Below, piece by piece: positions 1-64,000 of a stretch of DNA of 64,000 bases. A program made the translations under genes and the position numbers. Below the pieces are notes generated by a model. The model was not told where the DNA came from and did not search any database. It worked only from the letters and a program-made list of their open reading frames with translations. The number at the start of each line of letters is the position of its first letter. Positions within the stretch are counted from its first letter, which is position 1. The DNA comes from Spartobacteria bacterium (GTDB lineage: Bacteria > Verrucomicrobiota > Verrucomicrobiia > Chthoniobacterales > UBA6821), in assembly GCA_947471565.1 (NCBI GenBank), contig CANIVT010000014.1, positions 1 to 64,000 of the forward strand, given 5' to 3'.

Positions 1-2138
1 CCCCCTCCATGCGGGATGCAGAAGGTCTTGTGAAGATTGAGGTGACAGACGTCGGCCCCGATGCCGCCGGGCGAACAGAGGCCGACTTGGGCGTTCATAT
101 TGGCACCATCCATGTAAACCTGTCCCCCGGCCTCATGGATCATCGTGCAGATCTCACGGATCGAGGCCTCGAAGACCCCGTGGGTCGAGGGATAGGTAAC
201 CATGAGCGCCGCCAACTTTTCCCGATTCGGGGCGATCTTTGCACGCAGGTCGGCGACATCGACATTCCCCTCGGAATCACAGGCGACACCGACGATCTCC
301 ATGCCGGCCATAGCGGCGCTGGCTGGGTTGGTGCCGTGGGCGGAGACAGGGATCAGACAGACATTGCGGTGTCCTTCGCCCCTGGAGAGGTGGTAGGCGC
401 GGATGACGAGAAGCCCGGCGTATTCACCCTGGGACCCGGCATTGGGCTGGAGCGAGACGGCGTGGAATCCGGTGATTTCCGAGAGCCATTTCTCGAGCTG
501 GCGGAAGATCTCCGTGTAGCCCTGAGCTTGGGAAGGCGGCACGAAGGGATGCAGGCCCCCGATTTTTTCCCATGTCACCGGAAGCATCTCGGAGGTCGAG
601 TTGAGCTTCATGGTGCACGATCCGAGGGGGATCATCGAGGTCGTCAGCGAGAGATCCTTGGCCTCGAGCCGGCGCAGGTAGCGCAGCATCTCGTGCTCGG
701 TGTGGTAGGAATTGAAAACCGGGTGGGTCAGAATCTTCGAGGTTCTGCGCAGCGCATCGGGTAGCTGCCAGGATAGCGGATCGGCCTTGGTAGCGCCGGA
801 TCCCTTGCCAAAGAGTCCCTCGAGGCGGTTCTCCCCGATCGATATCTCGTCGAGGGAGATGGTGACCGCCGTGTCACCCAGGAATCGGAGGTTGATTCCC
901 TCGTGCTCTGCCCGGGAACGGAGCGAGGCGGACTCGGCCGGGGTGAGATTCACCCTCACGGTGTCAAAGAAAGGACCCTCCTGCACATCCCATCCCGCTT
1001 TGGCGAGCAAGGCGGCCAATTTCAAGGCGTGAAGATGAACGTTTTCGGCGATCTCGCGGAGTCCCTTGGGCCCGTGATAGACGGCGTACATCGACGCGAT
1101 CACGGCTAGCAGGACCTGGGCGGTGCAGATGTTACTCGTCGCCTTCTCACGGCGGATGTGCTGCTCGCGGGTCTGGAGGGTGAGACGATAGGCTGGCTTT
1201 CCATCAGCGTCGCGCGAGATGCCGACGAGGCGTCCCGGCAGGCGGCGCTTGAACTCATCGCGGACGGCCAGATACCCCGCATGGGGACCACCATAGCCCA
1301 TCGGCACTCCAAAGCGTTGGGTCGAACCAACAGCCATGTCGGCTCCGAGTTCACCCGGGGGCGTGAGCAGGACGAGCGCCAGCGGGTCGGAGGCCACAAT
1401 GGCAAGGCCTCCCGCGGCATGAATCGCCGCGATGGCAGAGGAAGGGTCGGTAATCGATCCATCGGTGGCTGGATACTGGAGGATTCCGCCAAAGAGCCCC
1501 GAGGAGGGAATTGCGGAGACATCCCCGATCACAATGCTGATCCCTAGGGGCTCGGCGCGGGTGCGAATCAGGGAAATCGTCTGGGGGTGGCACCCCTCGT
1601 GCACAAAGAAGGATCCGTCGCCCTTGAGATCGCGGCACATCGCCATGGCCTCGGCCGCTGCGGTTCCCTCGTCGAGCATCGAGGCGTTGGCGATCGCCAT
1701 GCCCGTCAGGTCGCAGACCATGGTCTGGAAGTTGACGAGAGCCTCCATGCGCCCCTGCGAGATCTCTGCCTGATAAGGCGTGTAGGCGGTGTACCAGCCG
1801 GGATTTTCCAGAATGTTCCGTCGGATGACGGCAGGAAGATGGGTGCCGTGGTAGCCCATCCCGAGATGGTTGACACGGAGTTCGTTTTTCTCAGCCAGGA
1901 CGCGGAGTTCCGCAAGGGCCTCCTCCTCCGTCGCGGCCGGGGGAAGATCGAGCGGCTTGTGAAGGCGGATCTCGGCGGGGACAGTCTTCTCGATCAGTTC
2001 CCCAAGCGAGGAGGATCCCACGGTCTCGAGCATCTCCCCGATCCCCTGATGATGCGAACCGAGATGCCTGCGGCTGAAGCGCCCACGCTCCAAAACGGCA
2101 TCAAGATCAAGAAATACCCCCCCCTGCGCGCTGCTCAT
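1..2138 (-). CDS. gcvP: Glycine dehydrogenase (decarboxylating), P-protein, 3' end cut by window
   Basis: PLP-dependent P-protein of the glycine cleavage system: it decarboxylates glycine and passes the aminomethyl group to the lipoyl arm of GcvH. 712 residues are visible and the frame stays open to base 1; fused P-proteins are about 950 residues, so roughly the last quarter is missing. Seen: the N-terminal half with [12 protein letters not shown] and [10 protein letters not shown], the mid-protein [17 protein letters not shown], the loop [13 protein letters not shown], and the PLP-lysine motif LNLHKTF (Lys near residue 704). This is the single-chain form, since both halves are in one frame. 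Its ATG overlaps the gcvH stop by one base (TGATG), so the two are probably translationally coupled, last in speA-gcvT-gcvH-gcvP. Not in the supplied ORF list because it has no stop inside the window. Confidence 0.97.
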
Positions 2139-2515
2139 CAGGAAATCTGGGCGGTGTAGGCCTCGGGCGTCAGCAGGGCCTCAATCTCGGAGGAATTGGA
2201 GGCTTTCATTTTGTAGATCCAGCCTTGGCCGAAGGGGTCGGTGTTGAGCAGAGCAGGGTTACCCGAGAGTTCGGAGTTCACCTCGGTGACAGTGCCTGAA
2301 AGGGGCGAGTAAATGTCGCTTGCAGCCTTGACCGACTCGACGACTGCGGCGGTCGCGCCCGCTTTCACCTCGGCACCGACCTTCGGAGGCTCGGCATAGA
2401 CGATATCGGTAAGCTCGGCCTGGGCGTGGTCGGTGATTCCGACGGTGATCGTGTCACCCTCGAGTCGGATCCATTCGTGGGTCTTGGCGTAGCGGAGGTC
2501 TGCGGGAACGTTCAT
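2138..2515 (-). CDS. gcvH: Glycine cleavage system H protein
   Basis: Lipoyl carrier that shuttles the aminomethyl intermediate between GcvP, GcvT and the L-protein. 125 residues, the usual length. The N-terminal [20 protein letters not shown] is typical, and the lipoylation site lies in the VESVKAASD motif, where the lysine carries lipoate. The C-terminal half has the family pattern SGTVTEVN with [13 protein letters not shown]. It starts 14 bases after the gcvT stop and its own stop overlaps the gcvP start. A lipoate attachment enzyme, lipB, is in the window at 11.2 kb, though not in this operon. No P- or T-protein paralogue is seen nearby. Confidence 0.97.
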
Positions 2516-2529
2516 GGTCGTGTGTTGGA

Positions 2530-3645
2530 TCAGGCGGCTGGTTTCTTGTAAAAGGGGAGTGTGGCCACGATAGCGGCGTAGCGGCGGCCGCGCACTTCAA
2601 TTTCCAGCGAAGTGCCCGGGGTCGAGAGGACAGCGGGGAGGTAGGCCATGGCGATCCCCTCCCCCAGGCTCGGAGAAAGGGCTCCACTACAGGTTTCACC
2701 CACCACCGATCCCTCGGAGAGAACAGGGTAATGTGAGCGCAGAGGGGGTCCCTGGACGGTCAGCTTGAGCGGGGTCAGCTGCGCGGGAAGCCCTTTGGCT
2801 CGCTGGGACTCAAGAACGGGGCGTCCGGTGAAGACTGGCTTCTCGGGATCATCCAGGGAGACAAACTTCCCGAGCCCAGCCTCGAGCGGCGTCCTCTCTC
2901 GGGAAAGGTCCGAGCCGTTCAGGGGATAGCCCATCTCGAGACGGAGCGTATCACGGCAACCGAGGCCACAGGGCTTCACCCCGGAATCAAGCAGGACGTT
3001 CCAGAGTGCCTCGCCCTTCGCTACCGGAACGAAGAGCTCAAAACCATCCTCGCCGGTGTATCCCGTGCGGGCAACAAGGGAGGGCACTTCTCCCTCGAAT
3101 CCAGGCAGGGAAGCGATCCTGTTACGCTTGGGGACTTCGCATCCGGCGGCAAGAGCACGAAGGATCCTCTCTGAATCGGGTCCCTGAAGGGCAATCGCAG
3201 CATAGGCGTCGCCCAGATCGTTCAGTACCACGGAGCCGTCCGCAGGGAGTCGTCCGCGCATCCAGGCAAGATCGATGTCGCGGCATGCGGCGTTGATGAC
3301 GAGGAAATACTCCTGCTCCCCGCTGCGGTAGAGGATCAGGTCGTCGATGACTCCACCGCCCTCGTCGAGCATGAGCGAGTACTGGCCGCGCGAGAGGGCG
3401 AGCTTGCCGACACGATTGGTCAGGAGGCTCTCCAGCCAGACAAGCGCTCCGGGGCCGGAAACGGTCACCTCCCCCATGTGAGAAATGTCGAACATCCCGG
3501 AGGCGGAACGCACCGCCTTGTGCTCGTCGATAATGCCGGAGTACTGCACCGGCATGGACCAACCGCCGAACTCTACCATGCGTGCACCGCAGGCGATGTG
3601 GGCCGCCTCGAGGGGGGAATGCTTCAGTGTGTTGGGGTCGCTCAT
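2530..3645 (-). CDS. gcvT: Aminomethyltransferase (glycine cleavage T protein)
   Basis: Tetrahydrofolate-dependent enzyme that releases ammonia from aminomethyl-GcvH and forms 5,10-methylene-THF. 371 residues, full length for the family. The N-terminus shows [18 protein letters not shown], then MFDISHMGE, a typical folate-binding T-protein start. Further on [12 protein letters not shown] and [12 protein letters not shown] are GcvT signatures. It is the first gcv gene here and follows speA by 27 bases on the same strand, so speA may share the transcript. That short gap leaves no room for a glycine riboswitch directly upstream of gcvT. Confidence 0.96.
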
Positions 3646-3672
3646 GATTCGAAAATGGATCAGCCCTGCGTA

Positions 3673-5625
3673 TCAGCTCTGCGTTATGGAACCGTTGGGA
3701 CGGCGGGCGTTGAAATCCAGGTAGGTGTAGGAGGCGAACATCCGCTCGTACTCATCGACGAGACGCATCGCCTCGTTCGGCTTGAGGCGGTCGCCCTTGA
3801 GGGCGGCGTCGGCCTGGGACTTGATGCGGCGGGCCAGTTCCTTGGTATCCCACTGCGTGAGGGTCAGGACCTGATCGACCGTATTACCGGGGAGCACCTC
3901 CTCGACGTAGTAGCCCTCGTCCTCATCCTCATCGAGGAAGACATGCATTTCATTCACCCGCCCGAAGAGGTTATGCAGATCTCCCATGATGTCCTGATAG
4001 GCGCCGGAGAGGAAAATGCCGAGGTAGTAGGGCTCGCCGGGTCGGACGCGGTGGACCGGGAGTGTTTCCTTCACGTCTTGGAAATCGATGAACTTGGCCA
4101 TCTTTCCATCGGAGTCGCAGGTGATGTCCACCAACGTTCCGCTCCGATCGGGAACCTCGTTGAGACGATGGATCGGCATGACCGGGAAGAGCTGTCCGAG
4201 AGCCCAGTGATCGAGCAGCGACTGAAAGACCGAGAAATTGCACAGGAGCTGGTCGGCGAGAGTCACCTCGAGCTCACGAACCTCCTCCGGGATCTGGGGC
4301 ATTCCCTTGTGGAGCGCGACGATCTTTGCCGCAATGCGCCAGTAGAGGGTATCGATCTTGGCCTTGGCCCGGAGATCGAGCAGGCCGAGGTCAAACATCG
4401 ACTGCGCCTGGTCGCGGATCTGCTGGGCGTCGTGAAGGTTCTCCAGACGGCGCTTTTCGCTGAGTCCCGCGTGGATTTCGATCATGTCGGCGACAAGCTT
4501 TGGATCGCCGGGCGCGACGGCTACGTCGCCTTCGGTCTCCTCCTTCTCGATCGATCCGAAGGCCTCGATGACGAGCACCGAGTGCGGAGCGACGATGAAG
4601 CGACCGCTCTCGCTCACGATCACGGGATGCTCGACCTGCTCGGAGTCGCAGATCTCCATGATGTTGTAGACGATGTCGCGGGTGTATTCGTGCAGGCTGT
4701 AGTTGCGCGAGCTGTCGAAGCTGGTACGGGATCCGTCGTAGTCCACGCCCAGTCCGCCGCCAACATCGAGGTAGCCGAGCGAGTGCCCCATCTTGCGGAG
4801 CTTCGCGTAGAAGCGGGCGGCCTCGCGGGTGGCACGGCTGATCGTTTGGATGTCGGGAACCTGGGATCCGACATGATAATGGAGCAGGACGAGCGCGTCC
4901 GGGATTCGCTCGGCATGCAGGATGTCGCTCATCGAGACCAGATCGGCCGTGGAAAGGCCGAACTTGGCGTTCTCACCTCCGCTCGTCGCCCACTTGCCGG
5001 CACCCTTCGAGAGCAGTCGCACGCGGGCCCCGATCATCGGCTGTACGCCGACCTGTTTGGCGACGGCGAGGATCTGGTGGAATTCCTCGAGCTTCTCCAC
5101 GACAAGGATCACTTTCTTGCCGAGCTTCAGGCCGAGCAGCGCGGCGCGGATGAACTCGTCGTCCTTGTAGCCGTTGCCCACGACGAGGCTCTCGGGATCG
5201 GAATGGACCGCGAGCGCGGCGATCATCTCCGGTTTGCTGCCTGCCTCGATGCCGAAATGATACTGCTGGCCTGCGTCGACGATCTCCTCCACGACCTCGC
5301 AAAGCTGGTTGACCTTGATCGGGAAAACGCCGCGGTAGGAGTTCTTGTACCCGCACTCCTCGATCGCCTTGGCGAAGGACTCATTCAGCCGACGGACACG
5401 GTCGCGCAGCAGATCATGGCAACGAATCAGAAGGGGGAAACGCAGTCCCCGATCCTTGGCCTCAGCAACCAGTTCCATCAGGTCGATTTCCTCGCCCTCG
5501 CGGCGCCTGGGCCTCATGGCGGCATGGCCCGAAGGGTTCACAACCACGTATCCCTCGGACCATCCCTCCACGTTGTAGAGCGCCGCGTTTTGCCGGGGAA
5601 TGGAGAGGGAATCGTTCTGAGACAT
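3673..5625 (-). CDS. speA: Biosynthetic arginine decarboxylase
   Basis: PLP-dependent decarboxylase converting arginine to agmatine, the first step of the agmatine route to putrescine and spermidine. 650 residues from the ATG at 5625; a TTG at 5649 would add eight residues, but MSQNDSLSI fits better as a start. Seen: the PLP-lysine region GVFPIKVNQ near the N-terminus, the glycine-rich phosphate-binding GGGLGVDYDG, and the C-terminal CDSDGK motif carrying the catalytic cysteine of fold-III decarboxylases. Length and motifs separate it from the roughly 400-residue lysA/nspC enzymes. It sits first in a presumed run with gcvTHP. The large open frame on the opposite strand here is a codon-bias shadow. 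Arginine synthesis genes argH and argG are nearby but not co-transcribed. Confidence 0.96.
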   Translation of the reverse strand: MSQNDSLSIPRQNAALYNVEGWSEGYVVVNPSGHAAMRPRRREGEEIDLMELVAEAKDRGLRFPLLIRCHDLLRDRVRRLNESFAKAIEECGYKNSYRGVFPIKVNQLCEVVEEIVDAGQQYHFGIEAGSKPEMIAALAVHSDPESLVVGNGYKDDEFIRAALLGLKLGKKVILVVEKLEEFHQILAVAKQVGVQPMIGARVRLLSKGAGKWATSGGENAKFGLSTADLVSMSDILHAERIPDALVLLHYHVGSQVPDIQTISRATREAARFYAKLRKMGHSLGYLDVGGGLGVDYDGSRTSFDSSRNYSLHEYTRDIVYNIMEICDSEQVEHPVIVSESGRFIVAPHSVLVIEAFGSIEKEETEGDVAVAPGDPKLVADMIEIHAGLSEKRRLENLHDAQQIRDQAQSMFDLGLLDLRAKAKIDTLYWRIAAKIVALHKGMPQIPEEVRELEVTLADQLLCNFSVFQSLLDHWALGQLFPVMPIHRLNEVPDRSGTLVDITCDSDGKMAKFIDFQDVKETLPVHRVRPGEPYYLGIFLSGAYQDIMGDLHNLFGRVNEMHVFLDEDEDEGYYVEEVLPGNTVDQVLTLTQWDTKELARRIKSQADAALKGDRLKPNEAMRLVDEYERMFASYTYLDFNARRPNGSITQS

Positions 5626-5778
5626 TTCGTGAGTGAATTGAATTAACAAACCAGCCCCCAGATGACCACATGATCATGCCCCCGTAAGCGATTTTTTTTT
5701 TCATTCTGCCCGACGGGACGCTTCCGTCATCGCCCGCAGCATGAGAGAATGAAATCCGATTTCCACCCAACACTCCCC

Positions 5779-7053
5779 ATGAAGATCCTCCATCTCGACG
5801 CCTTCGCCGGCATCAGCGGCGACATGACCGTAGCGGCATTACGCGATCTCGGCGTGCCTGAGGAAGTGTTCCAGACCGCTCTATCTTCCCTGCCGATGAA
5901 ACTGCCGGCATGCCGCTTTCATAGGGCTGAGCGAGGCGGTATTGCCGGTTGGCGTTTCCTGGTCGAGGGGCATGACGGGCACGAGGGAGTGGATGTCGGC
6001 TATCATCATCACGAGCACCACCATGATCATGCTCATCATGAGGAACACGGGCATCACCATGAGCACACCCACGATCATGCTCATGTCCATGGCCGGAATC
6101 ATGCCGAGATCGTTGCCCTGCTCAAGGAAAGCACCCTTGATGAACGGGTGAAGGAGCGTTGCCTTGCCGTCTTCCGTAGGATCGCCGAGGCCGAGGGCCG
6201 GATCCACGGCGTACCGCCGGAACATGTTGGCTTTCATGAAGTCGGGGCCGAGGACTCTATCGCCGATATCGTGGCCGCCTGCGCGGGTCTGGAATCACTC
6301 GGGGTCGAGAGGATCACCTGCGGTCCCCTGAGCGAGGGATCAGGTCACATTCACTGCGCACACGGGACCTTCCCCCTGCCCGCGCCGGCCACTCTGTCAC
6401 TACTGGAAGGAATCCCCCTCCGTCAGGTGGAAGAGCCGTGGGAGCATATCACCCCGACAGGCGCGGCTCTGGTGGCAGAGTTTGTCGAGAGCTTCGGAAT
6501 CATGCCTGAAATGTCCGTCTCCAAGATTGGGTATGGCTTGGGATCACGGAATACCCCAAATCACCCCAACGTCCTGCGCCTAATCCTGGGAAAATCAGTT
6601 CAAAATGGACATTTCAGAGAAGAAGTTACTGAAATCCGCTGTAACCTCGATGACCTGACCCCAGAGCATGCAGCCCATGCCTTGGAGCGCATCTTGGAGT
6701 CTGGCGCCCTGGACGCCACTCTGACCCCAACCGTCATGAAAAAAGGTCGCTCCGGCTGGATCCTTGAGGTGATCTGCCACCCCGATCTGGAGGATAGCCT
6801 CTCTGAACTCATCCTGAGTGAGACGACGGCCTTCGGAATCCGCAGACACCGGATGGAGCGCATCATTCTGGAGCGTTACCATGAAACGGTCACAACCCCC
6901 TACGGTGAGATTGCGGTAAAGATCGGTACCCTAGGCGGAAAAACCCTCCAGCAATCACCCGAGTTCTCATCCTGCGCCGAAGCGGCGGAACTCCACGGCG
7001 TGCCCATCGGACAGGTCTATCAGGCAGCCCTGACGGCCATTGAAATCAATTAA
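5779..7053 (+). CDS. larC: LarC-type nickel-pincer cofactor nickel insertase (DUF111)
   Basis: LarC inserts nickel into the pyridinium-bisthiocarboxylate precursor of the nickel-pincer cofactor used by lactate racemase and relatives. 424 residues from the ATG at 5779, chosen because family members begin MKIL..DAFAGISGDM; an in-frame ATG at 5749 would add ten residues. Residues about 65-108 form a very His-rich segment (many HH, HDH and HEH pairs), a likely nickel-holding loop between the two halves. The C-terminal half carries NLDDLTPE and PTVMKKGRSG. LarC1 and LarC2 are one uninterrupted frame, unlike the programmed frameshift described in Lactobacillus. No larB, larE or lactate racemase gene is adjacent. 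Upstream is speA, divergent; downstream is tatC, convergent. Confidence 0.93.
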   Translation: MKILHLDAFAGISGDMTVAALRDLGVPEEVFQTALSSLPMKLPACRFHRAERGGIAGWRFLVEGHDGHEGVDVGYHHHEHHHDHAHHEEHGHHHEHTHDHAHVHGRNHAEIVALLKESTLDERVKERCLAVFRRIAEAEGRIHGVPPEHVGFHEVGAEDSIADIVAACAGLESLGVERITCGPLSEGSGHIHCAHGTFPLPAPATLSLLEGIPLRQVEEPWEHITPTGAALVAEFVESFGIMPEMSVSKIGYGLGSRNTPNHPNVLRLILGKSVQNGHFREEVTEIRCNLDDLTPEHAAHALERILESGALDATLTPTVMKKGRSGWILEVICHPDLEDSLSELILSETTAFGIRRHRMERIILERYHETVTTPYGEIAVKIGTLGGKTLQQSPEFSSCAEAAELHGVPIGQVYQAALTAIEIN

Positions 7054-7199
7054 CTAGCAGAGATCAAAAGATGGGATTCAATCTCGTTGTTTCCCCATCG
7101 AATCAAGTTGGTAAGACCAAAGGCATCTCGCAATATTACCAAGGAAAGTGTAACCCGAGCCAATCAGCGCCACTCTCACCCGCAAAACTAAGCCTATAC

Positions 7200-7961
7200 C
7201 TACTGCTTCGGCTCGACCCAACGAGCCATCCAAATACAGGCTTCATAAAGGACGACCATCGGCCCCCCCATCAGTAGATAGGTCACCAGATCCGGCGAGG
7301 GAGTGACGAAGGCCGCCACGGTGAAAATCACGATGATGGCGGCGCTACGGGTCTTGCGGAGTTTCTCCGCCGTGAGGACACCAAGTTTGACGAGGGCCAG
7401 CACCACCATCGGCATCTCAAAGGCCACGCCGAAGGCGATCAGGAACTGGGTCGTGAACGAGTAGTATTCACGAACGGTCCATGTCGGAGTCCAGTGCATT
7501 GACTTGGCATCCTTGAAGAAGAAATCGAGCGTTCCCGGGAGAACCACGAAGTAGGCAAACAGAACCCCGGCGAGAAAGAGAAAAAGACCGAAGACGGAAA
7601 CCGGCATCAGGATCCTGCGCTCCGTGGGTTTGAGAGCCGGAAAAAGGAACTGTGCCAGCAGGAAGATCAGGATCGGGAAGGAAACGATGAGTCCCGCATA
7701 GAAGGAAAGCTCCAGCGAGATGGTCATGGAGTCGGCGACTCCCAGCGACTGTAGAGAGGAAGCCCTGGCAGGATCCACGGCAACCAGGGGCCTCTGGACG
7801 ACGGTCGCAAGGATCCCACGGAAAAAGAAGGCCCCGACCATGGCGACAACGAGAACCGCAGCCATGCGGATGAGCATCACCCGGAGGTCGGAGAGATGAT
7901 CGAGGAATGGCTTGGCATCATCCTCCGAATCGCGGAAGGAGAAAACCGACTTCAGATCCAT
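7200..7961 (-). CDS. tatC: Sec-independent (twin-arginine) translocase subunit TatC
   Basis: Core receptor of the Tat export pathway, binding RR signal peptides of folded proteins. 253 residues with about six hydrophobic segments. The N-terminal cytoplasmic motif FLDHLSDLRVMLIR matches TatC, and FGVAFEMPMVVLALVKLG is the conserved FxxAFExP region containing the signal-binding glutamate. The last segment is followed by FVTPSPDLVT. It begins 21 bases after argH on the same strand. No tatA/B gene is adjacent. A probable Tat substrate, the DUF1501 protein, is encoded at 27.3-28.6 kb. Confidence 0.95.
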   Translation of the reverse strand: MDLKSVFSFRDSEDDAKPFLDHLSDLRVMLIRMAAVLVVAMVGAFFFRGILATVVQRPLVAVDPARASSLQSLGVADSMTISLELSFYAGLIVSFPILIFLLAQFLFPALKPTERRILMPVSVFGLFLFLAGVLFAYFVVLPGTLDFFFKDAKSMHWTPTWTVREYYSFTTQFLIAFGVAFEMPMVVLALVKLGVLTAEKLRKTRSAAIIVIFTVAAFVTPSPDLVTYLLMGGPMVVLYEACIWMARWVEPKQ

Positions 7962-7982
7962 GGTGCCTTGTGCAGTGGAAGC

Positions 7983-9347
7983 TCAGGAGAGCAACTTCTT
8001 CCAATGGGCAAGTCGCTCAGACACGTGTTCTGGGGACGGGGCCCCGACAGCTCCCCTCGCCTTCATGGAGCGGACGGGATCAAAGAGGGAGTTCCAGCCT
8101 GTAAGAAGTTCGGGACAAAGCTCACGAATCAGATCCTCTGGAATCTTGTCGAGCGGCACACCCGTCCTGACGGACTCAGCCGCTAATTTGCCGACAATAT
8201 CATGGGCCCTGCGGAAGGGAACCTGATGCCGGACCAATTCGTCGGCCAGGTCGGTTGCCAGCAATGCCGGATCGGCTGCCGCACGGTTCACGGACTCCCT
8301 GTTGATCACCAGCGCCTCCATCATCTCGGCTGTGACCGCCAAGGCCATCCGTGCCGTATCAACCGAGTCAAAAACAGCCTCCTTGTCCTCCTGAAGGTCG
8401 CGGTTGTAGGTCATGGGCAGTCCCTTGAGAACGGTGAGGAGTCGGAAGAGGTTACCATAGAGGCGTCCTGTCTTGCCCCGAGTCAGCTCAGCAATGTCCG
8501 GATTCTTCTTTTGAGGCATCAGACTGGAGCCTGTCGCATGACGGTCGCTTAGCTTGGCAAATCCAAACTCCGTGGTGGTCCAGAGCACTACATCCTCGGA
8601 GAGACGCGAAAGGTGCATTCCCAAGATGGCAAGAGCTGAAAGGAGCTCCAGGGCGAAATCACGGTCACTCACCCCATCAAGGCTGTTCTGAGTGACGCGA
8701 GCAAAGCCGAGCTCCCTTGCCATCGCCTCGCGATCGAGCACCAGCGTTGATCCGGCCAAGGCACCTGATCCAAGAGGCATTTCATCCATCCGTTCCGCAG
8801 CGTCGGCAAGACGGCCGTGATCACGCTCGAGCATCTCGACGTAGGCAAGCAGATGATGGGCCACGGGGACGGGCTGTCCGCGCTGGAGATGGGTGTACCC
8901 GGGCATCAGCACCGATTCATTGGCAGAGGCCAACCCTACGAGCGCGCGCTGCAGGACGCGGATCCCCTCCTCGATCAGGGCGGTCTCTTCCTTCAGGTAG
9001 AGACGGAAATCGGTCGCGACCTGGTCGTTGCGGCTGCGCGCGGTGTGGAGCTTGGCCCCTGCATCACCGATGCGCCTGGTCAGCTCCTTTTCGATATTCA
9101 TGTGGATATCCTCAAGATCCTTGGAAAAGGTGAATTTCCCGGCCTCGATTTCGGCCCCGATTTCCTTGAGACCAGCCTCGATTGCATCAAATTCCTCAAG
9201 CGTCAGGAAAGCGGCCCTTTTGAGGGCAGAGGCATGGGCGATGCTGCCCCTGATATCGTGCCGATAGAGCCTCCAATCAAAGGAGATGGATTCCCCATAA
9301 TCCCGAAGGAGAGTGGACATGGATTCTTCAAAACGACCGTGACGCAT
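7983..9347 (-). CDS. argH: Argininosuccinate lyase
   Basis: Last step of arginine biosynthesis: argininosuccinate to arginine plus fumarate. 454 residues, usual length. Seen: HGRFEESMSTLL at the N-terminus (family pattern GGRF), then DWRLYRHDIRGSIAHA, HTARSRNDQVATDFRLY, PGYTHLQRGQPV, and the superfamily signature GSSLMPQKKNPD with the catalytic serine. Upstream on the same strand is the SRP RNA gene, downstream is tatC. The partner argG is about 8 kb away, so the two arginine genes are not one operon. Confidence 0.96.
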   Translation of the reverse strand: MRHGRFEESMSTLLRDYGESISFDWRLYRHDIRGSIAHASALKRAAFLTLEEFDAIEAGLKEIGAEIEAGKFTFSKDLEDIHMNIEKELTRRIGDAGAKLHTARSRNDQVATDFRLYLKEETALIEEGIRVLQRALVGLASANESVLMPGYTHLQRGQPVPVAHHLLAYVEMLERDHGRLADAAERMDEMPLGSGALAGSTLVLDREAMARELGFARVTQNSLDGVSDRDFALELLSALAILGMHLSRLSEDVVLWTTTEFGFAKLSDRHATGSSLMPQKKNPDIAELTRGKTGRLYGNLFRLLTVLKGLPMTYNRDLQEDKEAVFDSVDTARMALAVTAEMMEALVINRESVNRAAADPALLATDLADELVRHQVPFRRAHDIVGKLAAESVRTGVPLDKIPEDLIRELCPELLTGWNSLFDPVRSMKARGAVGAPSPEHVSERLAHWKKLLS

Positions 9348-9426
9348 CCCTTTTCTCTACCGCTTTTCGCCTCGATCGGAAACAAGAATGGGAGCCCCAT
9401 GGCTCCAAAGGGCCTAAAAGGAGAGT

Positions 9427-9516
9427 GTCAGGGAACTACGGCAAGAGGGAGCTGGTTACCGTTGCTGCATTCCTGCCCTGGCGGGGTTTGCCGGTCCATC
9501 ATCCATAGCCCCTGAC
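9427..9516 (-). ncRNA. ffs: Small signal recognition particle RNA (4.5S type)
   Basis: Read on the minus strand, bases 9516 to 9427 give an SRP-like RNA. The termini pair as GTCAGGG with CCCTGAC. The centre contains CCGCCAGGGCAGGAATGC followed by AGCAACGG, which is the conserved helix-8 architecture: a GGAA-type apical loop with the symmetric internal loop bound by Ffh. About 90 nt fits the small bacterial class without an Alu domain. Ends are taken from the pairing termini and may be off by a few bases. It lies alone between argH and the divergent gene at 9607. A short T run follows the 3' end. Confidence 0.85.
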
Positions 9517-9606
9517 CTATTCATCTTAATTCCTGCTTCCACGAAAACAACTCTCGATCGGGAAATTTTGCCGCTTGAGGATTCACTATTGGATCTGGCA
9601 AAGTAC

Positions 9607-10449
9607 ATGACCTTCAACCCCCTAAGATTTTCCTCAGTGCAAAAGATCATCATCCTTGCCGCAGTTGTTTTTTCACTCGCTGCCGCGGCGCTAGGTTTCC
9701 TGAATCGAGGGAAACTCGTGGAAACCAAAGCCGAAGTTGCAAAGTTCCAGTCCGAATCGGCTGCCAATGCAAAGAAGGCCGATAAGGTCTCGGCTGACCT
9801 CAAGGCCGCCAACGAGAAACTTGCCGTTGCAGGTTCTGATGTTGAGAAGAAGGCTGCCGAGTTGACGGAACTCAAGTCCCAGGCAGCGAAAAGCACTGGA
9901 GCATTGACCGATCTGCAGAAGCAACTCGCGGACAAGGATTCCTTGATTGCCCAGCAGAAAACCGACATGTCGGCCAAGGATACGCGTATTTCCGAATTGG
10001 AAACCAAAGCCTCTCAAGCTGTTCAACCCACCACCTCTCCCTCGGATGACCTGAAAAAACAGATTGAGGAAAAAGACCTCCTGACAACCAGTCTCCAGAC
10101 GAAACTCAAGGATCAGGAAACCCAGCTTTCCGCCCTCAAGGAAAGGGAAGCCCAGCGTAAATCCAAATCCCTCCGACCCGGTCTCGAGGGCAGGATTCTT
10201 GCCGTGAACACCTCCTGGAACTTCGTCGTCCTCAGCCTGGGAGACCGCAATGGAGTGGTCAATGGGGCCGAAATGCTGATCAAGCGCGGAGCCCAGTTGG
10301 TCGGAAAAGTTCGGATTACCTCCGTCGAACCCTCCACATCGATTGCGGACATCGTCCCCAACAGCGTCCGTGGATCCTTGGCTGTTCAACCCGGCGACTC
10401 GGTGATTTATTCTGGCCCCTCCGAAGACAACGAACCCAAGTTACCGTGA
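9607..10449 (+). CDS. Membrane-anchored coiled-coil protein with FlgT-C-like domain
   Basis: Function not known. 280 residues from the ATG at 9607; a TTG at 9568 would add thirteen. One transmembrane segment near the N-terminus (KIIILAAVVFSLAAAALGF) is followed by a long Lys/Ala/Glu-rich coiled coil of about 130 residues, then a compact C-terminal domain (RILAVNTSWNFVVLSLGD, NGAEMLIKRG, VGKVRITSVEPSTSIADI). That pattern resembles the small beta-barrel at the C-terminus of FlgT-type and other envelope proteins. Its TGA overlaps the GTG of the next small lipoprotein gene (GTGA), so the two are probably made together. Likely an inner-membrane protein reaching into the periplasm. No flagellar genes are in the window. 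Confidence 0.7.
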   Translation: MTFNPLRFSSVQKIIILAAVVFSLAAAALGFLNRGKLVETKAEVAKFQSESAANAKKADKVSADLKAANEKLAVAGSDVEKKAAELTELKSQAAKSTGALTDLQKQLADKDSLIAQQKTDMSAKDTRISELETKASQAVQPTTSPSDDLKKQIEEKDLLTTSLQTKLKDQETQLSALKEREAQRKSKSLRPGLEGRILAVNTSWNFVVLSLGDRNGVVNGAEMLIKRGAQLVGKVRITSVEPSTSIADIVPNSVRGSLAVQPGDSVIYSGPSEDNEPKLP

Positions 10450-10649
10450 TCAAACACTTCCAAGGATTACTCCTCCTCGTCGCGATCATCTCGCTGCTCA
10501 CCGGCTGCGAAAGCACGAATTCCTCGGGAAGTGCCGTCCCCGGATCTCAAGGACAAGGAGCCGCAGTAAGCGCGATCCCTTGGAACAAACCGGCTAGCTG
10601 GGAGGGCGCCGGCGCCTTGGGTGGTTTTATGCCCCAGGGAGGGCGTTAA
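10446..10649 (+). CDS. Small lipoprotein
   Basis: 67 residues. The signal peptide IKHFQGLLLLVAIISLLTGC ends in a clear lipobox (LTGC), with the acylated Cys at about residue 21. The mature part is only about 46 residues, Gly/Ser/Ala-rich, ending GGFMPQGGR. It starts with GTG and overlaps the stop of the upstream coiled-coil protein by four bases, so translation is probably coupled and the two may act together at the envelope. No known domain is recognised. Confidence 0.7.
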   Translation: MIKHFQGLLLLVAIISLLTGCESTNSSGSAVPGSQGQGAAVSAIPWNKPASWEGAGALGGFMPQGGR

Positions 10650-10706
10650 TCATCTTGCCGACTCTGCGGGCTTTGCCCAGCAAGACGGAATGCCTATCGT
10701 AAGGTG

Positions 10707-11210
10707 ATGCGCATCCTCGCCGTCGACCCCTCACTCCGGGGAACAGGCTTTGCAATCCTTGAGGAAAAAGGCTCTTCCATCCGATGCCTCGAATACTCCG
10801 TGGTGAAAAACGCGGCCTCGCTTTCCCAAGAGGCCTGCTTGGTCGCGATCCATGAGGCGATTTCCTTGGCCATCGAGAGACATTCTCCCTCAGCGCTCGC
10901 CATTGAGAAGGTCATCTACGTTCAGAGCTATCCCACAGCGATCATTCTGGGAGCCGCACGCGGTGTGGCTGTTTTGGCTGCGGCCCAACGCGGCCTGACT
11001 GTCCATGAATACCCGCCGAAACGAGTGAAACAAGCCGTGGTCGGTAAGGGCGCCGCCGCCAAGGAACAGGTGGCCTTCATGATCAGGGCGCTGCTTGGAC
11101 TCACGGAAACACCGCCGGCCGACGCGGCCGATGCCATTGCAATCGGCCTCACCCACCTCCGAACCATTGCCTCCCCGATCCTGAGAGTCACGGCGACCAT
11201 AGCCAAATGA
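10707..11210 (+). CDS. ruvC: Holliday junction resolvase RuvC
   Basis: Endonuclease that resolves Holliday junctions with RuvAB. 167 residues from the ATG at 10707; a GTG just before it at 10704 is also possible. The four acidic catalytic residues fall where expected: Asp7 in ILAVDPSL, Glu67 in LAIEKV, and Asp139 and Asp142 in PADAADAIAIGLTH. ruvA and ruvB are not adjacent. The last bases overlap the ATG of lipB by four (ATGA), an unusual operon partner but a clear translational coupling. Confidence 0.93.
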   Translation: MRILAVDPSLRGTGFAILEEKGSSIRCLEYSVVKNAASLSQEACLVAIHEAISLAIERHSPSALAIEKVIYVQSYPTAIILGAARGVAVLAAAQRGLTVHEYPPKRVKQAVVGKGAAAKEQVAFMIRALLGLTETPPADAADAIAIGLTHLRTIASPILRVTATIAK

Positions 11211-11845
11211 GCGCGCTGATCACTCCTCGCTGGCTCGGACGTATCCCCTACAAAGAGGGATTGGACCTGCAGGAATCGCTCGTTGTGGGTAAAATCGGCG
11301 GTGATTCGGCCAATCATCTTCTCCTTCTCGAACACGAACCCGTCTACACCATGGGACGGACCCGCGATGAGTCGAGCCTCCGGGAAGAAACAACACTCCC
11401 CCACCCCGTGCACCGCACCAATCGTGGAGGACAGGCTACCTACCATGGCCCCGGGCAACTGGTCGGCTATCCGGTACTCGATCTCGCGCTCTTCGACCGT
11501 GATCTTCACTCCTACCTGCGCTTTCTGGAGGAGGTTCTCATCACCCTGCTCGACCGGCACAACGTGTGCGGGAGAAGGGTTGAAGGCAAAACCGGTGTCT
11601 GGGTCGGCGGGAAAAAAATTGCCTCACTCGGCGTCGGGGTCCGGAAATGGATCTCCATGCACGGGCTCGCCATCAATATCTGCGGCGATCTGGCACCGTT
11701 TCAACACATCACCCCCTGCGGTCTTCCCGGGGTGGAGATGACCTCCCTTGAGGCAGAGGGAGCCAAGGATGTCACCGTGGAATCCTGCGCGGAGGAAGTC
11801 TCTGGGATTTTTAACGAACTGATCGTATCAGGCCTGAAATTTTAG
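11207..11845 (+). CDS. lipB: Lipoyl(octanoyl) transferase
   Basis: Transfers octanoate from acyl-ACP to lipoyl domains, here plausibly including the GcvH encoded at 2.1 kb. 212 residues. Seen: the substrate-binding motif [17 protein letters not shown] around residues 73-89, catalytic Lys137 in [15 protein letters not shown], and the acyl-thioester Cys171 in ITPCGLPG. It overlaps the ruvC stop by four bases. The 3' end runs 18 bases into the convergent trpG gene, so the two transcripts overlap. No lipA is in the window. Confidence 0.96.
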
Positions 11846-12397
11846 GAAGTTCGCGAGCAGTTGCTTGCCGTGCGTCGTCAGGATCGATTCGGGGTGAAAC
11901 TGGACACCCCAGAGAGGGAGTTCCTTGTGGCGCAGCCCCATGATCTCACCTTCAGCGGTCTCGGCTGTGATCTCGAGTTCATCAGGGAAGGTCTCGCGCT
12001 TCACAATCAGGCTGTGGTAGCGGGTCGCCTCGAACGGATTCGGGAGCCCTTGGAAAAGATCCTTCCCGTTGTGAAGGATCGGGGAAGTCTTTCCGTGCAT
12101 CAACCGTCCTGCCCGGACCACCTCTCCTCCGTAGACATGCCCCATGCACTGATGGCCGAGGCAGACCCCAAGGATGGGGTATTTCCCAGCCAGCTTGCGG
12201 ATCACCTCATTGCTGATTCCCGCTTCATTCGGACTGCAGGGACCTGGCGAAATGCAGATGCGTTCCGGAGAAAGCTTCACGATCTCATCCAGGGTGATCT
12301 CATCGTTTCTCCTGACGAGGGGTTCGGCACCCAGTTCGCCGAAATACTGGACGAGATTATAGGTAAAAGAGTCGTAATTATCGATGACGAGAATCAT
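11828..12397 (-). CDS. trpG: Anthranilate synthase glutamine amidotransferase subunit
   Basis: Class I glutamine amidotransferase supplying ammonia to TrpE for anthranilate synthesis. 189 residues from the ATG at 12397 ([19 protein letters not shown]), the standard TrpG/PabA start; the longer open frame upstream runs into trpE and is not part of this gene. The triad is visible: Cys79 in LGVCLGHQ, His168 and Glu170 in QFHPES. The gap to trpE is seven bases, so they form one unit. TrpG often also serves PabB; no pabB is seen here. The 3' end overlaps lipB by 18 bases. Confidence 0.95.
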
Positions 12398-12404
12398 GGC
12401 TTTG

Positions 12405-13940
12405 TCAGGATGTTGCGGGATGCGTGTCCGTCGCGAGTTCGACGGCGCGGACCACGCCCATGGCCTTGTTGACCGTTTCCTGAAACTCCGAGGCGGGATC
12501 CGAATCAGCCACGATACCGGCTCCTGCCTGGACATGGGCCTTGCCCCCGCGAAGCAGCACCGTCCGCAGGGCGATACAGGAATCAAGCCTTCCGTCGAAG
12601 CCGAGATAGCCGACGGCGCCCGCATAGGAACCGCGCTCTGTCGGCTCCATCGAGGCGATGATCTGCATGGCCCGGATCTTGGGCGATCCGCTGACCGTGC
12701 CGGCGGGGAAGGTGGCCCGCAGGACATCGAGAGGACTATGCTCCCCGGAAAGACGTCCCGTGACGTTGGAAACGATGTGCATCACGTGACTGTACCGCTC
12801 CACGGTCATGAAGTCCGTGAGTTGCACGCTGCCGAACTCCGAGATCCTGCCGACGTCATTACGCGCCAGATCGACAAGCATGAGGTGTTCGGCGCGCTCC
12901 TTGGGATCTTCCAGCAACTCCAGACGCAGCGCCTCGTCGGCCTCATGGGTCTCCCCTCTTTTCCGAGTCCCGGCGATAGGGCGGATCTGGACAGCTCCGT
13001 CGGTCACCTTGACATGAACCTCGGGAGAGCTGCCCACCAGGGCGATCCCTCCTGGGAGGAGCAGGCAGAACATGTAGGGCGAGGGATTGATGAACCGGAG
13101 TGCCCGGTAGAGATGAACCGGATCCCCCTCGTACGGAATCGAAAAACGCTGGGAAAGGACGATCTGAAAAATATCCCCGGCTCGGATGAATTCCTTCGCG
13201 TCGAGCACGGCTTTTTCAAAATCCTCACGGGTAAAATTGCTCTGGACGGGAATCCGTGGCGCCTCTGCGACCGCTGCTAAGGGGGCCAGCGACGAAGGCA
13301 CGTGCAGTTTGGCAAGCAGGGAGGTAATCCTCGAAACGGCTTCACGTCGGGCGGCATCAGGGCCAAGTTCCCCCGGAAATGAGGAGGCCACGACCTTGAT
13401 GCGGCGGTTCTTGTGATCGAAAGCCACGACAGTGTCGGCGATCAGGAACATCATGTCAGGCAGGCCCAGATCGTCCTCACGAGCCCTGGGCACACTCGAT
13501 TCGAAACTGCAGACCGCCTCGTAGCCGAGGTAGCCGACCGCACCTCCGGTGAATCCGGGCAATTCAGGACGTGGATGGCATCGGAAGGAGCTCATGATCC
13601 GCTCGAGTTCTGACAATGGATCCGCTGCATCACGCGTTTCGGTGGTACCATCAGACTTCCGGAACGTGACCTTGCCGTCGCGGGCCGTGACCACCGCGCG
13701 GGCACCGGTACCCACAAAGGAGTAACGTCCTACCAGATCCGATTGTTCCGCTGATTCCAGAAGGAATGCCGGACCGTCGTCGCGCAACTTGGTGAGCAGG
13801 GAAAGGGGCGTCTCACTGTCAGCGACCAATTCCACCCAGACAGGCACCACGGCATTGGTGGATGCCTCCCGTTCAAACTCCTCCAACGGGGGAAATACCT
13901 TTCCGAGATGGATTTCATCGCTGGTCGCGGCTTCTTTCAT
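12405..13940 (-). CDS. trpE: Anthranilate synthase component I
   Basis: Chorismate-utilising enzyme that makes anthranilate, first committed step to tryptophan. 511 residues, normal for TrpE. The C-terminal catalytic block is complete: [46 protein letters not shown] and the late [11 protein letters not shown]. The N-terminal part has [16 protein letters not shown], with the LLES element characteristic of the tryptophan feedback site. It sits between smpB (47 bases upstream) and trpG (7 bases downstream). No other trp genes are here, so the pathway is dispersed. PabB is the alternative, less likely because of the LLES element and the adjacent TrpG. Confidence 0.94.
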
Positions 13941-13987
13941 CGGGTGTCAGGGTGATTCCGTCGGTGATGTCGGGCAATCAGGAAAAA

Positions 13988-14449
13988 TCATCCTCGGCTG
14001 CGTTTGAAACGCGCCACCTCACGATCAGTCTCCCTCTGCTCGACCTTCTTTTTGAGATCCTGACGTTGGTCGGCGGCATTTTTCCCCTTTCCGAGACCTA
14101 GTTCAACCTTCACTCGCCCCTTCTTCCAGTACATCCGCAGGACCGGCAGCGCGAGCCCCTTGCGCGTGGTCTGATCCAGCAAACGAATAATCTCCACTTT
14201 GTTCAGGAGAAGCAACCGGGGCCTTTTGGGGTCGTGGGTCTCGTGGCTGGCCTTTTCATAGACCTGGATCGTGGCGTCATAGAGGACGACCCCTTGCTTC
14301 TCGACCTTGGCATAACAGCCGAGAAGGTCGGCACGACCAGCTCGTAAGGACTTTACCTCGGTACCCAGCAGTGAAACCCCTGCTTCAAAGGTTTCCAGAA
14401 TCTGAAAATCCCTCAGGGCCTTCCTGTTGGTGACGATGTCGGCGCCCAT
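13988..14449 (-). CDS. smpB: SsrA-binding protein (trans-translation)
   Basis: Binds tmRNA and brings it to stalled ribosomes. 153 residues, normal length. Seen: TNRKALRDFQILETFEAGVSLLGTEVKSLR, split here only by position (residues about 7-36), then the OB-fold core, and the C-terminal basic tail DLKKKVEQRETDREVARFK that enters the mRNA channel. It lies 44 bases after rpoZ and 47 before trpE on the same strand. No ssrA gene is in the window. Confidence 0.95.
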   Translation of the reverse strand: MGADIVTNRKALRDFQILETFEAGVSLLGTEVKSLRAGRADLLGCYAKVEKQGVVLYDATIQVYEKASHETHDPKRPRLLLLNKVEIIRLLDQTTRKGLALPVLRMYWKKGRVKVELGLGKGKNAADQRQDLKKKVEQRETDREVARFKRSRG

Positions 14450-14493
14450 GGAGTGTCAGGGCTCCAAGCAGGGAGCCTTGCGTGCGGGCAGAC

Positions 14494-14724
14494 TCAGGCG
14501 GCGTGAGCCGGATCGAGTTCGACCGCAGCCTGGGCGGTGAGCTTGCCCGCGGCAATCTCAGCCAGGGCGATGTCTGCGAGTCCCATCTGGCCGATCTCGT
14601 AGTCGACCTCGACCATCGGACGGCTTCCGGCGGAAAGCTCACGGACGCGCTTGCTGACCATGTTGATGAGCTGTTGCTTATTGCTGACGACATTGGCCGC
14701 AGCATTGATGTATTGGGACTTCAT
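14494..14724 (-). CDS. rpoZ: DNA-directed RNA polymerase omega subunit (probable)
   Basis: Small subunit that helps assemble and stabilise RNA polymerase. 76 residues from the ATG at 14724 (MKSQYINAAANVVSN); an upstream ATG at 14778 adds 18 residues with no family support. The pattern KQQLINMVSKRVRELSAG followed by ADIALAEIAAGKLT matches the omega fold (the NRFxLVxxxxKRARQL and ALxEIAxGK elements), though the first helix is diverged. Context supports a housekeeping role, directly upstream of smpB. Assignment is by short motifs only. Confidence 0.75.
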   Translation of the reverse strand: MKSQYINAAANVVSNKQQLINMVSKRVRELSAGSRPMVEVDYEIGQMGLADIALAEIAAGKLTAQAAVELDPAHAA

Positions 14725-14870
14725 GTATGAGTAACTTAGGTGATCAATTACTCTAGTGCCCTCCTTCCTCCATGACAAGCCCCTCCGGCATCCAGAGTCA
14801 ACGGCTTGCCCGAGGGATTGCCAAGGCCACTCGGTCCTGATTCCCTGCTCCTTCAGGAAAAATACAACTC

Positions 14871-15980
14871 ATGGGACTCTTCACACCTCGTTTTCTCAAG
14901 GACGCCCGCCTGCTCTCCGAGGGAGCCTCCAAAACGCTTCATCTCCACCGGGATCTCCTGACGCCGGCTGAGATACTCAAACTCCAAGGACTGGTTGGAG
15001 CCCTCGACGCGGCCATTTCAGTGAAAAAGAGGGAAAACGTCGAAAGGGCTGTTTCAGAACTCGAGTCCGGGTTCGGCGGGGTCATCCCGGCCAGACCTCA
15101 TCCGGTCTGGAGTGAAAATATCGAGGCGATCGTCGTCGCCGTCGCCCTGGCCGTGGGATTCCAAGCGTATTTCCTGAAGCCTTTCAAGATTCCCACTGGC
15201 TCGATGCAGCCGACTCTCTACGGGATGACAGGACATCCCTCGGACACACCGCCACCCAATCCTATCTTCCGCGCCATCGATTTTGTTCAATTGGGACGCA
15301 CTCATCTCGACCTCGTTGCCTCCCGGGAGGAGCAAGTCCTAGGCCTCAACGAAAGAACCAGTCTCAACTTCTTCACCTTCACGGAAATCGTCACCTCCTC
15401 GGGACGCCACTCCGTTTTCTCACCACGTGACGTGCTGATGAGGGATTTTGGGGTGCGCCCCGGCAGAGTCTACTCCCCCGGGGAAACCATTGTCCGGGGT
15501 TACGTGCAGGCAGGTGATCAGGTCTTTGTTGACCGGATGACCTATCAGTTCCGCGATCCGGCCAGCGCCGACGTCTTTGTCTTCAAGACCACAGGGATCC
15601 GAGGCATCGAGATGAACCTCGATCCAGCTCTGGGATCCCAGTTCTACATCAAACGTCTCGCTGGAATGCCGGGACAGTCACTGCGTATCGCCGCCCCGGA
15701 ACTCTTTCTCGATGGCAACACAGCTCCCAACGCCCCGTTCCGCCGTGTCATGAGCTGCAAGAACGGTTACCGCGGATATTCCAACCCGGCTGCCGCGCAA
15801 TATCTCACCACCCCCGAGGAAACTTTCACCGTGCCTCCCCATGCCTACTTTGCGCTGGGAGACAACAGCTACAACTCCAGCGATAGCCGTTACTGGGGCA
15901 TCGTACCGGAACGGAACGTCATCGGACGCGGCTTCTTCGTCTACTGGCCCTTCTCGGATCGCTGGGGATTTATCCGTTAA
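14871..15980 (+). CDS. lepB: Signal peptidase I
   Basis: Membrane serine protease that removes signal peptides from exported proteins. 369 residues. After a soluble N-terminal region of about 80 residues comes one transmembrane helix (AIVVAVALAVGFQAYFL, about 87-103). The catalytic dyad is Ser111 in IPTGSMQPTL and Lys261 in FYIKRLAGMPG. The final box GDNSYNSSDSRYWGIVP is conserved. The long extra segment between Ser and Lys (about 120-220) and the long cytoplasmic N-terminus make it larger than minimal LepB; large forms are common in this phylum. Transcribed alone on the plus strand, divergent from rpoZ. Confidence 0.94.
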   Translation: MGLFTPRFLKDARLLSEGASKTLHLHRDLLTPAEILKLQGLVGALDAAISVKKRENVERAVSELESGFGGVIPARPHPVWSENIEAIVVAVALAVGFQAYFLKPFKIPTGSMQPTLYGMTGHPSDTPPPNPIFRAIDFVQLGRTHLDLVASREEQVLGLNERTSLNFFTFTEIVTSSGRHSVFSPRDVLMRDFGVRPGRVYSPGETIVRGYVQAGDQVFVDRMTYQFRDPASADVFVFKTTGIRGIEMNLDPALGSQFYIKRLAGMPGQSLRIAAPELFLDGNTAPNAPFRRVMSCKNGYRGYSNPAAAQYLTTPEETFTVPPHAYFALGDNSYNSSDSRYWGIVPERNVIGRGFFVYWPFSDRWGFIR

Positions 15981-16005
15981 AGGAACCTGATTTTATCTAA
16001 AATAT

Positions 16006-16174
16006 CCCGCCGAGGCGCCAAGGCTCAGAGGTTGAAAACGACATGATAGGATCCGGGGCACTGGTGTGCCCACCTGCTTCTGCCTTTTTAAATCCAAAAG
16101 GATTCAGAGCACTGAGCCGATGGGTGCTCGCATAAACTAAAAACAATTTCTCTGCGTTTCAGCGCCTCTGTGGG
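16006..16174. repeat. Intergenic imperfect inverted repeat
   Basis: The 200-base gap between lepB and argG holds no gene. Its left arm (16006-16032, CCCGCCGAGGCGCCAAGG then CTCAGAGG) is an imperfect reverse complement of the right arm (16150-16174, CTCTGCGTTTCAGCGCC then TCTGTGGG). Such low-complexity GCGC/CAGAG inverted repeats recur between genes in many bacterial genomes. It lies between convergent genes, so a role in transcript ends is possible but not shown. Confidence 0.5.
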
Positions 16175-16180
16175 AACCTC

Positions 16181-17449
16181 TTATTTCTGCTTTTTTGCTG
16201 AAGGAGCTTTTTTTGACGTCGTCTTTTTGGCTCCGGCGGCGACCTTGGCGGCGACCTTCAGACGCAGGGCATTGAGGCGAATGAAGCCGGTGGCGTCACC
16301 CTGGTTGTAGGCCTGCGTGGGATCGGCCTCCATCGTTGCGATCTCGGGGCGGTATAGGCTGACAGGGCTCTTGCGACCGGCGGCCAGGATGTTCCCTTTA
16401 TAGAGGCGGACGCGTACCGTTCCGGTGACGTTCTTCTGCGACTCATCGACGAGCGCCTGGAGAGCGAGGCGCTCCGGGGCAAACCAGAAGCCATTGTAAA
16501 CCAGTGTGCTGTATTTAGGAATCAGGCCGTCGCGCAGATGCATCACCTCACGGTCCATGGTGAGGGACTCCATCTGACGATGCGCAAAGTGCAGGATGGA
16601 ACCACCCGGAGTCTCGTAGACCCCTCGGCTCTTCATCCCGACAAAGCGATTCTCGACCATGTCGACACGACCGACGCCATGACGGCCGCCGAGTTTGTTG
16701 AGCACCCTCATGACACCGAGGGGGTCAAGGCGCTTCCCATTGACCGCGACGCAGTCACCCTGCACGAAATCCAAGGTCACAATCTCAGCCTTGTCGGGAG
16801 CATCCTCGGGGCTTGCCGAGAGTTTGAACATTCCCTTGTTTGCAGGCGCAAAGGCATCGAACCAGGGGTCCTCCAGGATTCCGCTCTCATAGCTGATGTG
16901 CAGCAGGTTCCGGTCCATGGAATAGGGCTTCTTGGCACTGGCCTCCACGTCGACCTTGTGACGCCGGCAATACTCGATCATCTCGGCACGGCCGGGGAAT
17001 TCATTGCGGAAGCGCTCCTCGCGCCATGGGGCGATCACCTGCAGATCCGGAGCCAGGGCGGCGGCGGCCAATTCGAAGCGCACCTGGTCGTTCCCCTTCC
17101 CTGTGGCTCCGTGGGCGATCGCATCGGCTTTTTCTGCGAGGGCGATATCGACCATTCGCTTGGCGATGAGCGGGCGAGCAATGCTTGTCCCGAGAAAATA
17201 CTCCCCCTCATAGAGGGAACCGGCCCTCATCATCGGGAAAATAAAGTCGCGGGCAAATTCCTCCTGTAGATCGTCGACAAAGCACTTGGAGGCGCCGGTG
17301 CGCAGGGCCTTCGGCTTGAGACCCTTGAGTTCCTCCTCCTGACCAATATCGGCACAGAAGGCGATGATCTCGGCCGAATAGGTTTCCTTGATCCAGTTGA
17401 GGATGACGGAGGTGTCGAGTCCTCCGGAATAAGCGACGACGATTTTCAT
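16181..17449 (-). CDS. argG: Argininosuccinate synthase
   Basis: Joins citrulline and aspartate to argininosuccinate using ATP. 422 residues from the ATG at 17449, chosen because [16 protein letters not shown] is the invariant family start; the open frame extends 14 residues further upstream without support. The ATP-pyrophosphatase P-loop SGGLDTS is at residues 8-14. Also seen: [12 protein letters not shown] and [13 protein letters not shown]. Odd: a Lys/Ala-rich tail of about 24 residues after the conserved end ([19 protein letters not shown]), not typical of ArgG. The stop is followed only by the intergenic repeat. Confidence 0.95.
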
Positions 17450-17524
17450 GGGAGACGGGATACAGGAGATGTGCAGCGGATGCACGCCCATTCCCTCGTT
17501 GTGACATCACCGGGGCACAAAAAA

Positions 17525-17546
17525 ACGGCCGGATTACTCCGGCCGT
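17525..17546 (-). terminator. Rho-independent terminator, bidirectional form
   Basis: Perfect 9-bp stem ACGGCCGGA/TCCGGCCGT with loop TTAC. On the minus strand a run of seven T (17525-17519) follows the stem, placing it just after the stop of the 17571-17927 lipoprotein gene. The plus strand also has a short TTTT, so it can act both ways. It insulates argG from its upstream neighbour. Confidence 0.9.
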
Positions 17547-17570
17547 TTTGTTTATAAATTCTGATCCGAA

Positions 17571-17927
17571 TTACTTCTTGGGCTGGATCGGAGTGGAAAC
17601 CGGGGACGCGGAACCCTTGGCGGCGTTCTGCTGGGCCTGGATCTGCTGGGCGAGGTTCTGAACCGCCTGCTGAAGATCGACGAGTGGCACCCAACCGATC
17701 AGATTACCCTGCTGTCCGGTGGACTTGTCGGCAAAAGAAGCTGCATTGAGGAGGCGAGCCTCACCGGTCTTGGTGTTCCACTGAACCACGGAATCAACCT
17801 GCTTGTCAGCGATAGTGATCTTGGTGGAGATGCACTGGAAGGTCGGCTGCTCGGCAACTGGCTTCTCGTTGCAGGCAACAAGTGCCAGAGTGGAAGCTGC
17901 GAGGATGGATAAAGGGAGGTACTTCAT
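17571..17927 (-). CDS. Small lipoprotein of unknown function
   Basis: 118 residues from the ATG at 17927 (MKYLPLSILAASTLALVAC); the open frame begins 17 residues earlier. The signal peptide ends in a lipobox (LVAC, Cys19). The mature part has a small domain around QCISTKITIADKQVDSVVQWN and a C-terminal Gln/Ala-rich helix (LQQAVQNLAQQIQAQQNAA) that could form a coiled coil. No family recognised. Followed at once by a strong terminator, and preceded by tRNA-Lys on the same strand, so probably monocistronic. Confidence 0.75.
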   Translation of the reverse strand: MKYLPLSILAASTLALVACNEKPVAEQPTFQCISTKITIADKQVDSVVQWNTKTGEARLLNAASFADKSTGQQGNLIGWVPLVDLQQAVQNLAQQIQAQQNAAKGSASPVSTPIQPKK

Positions 17928-18006
17928 AAGGGTCACAACCTTGACCAAGGATGGCCGGATTTCAAGTGTCAAAATCATCGGCGCAGACAGAAAGCCTGCA
18001 GAAAAG

Positions 18007-18078
18007 TGGGTTGGCTGGGACTCGAACCCAGAACCAATACCTTAAAAGGGTACTGCTCTACCATTGAGCTACCAACCC
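18007..18078 (-). tRNA. tRNA-Lys (anticodon TTT)
   Basis: On the minus strand, acceptor arms GGGTTGG and CCAACCC pair perfectly. The D-arm GCTCAATGGTAGAGC, the anticodon loop CTTTTAA (anticodon TTT) closed by GTACC/GGTAT, and the T-arm CTGGGTTCGAGTCCCAG are all present. The discriminator base is A; CCA is not encoded. Confidence 0.95.
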
Positions 18079-18144
18079 GAAGGATCATTCACCCTCAACG
18101 AGTGAGTGGGAGAAAATGCAATCCCGTGAAGTTCCTGTCGAGGG

Positions 18145-18180
18145 CTTTTTGAGCCAAAACCGTTTCTCCGGTTCAAAAAG
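18145..18180 (-). terminator. Probable terminator after the methyltransferase gene
   Basis: CTTTTTGAGCC and GGTTCAAAAAG can pair with one mismatch, and an inner AACCG/CGGTT stem is an alternative. It lies one base beyond the stop codon of the minus-strand gene at 18182-18892 and upstream of tRNA-Lys. The A/T-rich stem base gives the T tract. Confidence 0.55.
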
Positions 18181-18181
18181 T

Positions 18182-18892
18182 CTACTTTGAAAAGAGGAAA
18201 ACCCGGTGTGGACCTTTCTTCAAGAGCTCCTCCATGCGGAGGAATCCGGCATCCAGGGAAGCGCTCCGGAGTTCCAAAGCCGTTGCAGGAAAATCATAGG
18301 ACAACACATGACTGCACCCCTCCTCCAGAGCCTCTGCAGGGATACCCTGCCACTCCTTTCTCATCATCCGGGTGTAGGAGGCGACATGATCCTCACGACT
18401 CATCCCCTCCTCCCTCACGACATCAACCATGAGGAAGCAACCTCCCTCGGAAAGGTTCGCGGAGAGGGCCTTGAAGAGCCGGTGCTTTTCGCCACCAATG
18501 AGGTGGTGTACGGCAAAACCCGAGAACACCACCTCGAAGGGAGAGCGCTCCGTCTCGGCATACTCCAGCAGATCGGCACACTGCCATGCCACCCCATCCA
18601 GTCCTTTCATGAGCTCCGACGCCTCGGCAAGGGCGGCTTCGGACAAATCCACCCCTAGGTAGGAACGCGGAGCATGGTTGCGAAGGATCGGCTCGATGCA
18701 GCGCGCATTCCCGCAACCAAGGTCGGCCATCTGGAAGTCCCCCTTAGCGGCGCGATCCCTGATCACCCCCGCAACCGTTTCGTAGATCTCCCGGTGATGC
18801 ATGTGATTGCTCTCGACGATGGCGTCGTAGAGCGACCAGGAACGGCGGAAGAAAGTGCTCGCCTCGACCCTATGCCACGATTCGTTCGACAA
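18182..18892 (-). CDS. Class I SAM-dependent methyltransferase
   Basis: 236 residues. Rossmann-type motifs are clear: motif I ADLGCGNARCIEPIL (about 55-69), motif II acidic end YLGVDLSEAAL, motif III CADLLEY, and VVFSGFAVHHLIGGEK. The substrate cannot be told from sequence. The final segment (LEELLKKGPHRVFLF pattern) resembles small-molecule methyltransferases of the Methyltransf_11/25 type. It starts ten bases after the stop of the exported peroxiredoxin gene, so both may share one transcript. Terminated by the hairpin at 18145-18180. Confidence 0.85.
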   Translation of the reverse strand: MSNESWHRVEASTFFRRSWSLYDAIVESNHMHHREIYETVAGVIRDRAAKGDFQMADLGCGNARCIEPILRNHAPRSYLGVDLSEAALAEASELMKGLDGVAWQCADLLEYAETERSPFEVVFSGFAVHHLIGGEKHRLFKALSANLSEGGCFLMVDVVREEGMSREDHVASYTRMMRKEWQGIPAEALEEGCSHVLSYDFPATALELRSASLDAGFLRMEELLKKGPHRVFLFSK

Positions 18893-18901
18893 AACGGGAT
18901 T

Positions 18902-19414
18902 CTATTTGAGCGATTCCAGAGCCTTGGAAACCTCCGCAGCAGCACCCGATGTCTGGGCATTGAGCGAGATCCAGGCGATTTTTCCATCCTTAATGAGAAA
19001 GGATTGCCGCATGGGAATGCCCACGACCGGAATCATCGGAACATGGAAGGCCTCAGCAACCTTTCCATCCGTGTCGGCGATCAACGCAAAGGGAAGATGC
19101 TGGTCATCCCGGAAGGCTTTCTGTGCCTCGGGCTTGTCGCGGCTTACCCCGAGAATCTCGATACCCTTACCCGCAAGTCCGGCGTAGGAATCACGCAGGG
19201 AGCAGGCCTCCTTGGTACATCCTGGCGTGGCGGCCTTCGGGTAGAAATAGACAAGGGTGATGCCCTTGGCATAGACATCGCCGAAGACGACTGTCTTCCC
19301 GTCCTGATCAGGTGCAGCAACGAGTGGAGCGGGAGCACCGACCGTTAAGGGCTCGGCGCGGGCAAAGAGAGAGAAGAGGTTCATAAGTAGGGAGGCAAGG
19401 AGGAGTTGTTTCAC
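18902..19414 (-). CDS. Exported peroxiredoxin, BCP/PrxQ type
   Basis: Thiol peroxidase that reduces hydroperoxides. 170 residues. Unlike typical cytoplasmic BCP, it begins with a signal peptide (MKQLLLASLLMNLFSLFARA, cleavage after ARA), so it should act in the periplasm. The catalytic core is YFYPKAATPGCTKEACSLRD, with the peroxidatic Cys in PGC and a second Cys five residues on, the PrxQ arrangement. The resolving partner could be the DsbD system encoded at 23.6-25.7 kb; that is inference. Downstream methyltransferase is ten bases away. Confidence 0.9.
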   Translation of the reverse strand: MKQLLLASLLMNLFSLFARAEPLTVGAPAPLVAAPDQDGKTVVFGDVYAKGITLVYFYPKAATPGCTKEACSLRDSYAGLAGKGIEILGVSRDKPEAQKAFRDDQHLPFALIADTDGKVAEAFHVPMIPVVGIPMRQSFLIKDGKIAWISLNAQTSGAAAEVSKALESLK

Positions 19415-19499
19415 GAGGTTGACGATGATCGAGGAATGCCTGCCAGAGCAAGCGTTTGGCTCTTTTCCGGAAACGGAATTCTCCTAGGATGTTCTCAGC

Positions 19500-20561
19500 G
19501 TGAACTCCATCCATCCATCGCGACAACGGGGGCTCTCCATATTGCTCTTTTGCGTACTAGCGCTAAGCGCATGCCAACCTAAAAAGAGCTCTCCCTCACC
19601 CGATCAAGAGCACGTGACGGCATCTTTCAGGACAGTCATTGAAAAGGTAGTTTCGGGATCCAAAGCAGTCTTTTTGCCCCCCGGATGCCTAGCCCTGATC
19701 CCCAAGACAACCTTCACAAGGATTCCCACCACAGAAGAGATCGCGAAGGCGCTCACAGACCCCTCCTCGTTCCATACGTTGAACCGGGAATACCGCTTTG
19801 ATCGTGTCTTTCTACTTCCCGGACCTCTCTGCGCCCCCCTGCGGGATCATTTGCTTGAGTCCCCTGTCTGGGTCCTCTCCCAAGTGTCTCCCGAGGGATA
19901 CCTCTTCCGGGTTGCCGGAAGCACACCATGGCACGCTCCAGATGCTGGCGAGGCCGAGCGCTTGATCCCGGATCCGAACGCAAGATCGCTCTGGATGATC
20001 GCCTCCGCTGGAAATCTACTCGCCATCGGACATACCGAGGAGGCCGCAAGCCTGCTTGCACTGGCCTCTTGTTCGAAGAGGCATGAAGCGGATCGTCTTG
20101 CCACACTCGCTTCCTTGGAGGCCTCCTGCGGACATTGGAACAAGGCGGTCGATCTTGCCACGCAGTCTCTCCGCTCCGACAGGCGCCATCGGACGTCCAC
20201 CATGATCGTCATCCGTGCTCTCACGGAAACAGGACATCGCGATGAGGCCTTGGAAAAAGCCAGGGCTTTCGTCCATGCATCCCCCGATGCCGAATCCCTC
20301 TTTCTTCTGGCGCGCGCCGCCAATGCAGCAGGAGATCACGCCGAGGAGATTTCGGCGCTGCGCCGCCTTGTTGCGACCGCAAAAAAGGAGAACCTGCCTG
20401 CGGGAGCAAGCCTCCTCTACCTGGGACAAGCCTTGGCACGAGACGGACAACGCGGGGAGGCCCTTCGAATACTGGAAGAAGCACAGAATGCTCCGGAACT
20501 CACTGCCGAACAGAAACAAGTGATCAGGGAGCTACGAGACCATCTAGCTCCTAGCTCCTAG
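19500..20561 (+). CDS. TPR-containing lipoprotein
   Basis: 353 residues from a GTG at 19500; the ATG at 19489 hits a stop at once. The signal peptide ends in a lipobox (LSAC). A central region has no recognised domain; the C-terminal half is alpha-helical with tetratricopeptide-like repeats (ALTETGHRDEALEKARAFV, LLYLGQALARDGQRGEALRI). Likely an outer-membrane-anchored scaffold. Oddity: its last codons and its TAG stop are supplied by the heptanucleotide array starting at 20545, so the C-terminal LAPSS is repeat-encoded. Downstream on the same strand is ilvD, unrelated in function. Confidence 0.8.
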   Translation: MNSIHPSRQRGLSILLFCVLALSACQPKKSSPSPDQEHVTASFRTVIEKVVSGSKAVFLPPGCLALIPKTTFTRIPTTEEIAKALTDPSSFHTLNREYRFDRVFLLPGPLCAPLRDHLLESPVWVLSQVSPEGYLFRVAGSTPWHAPDAGEAERLIPDPNARSLWMIASAGNLLAIGHTEEAASLLALASCSKRHEADRLATLASLEASCGHWNKAVDLATQSLRSDRRHRTSTMIVIRALTETGHRDEALEKARAFVHASPDAESLFLLARAANAAGDHAEEISALRRLVATAKKENLPAGASLLYLGQALARDGQRGEALRILEEAQNAPELTAEQKQVIRELRDHLAPSS

Positions 20562-20649
20562 CTCCTAGCTCCTAGCTCCTAGCTCCTAGCTCCTAGCTCC
20601 TAGCTCCTAGCTCCTAGCTCCTAGCTCCTAGCTCCTAGCTCCTAACTCC
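20545..20649. repeat. Heptanucleotide tandem array (TAGCTCC)n
   Basis: Fourteen perfect head-to-tail copies of TAGCTCC (20545-20642), then one variant TAACTCC (20643-20649). Each unit contains TAG; because 7 is not a multiple of 3, a frame entering it meets a stop within three units, and this is how the upstream lipoprotein ends. The array fills the space before ilvD, whose ATG is 45 bases after the last unit. There are no spacers, so it is not a CRISPR. Confidence 0.98.
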
Positions 20650-20694
20650 TATTCCTGCTTCCGCGTGGGAAAATCCGCTGATAAGTTTCACCAC

Positions 20695-22419
20695 ATGAGC
20701 CGTAAGAAAGTCTCCACAAAATCCAAGGCATCCAGCAAATCCATCACCCGCGAGCATTCCTCCCTTCTGCTCGACGGACCTAGCCGCGCCGCCAGTCGTG
20801 CGATGCTCTATCCCGTGGGATTCAGCGAAAAAGACTTTTCAAAATCAATCGTCGGCGTCGCCTCGACCTGGAGCATGGTCACCCCGTGCAACATGCACAT
20901 CGACGCACTGGCTCGTGAGGCCGCTCTCGGCATCGATAAGGCCGGCGGCAAGCCGATCATCTTCAACACCATCACCATCTCCGATGGCATCTCCATGGGA
21001 ACCGAGGGAATGAAATACTCCCTCGTCTCCCGAGAAGTGATCGCCGACTCCGTTGAGACGGTTGCGGGATGCCAGGGTTTTGATGGGCTCGTGGCCATCG
21101 GCGGCTGTGACAAGAACATGCCGGGCTGCATGATCGCCATCGCCCGCCTGAACCGACCATCGGTCTTCGTCTATGGCGGCACCATCCTGCCCGGCTGTCT
21201 TAACGGCAAACTCATCGACGTGGTCTCCGTTTTTGAAGCAGTCGGACAAGAAGCCGCAGGCGTGATCTCAGCCAAGGAGCGCCAGGCCGTCGAGTCTTGT
21301 GCGATCCCCGGACCCGGATCCTGCGGCGGCATGTACACCGCCAATACCATGGCCAGTGCCATCGAAGCGATGGGGATGAGCCTCCCAAACAGTTCCGCCC
21401 AGGCGGCCGTGTCCTCGCACAAAGTGACCGACTGCCGCGAGGCGGGGGCCGCCGTGGTCAATCTCCTGAAGCGGGGAATCCGTCCCCGTGACATCATGAC
21501 CCGAGAAGCTTTTGAGAACGCCATCACAACCGTGATCGCCCTTGGCGGCTCAACCAATGCGGTCCTGCATCTCCTTGCTATCGCCCACACCGCGGGTGTG
21601 AAACTCTCGATCGATGATTTCACCAAGATCGGCAAGCGCATCCCCGTCCTCGCGGACCTCAAGCCAAGTGGCAAGTACCTCATGTCACAGCTCATCGAGA
21701 TCGGCGGGATTGTCCCTCTCATGAAGGAACTCCTCGCCGCGGGACTTCTTCACGGCGATGTGATGACAGTCACCGGCAAGACGCTCCGCCAGAACCTTGG
21801 TGCCTTCAAACCCTATCCCAAGGGCCAGCAGATCATCCGCCCCATCTCCGACCCCATCAAGAAGGAGAGTCACCTCGTTATCCTCAAGGGCAACCTTGCC
21901 CCCGAGGGAGGCGTCGCCAAGATCTCGGGCAAGGAGGGGCTGCGCTTTTCAGGACGCGCCCGCGTCTTTGACGCCGAGGAAAAGGCCCTGCAGGCGATCC
22001 TCGACAAGAAAATCAAAAAGGGTGATGTCATCGTCATCCGCTACGAGGGCCCCAAGGGAGGTCCCGGCATGCGCGAAATGCTCTCCCCTACCAGCGCGGT
22101 CATGGGACTTGGACTGGGCAAGGATGTCGCGCTCATCACCGACGGACGGTTCTCAGGAGGCACCCACGGCTTTGTCGTCGGACACATCACCCCTGAGGCT
22201 TTCGCCGGCGGGCCAATCGCCCTCGTCAAGGAAGGCGATACCATCACCATCGACGCCGAGAAGCGCGCCCTGACGCTGGGCGTCACCGCCGCCGAACTCG
22301 CCAAGCGCAAGAAATCCTGGAAGCAGCCCGCCCCCCGCTACCGTCGCGGCGTGCTTGCCAAGTACGCCTCCCATGTCACTGACGCCTCCCACGGCGCTGT
22401 CACGGATGCCGGGCTGTGA
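20695..22419 (+). CDS. ilvD: Dihydroxy-acid dehydratase
   Basis: Fe-S enzyme making 2-keto acids for valine, isoleucine and, via ketoisovalerate, leucine and CoA. 574 residues from the ATG at 20695; a GTG ten codons earlier (20665) is possible but nearer the repeat array. The three cluster-ligand cysteines are in place: Cys65 (VTPCNMH), Cys138 ([10 protein letters not shown]) and Cys210 ([15 protein letters not shown]). The C-terminal signature [14 protein letters not shown] is present. A Lys/Ser-rich N-terminal extension of about 20 residues is unusual. No ilvBN or ilvC nearby. The array just upstream may lie in its promoter or leader. Confidence 0.96.
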
Positions 22420-22443
22420 AAAGGGCTAAGCCCTTCTGCGAGC

Positions 22444-22474
22444 TATTAGGCTGAAGACTGTCAGGCTGTTAGCC
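22444..22474. repeat. Dispersed intergenic motif, copy 1
   Basis: TATTAGGCTGAAGACTGTC followed by AGGCTGTTAGCC lies between ilvD and the convergent gene at 22526. The same core (GGCTGAAGACTGTTAGGCT) recurs, inverted, at 34561-34592 and in diverged form at 34461-34478. The inverted repeat AAGGGC-TAA-GCCCTT just before it (22423-22437) could help end ilvD transcripts but has no T tract. Confidence 0.55.
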
Positions 22475-22525
22475 ATCACATGATCCGCTTTGTCCGCTTG
22501 TAGGGAGTTCCCACCCGAATCCCCT

Positions 22526-22786
22526 TCAGGGGTTGGTCTTTCCTGAACGAGTTCGCAAAACCCGGTATCCCACGGCGATTGCAAGCCAGACGCATCCGAC
22601 CGTGAAGCATCTCCAGGAAAAATCGACGTAGGGAAAGCTGTTCATGGGGTGATCCCCGGCAAGACGCGGGGCGATCTCAGCCCGCAAGTACTCAAGCAAC
22701 GTTGATCCGCCGACCCAGAACGGAAGGATCCACCCAGTCATCAGGAGGAGTTTTCCGAGCTTGCGTGCCATTCTCACCGCGAACAC
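22526..22786 (-). CDS. Small membrane protein of unknown function
   Basis: 86 residues with two likely transmembrane segments (about 12-31, LGKLLLMTGWILPFWVGGS; and about 58-78, CFTVGCVWLAIAVGYRV), ending in a basic tail. It starts four bases after the ppk2 stop on the same strand, so it is probably co-transcribed. No family recognised. Confidence 0.6.
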   Translation of the reverse strand: MFAVRMARKLGKLLLMTGWILPFWVGGSTLLEYLRAEIAPRLAGDHPMNSFPYVDFSWRCFTVGCVWLAIAVGYRVLRTRSGKTNP

Positions 22787-22790
22787 CCGG

Positions 22791-23558
22791 CTACTTCCTG
22801 CCCATCGCCTTGGTCGGTTTTGTTGATTTCAAAGCAGGAAACTCCTTGGCGATACGATCATAGATCGTCTTCGCAAAGGAAACGCGAGCGTGCCACTTGT
22901 AATCGCCCGCAATCACAGTCCAGGGAGCCAGTTTCGTGGAGGTCTTCACAAACATGTCCTCGGCTGCCTTGTTATGCTGGTTCCACTTGCGGCGGTTGCG
23001 CCAGTCCTCATCGTTGATCTTCCAGTGCTTGTAGGGGTTGGCCTGACGATCCTTAAAGCGCTTCAGCTGCTCCTGCTTGGAAACATGGAGGTAGAGCTTG
23101 ATGACAATCGCCCCGTCATCGACGAGCGTCCGCTCCATCTCGTTGATTTCGGCATAGGCACGCTTCCATTCCGCATCCGTGGCAAAACCCTCGACTCTCT
23201 CCACCAGGACACGCCCGTACCAGGAGCGGTCGAAGACGGCGATTTCACCATAGGAGGGAAGTCGGTTCCAGAATCTCCAGAGGTAATGATGGCGATATTC
23301 CTCGGTCGTCGGTTTCTGGGTCGAGTAGACCCGAACCAGACGGGGATCGAGAAACTCCAGCGTCCGCTTGATCGCACCGCCTTTGCCTGCGGCATCCGGC
23401 CCCTCGATCACGATGATCACTGACCTCTTGCTCTCCTTGAGGCGGAGTTGGAGATTGAGCAGGCCGAGTTGGAACTTCTTGAGATCCTTGGCGTAGATAT
23501 CCTTGGTGAGAGGAACATCCTGATTGAGCGCGTCGAGGCGGAAGCGATTGAAATTCAT
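22791..23558 (-). CDS. ppk2: Polyphosphate kinase 2 family protein
   Basis: Transfers phosphate between polyphosphate and nucleotides. 255 residues, the single-domain length. Walker A is EGPDAAGKGG (about 52-61), the Walker B and lid region is FDRSWYGRVLVERVEG, and there is the family motif RRKWNQHNKAAEDM. Direction (ADP or AMP phosphorylation, or NDP use) cannot be assigned from these motifs alone. A 4-base gap separates it from the small membrane protein downstream; dsbD is the next gene upstream on the minus strand order only by neighbourhood, with a 66-base gap on the other side. Confidence 0.92.
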   Translation of the reverse strand: MNFNRFRLDALNQDVPLTKDIYAKDLKKFQLGLLNLQLRLKESKRSVIIVIEGPDAAGKGGAIKRTLEFLDPRLVRVYSTQKPTTEEYRHHYLWRFWNRLPSYGEIAVFDRSWYGRVLVERVEGFATDAEWKRAYAEINEMERTLVDDGAIVIKLYLHVSKQEQLKRFKDRQANPYKHWKINDEDWRNRRKWNQHNKAAEDMFVKTSTKLAPWTVIAGDYKWHARVSFAKTIYDRIAKEFPALKSTKPTKAMGRK

Positions 23559-23624
23559 CGGAAGCGGAGACTGAATCAGGAATGTTGAAATCAGGAAATC
23601 ACGAAAAGCGATGCCTGCGGAGGA

Positions 23625-25688
23625 TCATCTCCCGATCGCTTCGAGCACGATGTTCTCCGTGAGCAACTCGGGTAGCACAACCGGTTCACCCCCCTTTCCC
23701 GGAGGGTAGTACACGGCCAACGGCACGCCGACCCGTCCAAACGATTTCAGCGCAGCGGTGATGGCGGGATCGGAGTTAGTCCAGTCCCCCTTCATCGCCG
23801 TGATTCCCTTTTCTTTTAGGATCTTGCGAACAGCGGGAACATTGATCGCCGTCCGTTCATTGAACTGACAGGTCAGGCACCACGAGGCAGTGAAATCGAG
23901 AAAGACCGGCTTTCCATCCTCTCGGAGTGCATCCAGGGCCGCAGATGAGAAAGGGACCCAGGTGATGCCATCCCGGGATCCTGCGGCATCAGCACCAGGC
24001 AATGTCTTCCTCATCTTGGGAAGCAGAACTTCCAAACCGACGCAAAGCAGCACCGTCAGCAGAAGAATCACCGTCACAAACAGGCGATTGCTAGAGCCCC
24101 TGATAGCCCCGTATACCCATGCCGCAAAACCAAACAACAAAAGAAGCGCAAGCAACGAAAACGACGCATCACTTCCCTGTTGGGCCTGCAAAACCACAAG
24201 AAGCCAGATGTTCGTCGCGAGAAGGGGAAAGCCCATGAACTGCTTGAAACGCTCCATCCAAATTCCCGGCTTGGGAATCCACTTCCGCCATCCGGGACGG
24301 GCCGAGAGCAGGAGATACGGGAGCGACATGCCAAGGGCCACCGAGGCAAACATCGCAAGGATCACCACGGCGCTCTGACCGAAAGCAAATCCCAGTGCAC
24401 TCCCCAGGAATGGGGCCGTGCAGGGGGTGGCCAGCAAGGTGGCAAAGAGTCCCTGGAAAAATGATCCGCCGTAGCCCCCACCGGAGGCCGCATGATCAAG
24501 TGAGGTGGCCGCCGATCCCGGAAGCGTGATCTCAAAGACCCCGAAGAGATTGAGGGCAAAGAGAAAGACCAAGACACTCAGGCCGACCACAAACCAGGGA
24601 TTCTGAAACTGAAAGGCACCCCAGGTGACCTGGGATCCACCCGCCTTGAGCACGATAACCAGAACACCAAGTCCCAAAAACCAGGCGAAGATCCCCGCAG
24701 CAAATGCTAGCCCGTGTCGGAAGATGCGGGCAGGAGATTCCCCGGCCTGCGCGATGAAGCTGAAAATCTTCAGCGAGATTACCGGGAGAACGCACGGCAT
24801 CAGGTTCAGGATCAGACCACCGAGAAATCCGGAGAAGAGGGCTGCAATCAGAACGCCGAGAGCAATCCCGGTGGAGGCAGACCTCGCAGCAGCGCTGGCC
24901 GAGTTGGAGTCATCGATCCACCACGCCTTCCGTGAAACCTTTTCCACCAGCAGTCCCTTGAATGGGGCAGGACCGTCCCACGGGACCGAGAAGACCGTAG
25001 CGTTGCCCGATTCCAACCGCGTCACATGGCCGACAGTCGTTCCGTCCGCAGGATCGGGATAGAACTCATAGGAAATCCCTGACTCCCCGATGAAGGAGAC
25101 CAATCTGGTTCCGTTCTTACCCGAGAAGGAGATTGAAAAAGGCTGCTTACCGCTGAGAGGCCAATCCCCTTTTGGAACCGAAGCAGATTTCCAATCCAAA
25201 TCAGTTGTCCACGTAGGCCCGGGAATCCTTAACTCCGCGTCGGCGGATCCCGGCACGCAGAGTTCCTTGCAGGCCAGCCAACTCAGGGAGGCCTTGAGAT
25301 CAAAGATCTGATCCTTAGGCAAATTCATAGGCGGCGTGATCATGGCCCTTAGAAGCTGCTGCTTCTCGTAGCCGTAGATGATCATGTCACCCGGCTCGGA
25401 GTGCTGCTCGGGCACGGAAAACTCGATTGGACCTGCCGTCCATCCTTCGGGCAAATGCCATGTCACCTTGGGAGGGAGACCGGAGTCACCCGGATACTGC
25501 CAGTAGGTGTGCCAACCAGGCTGCAAATCGAGCAAGATGGTTGCCATGAATGGCTTGCCGGGCTGAATCGGCACCGGCGCATCCGATGCCATCCAAGCCT
25601 TCACCCCCTCACCCGTTGCGGCAAACGCCGAGGCTGAAAACAGGATCAAGGCGATGGAAAGACCTTTCAGATTCTTCATGAATTTCAT
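23625..25688 (-). CDS. dsbD: Thiol:disulfide interchange protein DsbD family (ScsB-like)
   Basis: Moves electrons from cytoplasmic thioredoxin to periplasmic thiol proteins. 687 residues. Order: signal peptide (ends SAFA), an N-terminal periplasmic domain with CKELCVPG (CxxxC, the ScsB/DsbD-gamma-like pattern), eight or so membrane helices including the paired cysteines in NLMPCVLPV and LATPCTAPF, and a C-terminal thioredoxin-like domain with WCLTC. All three redox pairs are intact. Its ATG overlaps the stop of the ABC ATPase gene (ATGA), so it is co-translated downstream of trmL and the ATPase. A second ATG three codons in is also possible. Confidence 0.93.
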   Translation of the reverse strand: MKFMKNLKGLSIALILFSASAFAATGEGVKAWMASDAPVPIQPGKPFMATILLDLQPGWHTYWQYPGDSGLPPKVTWHLPEGWTAGPIEFSVPEQHSEPGDMIIYGYEKQQLLRAMITPPMNLPKDQIFDLKASLSWLACKELCVPGSADAELRIPGPTWTTDLDWKSASVPKGDWPLSGKQPFSISFSGKNGTRLVSFIGESGISYEFYPDPADGTTVGHVTRLESGNATVFSVPWDGPAPFKGLLVEKVSRKAWWIDDSNSASAAARSASTGIALGVLIAALFSGFLGGLILNLMPCVLPVISLKIFSFIAQAGESPARIFRHGLAFAAGIFAWFLGLGVLVIVLKAGGSQVTWGAFQFQNPWFVVGLSVLVFLFALNLFGVFEITLPGSAATSLDHAASGGGYGGSFFQGLFATLLATPCTAPFLGSALGFAFGQSAVVILAMFASVALGMSLPYLLLSARPGWRKWIPKPGIWMERFKQFMGFPLLATNIWLLVVLQAQQGSDASFSLLALLLLFGFAAWVYGAIRGSSNRLFVTVILLLTVLLCVGLEVLLPKMRKTLPGADAAGSRDGITWVPFSSAALDALREDGKPVFLDFTASWCLTCQFNERTAINVPAVRKILKEKGITAMKGDWTNSDPAITAALKSFGRVGVPLAVYYPPGKGGEPVVLPELLTENIVLEAIGR

Positions 25689-26713
25689 GCTTTTGCTTCT
25701 CCCTTGTGGATTTCCTGCTGACCACCGAAGACACGACGGATCACTTCCTCGATCGGCACCTCCTCGACAGAGAGATCGACCACCGGTGCGGCAGCCAGCA
25801 GTGCCGTACAGGCCTGTGGGACTTCGGCACGAGCCACCTCCACCTTGATCGACATGGGAGTACTCTCAAGAACTGTTCCCGGCGGAATAAAGGACTTGGG
25901 CAAGGGTTCACTGAAATCGACACCGATCACTTTTGTGGAGGTAAAGCGGGCCGTCACCTCGGCAAGGGGTCCGTCGAAGAAGATCTTTCCGTGGTCAATC
26001 AGGATCACCCGCTCGCAGAGTTCCTCGATATCCTGCATGTAGTGACTGGTCAGCAGCGTCACCACGCGGTATCGGCGGTTATATTCCCTGAGAAACTCAC
26101 GGACTTTCTTCTGGCTGATCACGTCGAGTCCGATCGTCGGTTCGTCCAGGAAAAGAACCTTCGGTCGGTGGAGCAGGGCGGCGATCAACTCCATCTTCAT
26201 CCGCTCGCCGAGACTCAGTTCCCGGACCATCACGCCCATCTTGTCACGCACATCAAGCAGTTCACTCAACTCATCGACCGTGCTCTCGAACTGCTTCCGT
26301 TCGATCCCGTAGATCGCACGGTTCAGCTCCAGCGATTCGCGGGCCGGAAGATCCCACCAGAGGGCATTCTTCTGACCCATCAGCAGCGCGAATTGACGCT
26401 TCAGTTCAATAGGCCTCCGGGAGGGGTCCAATCCGAGAACACGGGCGCTTCCCGAGGTGGGCTGAAGCAGCCCGGAAAGCATCTTCAGCACGGTGGTCTT
26501 GCCAGCCCCGTTTGGTCCCAAAAAGCCGACAAACTCGCCCTCCCCGACCGAAAAGCTGACAGCATCCGCCGCCCTCGTCTCCGTATGACGTCGATGAAAG
26601 AGTCCTCGCACGGCACCGAGCAAACCATCCTCCTTCCGATAGGTGCGGAAAACCTTCGTCAGCCCCTCAACCTTGATAACCGTGTTATCCGTCATGGCCT
26701 CCAATCCAATCAT
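25685..26713 (-). CDS. ABC transporter ATP-binding protein (ABC-2 export type)
   Basis: ATPase subunit of an exporter. 342 residues; starts at 26713 (ATGA overlap with trmL) or at the internal ATG 26695 (MTDNTVIKVEGL). Walker A GPNGAGKTT, Q-loop MGQKNALWWDLP, signature LSLGERMKMELIAAL (diverged from LSGGQ), Walker B KVLFLDEPTIGLD, and the switch histidine in LTSHYMQD. The C-terminal extension after about 240 and the overall sequence resemble ATPases of DUF990/ABC-2 permease systems. No permease gene is adjacent, which is odd for this class; it may be encoded elsewhere. Confidence 0.9.
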   Translation of the reverse strand: MIGLEAMTDNTVIKVEGLTKVFRTYRKEDGLLGAVRGLFHRRHTETRAADAVSFSVGEGEFVGFLGPNGAGKTTVLKMLSGLLQPTSGSARVLGLDPSRRPIELKRQFALLMGQKNALWWDLPARESLELNRAIYGIERKQFESTVDELSELLDVRDKMGVMVRELSLGERMKMELIAALLHRPKVLFLDEPTIGLDVISQKKVREFLREYNRRYRVVTLLTSHYMQDIEELCERVILIDHGKIFFDGPLAEVTARFTSTKVIGVDFSEPLPKSFIPPGTVLESTPMSIKVEVARAEVPQACTALLAAAPVVDLSVEEVPIEEVIRRVFGGQQEIHKGEAKA

Positions 26714-27195
26714 CGCGTGCCCCCGCCAGCGAGGGCCATTTGCCCGGTGAACTGTAATTGTCTCACCCCTTCGTAGAGAACGATCCCAGCGGAGGTAGCC
26801 AGGTTAATGCTCCGGGTCCCCTCGCTCATCGGGATGGTCAGGCACGACTCCGGATGAGCCGCCAGAAGACTCGCGGGAAGACCCTTTGATTCACGGCCGA
26901 AGACCAGCATGTCGCCGTCTTGGATTTGGGCATCCCAGAAGGGGCGTTCCACCTTGCTGCTCAGGAACCAAAAACGACTTTGGCCATTGGTACCGAGAAA
27001 CTCCTCCCAAGAATTCCAGGTCACGAGATCCAGTCGGTCCCAGTAATCCATGCCGGCTCGCCGGGACTCCTTGCCGTCGATCGAGAAACCAAGAGGCCCC
27101 ACCAAATGGAGCCGCGCACCGGCCGCCACGCAAACGCGGGCAATGTTTCCCGTATTCTGCGGGATCTCGGGCTCGACCAGAACGATATGGAGCAT
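26710..27195 (-). CDS. trmL: tRNA (cytidine(34)-2'-O)-methyltransferase
   Basis: SPOUT-class methyltransferase acting on the wobble base of leucine tRNAs. 161 residues, the usual minimal length. Seen: LVEPEIPQNTGNIARVC at the N-terminus, MDYWDRLDL, LVFGRESKGLP (SAM-binding knot), and IPMSEGTRSINLATS. It is the first gene of a tight overlapping set trmL-ABC ATPase-dsbD on the minus strand. SpoU-type relatives with longer N-termini are excluded by length. Confidence 0.93.
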   Translation of the reverse strand: MLHIVLVEPEIPQNTGNIARVCVAAGARLHLVGPLGFSIDGKESRRAGMDYWDRLDLVTWNSWEEFLGTNGQSRFWFLSSKVERPFWDAQIQDGDMLVFGRESKGLPASLLAAHPESCLTIPMSEGTRSINLATSAGIVLYEGVRQLQFTGQMALAGGGTR

Positions 27196-27303
27196 GAGAC
27201 AAGGATGAAGGCAAAAGCCAAAATGATGAAGATTTTCCGCAAACCCGAACCTCTACGGATCAGCTCTTCCACTCCCGACCTTAGACCTTCGACTTCCCTC
27301 TGA

Positions 27304-28641
27304 TCAGATAAACGGCAGGATCGGGAATTTCTTTCCGAGCACCACTTCACTGGGAACACCAAGCCAGCGTTCAAGAGCCGTTGCGTAGACGGAGCGGAAA
27401 TCGGTGCTGAATTTCAGGTCGCCATCATGGAGATCGGTAAGGCTTGGGTAGGCTCCGTAGAGACCCGGCTTGACCCCTCCCCCAAGGACGAAGAGCGGTG
27501 CGGCCGCGCCGTGGTCCGTGCCTGCGCTTGCATTCTCGGCGACGCGACGGCCGAATTCACTGAAGGAAAGAACAAGCACCCGTCCAAGGTTTCCCTGCGC
27601 TTTCAAATCGGCAACGAACGCAGAGAGTGCGGCATCCAGATCGCCTATAAGGCGATCGTGGGCAGGAACCTGATTGGCGTGCGTGTCGAACCCGCCCTGG
27701 GAAACGTAATACACCCTCGAGGGAAGTCCTCCGGCGATGAGTCGACTGACCAAATTGAGGCTGTTCCCTAGCTGTGACGAGGGATAGTTCACGGTGCTTT
27801 TCGTCTTACGCGTGATTTCCAGAATGCGATCACTGCTCATCTGAGCATCCAGTGCCGTGCGTTGTAGAAACTCGACGGTACTACCATCCATGTCCGCCGG
27901 ACCTGGCAACATCCCGATCGATCCCCCGGCATTCTCGCTTAAGGAGGAATGTTCGGAGGCGGGCGGTTGATTGATCTGGCGCATGAACTGATCGGCGGCA
28001 GCGGGATCATTCGCGGCCTCCTTCATGTAGCGGAATTGCTCAGGATTGCTGAAGGCCACCCCTTTGGGAGTTTTGGATGCGAAGGCCTGAGGCGTTTGCC
28101 CCCCGATAGCGACTCCGACGGTCGCCGGATCCGCCCCCTGACAGCAGTTATCGAAATACCGGCCAAGCCATCCTTCGGAAAGAATCTGTTCCGATTCACT
28201 GGCAGTCTGCCAGATCTCGGTGGATCGGAAATGGGACCTATTAGGGTTCGGGTATCCGACTCCCTGAACCATGCCGAGACACCCCTCGCCGTAGAGAGAC
28301 CTCAGCCCGGAGAGCTTCGGATGAAGTCCTGCATAATCGCTGATTCTCAGGATATCCTTGGCAGGAAGGGCGATTTTTGGACGGGCTTTGTAGTAGGCGT
28401 CATCACCAAAGGGAACCAGCGTATTGATACCGTCATTTCCTCCGGCAAGTTGCAGCACAACGAGAATCGTGCCGTCTTTTCCCGTGGTCACCTGACCGGT
28501 CGTGGCGGCCGCCATGGTATCCAGACAGAGGAAGGTTTTCTCCAAAAAAAGCGGAACCGTCGAGGCCAGGGCACCTCCCAGCATGGATGTCCTCAGGAAC
28601 TGACGTCGGGTATGTAGCGGTTGTTCTTTGGGCTCTTTCAT
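27304..28641 (-). CDS. DUF1501 family protein with Tat signal
   Basis: Function unknown; the family is abundant in Planctomycetes and Verrucomicrobiota, nearly always paired with DUF1800. 445 residues. The N-terminus has a twin-arginine signal (TRRQFLRTSMLGG), so export should use the Tat pathway (tatC at 7.2 kb). Seen: LQLAGGNDGINTLVPFGDD, SHFRSTEIWQTA, YYVSQGGFDTHANQ, and SEFGRRVAENASAGTDHGAA, the sulfatase/phosphatase-like metal-site pattern of this family. 55 bases after the DUF1800 gene on the same strand, so one operon is likely. Confidence 0.92.
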   Translation of the reverse strand: MKEPKEQPLHTRRQFLRTSMLGGALASTVPLFLEKTFLCLDTMAAATTGQVTTGKDGTILVVLQLAGGNDGINTLVPFGDDAYYKARPKIALPAKDILRISDYAGLHPKLSGLRSLYGEGCLGMVQGVGYPNPNRSHFRSTEIWQTASESEQILSEGWLGRYFDNCCQGADPATVGVAIGGQTPQAFASKTPKGVAFSNPEQFRYMKEAANDPAAADQFMRQINQPPASEHSSLSENAGGSIGMLPGPADMDGSTVEFLQRTALDAQMSSDRILEITRKTKSTVNYPSSQLGNSLNLVSRLIAGGLPSRVYYVSQGGFDTHANQVPAHDRLIGDLDAALSAFVADLKAQGNLGRVLVLSFSEFGRRVAENASAGTDHGAAAPLFVLGGGVKPGLYGAYPSLTDLHDGDLKFSTDFRSVYATALERWLGVPSEVVLGKKFPILPFI

Positions 28642-28696
28642 GGGGAGAGTTGGAGGGGAAAATAGATGGTTCGGTTTAAAGGTGGGTCCACCAGTC

Positions 28697-30124
28697 TCAA
28701 GTCATCTGGTAATAGGGAGTGCCCATCATGATCTGCATCAGGTCCCTCACGGCCGGGTCGGTGTAGGGCGCCGGTTTTTTTTCCAAGAAGGCAAGATAGG
28801 AGGCGCGATCCTTGTCCAACAGCTGGTAATTGAAGATCCGAAACGCAAGCAGATCGATGAGTTCACCAGGAGTGGATCTGGCGGATGCCGGTGCAATCGT
28901 TGCCAGAGGAACCTCGGCTGTCTTGGTCCCATATCCACCCAGCACCCTCGCCTTGCCGCTGAGCAGGTAGGAGGCGAGGTTGTACCGGTACAAAAGACTG
29001 GAGGCACTGATCCACGAGCGACCTCCATCCCATCCTTTGACGTTCGGCGGGGCAAAAAGCACCTGCCCCAGTGCAGACAGGGAGTTCTCAAGCACCTTGG
29101 CATCCGGCAACGGAATCTCCAGCATTCTGGTCGTCTGCATCATCCACTGGACGGGACTCTTGATCTGGTGATGCATCACATGGGTGGAGTAGAAATCCTC
29201 GCTCTTGAAAATCACCCCCAACGTTGCCGCAATGTCGTACCCATTGGAGAGGAGCAACTCGCCCAAACCCGTCACGGTCTCTTCCGGTGGATCGGTTGCC
29301 ACGAAAAACGACCAGAGTTTCTTTCCAATGAAACGGGCGCACTGAGGCTGCGAAGCGATGAGATCAATGATGTCGTCCCCGGTGAAGGGGCCCATTCGTC
29401 CGAAGAAGGTCTTGGCCCCGGGGTCGTAATCGCGTCCGGAAAACCGGAAGGAACCTGTCTCCGGGACAATCCTGTATCCGGTGAACGATTTCGCCGCCTG
29501 CTGGATGTCCTGCTCGGTGTAGTGCCCCTCCCCCAGCGAGAAGAGTTCCATGACCTCGCGGGCGAAGTTTTCGTTGGGGTGATCCTTGCGGCTCTGAAAG
29601 AGATCGAGCCACCGGATCATCGCCGGATCACGTGAGATCGCCTTGAGCAGAAGGGGGAATTTCCCCAGCGCACCCTGACGGAGCGTCTCGTTCTGCATCC
29701 ACATCATCCAGGAGTCGTTGACCTTCTGATTGCTGGTCGCGAAATGACCATGCCAGAAAAGGGCCATCTTTTCTCTCAGAGGTGCGGTCGTGTAGCGCAT
29801 CCGGTTGAGCCACCAGAGCCGGAGATCGAGCATCGAAAAGCGATCCGCCTCCCTGATCTCCTTTGCGATAGCCATCCGGTCTACCTCAGTTACCGCTTCC
29901 TTTTCGCGTTTCTTAAGCCGAAAACGGGCCTCCGGTTCAAAAAGCACAGGAGGAGGAAAGAGCTCGTCATCAGCTTCCGCCTTCAGAAGAAAATCCACGG
30001 CACCGGAAGGCCCCATGGAATGAAGCTTGTCGATCTCGGCAGGAGTACCGCCAAAACCAGCCCTGTTGAGCAAGTGTGCGGCCCGGGTACGATCCCAGAG
30101 TTTTTCAGGAAGTGGGGAGAACAT
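28697..30124 (-). CDS. DUF1800 family protein
   Basis: Function unknown, standard partner of DUF1501. 475 residues. Seen: HLLNRAGFGGTPAEID at the N-terminus, WWLNRM, FWHGHFATSNQKV, NFAREVMELFSLGEGHYTE, FTGYRI, GKKLWSFFV, and PPNVKGWDGGRSWI, all family landmarks. No obvious signal peptide. First gene of the pair. A perfect 5-3-5 palindrome sits just upstream (30131-30143). Confidence 0.92.
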   Translation of the reverse strand: MFSPLPEKLWDRTRAAHLLNRAGFGGTPAEIDKLHSMGPSGAVDFLLKAEADDELFPPPVLFEPEARFRLKKREKEAVTEVDRMAIAKEIREADRFSMLDLRLWWLNRMRYTTAPLREKMALFWHGHFATSNQKVNDSWMMWMQNETLRQGALGKFPLLLKAISRDPAMIRWLDLFQSRKDHPNENFAREVMELFSLGEGHYTEQDIQQAAKSFTGYRIVPETGSFRFSGRDYDPGAKTFFGRMGPFTGDDIIDLIASQPQCARFIGKKLWSFFVATDPPEETVTGLGELLLSNGYDIAATLGVIFKSEDFYSTHVMHHQIKSPVQWMMQTTRMLEIPLPDAKVLENSLSALGQVLFAPPNVKGWDGGRSWISASSLLYRYNLASYLLSGKARVLGGYGTKTAEVPLATIAPASARSTPGELIDLLAFRIFNYQLLDKDRASYLAFLEKKPAPYTDPAVRDLMQIMMGTPYYQMT

Positions 30125-30130
30125 TCCTAG

Positions 30131-30143
30131 GTGGTAACACCAC
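30131..30143. promoter_or_regulatory. Short palindrome upstream of the DUF1800-DUF1501 genes
   Basis: GTGGT-AAC-ACCAC, seven bases before the ATG of the DUF1800 gene and in the 126-base divergent gap to the beta-CASP gene. Form and place would suit an operator, but it is short and there is no regulator gene nearby. The rest of the gap shows no clear promoter. Confidence 0.3.
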
Positions 30144-30250
30144 GATGCAGAAAAGGTTGCACACTTGGATGAGGAAATCGAAGGAAAGAATCAACAAAGC
30201 GGGAATTTCCCCTCGCAGGCCCTGAGAACACCTCCCTAGCCTGACCCATT

Positions 30251-31621
30251 ATGCGTTTCACCAACCTCACCCGGGGAGCCGGCATCGGCGCCAACTGCTA
30301 CCGACTAGATCTCCCTGAGGGGGCGGTCCTGCTGGATTGCGGAATGCACCCGGAGCATGTGGGCAAGGATTCAACGCCGCTGTTTGAGGAACTGGGTGAC
30401 ACCTCCGTCCGTAGCACCATCCTGACGCATGCCCACCAAGACCACGTGGGATGCCTCCCTTTGCTCCAATCCCAACAGCAGGGAATGCCGGTGCTCATGA
30501 CAGAGGGAACGGCCCGGATCGCCGACATCATGCTCCATAACTCGGTGAACGTGATGATGCGCCAGCAGGAGGAACTCAAACTTCCCGACTATCCCCTCTT
30601 CGGCCACCGCGGAGTGGAACTCTCCTCAAGGATGTGGAGAACGTGTCCACTCGAGCGCCGGCTCGATCTCGACGGCAACCGCACAGCATCCGCGGACGCC
30701 ACCACGGTGACCTTCCACGATGCAGGGCATATCATCGGCTCGACCGGCGTGATGATCCGATCGGAGGGAAAAAGCTTCTTCTATACGGGGGACGTTAATT
30801 TCGAAGACCAGACGATCCAGACCGGGGCGCGCTTTCCCGAGGAACCGGTCGATGTCCTTCTCATGGAAACCACCCGAGGCGACGCTCCGATGCCGGAGGG
30901 GTCGACACGCCTCACCGAGGAGGAACGCTTCGCCAAGGCGGTGGCTGCGGCACTCGCAAAGGGATCCAGCGTGACGATCCCCGTGTTCGCCCTCGGCAAG
31001 ACACAGGAAATCATGGCCTTGCTCTGGAAAATGCAAAGGGAGCGGGTCATCCCTCCGATTCCGATCTACATCGGCGGCCTCGGCAGCAAGATCACCGCCG
31101 TCTATGACACGATGGCATCACGACTTTCCAGGAACCTGCCCAAGCTCCAACTCATGAACGATGTCGCCCCTTATGTGGCCGGAGGTGCGGAGATCTCTTC
31201 CCTTAATCCACGCAAGCACGCCATCTACGCCCTCTCCAGCGGCATGATGACCGAGCACACGCTCTCCAATGTTTTCGCCCGCAAAGTCCTTCCTGATCCC
31301 GAACAGCACCTCTTCTTCGTCGGCTATGCCGATCCCTCCTCACCGGGAGGACGCGTTCGGTCAGCAAATCCCGGTGACATGGTCGAACTCGGTCCGCCGG
31401 GAGGCCCCGTGCCCTTCCATTGCCACCGGGAGATTTTCAACCTCAGCGCCCATGCACGGCGCGAGGATCTCCTCTCTTACGCGGTGAAGGTGCGTCCGAA
31501 GACCATCCTCCTGGTCCATGGTGACGATCCCGCCGTCGAGTGGTTCAAGCGCGAACTCTACGCGTCCCTGCCCGACACCAAGGTGATCGCCCCGCCACCC
31601 GGTCAGCCAATCGAGTTGTGA
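30251..31621 (+). CDS. Metallo-beta-lactamase fold, beta-CASP RNA hydrolase-like protein
   Basis: Two-zinc MBL hydrolase with the beta-CASP insertion found in RNA processing nucleases (CPSF73/YSH1-like, RNase J relatives). 456 residues. Motif II is HAHQDH (His60, His62, Asp64, His65); later metal ligands are in HDAGHIIGS and YTGDVNFED. The beta-CASP region includes TIPVFALGKTQEIM and the final RMMBL-type segment has NLSAHARREDLL and LVHGDDPAVEWF. It is probably cytoplasmic. Not in an operon. Confidence 0.9.
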   Translation: MRFTNLTRGAGIGANCYRLDLPEGAVLLDCGMHPEHVGKDSTPLFEELGDTSVRSTILTHAHQDHVGCLPLLQSQQQGMPVLMTEGTARIADIMLHNSVNVMMRQQEELKLPDYPLFGHRGVELSSRMWRTCPLERRLDLDGNRTASADATTVTFHDAGHIIGSTGVMIRSEGKSFFYTGDVNFEDQTIQTGARFPEEPVDVLLMETTRGDAPMPEGSTRLTEEERFAKAVAAALAKGSSVTIPVFALGKTQEIMALLWKMQRERVIPPIPIYIGGLGSKITAVYDTMASRLSRNLPKLQLMNDVAPYVAGGAEISSLNPRKHAIYALSSGMMTEHTLSNVFARKVLPDPEQHLFFVGYADPSSPGGRVRSANPGDMVELGPPGGPVPFHCHREIFNLSAHARREDLLSYAVKVRPKTILLVHGDDPAVEWFKRELYASLPDTKVIAPPPGQPIEL

Positions 31622-31683
31622 TTCGGATCGAAACCCATTCCTATTCAGGAGATGGAGGACTTCAGTACTGCGGCGCATTCCCC

Positions 31684-31870
31684 ATTCGTTAAAAAAGTTA
31701 AAACGTGAAAAGGGTTAAAACGATGTGGCAAAAGTAACACAATCCAAGGCATCCGGCGATCAGACGGTATATCTTTACCCTTCCATGTCGTGAAGTCGGC
31801 CTATTCTGCATCTACCCTGTAACGCTTCAACGTTCTAACTCTTTTAACGCTATACCCATGAACAATGGGT
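31684..31870. repeat. Intergenic element A of a GTTAAAA/TTTTAAC family
   Basis: The 280-base gap 31622-31901 has no gene. It holds a left arm rich in GTTAAAA (31684-31723, ending GATGTGGC) and a right arm rich in TTTTAAC and TAAC (31818-31850), an imperfect palindrome about 165 bases long. A closely related element lies in the opposite orientation at 37182-37279. Beyond the right arm are two small hairpins, ACCCAT-GAACA-ATGGGT (31854-31870) and CTGCT-AAAA-AGCAG (31887-31900), next to the end of the minus-strand gene. Confidence 0.65.
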
Positions 31871-31901
31871 TCCCTGCGAGAATAACTGCTAAAAAGCAGG
31901 A

Positions 31902-32465
31902 TTACCTTCCTAGCAGAGCCGCCTTCAGATCCGCGGCAACGGGATTGGATCCGAACCAGAGACTCAGGAACGCTTTCTGAAAGTCGCGTCCAGGAATGGT
32001 TCCTTTCCTTGCCCCTTGGTCAAAGACCACGGTATTGGTCCCGAGGAATCGGACCTGTTCCACGCCTCCGCTCGAGAGCGGTCCAAACATGGCGATGAAG
32101 GCATCCCGATCCCGTGCATAACCGGGATAGGTGTAACTGACGCTCTGGGCGAACTGTGAGCTCCAGGCTTTCGTCACATCCGACTGCCCCACGGCACGCA
32201 GGAACGTGAAATCGAACTGCATCGGCCCGGACGACGCCATGACCGCATCGGCCGTCCTGAGAGCCGCAGGAGTGTAGAAAGCCGCCACATAGATCCGGAT
32301 CGGAACCATCAGCAGGGAGAAGGTCCGCAAACCCGCCCCATTGAGTTGCAGGGAATCCCCCGCGACCTGAACCTGCGGTGAAACCGTGACCCCCTGGATC
32401 TCCATAGCAAATCCGATGTGAACCATGCACAGCATGGCTATCGACAAGATCAAGGCTCTCTTCAT
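31902..32465 (-). CDS. Exported chalcone-isomerase-like protein
   Basis: 187 residues from the ATG at 32465, where a signal peptide begins (MKRALILSIAMLCMVHIGFA). The mature protein has the bacterial CHI-like pattern: LNGAGLRTFSLLMVPIRIYVAAFY and a C-terminal FQKAFLSLWFG. Bacterial members have an unknown role and are not known to act on flavonoids; lipid or fatty-acid binding has been suggested for the fold. It follows a 114-residue gene on the same strand by about 50 bases. Confidence 0.85.
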   Translation of the reverse strand: MKRALILSIAMLCMVHIGFAMEIQGVTVSPQVQVAGDSLQLNGAGLRTFSLLMVPIRIYVAAFYTPAALRTADAVMASSGPMQFDFTFLRAVGQSDVTKAWSSQFAQSVSYTYPGYARDRDAFIAMFGPLSSGGVEQVRFLGTNTVVFDQGARKGTIPGRDFQKAFLSLWFGSNPVAADLKAALLGR

Positions 32466-32517
32466 CACCCCAAACTGACATCGAGCTGGATCGGGGGCAA
32501 CCCCTCTGATCATCCCT

Positions 32518-32862
32518 TCAGATCTCTTGGGGGACGAGAGGCGGTTTCACCAAAGGCTTCTGATTCGGCGACGGGAGCACCTCATCGAGTTCAAAGATCG
32601 ACTCATCCACTTCCTCATCACTTTCCAGCGGAACAAAACGCTCCGCCTTGAAGCCCCGCTCAATGCCGAGCTTGTTGCAGGGATTCCTTAACTCGGTCAG
32701 ATAGACCGCCATTTCCCCGGGATTGGCCTGGAAGTCACATCCCGGAACCAGATCACGGATGTGGTAATTGTTCCCCTTTTTGGGGAGCTCATCGTACAGA
32801 ACCTCGATCCCAAGCGGGAACGAGTCATCAACACACACAACGGCTTGGCCAGGCAGGAACAT
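32518..32862 (-). CDS. Hypothetical protein, SH3-like N-terminus
   Basis: 114 residues. No family is recognised with certainty. The first 70 residues look like a small beta barrel (FLPGQAVVCVDDSF, GNNYHIRDLVPGCDF, VYLTELRNP); the rest is acidic and proline-rich (SDEEVDESIFELDEVL). No signal peptide. Not phage-linked by context: its neighbours are a CHI-like protein and fumC. Start taken at the only sensible ATG. Confidence 0.55.
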   Translation of the reverse strand: MFLPGQAVVCVDDSFPLGIEVLYDELPKKGNNYHIRDLVPGCDFQANPGEMAVYLTELRNPCNKLGIERGFKAERFVPLESDEEVDESIFELDEVLPSPNQKPLVKPPLVPQEI

Positions 32863-32916
32863 GGAAGGGGTAAGGGATTGAGCTTCTAGGCAACTGAAAG
32901 AATGCCTCGATCTGCA

Positions 32917-33021
32917 AAAGGTTGGAAGTTTGGATGCGGGGCAAGGCGCGTGAGAGAAGCCGTAGTAAACCTACGGCGATCGAACGGCAACGCCGCCACG
33001 CGCCAAAATCCCAACCTTTTT
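32917..33021. repeat. Nested palindromic element after fumC
   Basis: Outer arms AAAAGGTTGGAAGTTTGG and CCAAAATCCCAACCTTTT pair with a small internal mismatch; inside, GCGCGTG pairs with CACGCGC and CCGTAG with CTACGG (loop TAAAC region). The whole 105-base unit folds into one long interrupted hairpin. The TAA stop of fumC overlaps its right edge, and on the minus strand it ends in TTTT, so it may terminate fumC. A sequence resembling the left arm (AAGGCTTGGAAGTTTGGAG) recurs at 44711. Confidence 0.85.
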
Positions 33022-34435
33022 AGGGATGGGTCATGGCGGAGGGTACAACCCATGCGTCGAACTCCTCGGCCGTCAGATGTCCGAGCGAGAGAGCCGCTTC
33101 CTTGAGGGATGTCTTCTCCTTATGGGCCTTCTTCGCGATCTGTGCAGCCTTGTCGTAGCCGATGTGGGGGTTGAGCGCGGTCACGAGCATGAGCGAATCG
33201 GCCACGTAGCCGGCGATCTTCTCGTGGTTGGCCTCGATCCCGACGATGCAGTGATCGTTGAAGGAATGGCAGGCGTCGGAGAGGAGACGAACGGAGTGGA
33301 GGAAGTTATGGATGATGACGGGCTTGAAGACGTTCAGCTCGAAATTCCCCTGCGAGGCGGCGATGCCGATGGCAGCGTCATTTCCCATGACCTGAACGGC
33401 GACCATGGTGACGGCCTCACACTGGGTGGGGTTGACCTTTCCGGGCATGATGGAGGAACCGGGTTCGTTCTCGGGCAGGGAGAGCTCGCCGAGACCGCAG
33501 CGGGGACCGGAAGCCAGCCAGCGGAGATCGTTGGCGATCTTCATGAGTGAGGTGGCCAGCGACTTGAGAGCACCGCTCGCGTAGACGAATTCACCGTGCG
33601 ACGAGAGCGCGGCAAATTTGTTGGGGGCGGAGACAAACGGGAATCCGGTGATTTCGGCGATCCTGGCCGCAGCGGTCTCGCCGAACTTTGGATGGGAATT
33701 GAGCCCCGTGCCGACAGCGGTTCCACCGATGGCGAGCGACTCAAGTCCGGGCAGGCTCTCGCGGAGACGGGCGAGGTCGGCATCGAGCATAGCGACATAG
33801 CCGGAGAACTCCTGTCCCAAGGTGACGGGGGTCGCGTCCTGCAGATGGGTGCGGCCGATCTTCACGATGTCGGCGAATTCCTTTGCCTTGGCGTCCAAGG
33901 CGTCGCGGAGAAGCGTGACCGAGGAGAGGAGTCTCTCACGGACGACCGTGACCGCGGCGATATTCATGGCCGTGGGGAAGGTGTCGTTGGACGACTGGGA
34001 CATGTTCACGTCGTCGTTGGGATGGATCGGCTTCTTGGATCCCAAAACGCCTCCGGCCATTTCGATGGCGCGGTTGGAGATGACCTCGTTGGCGTTCATG
34101 TTGCTCTGGGTGCCGCTGCCGGTCTGCCAGATCCTCAGGGGGAAATGGGCATCAAGTTGGCCGGCGATCACCTCGTCGGCGGCGCGGCAGATCAACTCAG
34201 CCTTTTCAGCGGCGAGTTTTCCAAGGTCACGGTTGGCCAGAGCACAGGCCTTCTTGAGTTGGCCGAGGGCCTTGATGAGCTCACGAGGCTTGGTGTCATT
34301 ACCGATATCAAAGTGGATTAGCGAACGGGCCGTCTGCGCGCCGTAGTAGCGATCATGGGGCACGGGGATCTCCCCCATGGTGTCGCTCTCAGTACGGTGG
34401 GTGGCCGGATCGGCCGCGGGAATGGAATGGGACAT
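33020..34435 (-). CDS. fumC: Class II fumarate hydratase
   Basis: Interconverts fumarate and malate in the TCA cycle, without an Fe-S cluster. 471 residues, standard. Seen: [37 protein letters not shown], the dimer-loop [16 protein letters not shown], and the signature [16 protein letters not shown] with the catalytic serine. mdh lies next upstream with 157 bases between, a logical pair. The stop codon is embedded in the palindromic element at 32917-33021. Confidence 0.97.
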
Positions 34436-34460
34436 GGGATAGAGAGGAGTTTAGGGGTTG

Positions 34461-34592
34461 AGACTGAAGGCTGTTAGAAAGAGTTTCTAAGAAGGACAAG
34501 AGACAGGAAGACTGAAGACAACCCAAGGAAGCGATCCAAGCAATCCTCAGATTGCTTCCCCTGATAGCCTAACAGTCTTCAGCCTATCTAAC
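34461..34592. repeat. Dispersed intergenic motif, copies 2 and 3 (inverted pair)
   Basis: Between mdh and fumC, GAGACTGAAGGCTGTTAG (34461-34478) and its near reverse complement within GCCTAACAGTCTTCAGCC (34567-34584) form an imperfect inverted repeat. The right arm carries the same core as the motif at 22444-22474. No gene is seen in the 157-base gap. Confidence 0.55.
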
Positions 34593-35579
34593 TCAGCGCG
34601 GCAAGAGGTCGGAGACCATCGACTTCTCCTCGAGGAGTTCGTTGACGGTCAGCTGGAACTTCGCCTTGCCGAAGTCGCTCATCGGGACCCCTTGGACGAT
34701 CGAGGCCTTCTTGCCGTCGCTGCGGGTCGGGAAAGAGCAAACAAGCCCTTCCTCCACGCCGTAGGATCCGTCCGAGGCCACGGCCACACTGTGCCAGTCG
34801 TCGGCGGGAGTGACGGAGTTCACGGTCATGACCGTGTCGAGTGCTGCGTGGGCTGCCGAAGCGGCCGAGGAGAGTCCGCGGGCCGCAATGATGGCGGCTC
34901 CTCGCTGCTGGACATTCTTGATGAAGTCACCCTCGAGCCAAGCGGAATCCGGGATCGACTTGGAAACAGGCTCGCCGTTGATCAGGGCATTCTCAAAGTC
35001 AGGATAAAGGGTGCTGGAGTGGTTGCCCCAGATCGCCAGGCGGGTGACGTCGCGGTTGTGGCAACCTGCCTTCTCGGCCAGCGCGCTCTTGGCGCGGTTC
35101 TCGTCGAGGCGGGTCATGGCGTGCCACCTGTCTGCCGGGACCGAGGGGGCGTTTCTCATGGCGATGAGGCAATTGGTGTTGCAAGGGTTGCCGACAACAA
35201 GGACACGGATATCGTCTGCCGCATTCCTCTCGATGGCCTGACCTTGGCCGATGAAGATCTTCCCGTTGATGCCGAGCAGGTCCTTGCGCTCCATACCCGC
35301 CTTGCGCGGAACACTGCCGACCAGCAGGGCCCAGTTCGCACCGTCGAAGCCTGTATCGAGATCGCTCGTGGCCTCGATGGACTCGAGCAGGGGGAAGGCG
35401 CAATCATTGAGTTCCATGACGACACCGGCGAGGGCCTTCATGCCTGGCTCGATCTCGATGAGACGCAGGGAGACGGGCTGATCGGGACCGAAAACCAATC
35501 CCGAGGCGATACGGGGAAGAAGGGAGTAGCCGATTTGTCCGGCGGCGCCGGTGATGGAGACAACGATGGGTGTTTTCAT
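34593..35579 (-). CDS. mdh: Malate dehydrogenase
   Basis: NAD-dependent oxidation of malate to oxaloacetate. 328 residues, the cytosolic-type group (about 325-330). Seen: the dinucleotide fold [15 protein letters not shown] at the N-terminus, [38 protein letters not shown] with the substrate arginine, and [12 protein letters not shown] with the catalytic histidine. Directly upstream of fumC on the same strand, downstream of HU with a strong terminator between. Confidence 0.97.
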
Positions 35580-35619
35580 GATGCAGCCACACTACAGCAT
35601 CGTCCCTGTGTCTATAAAT

Positions 35620-35657
35620 GAGAAAACCCGTTGTGCCGAAGCACAACGGGTTTTCTC
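35620..35657 (-). terminator. Strong hairpin terminator of the HU gene
   Basis: A perfect 17-bp stem, GAGAAAACCCGTTGTGC with GCACAACGGGTTTTCTC, closed by the loop CGAA. It lies 19 bases after the HU stop on the minus strand, and the A/T-rich base of the stem supplies the T tract. It separates HU from mdh, whose start is 41 bases further on. Confidence 0.92.
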
Positions 35658-35676
35658 GGGTGGGGGGGGAAATCCC

Positions 35677-35955
35677 TTACTTAACGGCCTTCTTGAAAGC
35701 GAGACCGGGGCTGAAGCGGACGCTCTTGGAAGCGGCGATCTTGATCTTGGCGCCGGTCTTGGGGTTGATGCCGGTACGGGCCTTGCGGTTCACGACCTTG
35801 AAGGTGCCGAAGCCGATCAACTGGAGGCTCTTGCTCTTCTTGACGATGGCCTTGATGTTTTCGATGACGGCGTTCACGGCCTTCTCGGCGTGTGCCTTGC
35901 TGACGTCCTTACCGAGGGACTTCTGAACGGATTCAACGAGGGTCTGTTTGCTCAT
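35677..35955 (-). CDS. hup: HU family DNA-binding protein
   Basis: Small histone-like dimer that bends DNA. 92 residues from the ATG at 35955 (MSKQTLVESVQKSLG); the open frame continues 38 residues upstream, through the promoter, and is not coding. Seen: the GFGTF motif (FGTFKVVNRKARTG) leading to the DNA-binding arm, then NPKTGAKIKIAASKSVRFSPG. The -35/-10 pair at 36001-36029 and the strong terminator make it a self-contained, probably highly expressed unit. Confidence 0.95.
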   Translation of the reverse strand: MSKQTLVESVQKSLGKDVSKAHAEKAVNAVIENIKAIVKKSKSLQLIGFGTFKVVNRKARTGINPKTGAKIKIAASKSVRFSPGLAFKKAVK

Positions 35956-36000
35956 GGATTGTTTGGGTTGGGTTATGTGTTGGTGTCGTGTGACCTGCCG

Positions 36001-36029
36001 ATCAGAAAAAAAGTCTCTCGTGCTGTCAA
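36001..36029 (-). promoter_or_regulatory. Sigma-70-like promoter of the HU gene
   Basis: On the minus strand TTGACA (36029-36024), a 17-base spacer, and TCTGAT (36006-36001), 46 bases before the HU start. A perfect -35 box with optimal spacing. The divergent gamma-carbonic-anhydrase-like gene starts 33 bases beyond the -35. Confidence 0.65.
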
Positions 36030-36061
36030 CACCCTTTGTGGAAAATTTCTCAAGAAACCGC

Positions 36062-36667
36062 ATGAACACTCATCCCACAGCAGACCCCAGATCCGATCTC
36101 GCCCATCCGGATCATCTTGACTACTTCGCCGCCATCGTCTCCGAGCACATGGATCGCCGGCCCGTCGTACCCGACGACGCCTACGTCGCTCCGGGGGCTT
36201 TTCTCTCGGGAGCCGTGACGCTCGGCCCGCGAGCCAGCATCTGGCCTAGCGCCTCACTGCGCGCCGACATTGCGCCGATCGTGGTCGGCGAGGAGAGCAA
36301 CGTGCAGGACAACGCCGTCGTCCATGTCGGAACCAACCTCGGCACGACCATCGGCCGCCGCGTGACGATAGGACACTCCGCCGTGATCCATGCCTGCACG
36401 ATCGGCGACAACAGCCTCATCGGCATGGGGGCCATCATCCTCGACGGGGCCGTTATCGGCAAAAATTGCCTCATCGGGGCGCGCACCCTCGTCCTTGGTG
36501 GGACGGAGATCCCGCCCGGATCGATGGTCGTGGGATCGCCTGGCAAGGTCATCCGCACACTTTCGGCGGAGGAACAAAAAGGGCTGGGTGCCTGGGCCGA
36601 CCATTACCTTGTCCTCGCTGCGGAATACGGGCGCCGAGGGATCATTCATCCCGACTACCGAAAGTAA
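36062..36667 (+). CDS. Gamma carbonic anhydrase-like hexapeptide-repeat protein
   Basis: Left-handed beta-helix protein of the gamma-CA/PaaY/YrdA group. 201 residues from the ATG at 36062 (MNTHPTADPRSD); the frame is open further upstream through the HU promoter. Hexapeptide turns are plain (VVGEESNVQDNAVVHVGTN, RVTIGHSAVIHACTIGDN, LIGMGAIILDGAVIG). The zinc-ligand histidines of active enzymes are represented in VVHVG, IGHS and IHAC. Whether it hydrates CO2 cannot be decided. N-terminal 50 residues are additional to the core. Confidence 0.88.
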   Translation: MNTHPTADPRSDLAHPDHLDYFAAIVSEHMDRRPVVPDDAYVAPGAFLSGAVTLGPRASIWPSASLRADIAPIVVGEESNVQDNAVVHVGTNLGTTIGRRVTIGHSAVIHACTIGDNSLIGMGAIILDGAVIGKNCLIGARTLVLGGTEIPPGSMVVGSPGKVIRTLSAEEQKGLGAWADHYLVLAAEYGRRGIIHPDYRK

Positions 36668-36715
36668 GCGGACTAGCGGGGTGCATCCCGCCGCAATCCG
36701 GTGTAGGGTGCTGGA

Positions 36716-37174
36716 GTGAACTCCAAGGATGTCATTCCCGTCGGGATCAAAGCGGTGGTGCCCACGGCCACCGGCACGGCGGTCTTTCTAGGGAATGAGG
36801 AGAAAATCTTTGTCATCCATGTCGATCCGCTCGTCGGTTCGTCCATCGGCAATCAACTCGCCGGCACCAAGACCGAACGTCCCCTCACCCACGACCTGAT
36901 GGGAATGTTTCTGGCAGCACTGGGAGCCAAGGTCGAGCGGGTCCTCATCAATGACCTCAAGGGAGCCACCTATTACGGGCGAATGATCGTGACGGCCGAG
37001 AACGAGCTCCAGCAGCGCAAGGTCATCGAGCTAGACGCCCGCCCCAGTGACTGCCTCGCCATGGCTACTCAGCAGAAAGCGCCGATCTTTGTGAGTCGTC
37101 AGGTCTGGGACGAAGTCGAGGACATGTCAGAGGTCCTCAAGAAGATGGGAGAGGAGAGCGAAGAGAAGGAGTGA
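36716..37174 (+). CDS. DUF151 bifunctional-nuclease family protein
   Basis: 152 residues from a GTG at 36716. The core (VFLGNEEKIFVIHVDPLVG, RPLTHDLMGMFLAALGAKVERVLINDLKGATYYGR read in parts, and LDARPSDCLAMA) is the DUF151 fold, named from a bifunctional DNase/RNase; the true role in most bacteria is unknown. Very acidic C-terminus (GEESEEKE). Starts 48 bases after the carbonic-anhydrase-like gene and could share its transcript. Confidence 0.9.
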   Translation: MNSKDVIPVGIKAVVPTATGTAVFLGNEEKIFVIHVDPLVGSSIGNQLAGTKTERPLTHDLMGMFLAALGAKVERVLINDLKGATYYGRMIVTAENELQQRKVIELDARPSDCLAMATQQKAPIFVSRQVWDEVEDMSEVLKKMGEESEEKE

Positions 37175-37181
37175 ATGCGGG

Positions 37182-37279
37182 TTAAAATCGTTAAAAAGTT
37201 ACAAGGGTTACAAAGGACCGAAAGTCCATCCCCACCCTTCGCCACATTTTAACTTTCTAACCTTTTAACTCTTCTAACC
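37182..37279. repeat. Intergenic element B of the GTTAAAA/TTTTAAC family
   Basis: Between the convergent DUF151 and dcd genes. The left arm is GGGTTAAAATCGTTAAAAAG and the right arm contains CCACATTTTAACTTTCTAAC then CTTTTAACTC. Read in reverse, the right arm matches element A at 31684 (shared order GTTAAAA, GTTAAAA, TGTGGC), so the two are copies in opposite orientation. Both lie at gene ends. Confidence 0.65.
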
Positions 37280-37287
37280 TCCCCAGC

Positions 37288-37854
37288 CTACATCCTCGGG
37301 ACGGTGATCCCGCGCTGCTTCATGTACTTGCCTCCGCGGTCTGCGTAGCTGGTTTCGCAGACATCGTTCGCCTCGAAGAAGACTACCTGGGCGAGCCCCT
37401 CATTGGCGTAGATCTTGGCGGGAAGAGGGGTCGTGTTGGAGATCTCGAGGGTGACGTGCCCCTCCCACTCCGGCTCGAACGGGGTCACGTTCACGATGAT
37501 GCCGCAACGGGCGTAGGTGGACTTGCCGACGCAGATGGTCAGCACGCTGCGGGGAATGCGGAAATACTCGACGCTCCGCGCCAGGGCAAAGGAGTTCGGT
37601 GGGACGACGCAGACGTCCGTCTTGATATCGACGAACGACTTCTCGTCAAAGCCCTTGGGATCCACCATCGCGCTGTGCACGTTGGTGAAGACCTTGAACT
37701 CATCGGAGACCCGTAGGTCGTAGCCGTAGCTCGAGAGGCCGTAGCTGATGATGCGGCCATGATCCGCGGAGCGGACCTGGCCATCGATGAAGGGTTCGAT
37801 CATCCCGTGTTCTTGGGACATCTTGCGGATCCAGCGGTCGGAACAGACGGACAT
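37288..37854 (-). CDS. dcd: dCTP deaminase
   Basis: Converts dCTP to dUTP for thymidylate synthesis. 188 residues from the ATG at 37854; another ATG four codons upstream is possible. Seen: [16 protein letters not shown] at the N-terminus, [15 protein letters not shown], the catalytic [33 protein letters not shown], and EGLAQVVFF with the trimer-type nucleotide site. The trailing [14 protein letters not shown] is the usual C-terminal lid. Monofunctional versus bifunctional (dCTPase-dUTPase) cannot be told. Confidence 0.95.
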
Positions 37855-37951
37855 AATGCCGACCATTGAAGCGGATCATCCCGAAACCGTCATCGGAAAA
37901 GATTCTCTCATGCCGGAGAAATTGGCCACAAAAGGCACAAGAGACACAAAA

Positions 37952-38020
37952 GGCGGCTTAGTCATGCCGAAGGCAGTTCGAGCTAGCTCGAATGGCTGAT
38001 CCGGGAGGATCGCCAGACAC
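37952..38020. repeat. Structured intergenic repeat, GGCTTAGTCAT family copy 1
   Basis: Begins GGCGGCTTAGTCAT, then a perfect 16-base palindrome TTCGAGCTAGCTCGAA (37977-37992), then a hairpin GATCC-GGGA-GGATC (37998-38011), ending GCCAGACA. A related unit, with the same first block and a hairpin GATCG-GGGA-CGATC, lies at 44822-44905. The two copies bracket the SpmAB-like gene and the accessory island. No gene is seen in the 302-base gap 37855-38156. Confidence 0.6.
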
Positions 38021-38156
38021 AATTTAGAAGAGAAGTCTTCGGATGATCTCTCCTGTGCTTATTATGCATCTTGTGGCAAGTCCCACACCCATTCCTGAGT
38101 TTCATCTTTCTTTCTTTTTCAATGACTCGGGTAGCCTGTCGAATCTAGAACAATCC

Positions 38157-39449
38157 ATGCTCAATTACCTCTGGCTCGGCCTGATCCTCTGCGGGGTGAT
38201 CCTCGGTCTCCTGACGGGAAAAACAGAGGCCGTCACGGCGGCAACCTTTGAGGCGGCCAAGTCCTCCCTGATGTCGATCGCCCTGCCACTGGGAGCCGTC
38301 ATGGCACTCTGGCTCGGGATCATGCGACTGGCCGAGAAATCGGGCGCCGTGGAGCGGCTCTCCACATTCCTGCGCCCCCTGCTCACTCGCCTCTTTCCGG
38401 AGGTGCCTGCTGACCACCCGGCCATGGGGGCCATGGTGATGAATATTGCCGCCAACATGCTCGGATTAGGCAATGCGGCCACCCCGCTCGGCCTCAAGGC
38501 GATGCAGGGACTGGAATCGCTCAATCCCCGACCCGGTACCGCCACCAACGCGATGTGCACCTTCCTGGCGATCAACACGAGCTCCGTGCAGTTGATCCCC
38601 GCCACCGCCGTAGGCATCTTGGCCGCCGCAGGTGCTGCCCATCCGACCTCCATCATCGGAACAGCGCTCGTGGCCACAACCTGCTCCTTCATGACCGGCA
38701 TCATCGCGGTGAAGCTGCTGCAGAGACTGCCGATGTTCGCCCTCCCTCCGATGACCGATCACACCCCCCTCCCCGTCACAGCGGAAGCCACTCCCGAGAG
38801 TGCCGCCTCAGGCCCGATCTCCCTCTGGAAGAAACTCCTCCTGAGCGCCTACGTCGCCCTCTTCGCGGGAACGATCTGGCATCTTGTCACCGCAAGGGTC
38901 ACGGGCACCTCCCTCCCCATCTCGATCGTTCAGTCGATCTCGGTGGTAGCCATTCCCTTCCTGATCGGGTTCTTCCCCCTCTATGCCGCCCTGAAAGGGG
39001 TGGCGGTTTACGAGGAATTCATCGAGGGGGCCAAAGAAGGCATCCAAGTCGCCTTGCGGATCTTCCCCTACCTGGTGGCCATCCTGGTCGCCGTCGGCAT
39101 TTTCCGAGCCGCGGGTGGAATCGACATCCTCACACGCGTTCTGGCGCCAGCGCTCGACCTGATCGGACTGCCCCCGCAAGTCCTGCCACTCGTGCTGGTC
39201 CGTCCGCTCAGCGGTAGTGCCGCCACGGGCCTCTTTGCCGAGATTGTGAAGGCCTGCGGCCCCGACAGCTACGCGGCACAGCTTGCGGGAACCATCCTCG
39301 GCGGCACCGAGACAACCCTCTACGTGCTGGCCGTCTACTTCGGATCGGTCGCCATCCGCCGCGGACGGCATGCCCTAGCGGCAGGACTACTCGCCGATGC
39401 GGCAGGAGTCGCCGCCTCACTGGTCATCTGCCGCTTGGTATTCAGGTAA
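38157..39449 (+). CDS. Nucleoside-recognition (Gate) domain membrane protein, SpmA-SpmB fusion
   Basis: 430 residues from the ATG at 38157 (MLNYLWLGLILCGVILG); the frame is open 38 residues further back without family support. Two Gate domains in tandem, as in SpmA and SpmB of spore-formers fused head to tail: the first with GNAATPLGLKAMQGLE and the TNAMCTFLAINTSS stretch, the second with RPLSGSAATGLFAEI and GGTETTLYVLAVYFGS. About ten membrane helices. Function in non-sporulating bacteria is unknown. Its last 62 codons are repeated downstream at 40235-40420 and its last 14 at 41085-41126, so the 3' end appears to be an insertion site. Confidence 0.88.
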   Translation: MLNYLWLGLILCGVILGLLTGKTEAVTAATFEAAKSSLMSIALPLGAVMALWLGIMRLAEKSGAVERLSTFLRPLLTRLFPEVPADHPAMGAMVMNIAANMLGLGNAATPLGLKAMQGLESLNPRPGTATNAMCTFLAINTSSVQLIPATAVGILAAAGAAHPTSIIGTALVATTCSFMTGIIAVKLLQRLPMFALPPMTDHTPLPVTAEATPESAASGPISLWKKLLLSAYVALFAGTIWHLVTARVTGTSLPISIVQSISVVAIPFLIGFFPLYAALKGVAVYEEFIEGAKEGIQVALRIFPYLVAILVAVGIFRAAGGIDILTRVLAPALDLIGLPPQVLPLVLVRPLSGSAATGLFAEIVKACGPDSYAAQLAGTILGGTETTLYVLAVYFGSVAIRRGRHALAAGLLADAAGVAASLVICRLVFR

Positions 39450-39450
39450 G
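39265..39450. repeat. Copy 1 of the SpmAB-like 3' end (in the gene)
   Basis: 186 bases forming the final 61 codons plus stop of the membrane gene. Aligned without gaps at an offset of +970 to copy 2, with 15 differences, all in third codon positions and all synonymous. One more change just outside, at the first codon, turns Asp to Asn. The last 42 bases (39408-39449) are also matched by copy 3. Confidence 0.95.
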
Positions 39451-39541
39451 AATTCACAGGGATGAAGGGGATAAAAGGGATGGGCAAAAGCGTTTGCTCA
39501 CGCCCTTGTCTCTCCCGGCATAGCACGTTATTAGTCGTTAC

Positions 39542-39862
39542 ATGGCGTCATTGAATGACATCCGGGAGGTTGCTCGCTCGGTGGCTGAAAAGTTTCACCC
39601 GAACCGCATCATCCTGTTCGGCTCCCATGCCAACCAGACCCAGCGTCCTGATTCCGACGTCGATTTGATGGTGGTCATGCACCATGAGGGACCAGCGGCC
39701 AAAAGCGCCGCCGCAATCAGGGATTCGGTACGGCTTCCCTTTCCCTGCGATCTGCTTGTCCGCAGCCCGGAAAAGCTGGAGGAACGACTGAGCCTCGGAG
39801 ATCCGTTTATCCGCAATGTCGTCACGACCGGCCAAGTGCTTTATGAGTCCGCTCACGGCTGA
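39542..39862 (+). CDS. MNT-type nucleotidyltransferase (antitoxin of a HEPN-MNT pair)
   Basis: 106 residues. Minimal nucleotidyltransferase: the GS motif in LFGSHANQ, then catalytic Asp39 and Asp41 in SDVDLMVVM and a third acidic residue, Asp69, in FPCDLLV. In characterised HEPN-MNT modules the MNT partner inactivates the HEPN RNase by adenylylating it; here that is inference. It overlaps the HEPN gene by 20 bases. First gene after the SpmAB-like stop, 92 bases away. Confidence 0.88.
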   Translation: MASLNDIREVARSVAEKFHPNRIILFGSHANQTQRPDSDVDLMVVMHHEGPAAKSAAAIRDSVRLPFPCDLLVRSPEKLEERLSLGDPFIRNVVTTGQVLYESAHG

Positions 39863-40223
39863 GTGGATTGAGAAGGCCTCGGCGGATCTCGCGACAGCCG
39901 GCCGCGAGATGCGTGCCAGACGGGATACCAATTATGACGCCGTCTGTTTCCATTCCCAGCAATGCGTGGAAAAACTCCTGAAAGCAGCGCTCACGGAGTC
40001 GGGGATCGATTTTTCCAGAACCCACGACCTGAATCACCTTCTGGATCTGATCCTACCCCGTCATCCGCTCTGGGAAGCATTCCGATCCGGTTTCCAAGAG
40101 CTCGTGGCCTATGCCGTCGAATACCGGTACCCGGGTGAAAGCGCCACTAAGGATATGGCACGCACGGCCTTGAAAGCCGCCCAAAACTTCAGCAAAGAGT
40201 TTACCACCAAGTACGCTAAATAA
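39843..40223 (+). CDS. HEPN domain protein (toxin of a HEPN-MNT pair)
   Basis: 126 residues from the ATG at 39843 (MSPLTAEWIEKASADL), overlapping the MNT gene by 20 bases. Seen: AVCFHSQQCVEKLLKAAL, the first helix pair of HEPN proteins of the PF05168 type, and SRTHDLNHLLDLI, an Rx5H-like element. HEPN toxins use an Rx4-6H site for RNase activity; the spacing here is borderline, so toxicity is uncertain. The stop is eight bases before copy 2 of the SpmAB-like 3' end. Confidence 0.85.
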   Translation: MSPLTAEWIEKASADLATAGREMRARRDTNYDAVCFHSQQCVEKLLKAALTESGIDFSRTHDLNHLLDLILPRHPLWEAFRSGFQELVAYAVEYRYPGESATKDMARTALKAAQNFSKEFTTKYAK

Positions 40224-40234
40224 TTCAGGGGCGA

Positions 40235-40420
40235 ACAGCTACGCGGCACAGCTTGCCGGAACCATCCTCGGCGGCACTGAGACAACCCTCTATGTGCTGG
40301 CCGTCTACTTCGGATCCGTCGCCATCCGCCGCGGACGCCATGCCCTTGCCGCAGGACTACTTGCCGATGCCGCCGGAGTCGCCGCCTCGCTGGTGATCTG
40401 CCGGTTGGTGTTTAGGTAAG
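40235..40420. repeat. Copy 2 of the SpmAB-like 3' end (displaced)
   Basis: Encodes the same 61 residues and stop as copy 1 without an upstream gene. No start codon, so it is not expressed as a protein. All 15 differences from copy 1 are synonymous third-position changes. The gene-poor stretch 40224-40523 contains only this copy and a short purine-rich tail. Confidence 0.95.
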
Positions 40421-40523
40421 GATTAGCTGGGGTGAGAAGGATGGAGAGAGTGATGAAAATAGGGAGCTCATCCTGAGTTGCCGACTCTTGATGTTCACGA
40501 TTTCGTGAGCTAGATTTGATTCC

Positions 40524-40757
40524 ATGACGATCACGCTTGATCAGATTGTGGAAGAGGTCTCCCTTCTTCCCGATGATGTTTCCGCTGAAGTGGTCGAGCG
40601 GATTTTGATCCGACGCCATGGGGGCTTCGATCAAGGCGTCGAGGAAGCTTGGAAAGCCGAAGCTTCCTCCCGGGTTCAAGAGATTGTTGCAGGACAAGTT
40701 GAGGGGATCCCTCTTGAGGATTCCCTTAATCGAGCAGCCCGTCACCTCTCCCGTTGA
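40524..40757 (+). CDS. Antitoxin of a RelE/ParE-type pair (addiction-module component)
   Basis: 77 residues. The C-terminal half, EEAWKAEASSRVQEIVAGQVEGIPLED, fits the small putative addiction module component family (TIGR02574-like) that partners RelE/ParE toxins. Its stop overlaps the toxin start (TTGA). Small and acidic, as expected for an antitoxin. DNA-binding ability is not clear from the sequence. Confidence 0.8.
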   Translation: MTITLDQIVEEVSLLPDDVSAEVVERILIRRHGGFDQGVEEAWKAEASSRVQEIVAGQVEGIPLEDSLNRAARHLSR

Positions 40758-41053
40758 AGGTCGTCCTTCATCCTGAAGCTGACGCCGAGCTCAGCCAAGA
40801 CGTCGACTACTACGCCTCCATTGATCAGGAGTTGGGTGACCGGTTCCTTGGGGAGATCAAACGGCTCATTGCAGAGATTTCGATGCATCCCAGGACGTTC
40901 AGAAAGTTTGATCCTCCGACCCGCCGGCATTTCAGTACCTGGTTCCCGTATGGGGTCATCTATCTGGAACAACCCGATCAGCTCTGGATTGTTGCGATCA
41001 TGCACATGAAACGCCGACCGGGGTACTGGAAGCCACGGGCCAAAGGAGAATAA
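40754..41053 (+). CDS. Type II toxin, RelE/ParE family
   Basis: 99 residues from a TTG at 40754, overlapping the antitoxin stop by four bases. Seen: VVLHPEADAELSQDVDYYAS at the N-terminus and FPYGVIYLEQPDQLWIVAIMH, the last strands of the RelE/ParE fold with the family's Arg-rich end (KRRPGYWKPR). Whether it cuts mRNA on ribosomes or inhibits gyrase cannot be told. It ends 31 bases before copy 3. Confidence 0.88.
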   Translation: MKVVLHPEADAELSQDVDYYASIDQELGDRFLGEIKRLIAEISMHPRTFRKFDPPTRRHFSTWFPYGVIYLEQPDQLWIVAIMHMKRRPGYWKPRAKGE

Positions 41054-41084
41054 AGATTTCGGTTCTATCTCTAAGAATCAGGCC

Positions 41085-41126
41085 GTCGCCGCCTCACTGG
41101 TGATCTGCCGCTTGGTGTTCAGGTAA
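41085..41126. repeat. Copy 3 of the SpmAB-like 3' end (42 bases)
   Basis: Encodes VAASLVICRLVFR plus stop, like the end of the membrane gene. It differs from copy 1 at two third positions and from copy 2 at three, all synonymous, so it is a third allele. This 42-base stretch is the segment common to all three copies and the best guess at a recombination core. Confidence 0.9.
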
Positions 41127-41154
41127 AAGACCGAGATCATTAATCTGGAAACAA

Positions 41155-41231
41155 GCCTCTGGGAAGAGGCGCGTACGACTGCGAAGGGATCGCAGCCCGG
41201 AGGGCGCCACCGCTTCTGGGAGGAAGTGGCG
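41155..41231 (+). other. Array of four hairpins with GGA in every loop
   Basis: In plus sense: GCCTCT-GGGA-AGAGGC (41155-41170), CTGCGA-AGGGA-TCGCAG (41179-41195), GCCC-GGA-GGGC (41195-41205), and CGCCAC with GTGGCG (41105 pattern at 41205-41231) around an inner TTC-TGGGAG-GAA. Each loop shows GGA. The array is between copy 3 and the 3' end of the HNH gene; there is no open frame. The end of the minus-strand operon may use it as a terminator. Confidence 0.6.
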
Positions 41232-41274
41232 TCAACTCAGGAACTCAGGAATAAATCAGTGTGAAGTTTAAACC

Positions 41275-42138
41275 TTATTTGGCTTTAAACCTTTGAACAA
41301 AAGTCCAGTAATCTGAATTCTTCATGTGGGCGTGTTGAAACTGTTCTGCATGATGCTCCAAACACAGAACCATCAAGTTTGAGGGACGACAGTCATTCTT
41401 CTGACCGTTTCTGTGATGTACATGAAGATATCTGGCATCTTCTCCCTTCAGAATTCTCCCACATCCAGAACTCTGGCACTTCCATCCACAGACCTCTTTA
41501 GCTCTTCTTGATCTTTCGGACCAGTCAACCGGGTAATCGTTTTTAGGAGGCGGATTTATATCCGAATGTACCGGCACTGAATCGAAATTGTGTTTTTTGG
41601 GGTAAAGGTTGAAGAAATCTTTGGGTGTAAAATCTGCTACTATTTTGCTACGGACATCCGACTTCTGGGTTGAATAGTTCTGATGATCTAATTGGAAAAG
41701 ACAGTATCTACACACATCCAGTCTGTGCGTTTCTTCTTTCCATTCTGTCCCTGCATTGAATCTCAAGGTAAACTCGCCATTACTTTTTGTTGCTACGACA
41801 TACCTATCCTTTCTGTTGTTTTTCCACATCTTCTTAATCGTCTCGCAATTGAGAACATGATACTTAGGAAATGTTATTCCCCATCTAGGATTTTGAGAGG
41901 GTTGAAAGATGTACAACAGTATTCGACTGTCCTTGTAGCCAAGTGTTCCATCCGGGAGAAATCGAATATCGCCAAGATCTACCTCTTTCCCCTGATCTTC
42001 CAGTTCAGCCCATTCGGCGGCTGTTAGAATACTGATATCAATTTCTTTATCCAGAATCCCCAAGGCATCGTCGGGGATTCCCATCATCCTTTTCAGGCTT
42101 CTCAATCCCGTATCAAGGAGGAAGTTCGGAAGAGTCAT
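41275..42138 (-). CDS. zorE: HNH endonuclease, ZorE-like effector of a Zorya-type system
   Basis: 287 residues. The N-terminal 200 residues are not recognised. The C-terminal domain is an HNH nuclease with zinc-knuckle cysteines: CGWKCQSSGCGRIL, then YLHVHHRNGQKNDCRPSNL, then LCLEHHAEQ; the HH of VHHRNG is the catalytic start, and NL plus CLEHH complete the site. It is last in an operon with a MotA-like and a MotB/OmpA-like gene, overlapping the latter by four bases (ATGA), exactly the order zorA-zorB-zorE of type II Zorya. AT-rich against the neighbours. Restriction-type nuclease without its own methylase is the less likely alternative. Confidence 0.8.
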   Translation of the reverse strand: MTLPNFLLDTGLRSLKRMMGIPDDALGILDKEIDISILTAAEWAELEDQGKEVDLGDIRFLPDGTLGYKDSRILLYIFQPSQNPRWGITFPKYHVLNCETIKKMWKNNRKDRYVVATKSNGEFTLRFNAGTEWKEETHRLDVCRYCLFQLDHQNYSTQKSDVRSKIVADFTPKDFFNLYPKKHNFDSVPVHSDINPPPKNDYPVDWSERSRRAKEVCGWKCQSSGCGRILKGEDARYLHVHHRNGQKNDCRPSNLMVLCLEHHAEQFQHAHMKNSDYWTFVQRFKAK

Positions 42139-43010
42139 TGAGTCAGGGATGTAGATATTTTCTTAATTCTATCGTCGGAATTTGTTCTGATTCTGAACTC
42201 AACCCTTCGCGAAAGATCAGGATTTTCAGAGCCGTCAGGATTAGTTCTCAAATGAGAAGAAGAAAGCCCATTAGCCGTCAGATGAAACCTCAACCAATCC
42301 TTGTTCGGCGTGATTTGGGGTATCTTCAACACATACTCTAAAGTTGCTCTTGTTCTGTCTTGAGACAGCCTCATGTTCCCAATGTATGCCACATCAGGGG
42401 AAGGATCACCGGAATAACTTGATGAAGTATGTCCTTCAATCCTGATTTCCTCTACACATGGCTTAAATTCCTCTTTTGTAAGGATTCCAATGTATCTTGG
42501 AAAAAAGCTATTCAGGATGTCTTTGAACTTGCCCTTCAATTCTGACCTTCCATTGTCAAAAAGCACATCCGGTTCCTGAAATCTGACTGACAGATCTTGT
42601 GGATCAATAACTGCATTCCAAACTGGCAAATCGTCTTTGAACTCCTTCATCAGATCCTCGTAGATCTTCTGTCTAGTCTCGTTATAAGTGACCGCTACTT
42701 GCTTTAGTTCATTTGCTTGAGCTTCGGCAAGCTTCTTGAGTCTGTCCGCTTTCTCTTGAGCCTCTTTTGCCTTTTGGGCCTGGATTTCTGCATCTTTGGC
42801 TATTTGAGCATATTTTTGTGCCAGTTTATTTTTATTAAGGGCGTCATCCTCTATCTTTTTCTGCTCTTCCTTGAGGCTGTTCATGAAAAGAACCGCCACC
42901 AAGAGAAAGACCATCATCATGCCCATCATCAGATCACTTAACGGAATCCAATGATCTTCAGATGCGCCCTTGCTACCGGGCGTTTTTTTGAAGATTTGCT
43001 TCAATGACAC
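42135..43010 (-). CDS. zorB: ZorB-like stator protein (MotB/OmpA family)
   Basis: 291 residues from a GTG at 43010, three bases after the zorA stop. A short cytoplasmic tail is followed by HWIPLSDLMMGMMMVFLL, a single membrane helix with Asp26, the ion-binding aspartate of MotB-like stators. Then a Lys/Ala/Gln-rich linker and a C-terminal OmpA-like peptidoglycan-binding domain (IRIEGHTSS, NMRLSQDRTRATLEYVL, SRRVEFRI). This fits ZorB, which anchors a proton-driven motor to the cell wall. Flagellar MotB is unlikely because the window has no flagellar genes and the third gene is an HNH nuclease. Confidence 0.85.
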   Translation of the reverse strand: MSLKQIFKKTPGSKGASEDHWIPLSDLMMGMMMVFLLVAVLFMNSLKEEQKKIEDDALNKNKLAQKYAQIAKDAEIQAQKAKEAQEKADRLKKLAEAQANELKQVAVTYNETRQKIYEDLMKEFKDDLPVWNAVIDPQDLSVRFQEPDVLFDNGRSELKGKFKDILNSFFPRYIGILTKEEFKPCVEEIRIEGHTSSSYSGDPSPDVAYIGNMRLSQDRTRATLEYVLKIPQITPNKDWLRFHLTANGLSSSHLRTNPDGSENPDLSRRVEFRIRTNSDDRIKKISTSLTQ

Positions 43011-43013
43011 AGT

Positions 43014-44591
43014 CTACTCTCTAGAGGTCATTTGAACGATTTCCCGAAGTCGTGCAGTCAGCGGGGTGTAATCGTTTACAAACTGCTGGGATAGAATCGT
43101 GAGTTGGCCAGCTAATCCCTGGAGAGACGCCTTTAATTCTTCTTTCAGAGCCGCATCAAGTTGTGACTGACGCTCTCTGAACTGATTGTTGCATTCCTCA
43201 TTGGCTTCCCTCATAGAATTATTAAAATCAACGCCGGTCTGGCGGATGAGTTCTGATTGATCGCGCAAGGACTTGATCGACTCTTGATGACTTTCCTCAA
43301 GAAGTTCATTTACCTTCTTATAAAGTCCTTGAATCGAAGAAGTTGCAGAAGTGTTAGCGACTTCAAGATCCTTGGTGATTTTTTCCATGGAATCTCGCAT
43401 TGCCGATGAACTTTCAGTAAGGGATTTATTCAACATATGCTGACTAGATGTCATCCCCTCCGATAGGAGTTTGGCGTTTTCAGTCAGGGCATTTTGGGCC
43501 GTCTTTTGATTCTCCTGCAGGAATAATGCCAACTTGCTGGCTGTTTCAGCCAGCGAACTCTCCAAATTTGATTGATTCTTGGAAATTGCCTCAAAGAGGC
43601 TCTTGCCCGTTTCCATCAGCATTGTTTGCACATTCTGCTGATTTTCTTTGATTGAGTTAGAGAGTTGCACCCCGATTTCCACCATCTTCTTCTCCACTTC
43701 TGGCATACTTCCAGAGGCCGCCTTCAAAAGCTCTGCCAACTCCTTTGTAATCTGGCTGTATCGATCCTTTTCATCATTCAGAGTGATAATTAGATGGCCC
43801 ATACCATTCGCCACTTCTGCAAACTTGCCAGATTGTTCAATCACCAAAGCATAGTCTTTAGTAGCCTTATCAAGGCGAGTTGTGGCGTCTTCCAGTAAAC
43901 GATTTGTCTGTTCAATGCTCTGCTTGTATTGATTCTGCCACTCCAAGAGTTTGCCAACCGCTTGGTTGAGTTCCTTAAAGTTCTCCCCAAATTGATCCGA
44001 GATCTTCTGATTGAAATCCCTGATCACATCCTTGAGGGCCTCAATTAATGCACCGGAACCCATTTTGGCGATCTCTTGAAGAGCGGCAACCTGTGCCTCC
44101 TTTAATCGATCAAGACGATCATTTGAGTCTGTTCTCGACAACTTGATCTGGGAAAGAAGAGTGCCTTCATCGCTACCAACGAGTCCTTTCTGGATAGCAT
44201 GCAGACTTTGAAGAAGGTCTGCGGCGGTAACTTCTCCCTCAACAGCAATATCACCTTCCTCTGTCTTGTGTCCCCCTATGTAGTCACGGATCTTTATCGT
44301 TAAAGCACAACCAACACCAAACACAGAGGCCCAGAAAGCCGTCTTCAATCCCTCTAACAGAAATGGAATGCTGTCTTTGAGTTGGTCGGGGCCGGTTTTG
44401 AGGCTTGTAAGAGCTACTGCAATCCCCAAGAAGGTAGCAAAAATTCCTATCGTGGTGAGAATGGTTGGCCCAACTGCCACCGACCTTGCGTTGAACCTGG
44501 TGTGGAAAATAGCGGTTAAAATCAGGATAATCCCGATGAATGCCTTGGTTTCTGTTCTAAGATGCATCTGTTCAAGTAGGGAAAGGTTCAT
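43014..44591 (-). CDS. zorA: ZorA-like motor protein (MotA/TolQ/ExbB family) with long cytoplasmic tail
   Basis: 525 residues. N-terminal third membrane-embedded: FIGIILILTAIFH, then VGPTILTTIGIFATFLGIAVAL, then LKTAFWASVFGVGCALTI, the conserved P/G-rich helix pattern of MotA/ExbB proteins. The remaining roughly 400 residues are a Gln/Glu/Ser-rich coiled coil, the long tail that distinguishes ZorA from plain MotA and that in known systems relays phage sensing to effectors. First gene of the three. The tail length and the downstream zorB and HNH genes support a type II Zorya. Confidence 0.85.
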   Translation of the reverse strand: MNLSLLEQMHLRTETKAFIGIILILTAIFHTRFNARSVAVGPTILTTIGIFATFLGIAVALTSLKTGPDQLKDSIPFLLEGLKTAFWASVFGVGCALTIKIRDYIGGHKTEEGDIAVEGEVTAADLLQSLHAIQKGLVGSDEGTLLSQIKLSRTDSNDRLDRLKEAQVAALQEIAKMGSGALIEALKDVIRDFNQKISDQFGENFKELNQAVGKLLEWQNQYKQSIEQTNRLLEDATTRLDKATKDYALVIEQSGKFAEVANGMGHLIITLNDEKDRYSQITKELAELLKAASGSMPEVEKKMVEIGVQLSNSIKENQQNVQTMLMETGKSLFEAISKNQSNLESSLAETASKLALFLQENQKTAQNALTENAKLLSEGMTSSQHMLNKSLTESSSAMRDSMEKITKDLEVANTSATSSIQGLYKKVNELLEESHQESIKSLRDQSELIRQTGVDFNNSMREANEECNNQFRERQSQLDAALKEELKASLQGLAGQLTILSQQFVNDYTPLTARLREIVQMTSRE

Positions 44592-44710
44592 GAGTGTGGT
44601 GTATCGTCTATCTCTGAAAGACAGTTTACTAGTCAGAAACTCTTACCCAACAGAATTTAATCCTTCCGTAATTGGGATGACGGAAGAGGCCAAATGCCAG
44701 ATTTGTCTCC

Positions 44711-44905
44711 AAGGCTTGGAAGTTTGGAGCAGGGCTAGGTGCGCGTTCACTTCAAAGGCGCCGTGATTTTGATGCTATGGCAAGGCGGCCAAGCGCAGCT
44801 GTAGAAAAGGCGCGTGGGAACGCGGCTTAGTCATTCGAGGCGCAGGCCGAGAAGTCTGAGGATCAGCAGATCCGAGGATGCCTGATCGGGGACGATCGGC
44901 AGACA
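44711..44905. repeat. Mosaic of structured intergenic repeats upstream of zorA
   Basis: The 367-base gap 44592-44958 holds no gene. From 44711 it shows AAGGCTTGGAAGTTTGGAG, like the left arm of the element at 32917; from 44822 GCGGCTTAGTCATTCGAGG, like 37952; and hairpins GGATC-AGCA-GATCC (around 44865) and GATCG-GGGA-CGATC (44884-44897). It may have been assembled from two repeat families and carries the island's right end. No promoter could be assigned with confidence. Confidence 0.55.
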
Positions 44906-44958
44906 AACCTACTGCAAGCGCAGGCCAACACAGCTAGAGCGCAAAAGAACAAGCCTCC

Positions 44959-45378
44959 CTAAGCGCCGAGGAGACTGACGGAAATCGTCCTCCTATGCGG
45001 CGCATCCCGATGCTCAAACAGATAAATCCCCTGCCACGTCCCAAGCGATAGCCTTCCATCCGCAATGGGAACTGATTCGCTAGTACGCGTCAGGGCCATC
45101 TTGAGATGACTCGTCGAGTCATCAGGGCCTTCCGCTGTGTGGACGAGGCCCGGATGATCCTCCGGCACAAGATCCTCGAAGTAGCGGTGTAGATCGGCCC
45201 GAGCCGTGGGGTCGGCGTTCTCGTAGATCACGAGGCTGGCGCTGGTGTGGCGCACGAAGACAGTGGCAAGCCCTGTCGTGATTCCGCTCGCTCGGAGGAG
45301 CGACTCCACGCGATCGGTGATCTCGTAGGTCCCCTTCCCTCGGGTCGGGACATCAAAGCTCTCGGTCATGGCTTTCAT
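44959..45378 (-). CDS. YjbQ/UPF0047 family protein
   Basis: 139 residues. Seen: GKGTYEITDRVESLL, TVFVRHTSASLVIYENADP, LVHTAEGPDDSTSHLKMALT, and GRLSLGTWQGIYLFEHRDAPHRR, the full YjbQ signature with conserved histidines. Reported as a secondary thiamine-phosphate synthase activity in E. coli; true role uncertain. Last gene of nuoE-nuoF-DUF423-yjbQ on the minus strand, just outside the island. A second ATG three codons in is possible. Confidence 0.93.
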   Translation of the reverse strand: MKAMTESFDVPTRGKGTYEITDRVESLLRASGITTGLATVFVRHTSASLVIYENADPTARADLHRYFEDLVPEDHPGLVHTAEGPDDSTSHLKMALTRTSESVPIADGRLSLGTWQGIYLFEHRDAPHRRTISVSLLGA

Positions 45379-45393
45379 GATCTTAGGAACTCT

Positions 45394-45765
45394 TTAACGG
45401 ATTGCACGGATACCGACAATCGCCCATCCGGCCATCAGCAGGAGGCCTCCAACGGGCGTGATGGCGCCGAGCATGCTGATCTTTGTCAGGGCCAGGGCGT
45501 AGAGACTGCCCGAAAAGAGAACGATGCCGAAACCCCAGCAAAGCACCGCTCCCTTGAGAAATGATTCGGCAGTGGCCGCCCAGAGCAGGGCCGGGGCATG
45601 AACCAGATGGTAGAGCACGGCCGTATTCCAGAGTTCTCGCGTCTGGTTAGCCTCCAGAACGCCTCGGAGGGCATGAGCTCCAAAGGCCCCCAGGGCGATG
45701 GCCGTGAATCCCGTCGCGGCGGCCGTAATCAGAACGCCGCGATGGGGGGCGGCGTGACGGGTCAT
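45394..45765 (-). CDS. DUF423 membrane protein
   Basis: 123 residues from the ATG at 45765 (MTRHAAPHRGVLITAAATGF); the frame extends upstream into nuoF but is not coding there. Four hydrophobic segments and the family core LGAFGAHALRGVLE near the start, then YHLVHAPALLW. Function unknown. It starts ten bases after the nuoF stop and is followed 15 bases later by yjbQ. Confidence 0.9.
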   Translation of the reverse strand: MTRHAAPHRGVLITAAATGFTAIALGAFGAHALRGVLEANQTRELWNTAVLYHLVHAPALLWAATAESFLKGAVLCWGFGIVLFSGSLYALALTKISMLGAITPVGGLLLMAGWAIVGIRAIR

Positions 45766-45775
45766 GGAGGTGATA

Positions 45776-47116
45776 TTACTTAGCCGCGACCTCGAACTCC
45801 TCGGGGAACTTCTGCAGGAAGCTCTGAACGGGCCAGGAAGCGGCCTCACCAAAGGCGCAGACCGTACGACCAGCAATGTTGTCGGCGACGCTCTTGAGGG
45901 TCACGGGATCCTCCACAAGGCCTTCGCCGTTAACCATGCGGGTGGTCATCTTGTCGATCCAGAGGACACCCTCACGGCACGGGGTGCACTGGCCGCAGCT
46001 CTCGTGGGCGTAGAACTCATTGAGGTTATTCAGCGCCCAGAGCATGTCGCGCGAGTCGTCCATGACGATCACTCCCCCACTGCCGACCATCGTTCCAGCG
46101 GCCGCCAGCGAGGAGGCGTCCATGACGAGATCGAGGAGGGGAACTTCCTTGTCGATCATCTGGCCGTCATCACCCTTGACCTTGATCTTAAAGACCTCTC
46201 CGGCGCGCAGGATCTTGGAGGAGCTGCCTCCAGGGATGACTGCCTTGAGCTTGCGGCCCGGCTTCATGCCGCCGCAGACATCATTGATGAGTTCGCCAAG
46301 CGTCACGCCACCGGCGGGAATCTCATAGGGGCCGGGTCGCACCACGTCGCCGGAGACGCACATGACGCGCGTGCCGCCGTCGCCCGGGGTACCCATCTTG
46401 GCGTACTCGTCGGAGCCGATCGCGAGGATCTGCTTCACATGGCAGAAGGTCTCCACGTTGTTCACGATCGTCGGCGACATGTAGAGGCCGAGGACCGCTG
46501 GGAAGTAAGGGGGCTTGATACGGGGATAGGGACGCTTGCCCTCGAGAGACTCGATGAGACTCGTCTCCTCGCCGCAGATGTAGGCGCCTGCGCCTTGATG
46601 GACGTGCATGTCGACATCGAATCCGGACCCGCAGATGTTCTTGCCGAGGAAGCCCTTCTCTCGGGCCTCCTTGAGTGCCTGGGTCACAATCCCGGCGGCC
46701 TTAGGGAACTCACAGCGGATGTAGATGTAGGCGAGATTAACGTTGAGCGCGTAGGCCGCGATGAGCATCCCCTCAATGAGCTGATGGGGATCATTGTGGA
46801 GGATGTAGCGGTCCTTGAAGGTGCCGGGCTCGGACTCGTCGCCGTTGCAGGTGATGTAGTGCGGCTTGCCGTCGTCACGACGAATGAAGCCCCACTTCAC
46901 ACCGCAAGGGAATCCCGCGCCGCCACGGCCACGCAGATTCGCCTTCTTGATCTCCTCGATGATCTCCTCGGGCTTCATCTTGAGGGCCTTCTTGAGCTGC
47001 TCGTAGCCGCCGTTCTTGACGTAGCAGTCGATGTCGGGCGTGTAGCCCTGGGTCCAGGCGTTCTTGAAGACGATGCGGCGCTCCTTCGGATGGGGCGGCA
47101 GGAGAAGGGATTTCAT
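45776..47116 (-). CDS. nuoF: NADH-quinone oxidoreductase subunit F
   Basis: NADH-binding flavoprotein subunit of complex I. 446 residues from the ATG at 47116 (MKSLLLPPHPKERRIVF); the open frame begins 43 residues earlier inside nuoE. Seen: NLRGRGGAGFPCGVKWGF and YITCNGDESEPGTFKDR for NADH/FMN, GAGAYICGEETSLIESLEG, and the 4Fe-4S motif SCGQCTPCREG with a fourth Cys in TVCAFGEAA. nuoE is 23 bases upstream. The other nuo genes are not next to it. Confidence 0.96.
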   Translation of the reverse strand: MKSLLLPPHPKERRIVFKNAWTQGYTPDIDCYVKNGGYEQLKKALKMKPEEIIEEIKKANLRGRGGAGFPCGVKWGFIRRDDGKPHYITCNGDESEPGTFKDRYILHNDPHQLIEGMLIAAYALNVNLAYIYIRCEFPKAAGIVTQALKEAREKGFLGKNICGSGFDVDMHVHQGAGAYICGEETSLIESLEGKRPYPRIKPPYFPAVLGLYMSPTIVNNVETFCHVKQILAIGSDEYAKMGTPGDGGTRVMCVSGDVVRPGPYEIPAGGVTLGELINDVCGGMKPGRKLKAVIPGGSSSKILRAGEVFKIKVKGDDGQMIDKEVPLLDLVMDASSLAAAGTMVGSGGVIVMDDSRDMLWALNNLNEFYAHESCGQCTPCREGVLWIDKMTTRMVNGEGLVEDPVTLKSVADNIAGRTVCAFGEAASWPVQSFLQKFPEEFEVAAK

Positions 47117-47139
47117 GGTCGTGGTTCCTTGCGTGGAGA

Positions 47140-47676
47140 TCAGTTGTACTTGCCGAGGATCGAGGTGGTTCCCTCCGGGGTGATATCCTCGTGGAGGTCG
47201 TCGTTGACCAGCGCCACGGGGGCTGAGCCGCAGCTCGCGAGACACTCGACGAACTCGACACTGAACTTGCCGTCGGGGCTCACCGGCGGGGTATGGCCGT
47301 GCGTCGGGGCCTTGGGATCGATCCCGGCGGCCTTGCAGAAAGCCTCGCGGACCTCATAACCACCTGCCAGCGCACACGAGAGTGTGCGGCAGACGCGGAC
47401 GCTGACACGGCCCGCCTTCTGCTGACGAAACCAGGGATAGAAGGTGACGAGCTCGAGGATATTGATCGACTCGAGATCGAGACGCTTGGCGATCCACTCC
47501 ACGCCGCTCTCGTCGACGAAACCGAAATGATTCTGCCAGAGGTGCAGAAGAGGGAGGGAGGCGCTCCTCTTGGAAACCGGGTAGTGGGTCACCGCCTCGT
47601 CGATCTTGGCGAGAAGGTCCGCGGGGATCTGGTCGGCCTGACGGGGACCGGCGGAAGGTGCAGCATGCGTGCTCAT
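47140..47676 (-). CDS. nuoE: NADH-quinone oxidoreductase subunit E
   Basis: 2Fe-2S subunit of the NADH-dehydrogenase module of complex I. 178 residues from the ATG at 47676 (MSTHAAPSAG); a frame start nine residues earlier is less likely. The four cluster ligands are in CRTLSC and CLASC, and HLWQNHFGFVDESGVEWIA is the family helix. Paired with nuoF only; nuoG and the membrane subunits are not in the window, so the operon is split. Opposite-strand CAZyme genes follow. Confidence 0.95.
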   Translation of the reverse strand: MSTHAAPSAGPRQADQIPADLLAKIDEAVTHYPVSKRSASLPLLHLWQNHFGFVDESGVEWIAKRLDLESINILELVTFYPWFRQQKAGRVSVRVCRTLSCALAGGYEVREAFCKAAGIDPKAPTHGHTPPVSPDGKFSVEFVECLASCGSAPVALVNDDLHEDITPEGTTSILGKYN

Positions 47677-47874
47677 GAAGCTTCCAAGGAAACCAAAAAG
47701 CACCCCGCTCGGAAAGAGGGAAATGGAATGGATCGCAATCCAGTCAATTCTTCAGGATTGTAATGATGAGCAATAACACTCAACGGATTACGACGCGCAA
47801 ACCAAGTCTTGATGTTCAATTCCGAACTCAATACTTATGACGCCTCCTCGGATTACCCCATAAAAACACACCAA

Positions 47875-50250
47875 ATGAATCGCCTCCAGACCGGACTCCC
47901 ACATTCTTCATTGATCTGCAGCCTTCTCATCGCATCGATTTTGCCCGCAGTCTGCTTGGCAGCACCTCTTCAACTTCAAAACAAATGGGTAAGCGCCTCA
48001 CTCGACCCCACGACCGGTGCCTATTCAGTTCATAGCGCCCAAGGCACGGAGGTTCTTGGTTCTGGATCGCTTTACGGATCGGAAAAGAATGCAGAAATAG
48101 TAGACGTAAAGGATCCTGCTTTTGGTCAGGGAAAAAAAATCGTCTCCGGAAAGGCTAGCATCACCCTTTTCGACTCCCTGCCCTTCGTACTGATTCAATC
48201 ATCACTCGATCCGGCGCCCCCACCGCAGAGTGGAGTATTTCCTCCCAAAACCATCACGTTGACAACGGCCGAAGTGAGACTTTCCCCACTTTCCTCGCTG
48301 AAAATCATGGGAACCGGCGGACTCATGCAGCCCAAAGAGGGAGTGAATGGCGGCCCCATCGCAACCCAAACAAACAAGCCGGTCATCGAGGACAAGGCGG
48401 AGAACACAGACCAGAGCTTTCGGGATCAGCCGCAGACAAAACCCGGCAGCTACGGCTGGGCGGTGGTCGGAGAACCAAAATCGAGGAAAGGGCTCGTGAT
48501 GGCATGGCTCACCCAGGATAAGGCAGCCGGCCTGGTTTTTGCGTCACTCGCCAAAGGTTCCCTCAGCATGGAGGCCCGAGCCGAATACGGGCGATATGCC
48601 AACAAAACGGCCGTCCCTACCGAAATATTTGCCATCGGATACTTCGACGACGTGCGGTTGGGTCTGGAGGCTTGGGCCGATGCGGTTGCCAAGCTCTACG
48701 GAATAAGCCTCCCCAAGCAGATGTCCGGCTACAGCTCCAACTCCGTCGGCAACGGTCATGGGATCGCCGGCTTGGAAAACGAAACGGCGGAAGTAGCCAA
48801 ATTTGCTGCCAGAGAACTGAAACGATTCGGCCTGCAATATCTCCAGATGGATGACGGATGGCAGGTGGCCAAGAGGGATTTCACGACCCATGACCCCAAG
48901 GGGCCTTATCCGGGCGGCATGAAACTGACGGCCAACAGGATCAGTGAAGCGGGTCTGATACCTGGCCTCTGGACGGTTCCTTTCGTCGGAAACGGAAAAG
49001 ATCCGTCGATCCTTGCCAAAACACCCGATGGCACGCCTTACAAGGCGCGCTGGTCAGGCCTTTGTCTGGACCTCACCGTGCCAAAGGCCGTGGATTACAT
49101 GAAGAATATCACCCATATGATCACTCATGACTGGGGCTACCGCTTCCTGAAACTGGACGGATTCCACTCCGGTGCGGCGACTGAAAACGTCTACGTTAAC
49201 ACCGGGTACAGGGACACCACGATCGGAGCCGTACAGCTTGCCGATCCGACCAAGACCCAGATCGAGGCTTTCCGATCAGGCATCAAGGCGCTCCGGGAAG
49301 CGGCGGGACCAGACGTTTTCCTGCTCGGATGCGCCATTACCCAAAACATGATCTCATACAATGGTTCGTTCGGCCTTGTGGACGCGATGAGGGTGGGTCC
49401 CGACAATGCCGGCGACTGGGGGCACTGGGCGCCGAAAAGCCCCATCTTCGGAACGCGTCACTATTTTGAGAACCGCAGGATCTGGTACGTCGATCCCGAC
49501 ATGGCATACACCCGTCCCAACAAATTCAGCATCGACCAGGCCAGGACCAGCTGTTCCTGGACCTCGATCTCGGGTCAGCTCTTCACCGCAAGCGACTGGC
49601 TGCAGGAACTTCCGCCAGAGCGTTTGGATCTCCTGAAGCGCACGATGGAACCGCATCACGGCATTGCGCGACCCGTTGACTTTTTCGAGCATCCCACCGC
49701 CTCCATCTGGCTTCTTTCCGACAAGGAACCCAACCCCGACCGTCAGATCGTCGCGTTTTACAACATTGTTCCCTACAAGAAGACGATCAGCGATACCTTT
49801 GAAAGGATCGGACTCGATCCAGCCAAGGAATACATCGGTTTTGACTTCTGGGAAAACAAGCTGGCAGGTCCTTTCAAGCAGCGGATGGAGGAAAGCCTGA
49901 ACTCAGGGCAATGCAGGATCTACGCTGTTCTTCCCATGCCTGATCATCCCCGCCTTCTTAGCACATCCAGGCACATCACCCAGGGAATGGTTGATTGCCT
50001 AGAGGAAACATGGGATGCCGCAAAACGCGAAATTCGTTGCCGCAACCGCCTCATCGCAGGCGATCCCTGCGAGATGCGGGTTTATATGCCCGAGAAGAAC
50101 GGGCCGTGGAATCCCGGCAAGCCGATCCTTTCACAGGAGGACGTGGCGGCGGGAGTCACCCTAGGCGCGGCTAGCAGGGAAGGAAATCTGCTCCGCTTTA
50201 CCGTCACAGCACCTCGGGGCAGGGATGTCTCCTGGAGCGTTGGTTTTTGA
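47875..50250 (+). CDS. Secreted GH36-like alpha-galactosidase family protein
   Basis: 791 residues from the ATG at 47875, where a signal peptide starts (ending CLAA); 22 residues earlier is an in-frame alternative. The (beta/alpha)8 catalytic domain shows LQYLQMDDGWQVA, the nucleophile region RFLKLDGFHSG (KxD), and the acid/base candidate RVGPDNAGDWGHW. This is the pattern of the GH27/GH36 clan. N- and C-terminal beta domains flank it. First gene of a plus-strand carbohydrate operon of four with gaps of 44, 46 and 18 bases. The exact substrate cannot be told. Confidence 0.82.
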   Translation: MNRLQTGLPHSSLICSLLIASILPAVCLAAPLQLQNKWVSASLDPTTGAYSVHSAQGTEVLGSGSLYGSEKNAEIVDVKDPAFGQGKKIVSGKASITLFDSLPFVLIQSSLDPAPPPQSGVFPPKTITLTTAEVRLSPLSSLKIMGTGGLMQPKEGVNGGPIATQTNKPVIEDKAENTDQSFRDQPQTKPGSYGWAVVGEPKSRKGLVMAWLTQDKAAGLVFASLAKGSLSMEARAEYGRYANKTAVPTEIFAIGYFDDVRLGLEAWADAVAKLYGISLPKQMSGYSSNSVGNGHGIAGLENETAEVAKFAARELKRFGLQYLQMDDGWQVAKRDFTTHDPKGPYPGGMKLTANRISEAGLIPGLWTVPFVGNGKDPSILAKTPDGTPYKARWSGLCLDLTVPKAVDYMKNITHMITHDWGYRFLKLDGFHSGAATENVYVNTGYRDTTIGAVQLADPTKTQIEAFRSGIKALREAAGPDVFLLGCAITQNMISYNGSFGLVDAMRVGPDNAGDWGHWAPKSPIFGTRHYFENRRIWYVDPDMAYTRPNKFSIDQARTSCSWTSISGQLFTASDWLQELPPERLDLLKRTMEPHHGIARPVDFFEHPTASIWLLSDKEPNPDRQIVAFYNIVPYKKTISDTFERIGLDPAKEYIGFDFWENKLAGPFKQRMEESLNSGQCRIYAVLPMPDHPRLLSTSRHITQGMVDCLEETWDAAKREIRCRNRLIAGDPCEMRVYMPEKNGPWNPGKPILSQEDVAAGVTLGAASREGNLLRFTVTAPRGRDVSWSVGF

Positions 50251-50294
50251 CCGAAGTGATTCCAGATCCTCTTGCCCAAAAATCACACCCGTCC

Positions 50295-51299
50295 ATGAGC
50301 ACTCCCTCCTACCAACCCTCGTCAAAGCGTTACGACAGGCCGGAACTCTACCGACGCTGCGGTCGTTCGGGCCTGAAGCTCCCTCTCCTCTCGCTCGGAC
50401 TCTGGCATAATTTCGGCGCCAACGATTCCTTTGAAAACGCCCGGGCAATTTCCTGCAAAGCGTTTGACCTCGGCATCACCCACTTCGATCTCGCCAACAA
50501 TTACGGCCCGCCTTACGGCTCTGCCGAGGAGACATTCGGGCGCCTTCTGAAACTCGACCTCCTCCCTTACCGCGACGAGTTGATCATCTCTACCAAAGCG
50601 GGTTACGACATGTGGCCCGGACCCTACGGGAACTGGGGATCACGAAAATACCTGCTTTCCTCTCTCGACCAGTCGCTAGCAAGGATGGGCCTTGATTATG
50701 TGGACATCTTCTACCACCACAGGCCCGATGAAGAGACCCCGCTGGAAGAAACCGCGGGGGCCCTTGATCAGGCGGTCCGCAGCGGGAAGGCTCTCTATGC
50801 CGGCATCTCCAATTATCCGGCGGCAAAAATGGAGCAGATGGCCTCGATCCTCCGTGAGTTGGGGACGCCCTGCATCATCCATCAACCCAAATACAGCATG
50901 TTCGAACGTACTCCGGAGAAAAGCGGCCTCTTGGAGGCCCTTGAGCACACCGGAATCGGGTGCATTGTCTTTTCCCCGTTGGCCCAGGGACTTCTTACGA
51001 ACCGCTATCTTGACGGTATTCCTGCCGATGCTCGCGCGGCAAAGGACAAACGTTTCCTCAAGCCCGATCACATCACCGACGAAGTCATGGGCCGGATCGG
51101 GAAACTCAACGCTCTGGCCTTAGAGCGGGGGCAATCCCTGGCACAGATGGCATTGGCCTGGGTCCTTCGCCTGCCTGCCGTGACATCCGCCCTGATCGGT
51201 GCGAGCAGGCCGGAGCAGATCGCCGAGAATGTCCGGGTCCTCGACAACCTTTCCTTCTCCGAAGAGGAACTCACCCTGATCGAAAAGATCCTCTCCTGA
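50295..51299 (+). CDS. Aldo/keto reductase (YghZ/L-glyceraldehyde 3-phosphate reductase type)
   Basis: 334 residues from the ATG at 50295; a TTG overlapping the previous stop is an unlikely earlier start. Seen: FDLANNYGPPYGSAEE with the catalytic Asp and Tyr, ISTKAGYDMWPGPYG with Lys, IFYHHRPD with His, and the NADPH-binding end SALIGASRPEQIAENV. The GPYGNWGSRKYL segment is typical of the YghZ/GPR subgroup. Likely handles a sugar or its aldehyde produced by the neighbouring secreted enzymes. No signal peptide. Confidence 0.88.
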   Translation: MSTPSYQPSSKRYDRPELYRRCGRSGLKLPLLSLGLWHNFGANDSFENARAISCKAFDLGITHFDLANNYGPPYGSAEETFGRLLKLDLLPYRDELIISTKAGYDMWPGPYGNWGSRKYLLSSLDQSLARMGLDYVDIFYHHRPDEETPLEETAGALDQAVRSGKALYAGISNYPAAKMEQMASILRELGTPCIIHQPKYSMFERTPEKSGLLEALEHTGIGCIVFSPLAQGLLTNRYLDGIPADARAAKDKRFLKPDHITDEVMGRIGKLNALALERGQSLAQMALAWVLRLPAVTSALIGASRPEQIAENVRVLDNLSFSEEELTLIEKILS

Positions 51300-51345
51300 G
51301 CACAGGAAAACGTCCCCTTCTTCCCCAATCAGCTCGAATTCCCCC

Positions 51346-54300
51346 ATGAACAAAACCCGATTCCTTGTCTCCCTGCTCATCCTGACATATGCCGCGGTTG
51401 CCCCTCTTGTGGCGGCCGGTGCGGATACCTCCACCAACAATACCGCGCCTCCCCCGTTGGTGAAAACCATGGGAACCTCGGGTTCACTTCGGTTTGAATT
51501 CACCGACCGTATCAAGTTGCCACAATACAAGTGGCCGCGAACCCTGCTGGAGTACCCTGTCCGATTCGAGGGGAATCTCTCACCGGAGCAACTCCGATTA
51601 ACCGATCTTTCCACCGGAAAGGAAGTTCCTTTCCAGCTTTCATCGGTCAAATTGGACAACGGCAACCTGAGAACCGCTGTTGTCAGCTTCTTCTCCGATC
51701 TCCCTTCTGGAGGAAAATTCCGATTCGAGCTGACCAAGGCTCCCCATGGTACTTTCTCCCCCGAGGCTAAAGTACAGAAAGAAGAGGCAAGCCTTGTGCT
51801 GGATGCGGGCAAGCTCGCGGTGAGGATTCCTTCCTCCATCGATGCCCCGGTACCCGGAGGGAAAATTCCCGGCCCAGTGATGTCACTGCGACAAAAAGGT
51901 GCATGGATCGGCGAATCGGTCATCAAAAGCCCCTCAAGAAAGATTGTTTCCCTAAAGACCGAGATCCTTGATGAGGGCCCGCTTTTTGCGAAGGCGAGGA
52001 TAACCTATACGTTCGAGAGCGGTGCCTCCTACACGGCTTTGGTCAGGGCCATCTCCGGTTACGACTTCATCGAACTCCAGGAGGAAATGAAGGGGCTACG
52101 CAAGGAGGATGGAGTCGTTGTTGAAGACACCTGGAGCGGGTTCCATGCAGACAGGCATGGGAAAGTCGCTTTGGGCAAACCCAAGGTGAACACTTTCCGC
52201 GGTGAGGATCCTGCATTCGACGGCCCCACCAGGATTGAGAATCCTGAAAAAGAATTGCTTCTGCGTCTTGAAATCACCCCCGCCAACGGAGGAGGAGGAA
52301 GGCAGGAGATTTCTTTCACGGATGAGAAAGCTGGCAGGGAACTCGGTTTCTTCATCCAGGATGTCGGAAAGTGGAACGATAGGGAATATGCGATCTGGGT
52401 CTCCCACGACACCCTTTTCCCCGTGATGCGCGTTGCCGGAGGCACCCTCTATTGGGACTGGCCCCTTGCAGATGGCACCCGTGCGACTGGTCTTGCTCTT
52501 TATGGAACAGGGGAGCGACCGAAGGTCGCCCAAGGGCAACCGACACCCGAACCCGTCACTCCGGGTCAGGGGGAATCGATCGAGGTGCCGGATGAAAAGG
52601 CACCTGCCATCGGATATCTGCGCCACCTCTACGGCGACACGTCCCTGAATCGCGTGAAGGACTGGATACTCGAATACCCCGAAAACGCGCGCAAACCCGT
52701 GCTCCAGATGGGAGGCGGCCGCTCCAAAGATGTGACGGGCTTCGAGAAGACCATCACCATGTCATCCCTCAAAAATGCCCCCGCAGGGGAATACGGCGCG
52801 GTCAGCATGAGGGATCTGTACGGATCGGTCTTTCCGGATTTCCTGAAGTTCAGGGACACCCTCTCCAAGGAACAGCGTGAGAGCGCCGATGCCCTCCTGC
52901 TCTTCTGCGCCTATTACATGAGCGGTGAGTCTTGCGGGCCGATGAGGACGATGCTGGGGGGGCACCCCAATTTCATGTCGGACATGAAGTTCCCGCTCAT
53001 TGCGGTGAGCGCCATGTTTCCGGATCATCCGATGGCACCTGTGTGGCGCGACCAGTATGAGAAATTCCTCGAACTCGCTGCACGGTTCAATACAAGGCCA
53101 CCGGTCCCCGCTTGGGAGACCAAGGGAGGGCGCTGGACAGAAAGCCTAGCCACCTACAACTGGGCATTCCTTCACCCCGCGTTGCTCGGAAACTCTCTGG
53201 GGGTCCAGTCAGACTCAAGGAATCGGATGGCCAATCCATGGTTCGCCATGCACGGGGACTACCTGCTCAATACCGTCACGGCACCTGTCTCTCTTGATGC
53301 GGCACGGGCCTCCTGGCCATCGAACACCGAGCTAACACCCGAAAACGGTTTCCAACGCATCCACCCCCCCCAAGGAGCTCACTCCGGAAAGCGTGGCAAC
53401 GCCTCCAACATGAGGGAGTTCGCAGGGTTCATGGATCGTTACGATCCCCTTCTCGCGGAGCATCTCCGGTGGGCGGCCCAGATGCCCGCGCAAACGGAAG
53501 CCGCGACAGCCAAGCATCCGGCGGTTTCCCCCGCTCCCGAAGTCGCCATCAAGCCGTTGCAGAACCCCGGTACGAATCCCCATCTGCGCAGTTCCAAATA
53601 TACCGGCTACGGCATCGTCATGCGTGCTGCCGTCGGGACACCCGACGAAATCAGTGTCTACCTGCAGCAGGTGGACAAAGGCCCCAATTATCGCTGGGGA
53701 TATGCCAACCAGAACGGCAGCGGCGACATCTACTACTACGCCGGTGGCAAAAGTTACAGCGGGCATGGATTTGAAGATACCGGTGACCGGCACGGCGACG
53801 ACGCCATGTATTCCTGCAACACCGGCGTCTACAAGGACTATCATTACAAGTGCATCGGGATGAACGGCCTGGTCAGGCCGTTCTATGATCTGGGATCAGC
53901 CCAATTCGCCGAACTTGTCCCCGAGGAAGGGCCCGCCGCCTACAGTTGGCCGGAATACAGAAGCAGGAGCGTGCTTCTTGCCGGTTCCGACTACATCGTT
54001 GTTTACGACGCCATCGACGGGTGGAGCGGCACCCGCTTTGTCTGGACCTCCAACGGCGTCCACGACGAGATGCCCAACATCATTCCCATCAAGGGCGGTG
54101 ACCAAAACGTCGTTGATCTTTCCTCACGTCTGAAAAACGGCTCAAAGGGCACCATGTGGGATGTCTGGAAGGGGGGTAGGTCGAGGATGACCATCGTGAG
54201 CCATAAGCCCGAAGTTCAGTTGATCAGGAGCAAAAAAGGTGAGGATGTCCCCTATGTGCACCTTAAGACCCCATCCGGGGAGGACTGGGTTTTCCAAAAC

Positions 54301-55425
54301 GACGAGTGGCAGGATCCGGAAATCGACTACTCGGGCGGTGGAATGAGCTTCAAAGGAAGGGCCGGCATCATCCGTCGCCATGAGGGAGGACTTCAGGAAT
54401 TGGCTCTTTTTCACGGAAAGAATATCGGTTTTGCAGGCTTGACCGCCTCGGTGGACAACCCGGAACTCGGCGTCGGCCTTCTGTATGCAAAGCCCACAGC
54501 CCTCAAGGGTAAGAGCTTTGGAAGGGAGGGCGGCACTCTCTCGCTTTCTTTTGCCGAACCCTTGCCCGCAAACAGCGGGTTCTTCATCGACGGCGTCAGG
54601 GCAACAACCACCGCCTCGCCCGGAGGAAAAGAACTCTCGGTAAAGCTCCCCCCCGGCGAGCACCGGATCCAACTCTGTCAGGGAGATGCGGAACCGATGC
54701 GTCCCGTCATGCTCAGAACAATCAACGGAAAGGGCGGCGCCAAGGTGATTTTCAGCGAAGTTTCCGGCGCGGCCAAATACCGGGTCGAGCTCTGCCGGGA
54801 CTCGGGCGCCACATGGCAACCCGTGGCGATCACCGAGAAAGGCGAGGCTGAAATCAGCGGACTGGCCAACGGGACAAAGGTTCATGTCCGTGCGGTGGCG
54901 CTCAGCCCTGCCGGGGTCCAGAGCGAGCCAGCCGACGAGTATCCCATATATATTAGCGACACTCCCCCTCCGTCTCCCGACGGATTGAGAGCCGACATTT
55001 CCACAGGGACACCTGTCCTGAATTGGGGCGAAGTGCTCGGTGTGGGTGAATACCATCTCTACCGAAGGGAGAAGGGTGTGGGAACGTTCAAGGAAATATT
55101 CCACGGCTCCGCGAGAAGCTTTGAGGACAAGGAGACCAAGGTTCCGAGGCCGTATTACGAGCCGGGCGTTTCTGACAATCCGACGACAGAAACCCCCAAG
55201 CCTAAGATCTACGAATATGCCGTCGCGGCCTCCAATGGCAACGGCTTGGGCAAAATGAGCGAAACCACGGATACCGATCCCGCGGGTTGGAGAAACTGGA
55301 ACCCCGACACGGACCTGACATTCAAGCGCCGCACGGGTTACTGGCGTTGGCCGTATGTGAAACCGGAAGAGGTTCCTCCTCTTCACTATCCGGGTTCGGG
55401 AGATGAGACCAAACTGTCTAAATAA
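51346..55425 (+). CDS. Large secreted protein, putative polysaccharide lyase with Fn3 repeats
   Basis: 1359 residues, signal peptide ending VAAGA near residue 25. The N-terminal beta domain (KLPQYKWPRTLLEYPVRF, TGKEVPFQLS) resembles that of rhamnogalacturonan-lyase/YetA-like proteins. The centre (about 430-660) is helical, like an alpha/alpha toroid (ALLLFCAYYMSG, SLATYNWAFLHPALLG). A following beta-sandwich has GNASNMREFAGFMDRYDPLLA and FVWTSNGVHDE, like heparinase-type lyases. Two fibronectin III-like modules (about 1110-1190 and 1200-1300) precede the end. Family is inferred from layout only. Third gene of the operon. Confidence 0.6.
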   Translation: MNKTRFLVSLLILTYAAVAPLVAAGADTSTNNTAPPPLVKTMGTSGSLRFEFTDRIKLPQYKWPRTLLEYPVRFEGNLSPEQLRLTDLSTGKEVPFQLSSVKLDNGNLRTAVVSFFSDLPSGGKFRFELTKAPHGTFSPEAKVQKEEASLVLDAGKLAVRIPSSIDAPVPGGKIPGPVMSLRQKGAWIGESVIKSPSRKIVSLKTEILDEGPLFAKARITYTFESGASYTALVRAISGYDFIELQEEMKGLRKEDGVVVEDTWSGFHADRHGKVALGKPKVNTFRGEDPAFDGPTRIENPEKELLLRLEITPANGGGGRQEISFTDEKAGRELGFFIQDVGKWNDREYAIWVSHDTLFPVMRVAGGTLYWDWPLADGTRATGLALYGTGERPKVAQGQPTPEPVTPGQGESIEVPDEKAPAIGYLRHLYGDTSLNRVKDWILEYPENARKPVLQMGGGRSKDVTGFEKTITMSSLKNAPAGEYGAVSMRDLYGSVFPDFLKFRDTLSKEQRESADALLLFCAYYMSGESCGPMRTMLGGHPNFMSDMKFPLIAVSAMFPDHPMAPVWRDQYEKFLELAARFNTRPPVPAWETKGGRWTESLATYNWAFLHPALLGNSLGVQSDSRNRMANPWFAMHGDYLLNTVTAPVSLDAARASWPSNTELTPENGFQRIHPPQGAHSGKRGNASNMREFAGFMDRYDPLLAEHLRWAAQMPAQTEAATAKHPAVSPAPEVAIKPLQNPGTNPHLRSSKYTGYGIVMRAAVGTPDEISVYLQQVDKGPNYRWGYANQNGSGDIYYYAGGKSYSGHGFEDTGDRHGDDAMYSCNTGVYKDYHYKCIGMNGLVRPFYDLGSAQFAELVPEEGPAAYSWPEYRSRSVLLAGSDYIVVYDAIDGWSGTRFVWTSNGVHDEMPNIIPIKGGDQNVVDLSSRLKNGSKGTMWDVWKGGRSRMTIVSHKPEVQLIRSKKGEDVPYVHLKTPSGEDWVFQNDEWQDPEIDYSGGGMSFKGRAGIIRRHEGGLQELALFHGKNIGFAGLTASVDNPELGVGLLYAKPTALKGKSFGREGGTLSLSFAEPLPANSGFFIDGVRATTTASPGGKELSVKLPPGEHRIQLCQGDAEPMRPVMLRTINGKGGAKVIFSEVSGAAKYRVELCRDSGATWQPVAITEKGEAEISGLANGTKVHVRAVALSPAGVQSEPADEYPIYISDTPPPSPDGLRADISTGTPVLNWGEVLGVGEYHLYRREKGVGTFKEIFHGSARSFEDKETKVPRPYYEPGVSDNPTTETPKPKIYEYAVAASNGNGLGKMSETTDTDPAGWRNWNPDTDLTFKRRTGYWRWPYVKPEEVPPLHYPGSGDETKLSK

Positions 55426-55443
55426 GCACCAAGGCCAGATATC

Positions 55444-56550
55444 ATGAAGACTTTTAGTCCTTCCGTGCTCCTTGCTCTTTCAGTCGCCATCTCCGGATGG
55501 GCCCTTGCCGACGCCCCTACCCCTTCTCCGGGAGACAATGTACCGTTGATGTCCCTCATGGAACGCTTTGCGGCAGCTGAAAAGGCCAACCCTACGGTTT
55601 ATCCCGCCAAGAAACCCGCCGCGAGCCCTTCATCCACTCCATCTCCCACCCCTACTCCGACGCCAACACCCGCCCCTGTGCCCGCCGTGCTTCCCGGACA
55701 CGGAATGGCAGAGCACCCGATGCTCTATGTCGGAGAATGGTGCCGGGCCCTTTTCATCGTGAATCAGGGAAAAGTCATCTGGAGCTATGCCGCTGATGGA
55801 AAGGGGGAGTACGAGGACGCATGGGTGCTTTCCAACGGAAACGTGCTTTACGCTAGGCTGACGCATGTCGCGATGGTATCCCCTGAAAAGAAGATCCTTT
55901 GGAGATATGATGCTCCGAAGGGGGTTGAAATCGCAACCTGCCAACCCATCGGCACTGACAAGGTCATGTTCATCGAGAACGGAAAGCCTCCCCGGCTGGT
56001 TGTCGTGAACATAGCCACCGGAGTGCGTGAGGTGGATCACGAAATCCCCTACGACCTCACTAAGGGAAGTGTTCATACCCAGTTCCGCAGAGCCCGATAC
56101 ACCCCGCAGGGGACCTATCTCATCGCCTTCATGAAGATGGATCAGGTCGTGGAGTACGACAAGGACCTCAAGGAGATCTGGCGATACGACATCCCCACCC
56201 CTTGCGCCGTGACGCGTCTGAAGAACGGGAATACCCTCGTGATCAATGAGAAAGACGTGGTAATTTCCGAAATCGCTCCAGACAAAAGCATTGTCTGGCA
56301 ACTCAAACCGACGGATCTGCCCGAGGAACTGAGATACACGTATGCCAAATCCTGCACCCGCTTGGCTAACGGCAACACCATCATCTGCACCCAGGTGGGA
56401 AGGAATCACCCCCCCCAGCTTGTGGAGGTCACCAAGGACAAAAAGGTGGTCTGGATGCTCCGCAACTGGACCGATTTCGGGGGATCGACTGCCGTCCAGA
56501 TTCTCGACGAGCCCGGCATTCCCGAAGTCCCGGGCGATTCCCAACACTGA
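55444..56550 (+). CDS. Secreted PQQ-like beta-propeller protein
   Basis: 368 residues. Signal peptide ending WALA, then a Pro/Thr/Ser linker (SPTPTPTPTPAPVPA) joining a C-terminal beta-propeller of about 280 residues. Propeller blades repeat a K..W.Y pattern: KVIWSYAADGKGEYEDAW, KILWRYDAPKG, EIWRYDIPTP, SIVWQLKPTD, KVVWMLRNW. No PQQ-binding residues are evident, so ligand or enzyme activity is unknown; related proteins often sit with carbohydrate-degrading genes. Last gene of the operon, 18 bases after the lyase-like gene. Confidence 0.78.
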   Translation: MKTFSPSVLLALSVAISGWALADAPTPSPGDNVPLMSLMERFAAAEKANPTVYPAKKPAASPSSTPSPTPTPTPTPAPVPAVLPGHGMAEHPMLYVGEWCRALFIVNQGKVIWSYAADGKGEYEDAWVLSNGNVLYARLTHVAMVSPEKKILWRYDAPKGVEIATCQPIGTDKVMFIENGKPPRLVVVNIATGVREVDHEIPYDLTKGSVHTQFRRARYTPQGTYLIAFMKMDQVVEYDKDLKEIWRYDIPTPCAVTRLKNGNTLVINEKDVVISEIAPDKSIVWQLKPTDLPEELRYTYAKSCTRLANGNTIICTQVGRNHPPQLVEVTKDKKVVWMLRNWTDFGGSTAVQILDEPGIPEVPGDSQH

Positions 56551-56645
56551 AGCCAGTCCCCTCAAGATCCCATCTGAAGGGCAATCCCAAATGGAATTTT
56601 GATTGCAGCGGATGGGGTGCTATGATTTTATACATAAGCCGTTGT

Positions 56646-56720
56646 TCCAGCGTAGCTCAGCGGTAGAGCGGTCGGCTGTTAACCGATTGGTCGTAGGTTC
56701 AAATCCTACCGCTGGAGCCA
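56646..56720 (+). tRNA. tRNA-Asn (anticodon GTT)
   Basis: Acceptor TCCAGCG pairs with CGCTGGA. D-arm GCTCAGCGGTAGAGC; anticodon arm GTCGG-CTGTTAA-CCGAT with anticodon GTT; T-arm GTAGGTTCAAATCCTAC; discriminator G, and a genomically encoded CCA at 56718-56720. Plus strand, 95 bases after the beta-propeller gene. Confidence 0.95.
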
Positions 56721-56765
56721 AATCTTTCACACTGGGGAAATTTTCTTTAATTCGGTCGCGGGATA

Positions 56766-58133
56766 TCATCGAGGTCGAAAAACTGAAGTATCTCGTTCCA
56801 GTACGATCACCGTATCAAGTTCTTCCCAACGGTCATTGCTCCCTAGAGTAAGCCGCAGCGACTCACTTGTGATCGATGTCATCGCCACTGGATGACCGTT
56901 ACTGAGCAATTTTGCAGCAATGAATCGTTCTCTCGGAGCCTCGATGTCAATGGACTGCCCGATTGGATGACGCAAGACGTGAAGGTATTCCCTCTTACCG
57001 TCCAAACTACGGGTCGCACCGTAGCCTCGTGACGTCGAATAGGTGGCTCCAGCCGGCACCGTCCAGTTATGGCTTGGGGCAACGCCGCAAAGGGAACTGC
57101 GCACCGGTTTGATATATTCATTAACCTTGATCATGGTCGCGATGTTGCCGTTACCCCAAGTCTTTCCGTCGCAGGTCGGCGACACCGCCCAGCACATGCC
57201 ACCCGGAGCTCCACCACATGCTTGCAGAACAGTGAAACGGAATAGTGTCTCGGGTGTATACGAACTGTGCTGACTAAGCCCGGTACAGTACCACCCTCCG
57301 GCGAAGATCGTGACTTGGTTGGCCGACTGCACTACGAGCTTATCGATATTGTCGCCCGGTTGCCTACCCTTGTAGTAACGCTCTTGGGTCTCGAAATCGA
57401 TCCAAGAAGGATCAAAAACTTGTGAAAACACCAAGGCGTGGGGCATGGCAGCTAGAAGCGTCTTGCGAAGACGCCCCGGATCAATTGCTCCATTGAGGGC
57501 CGACCAGCCGTCCCAAAAAAACCCGAGTATATTCGGTTTACTGACATACCGGGCAGCCAGTTCACCGTAGACATCATTGATGAAATCGTTGAACTTGGGC
57601 ATACGACGCTGAACTCCATTCTCAGGTTTGATGAACCCGACCCGCTCCTGCTCTTCAGGCGTCAGGTCCTCACCATCGTTTGGATGTGTGTAGATGATAA
57701 GTTTAATTCCTCGCCTGTTTAAAGCATCGGCCAGTTCACCGATAAGGTCTCGTTTGGCAGTATGACCCGGCAGCCAACGCTCAAGCGCTGCATTGGGCCC
57801 GAGATTGTAAATGCCGGCGTGCCATGCGGTGAAAAACAGGTATTCGATGCCTATCGATTGAAGCTGGTCAGAATAGGCCTCGACATCAAAGCGATTCACG
57901 AACTCGTCGAGCGAATGGTAATCGACTTTCCCACCGGGGCCGATGGTCCGTTTGTAGACCGTATGGTTAAACATCCCATAGCGCATCGCTGAGAAAACCG
58001 CCGCACTCGGTTTTTGTGCTTCAGACAATAGTTCAGCATGAATAATTGCAGGCACCGCCAAAGCCAGAAAAATAAGGAAGGCCCATACCAACATGTGCAA
58101 GCCATAACAATCAGGACGAAGGGTATTTTTCAT
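56766..58133 (-). CDS. Secreted GH29-like (alpha-L-fucosidase-related) protein
   Basis: 455 residues with a signal peptide (LVWAFLIFLALAVPAIIHA). The start of the catalytic barrel is GH29-like (MRYGMFNHTVYKRT, VEAYSDQLQSIGIEYLFFTAWHAG); LGFFWDGWSALNG sits where the nucleophile aspartate of GH29 lies. The C-terminal region is a beta domain. Fucosidase activity is inference. It faces the operon at 47.9-56.6 kb, and its codon use is somewhat more AT-rich. A fucosidase-type remnant lies downstream of its start at 58.3 kb. Confidence 0.65.
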   Translation of the reverse strand: MKNTLRPDCYGLHMLVWAFLIFLALAVPAIIHAELLSEAQKPSAAVFSAMRYGMFNHTVYKRTIGPGGKVDYHSLDEFVNRFDVEAYSDQLQSIGIEYLFFTAWHAGIYNLGPNAALERWLPGHTAKRDLIGELADALNRRGIKLIIYTHPNDGEDLTPEEQERVGFIKPENGVQRRMPKFNDFINDVYGELAARYVSKPNILGFFWDGWSALNGAIDPGRLRKTLLAAMPHALVFSQVFDPSWIDFETQERYYKGRQPGDNIDKLVVQSANQVTIFAGGWYCTGLSQHSSYTPETLFRFTVLQACGGAPGGMCWAVSPTCDGKTWGNGNIATMIKVNEYIKPVRSSLCGVAPSHNWTVPAGATYSTSRGYGATRSLDGKREYLHVLRHPIGQSIDIEAPRERFIAAKLLSNGHPVAMTSITSESLRLTLGSNDRWEELDTVIVLERDTSVFRPR

Positions 58134-58300
58134 TATACCGCGCAGCTACTTAATTAGCATGTGCTTATTCAAATATATGAGTGAATTAAGATTGTCTATC
58201 TTTAGCACCCTCAAAAGCTCTCTGCGGACAAATGGGATGAAACCTCTTAATAATTCAGTATTTCATTCGTCTCGCTTATTGGCGATCCAGTTTAGGAACT

Positions 58301-58603
58301 TTATGGCTTCTCTCGCTCCGTTTTGGCTTTGAGACCAAAGCTGCGGCACAGACTTGGCTCCTCAGGAACTTCGGTGATTCTTGGTTCCGGCATGCTGGTG
58401 CCTGAGTAGAGCACCGCTTCCTCCCCTTTCCGTAAATTCAGTTCATAGGCTCCGCTGGCGTTTGGTGTGAGGTGATCTTTCGTAAGACTGCAGCGGACAG
58501 GTGGGGAAAAGTCCGTTTTCACTCGGCACGGTTCACCTGCAAGGCTCTTGATGCGCACCCATTCGGTTTTACCCCCTTTTCGGACGCCGCTGAAGGAGAC
58601 CAA
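58301..58603 (-). pseudogene. C-terminal fragment resembling a GH95-type glycoside hydrolase
   Basis: 100 codons. VSFSGVRKGGKTEWVRIKSL, GEPCRVKTDF and YELNLRKGEEAVLYSG match the C-terminal beta-sheet of GH95-like fucosidases, in which this domain never stands alone. There is no room for the catalytic part: the next gene upstream on this strand ends 22 bases before. Reads as the tail of a deleted gene. The 167-base AT-rich stretch 58134-58300 before it shows no gene or repeat. Confidence 0.55.
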
Positions 58604-58625
58604 AACTGACTTCCGAGCTGATGAC

Positions 58626-59282
58626 TCAAAGAGTCAAACGAAGTCGTCGGTAATACCTCAGAGCCTCGATCGGGACACCTAGTTCACGAAAAGGGTAAAC
58701 CCGCCCGCCGCCTGATCCTGCGGGATCCCGGATCAGGTAGTCGAGACCTCGCTTCCCGACGATGACCACGAAATGGGTGATCCCGTCGGGACGGCGGATG
58801 CGAACGATCACGGGATTTCCCTGTAGGAGATTCCAATCGATCCGGAGGAAGGAGGGGAGATCCTCGTAAGCCTTCTCGATCATTCCCGAGCTGAACTCCG
58901 CGGCCGATTCCCAGCGAAGCCACCCCTTGCCCTCGTAGCCTGCGTGGTCTCGCAGGAAGCGGTTCAGACGCTTCGGATTGATAGCCATCCCGTAATGCCC
59001 CAGCACCATCGAGGCGCAGGCGACCGCACATCCCTCCCCCCCGAGCGTGCCCGGCGTGTCACCCAGCGAATCATCGCGCCAGCGCGGATCACCCTGCAGG
59101 AACTGCGGCACGGAAATCAGGATCTCTCCGGGCACTGGGAGTCCGCCGGATCCTCCGATGGAACGTGGCCAGGCCCAAAGAGCCACCAGGAGCACCATGA
59201 TTGGCATCACCACGGCGATCCCCCTTGCGGCGGGGCCGATTTCGTCGATGCTCCGTGGTAACGATGATCTCTCGGAAAACAT
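58626..59282 (-). CDS. Membrane-anchored C39-like cysteine peptidase
   Basis: 218 residues. One N-terminal membrane segment (IAVVMPIMVLLVALWAW), then a papain-like domain: GGEGCAVACASM with Cys85, ITHFVVIVG with His170 and LIRDPAG with Asp186, the C39-type triad spacing. The first seven codons overlap the start of the divergent gene at 59264 by 19 bases; an internal start (MPIMVLLVALW at 59207) would remove the overlap. Role unknown; such domains process leader peptides or peptidoglycan-linked peptides, but no ABC partner is nearby. Confidence 0.75.
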   Translation of the reverse strand: MFSERSSLPRSIDEIGPAARGIAVVMPIMVLLVALWAWPRSIGGSGGLPVPGEILISVPQFLQGDPRWRDDSLGDTPGTLGGEGCAVACASMVLGHYGMAINPKRLNRFLRDHAGYEGKGWLRWESAAEFSSGMIEKAYEDLPSFLRIDWNLLQGNPVIVRIRRPDGITHFVVIVGKRGLDYLIRDPAGSGGGRVYPFRELGVPIEALRYYRRLRLTL

Positions 59283-60040
59283 TCTGTTGGCTGGTGTCGA
59301 TGTTGTTCATGCCCATCCTCGCGGCTCAAGACAACTCCCTTCCGCCGGTGAACCGTGCTGTGATCGATGCGGTTCGCTCCATGCCCTCCGGGGGAGGATA
59401 CTCCACGAGTCCCGCCGCCAACCGCGCTCTTTCAGGAGCTGTCTCCCGCGAGGGAAGCCTTCTCTCGGTTCATACGGCGGAGGCGGTTCCCAGCTACTGT
59501 TCCGGCGCCACCTATCTGGTTTTTCTGAAGGTGCTCTCGGATCTTCAGAACTCGGGTCGCCTGACGCTCACCCCGGAAACAATCGCCGCACTGCGTCCTG
59601 CCGGCCAACCCGACGGCACGGGCATCTGGGGCCGCTGGAACGCCAATGGCCCCGGAACGGCTCGGCTCTTCCACGAACTCTCCCTCGGTCCGAATTTCAC
59701 CTCCCTCTCGGCGGCTCGTCCCGGTGACTTCCTCAAGATCTTCTGGAACGACGGGATCGGAGCCAGCGAGCACGGCCACTCGGTGATTTTCCTGGGTCAG
59801 GACACCAAGGCGGGAACCCTCACATTCTGGTCGAGCAATATCCCCGGAGGTTACGGAACCAAGACTGTACCGCTCCAGCGAATCCACCGTCTGCTTTTCT
59901 CGCGGTTGGAGCACCCTGAAAATCTAAACCGGCCCCTGCTTCTCCGGACCGACGCCTACCTCTTCTCGCTTCAGCGCCGTTCCTCCAACTCCGAGGAGAT
60001 GGCCCGTCAGTGCGGTTTGGGAAATGAATCGCGTCGGTAA
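59264..60040 (+). CDS. Secreted NlpC/P60-like protein
   Basis: 258 residues from the ATG at 59264, which opens a signal peptide (ending ILAAQ); the frame is open further back. PSYCSGATYLVF (Cys79), GDFLKIFW and EHGHSVIFLGQD (His near 170-172) follow the Cys...His order of NlpC/P60 and related amidase folds, so peptidoglycan-peptide hydrolysis is plausible. Its start overlaps the divergent C39-like gene by 19 bases, and its end overlaps the convergent MFS gene by 34 bases. Confidence 0.65.
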   Translation: MISRKTFCWLVSMLFMPILAAQDNSLPPVNRAVIDAVRSMPSGGGYSTSPAANRALSGAVSREGSLLSVHTAEAVPSYCSGATYLVFLKVLSDLQNSGRLTLTPETIAALRPAGQPDGTGIWGRWNANGPGTARLFHELSLGPNFTSLSAARPGDFLKIFWNDGIGASEHGHSVIFLGQDTKAGTLTFWSSNIPGGYGTKTVPLQRIHRLLFSRLEHPENLNRPLLLRTDAYLFSLQRRSSNSEEMARQCGLGNESRR

Positions 60041-61272
60041 ACCGTAAAGGCCGCGAGGATCAGTCCCGCCGATCCGAGATAGGCCAGCCCGCTCCAGGAA
60101 ATCGCCACTCCCATCCGCGCCATCTGCGCCGTACCGGATCCACCCGAGGAGATCACTCCGACAATCAGCGGGCCCAGCGCACCGCCTCCCCAACCGCAAA
60201 GATTCATCAGCCCCACGACGGAACCGCGTTCCCGCGAATCCACGAATTCGAAGACCGAGGCAAAGATCCCTCCGTCGTAAGCACCCTTGCAGAGGCCGAA
60301 GCAGAGCATCGCCCCCATTAGCAGCGGCAGCGTCGGTGCTGCGCCGACCAGCACCACACAGAGAGTACCGACCAGGAGGGCCCCCGCCTGAACGAGCATG
60401 CGGGCGCCCCTCAGCTTCGGGGACAGATGATCGGCCAACATGCCGGAAAGGGGTGCGCTCACCGCACAGGCCACCTGGATCGCGGCCACGGCGGAGAATC
60501 CCGCCGCCACAAGACCGAGATGGAATTTCTCAAACAGGAAGGTCGGCGCCCAGATCAGGAAAATCGCGGAGACACCGTTCGCAAGGGCAAAGGCGGCTGC
60601 CAGCAACAGGATGCCGGGACGGGAAATCAGTCCCGCAAAGGTACGGAGGAAAGCCTTCGGGGGCTCAACGGGTGCGCCTGAGGCACCGTGACGCATTTCC
60701 CTCAGGCGGAGGATCAGGATCACCGAGAGGAGAATCCCGGCACCGCCAAAGGCATAGAACGTCCAGCGCCAGCCGTAGTGCTCGGCGATCACCGCACCGA
60801 GCCATCCCCCGGCGATCGTGCCGACATAGACGGCGGACTGATGGAACGAGAGAGCGGTCGACCGTGTCCGTGCACCATGGTGATCGGAGAGAAGGGAGGC
60901 AGCCGCCGGGAAATAGACCGATTCCCCCAGCCCGATCAGCGATCGTGCCGCCACGAATTGCCAGAGCTTCCCGCACCATCCCGTCGCGGCCGTCATAAGG
61001 CTCCAGAACAGGCAGCCACCCAGAATAAGCCCCTTCCGGTTGAGCCGATCCCCTGCATAGCCGGCAAAAGGGGCCGATGCGGCATAGACCCACATGAAGG
61101 AACTGCCGATCAGTCCAAGCTGCACCTTGGAAAACCCGAAATCACGCTCCAGCAGGGGAAAGAGACTGCTGATGGCCTGGCGGTCGGCGTAGTTGAGCAG
61201 ACAGACCCACCAGAGCAGGGCCAGCACGATCCATTTCTCGCGATGGCAGGGAGTTGATGCGGAAGCTGGCAT
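60007..61272 (-). CDS. MFS transporter
   Basis: 421 residues, 12 membrane helices. Seen: LNYADRQAISSLFPLLERDFG, the usual start of the ACS (anion/hexuronate/sugar-acid) subfamily, GYAGDRLNRKGLILGG (loop 2-3 motif), and ARSLIGLGESVYFPAA. The substrate is likely an organic acid or sugar acid. Convergent with the NlpC/P60-like gene, with 34 shared bases. Starts 57 bases from bioA on the opposite strand. Confidence 0.88.
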   Translation of the reverse strand: MPASASTPCHREKWIVLALLWWVCLLNYADRQAISSLFPLLERDFGFSKVQLGLIGSSFMWVYAASAPFAGYAGDRLNRKGLILGGCLFWSLMTAATGWCGKLWQFVAARSLIGLGESVYFPAAASLLSDHHGARTRSTALSFHQSAVYVGTIAGGWLGAVIAEHYGWRWTFYAFGGAGILLSVILILRLREMRHGASGAPVEPPKAFLRTFAGLISRPGILLLAAAFALANGVSAIFLIWAPTFLFEKFHLGLVAAGFSAVAAIQVACAVSAPLSGMLADHLSPKLRGARMLVQAGALLVGTLCVVLVGAAPTLPLLMGAMLCFGLCKGAYDGGIFASVFEFVDSRERGSVVGLMNLCGWGGGALGPLIVGVISSGGSGTAQMARMGVAISWSGLAYLGSAGLILAAFTVYRRDSFPKPH

Positions 61273-61329
61273 GACGGGGGATTTGCGGTTCCCAATCCAA
61301 CCGGAAACCTGTGAAATGAAAAGCCACGG

Positions 61330-62649
61330 ATGAAAGGCTCCTCTCCAGATTTACCCTCTTCTCTAACAGCTCGCGACACGGCAACGATCTGGCATCCCTT
61401 CACCCAGCACGGTCTGGGCAGGCCCCTCCTGCCGATCACAGAGGCCAAGGGATCTACCCTGCGTGATGAGACGGGGCGCGAGTATCTCGACATGATCTCC
61501 TCGTGGTGGGTGAACCTCCACGGACACGGACGACCCGAACTGGCTCAGGCCGTTTCCGATCAGGTCCTGCGGCTCGACCATGTGCAGTTCGCCGGCGCGA
61601 CCCACGAACCTGCCGTCATGCTTGCGGAGCGCCTGCTCGAGAAGGCAGGCCTGACGGGAGCCGCCCGCGTCTTTTACTCGGACAACGGCTCCACGGCCGT
61701 TGAGTCCGCCGTCAAGATCGCCCATCAGCATTGGGTAAACCGAGGCACCCCGCGACACCTCTTCGCAACCCTCAGAGGAGCCTATCACGGCGACACCGTC
61801 GGAGCGATGAGCATGGGGCGCAGTTCCGGATTCTTCGACGCCTTCGGCGGCCTGCTCTTCGAGACGGTGGCGCTTCCCGTGCCGCTGGTCTGGAACGGAT
61901 TTGCCAACGTGGAGGGGGAACGAGCGGCCCTCGACGAAATCGCGCGTCTCCTGGAAACCGAGGCCCACTCGCTCGCCGGACTCATCGTGGAGCCGCTGGT
62001 GCAGGGGGCAGGAGGGATGCGGTTCCATTCCGCGCACTTCCTCTCCGCGCTTTGCGGGATGTTCCGGGAGCAAGGAATCCCCGTGATCTTTGACGAGGTG
62101 ATGACGGGATTCGGCCGCACGGGGAGCTTCTTTGCCTACCAGCAGACAGAATTCCTCCCCGATCTGATCTGCCTCTCCAAGGGAATCACCGGAGGCATCA
62201 TGCCGCTGGCCGTCACGATCGCCTCCAATGATCTGTTCGACTCCTTCCTCGGCAACGACTTCTCGAGGGCGCTGGCCCATGGTCACAGCTACACGGCAAA
62301 TCCCGTCGCCTGCGCGGCCTCCCTCGCGAGCCTCGACCTCCACGAGAGCACCGCCTCGCTGGATCAGGTGGCGCGGATCAACCGCTGCATGGCGCGTCAT
62401 CTCGACCTTCTCGCATCCCACCCCAAGATCGAAAAAACGCGCCTTCTTGGAGGCATCGCCGCCTTCGATCTGGCGGGAACCGACTCCGGCTACTCTGCAG
62501 GAGCGGGCAGGGAACTGGCCTCAGCGCTTCAGGAGCAGGGCATCCTGCTCAGACCGCTCGGTAACGTGATCTACCTAATTCCCCCCTACTGCATCACGGA
62601 CGAGGAGATCGACCGGGCCTTTAACGCTATCCTCTCCTGCATCGGGTAG
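61330..62649 (+). CDS. bioA: Adenosylmethionine-8-amino-7-oxononanoate aminotransferase
   Basis: PLP transaminase of biotin synthesis, making DAPA with SAM as amino donor. 439 residues. Seen: TIWHPFTQH at the N-terminus (the BioA hallmark), SSWWVNLHGHG, DNGSTAVESAVKIA, GAYHGDTVGAMSMG, the PLP lysine in CLSKGITGG, and HGHSYTANPVACAA. No bioB, bioF or bioD is adjacent. It is followed by the MlaE-type genes, with the next ORF starting about 40 bases later. Confidence 0.94.
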   Translation: MKGSSPDLPSSLTARDTATIWHPFTQHGLGRPLLPITEAKGSTLRDETGREYLDMISSWWVNLHGHGRPELAQAVSDQVLRLDHVQFAGATHEPAVMLAERLLEKAGLTGAARVFYSDNGSTAVESAVKIAHQHWVNRGTPRHLFATLRGAYHGDTVGAMSMGRSSGFFDAFGGLLFETVALPVPLVWNGFANVEGERAALDEIARLLETEAHSLAGLIVEPLVQGAGGMRFHSAHFLSALCGMFREQGIPVIFDEVMTGFGRTGSFFAYQQTEFLPDLICLSKGITGGIMPLAVTIASNDLFDSFLGNDFSRALAHGHSYTANPVACAASLASLDLHESTASLDQVARINRCMARHLDLLASHPKIEKTRLLGGIAAFDLAGTDSGYSAGAGRELASALQEQGILLRPLGNVIYLIPPYCITDEEIDRAFNAILSCIG

Positions 62650-62688
62650 TGATTGTCTCCGCACCCGCATCCTGACAAAGATCATCGG

Positions 62689-63468
62689 ATGGTCTCACAG
62701 CTCGGCCGCCAAACTCTGGGAGTGATTTTCGGACTGGGCGATTTCGCGCTCTTTACCGGAAACTCCTTCCTGGCCGCGCTCGGCTCGAGAAAACTCTTCC
62801 GACGCATCGTCCGCTCACTTCACGAACAGGGTACCGTCTGCCTCCCGGTGATCCTCATCGTGGGAATCTTCACAGGCCTCGTCCTCGGACTCCAGGGCTA
62901 CCATGTGCTCAACCGCTTCGGCTCCTCGGGACTGCTCGGCGCGCTGGTTTCCCTGAGCCTCATCCGCGAGATGGCTCCGGTACTCGCCTCCCTCATGCTC
63001 GTCGGTCAGGCTGGATCGGCGCTGGCCGCTGAACTTGGCATGCAGCGCCAGACCGAGCAGATCGTGGCTCTCGAGACCATGGGCATCGAGAGTCACGGGT
63101 ATCTCGTCTCCCCCCGCCTCATCGCCTCGGTCTTCACCTTTCCCGCCCAGACGGCACTTTTTGTGGTGGTCGGTCTCTGGGGCGGTGCCCTCTCGGGCTC
63201 CGTGCTACTGGGAGTCGATTCCGGCGTCTACTGGTCGTCCGTGGAGCACGCCGTGGAGGGACGCGATCTCCGCGAGTGCTTCATCAAGGCGATCCTCTTC
63301 GGACTGCTCTCGATCTCCCTCTGCGCTTACCAGGGATTCCATGCAGACCGCAATCGATCGGTCACAGGCGCTCGCGCCGTGAGCGCCGCGACGACCAGGG
63401 CCGTCGTCCTCTCCAGCATTCTGATCCTGGTGGTCGATTACGCGGTCAGTTCCTTCTTCGTCCGATGA
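62689..63468 (+). CDS. MlaE-type ABC transporter permease
   Basis: Lipid-transport permease of the MlaE/YrbE family. 259 residues from the ATG at 62689; a TTG at 62653 would add twelve. Five or six membrane helices with FTGLVLGLQGYHVLNRFG, REMAPVLASLMLVGQAGSALAAELG (the conserved EP/ExxG loop region), and QIVALETMGIESHGYLVSPR. Its TGA overlaps the ATG of the ATPase gene by four bases. MlaD-like partners may follow beyond the window. Confidence 0.92.
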   Translation: MVSQLGRQTLGVIFGLGDFALFTGNSFLAALGSRKLFRRIVRSLHEQGTVCLPVILIVGIFTGLVLGLQGYHVLNRFGSSGLLGALVSLSLIREMAPVLASLMLVGQAGSALAAELGMQRQTEQIVALETMGIESHGYLVSPRLIASVFTFPAQTALFVVVGLWGGALSGSVLLGVDSGVYWSSVEHAVEGRDLRECFIKAILFGLLSISLCAYQGFHADRNRSVTGARAVSAATTRAVVLSSILILVVDYAVSSFFVR

Positions 63469-64000
63469 AACCCGGCTCCTTTGTTGAACATGCCCTTCGG
63501 GTGGAGGGGTTGAAAAAAAGTTTCAACGGACGCCCTGTGCTCCGGGGAATCGACCTCGCCGTACCACGCGGAAGCGTCTTCACCGTACTGGGCCCGAGCG
63601 GTGCCGGTAAATCGGTTTTCCTCAAATGCCTCGCCAATATCCTGCAGCCAGAGGAGGGAAAAATCACCTTCGACGGACGTTCCATGGGCCGCGGCAGCGA
63701 TCCCGAGGTGAAAGCTGAATTCCGCAAGCGCTGCAGCTTCCTGTTTCAGGCAAATGCGCTCCTTGATTCGTTGACCGCCCTCGAGAATGTTGCCCTGCCG
63801 CTGGAGCAGACCACCACTCTGAATGATGCGGAAATACGCGATCGCAGCATGGAAGCACTCAGGCAGTTGGAGATGCACGAGTTCGCCGAACTTCACCCGG
63901 GTGAACTCTCCGGAGGCATGCAGAAACGCCTCGCACTCGCCCGTGCGATCGTGACACGCCCCGAACTCGTCATCTTCGACGAACCGACCGCAGGACTCGA
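63465..64000 (+). CDS. MlaF-type ABC transporter ATPase, cut by right edge
   Basis: 178 codons visible, frame open at the right edge. Walker A GPSGAGKS, Q-loop FLFQANALLDSLT, signature ELSGGMQKRLALARAI and Walker B LVIFDEPTAGLD are all present, the order and wording of MlaF. It overlaps the permease stop by four bases and so forms one phospholipid-transport unit. Not in the supplied ORF list because no stop lies inside the window. Confidence 0.93.
   Translation, partial: MKPGSFVEHALRVEGLKKSFNGRPVLRGIDLAVPRGSVFTVLGPSGAGKSVFLKCLANILQPEEGKITFDGRSMGRGSDPEVKAEFRKRCSFLFQANALLDSLTALENVALPLEQTTTLNDAEIRDRSMEALRQLEMHEFAELHPGELSGGMQKRLALARAIVTRPELVIFDEPTAGL

Follow-up and report, generated by a model that had tools for sequence, protein, structure and literature searches.

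Heptanucleotide long simple sequence repeats reportedly occur in prokaryotic genomes, as described by Mrazek and others in 2007. Repeats of this kind also appear in the available text of PMC4679880 and PMC4692102, which covers the GGGNATC / GGGGA(T/C)T heptads of Xanthomonas and Nostoc (Rehm and others 2015, PMC4692102) and the TAACTGA direct repeats of Beggiatoaceae, cyanobacteria and Bacteroidetes (MacGregor 2015, PMC4679880). In the passages available, MacGregor proposed that a protein binding RNA or DNA recognises the TAACTGA repeats of Beggiatoaceae (PMC4679880). Contingency loci carry repeats in promoters or leaders, such as the AGAT repeats of uspA2 (PMC4679880, available text), and short tandem repeats show no average enrichment in bacterial genomes according to the accessible part of PMC12699852.

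The array considered here lies in a 64,000-nucleotide stretch of DNA (the window) from a Spartobacteria bacterium (GenBank assembly GCA_947471565.1, contig CANIVT010000014.1, positions 1 to 64,000), where units of TAGCTCC, also written GGAGCTA below, stand between a gene for a TPR lipoprotein and ilvD. It belongs among the heptanucleotide simple sequence repeats by its head-to-tail perfect 7-bp units in a number beyond chance, by its essentially non-coding location, with a translated part made up of the first two units and the stop only, and by a copy number that differs between related genomes, here between two species and elsewhere between orthologous loci of other genera. Like the repeats of Mrazek and others, it is a perfect 7-bp tandem outside coding sequence, and period 7 exceeds periods 5, 6, 8 and 9 in the window's genome (G000). 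The TAGCTCC unit is named in none of the heptamer listings searched, as far as their available text extends, and our literature search found a 14-base tandem of TAGCTCC in no paper.

Comparison with the other systems revealed both likenesses and differences. According to the available text of PMC4692102, GGGNATC heptads often lie near or overlap a stop codon and are scarce between divergent genes, as GGAGCTA does and is, but they have runs of three or four G and form G-quadruplexes, whereas GGAGCTA has GG only, short of the three or more G in a row per unit that mark G-quadruplex repeats. The same text also places GGGNATC heptads on the antisense strand a short way upstream of genes, whereas GGAGCTA is depleted at gene 5' ends. 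TAACTGA, as described in the accessible portions of PMC4679880, is likewise a heptamer that puts a stop into each of the three forward frames; some of its sets extend over the stop codon of the preceding gene, and the repeat is scattered across phyla. However, the unit in the window is TAGCTCC, most TAACTGA sets lie only a few bases from a start codon, and one genome has 169 sets against two arrays in G000. Contingency loci, in the same portions of that paper, resemble our array in being intergenic tandem repeats whose number can be changed by slippage, but their repeats lie in the transcribed leader or promoter, whereas the window array would lie upstream of a predicted core promoter.

The array at the end of the lipoprotein gene

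The original prediction described fourteen perfect TAGCTCC units and one variant, supplying the last residues and the stop of the lipoprotein. Direct inspection of the sequence and TRF bear out the fourteen units and the variant (Table 1), the number being the assembler's answer in a draft genome of 2.28 Mb in 46 contigs, and the lipoprotein frame does end ...DHLAPSS* in the third unit. TRF delimited the array at 20544-20651, with period 7, 15.4 copies, 99% matches and a score of 209, the highest in the window (the runner-up scored 59), and the perfect period-7 run measures 101 bp. Three Rfam matches fall within the window, none of them at the array. The array was also said to fill the space before ilvD; it does stand there, but 45 bp remain up to the conserved ATG at 20695. 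Hairpins as a cause of slippage were unsupported by folding, in which neither strand of the array DNA surpassed shuffled sequence (z-scores of 0.32 and 1.72) and the junction RNA gave a z-score of -0.55 against shuffles.

Table 1. Features at the junction of the lipoprotein gene and ilvD (positions in the window)
Feature	Positions	Strand	Basis
TPR lipoprotein gene, 353 aa	19500..20561	+	ORF; Pfam TPR_14; orthologue in G003
14 perfect TAGCTCC units	20545..20642	+	TRF and direct check
Lipoprotein stop TAG, inside the third unit	20559..20561	+	ORF and direct check
Variant unit TAACTCC closing the array, counterpart of TAACTTCC in G003	20643..20649	+	Comparison with G003
45-bp spacer from array to ilvD, nearly identical in G003	20650..20694	+	Comparison
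TGATAAGTT, putative extended -10 element for ilvD	20679..20687	+	Conservation of TG-N-TA
ilvD, dihydroxy-acid dehydratase	20695..22419	+	Pfam; ATG by comparison

The lipoprotein matches Pfam TPR_14 with an E-value of 5.9e-06, above the family cut-off, and a lipobox, LSAC, can be read by eye. Its orthologue in the closest relative (G003) is 83% identical over 353 residues, and both proteins end in PSS*. Each unit contains CTAG, so TAG is present on both strands, and because the 7-base period visits all frames, translation running into the array in any frame ends in three units or fewer; a run of TAGCTCC carries a stop in each of the six frames. When unit number was changed in silico to 2, 3, 4, 5, 8, 13, 14, 15 or 20, the lipoprotein end APSS* stayed constant, with the stop provided by the TAA of the variant unit at two units and by the TAG of the third unit at three or more. 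With one unit, the lipoprotein frame continues and is in frame with ilvD, and with none the lipoprotein is lengthened to 366 residues. The expectation that slippage leaves the lipoprotein end unchanged is therefore correct for the nine numbers from 2 to 20 and fails for one unit or none.

ilvD was found in 14 of the 16 genus genomes and could be read upstream in 13, the other (G008) ending at a contig edge. In G003, where the ilvD protein is 96% identical and the DNA of the region about 86% identical, the junction reads TATCTCC TAGCTCC TAACTTCC, about three imperfect units followed by nearly the same 45 bp. The site thus holds about 15 units in the window and about three in G003, a difference in length between two species, each represented by one genome. 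In the remaining 11 genomes, the 400 bp ahead of ilvD contain no tandem units, with a single TAGCTCC present there in G006. Since these 11 are without tandem units, the change from about three units to 15, or the reverse, is dated after the split from G003. Because lengths differ between two species at this site and among orthologous loci in other genera, use of the array as a strain marker, also part of the original prediction, is plausible from the sequences compared; should unit number prove variable in natural populations, the array would make a convenient marker for the group.

We consider it probable, at roughly 78%, that the array is a heptanucleotide simple sequence repeat that grew by slippage, is tolerated at a gene end and is near-neutral. 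In the shared ancestor of G000 and G003, the lipoprotein gene would have acquired a seed of about three imperfect 7-mers at its 3' end. Replication slippage, which we infer as the mechanism, would then have lengthened and homogenised the array in the window lineage, or the array would have shrunk in G003. It would be tolerated at the lipoprotein end because every frame meets TAG, and on the predicted anatomy extra units would change neither the lipoprotein nor a nearly leaderless ilvD transcript, consistent with near-neutrality. Long 7-bp repeats may gather at gene ends more generally because a stop in each unit makes changes of length harmless.

The ilvD start and its predicted promoter

Pfam matches to ilvD are strong over both domains (ILVD_EDD_N, E-value 8.7e-128; ILV_EDD_C, E-value 4.5e-79). 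The first in-frame ATG, at 20695, is the start common to the 13 compared genomes, and is followed by MS(S)-K-rich residues. The ORF finder had placed the start at a GTG (20665), which is unconserved, and G003 has no GTG or TTG in frame before the ATG.

Upstream of this ATG, the motif TG-N-TA is present in 13 of 13 genomes, with its T at -12 to -16 (at -15 in 10 of them). Base shuffles of the upstream 40 bp gave the motif in a mean of 0.88 and a maximum of 5 of 13, figures that are not a probability, as the motif was spotted by eye and then tested and the shuffles ignore the kinship of the 13 genomes. It is retained in the three genomes whose ilvD is not preceded by the TPR gene (G014, G015 and G005). 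We take a TG at -15/-14 to be in the position of an extended -10, and a TG so placed would set the start of the transcript at or near the A of the ilvD ATG. With strict sigma-70 criteria, a scan of the junction returned no site. From the conserved motif, we infer that the ilvD promoter lies in the 45 bp between the array and the ATG and that the transcript is nearly leaderless. The array would then cover -150 to -46 from the ATG, upstream of the predicted core promoter, and the sequence beside the promoter would be constant at any unit number because the units are identical. An array before a gene need not be in that gene's leader, and here the relatives pointed to a promoter downstream of it.

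A 464-kb sample of G000 (the window and L177-L196) lends moderate support to short leaders across the genome. Among its 208 ORFs with an upstream gap of at least 60 bp, TANNNT starts 15 times at -14 to -12 and 17 times over the 21 positions from -60 to -40; with 55 starts over the 25 positions from -39 to -15, the excess near the start is only about twofold over its near neighbourhood. Words resembling a Shine-Dalgarno sequence and starting at -12 or -11 numbered 14 in 65 ORFs with gaps below 20 bp and 8 in the 208, counted as words that may overlap and on crude gene calls. In this sample, long-gap ORFs were thus seen with TANNNT near the start and few Shine-Dalgarno words, and closely packed ORFs with such words. 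Transcription without a leader may be frequent in this genus.

It had been proposed that unit number would alter the ilvD leader by 7 bases per unit and so tune expression. The promoter-like TG-N-TA that lies between array and ATG in all 13 genomes leaves the claim about the leader unsupported, and a likely promoter in this position weakens the idea of tuning as a whole. Such tuning could act through leader length, the spacing of upstream sites or helical phase, 7 bp being about two thirds of a helical turn, and we regard it as rather improbable in any of these forms. It draws on the short distance of 45 bp from the array end to the ilvD ATG, and on the TPR gene directly preceding ilvD in 10 of 13 testable genomes, an order that makes read-through plausible, with no terminator-like site found at the junction; if ilvD were mainly read through from the TPR gene, the array would be inside the transcript. 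The unit of the second G000 array (contig C5) likewise ends about 55 bp before the start of a gene and has the same orientation to it. However, 11 of the 13 genomes have ilvD without tandem units before it, which argues that ilvD can do without the array, and among the matches listed in our wider survey (below) the unit is rarer than the control near gene 5' ends (7 of 96) and in divergent gaps (8 of 96). The array probably does not tune ilvD.

Arrays of the same unit in other genomes

Two or more tandem TAGCTCC units were found in 3 of the 16 genus genomes (G000, G003 and G014), and three or more in the same 3 among 22 family genomes. In a sample of 194 Verrucomicrobiota genomes, to which G003 and G014 do not belong, three units occurred in one, the window's own genome. 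The second G000 array, on contig C5, has a perfect run of 77 bp. The two genes that converge on the G003 array of contig C24 both take their stops from it: a LytTR response regulator, whose stop is the first three bases of the array, and a Ham1-family gene on the opposite strand, which ends ...ELGARS*. In G014, the array on contig C13 supplies the stop of a photolyase gene, which ends ...LGARS*, and another array lies at a contig end (C32, 36-119). Comparison of orthologous sites took in three other arrays (G003:C45, G014:C23 and G014:C32 were left out), of which two, G003:C24 and G014:C13, supply gene stops. Tandem units were absent from the counterpart of the G003:C24 site in G000 (C1), from that of the G000:C5 site in G003 (C277), and from those of the G014:C13 site in G000:C25, G003:C37, G004:C26 and G005:C25.

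Dispersed repeats of about 100 bp were observed near two of the TAGCTCC arrays. One (L001, 1748-1840) recurs in G004, G005 and G014; the other (L010, 1401-1499) recurs in G000, G003, G004 and G005 and looks palindromic by eye.

A scan of genome contigs for four TAGCTCC units returned at least 117 stretches. By record titles, many of them of MAGs and with phyla assigned by us, the arrays represent at least 11 phyla in a scan run without a control heptamer. Among the matches listed, these are Pseudomonadota, Acidobacteriota, Planctomycetota, Verrucomicrobiota, Bacteroidota, Chloroflexota, Actinomycetota, Myxococcota, Cyanobacteriota, Bacillota and Desulfobacterota (Desulfuromonadales).

Outside the genus, the arrays concentrate at gene 3' ends. 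From the 117 listed loci, 2 were omitted for being shorter than 2 kb, and 22 arrays were set aside because no more than 150 bp separated them from a locus end, leaving 96 arrays that are not independent, some being orthologues or from one genome. Among the matches listed, and with crude calls of ORFs of at least 100 aa, a gene 3' end was overlapped or lay within 30 bp in 43 of the 96 arrays, compared with 267 of 1920 (13.9%) in a control of random intergenic points rather than inserted arrays; 18 of the 96 had the gene end inside the array, a count that is inflated since entering an array ends an ORF by construction. A gene 5' end lay within 30 bp in 7 of the 96 (control 285/1920). By the orientation of their neighbours, again among the matches listed, 31 arrays lay between convergent genes (control 402/1920), 48 between codirectional genes (911/1920) and 8 between divergent genes (422/1920), and a single one of the 96 was inside an ORF of at least 100 aa.

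Length also varied among orthologous loci, defined by matching flanks on both sides (seven pairs matching on one side were unused, and one within-locus pair, L088, was dropped). Among the matches listed, the longest perfect runs were 10, 10, 9 and 7 units at four Pseudoalteromonas loci, 6 against 5 and 12 against 8 in two orthologous pairs, and 9 against 4 in two Shewanella benthica records, where the run of 4 belongs to a longer array mixed with GGAAACTA units.

Period 7 and the standing of the unit

In the 464-kb sample of G000, perfect runs of at least three units numbered 7 for period 7, compared with 1, 2, 0 and 2 for periods 5, 6, 8 and 9, in a sample that is non-random in that both TAGCTCC arrays were included on purpose (without them, the count for period 7 is 5). 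When mismatches were allowed, there were 6 runs for period 7 and 3 each for periods 6 and 9. Period 7 thus modestly exceeds its neighbouring periods in this sample. The commonest heptad was AAGGCTG, with 5 of 13 runs of at least 16 bp; three AAGGCTG units were present in 12 of the 22 family genomes, and the reversed control in none of the 22. Degenerate relatives were noticed by eye just after ilvD (window 22440-22475) and beside the C5 array.

A reading that goes further than near-neutral slippage is that CTAG heptads are repeatedly seeded at gene 3' ends across phyla as portable all-frame stops, with GGAGCTA forming a convergent, selected class. If so, one array of CTAG heptads could terminate two convergent genes at once, as at G003:C24, and GGAGCTA would be a selected class and not one of about 1170 equal heptamers. 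The flanks of the 117 listed loci also contain 32 perfect arrays of other heptamers, 5 of which were one base from GGAGCTA against 0.57 expected, a hint only, since the expectation assumes 1170 equal classes and the loci were picked for carrying the unit. Three units of GGAGCTA occurred in 3 stretches of viral contigs, and three composition-matched heptamers gave 8, 9 and 6, so a special status of GGAGCTA is unsupported by this comparison. We consider selection of such a class unlikely.

In the same viral contigs, three units of GGGAATC occurred in 3 stretches and three of TAACTGA in 104. Several of the TAACTGA stretches (L238-L341) had two or more sets, 432 bp apart in four of them.

It is very unlikely that the unit number is an assembly artefact, a short-read repeat collapsed or expanded. 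Although the assembly is at draft level (46 contigs) and the G014 array on C32 sits at a contig end, the G000 array is inside its contig with non-repeated flanks, G003 has an independent short version, and records of named strains also contain arrays of TAGCTCC. Least credible is recognition of the array by a protein that binds RNA or DNA, as MacGregor proposed for TAACTGA: the unit does occur at two loci of G000 and in two related genomes, but the compared sites are not shared between relatives, 13 of the 16 genus genomes have no tandem units, and TAACTGA lies mostly just before start codons whereas TAGCTCC lies preferentially at gene ends.

A far longer heptanucleotide array was observed in a Pseudomaricurvus contig (L124, 3969), with 97 perfect units of GGTTCTA.
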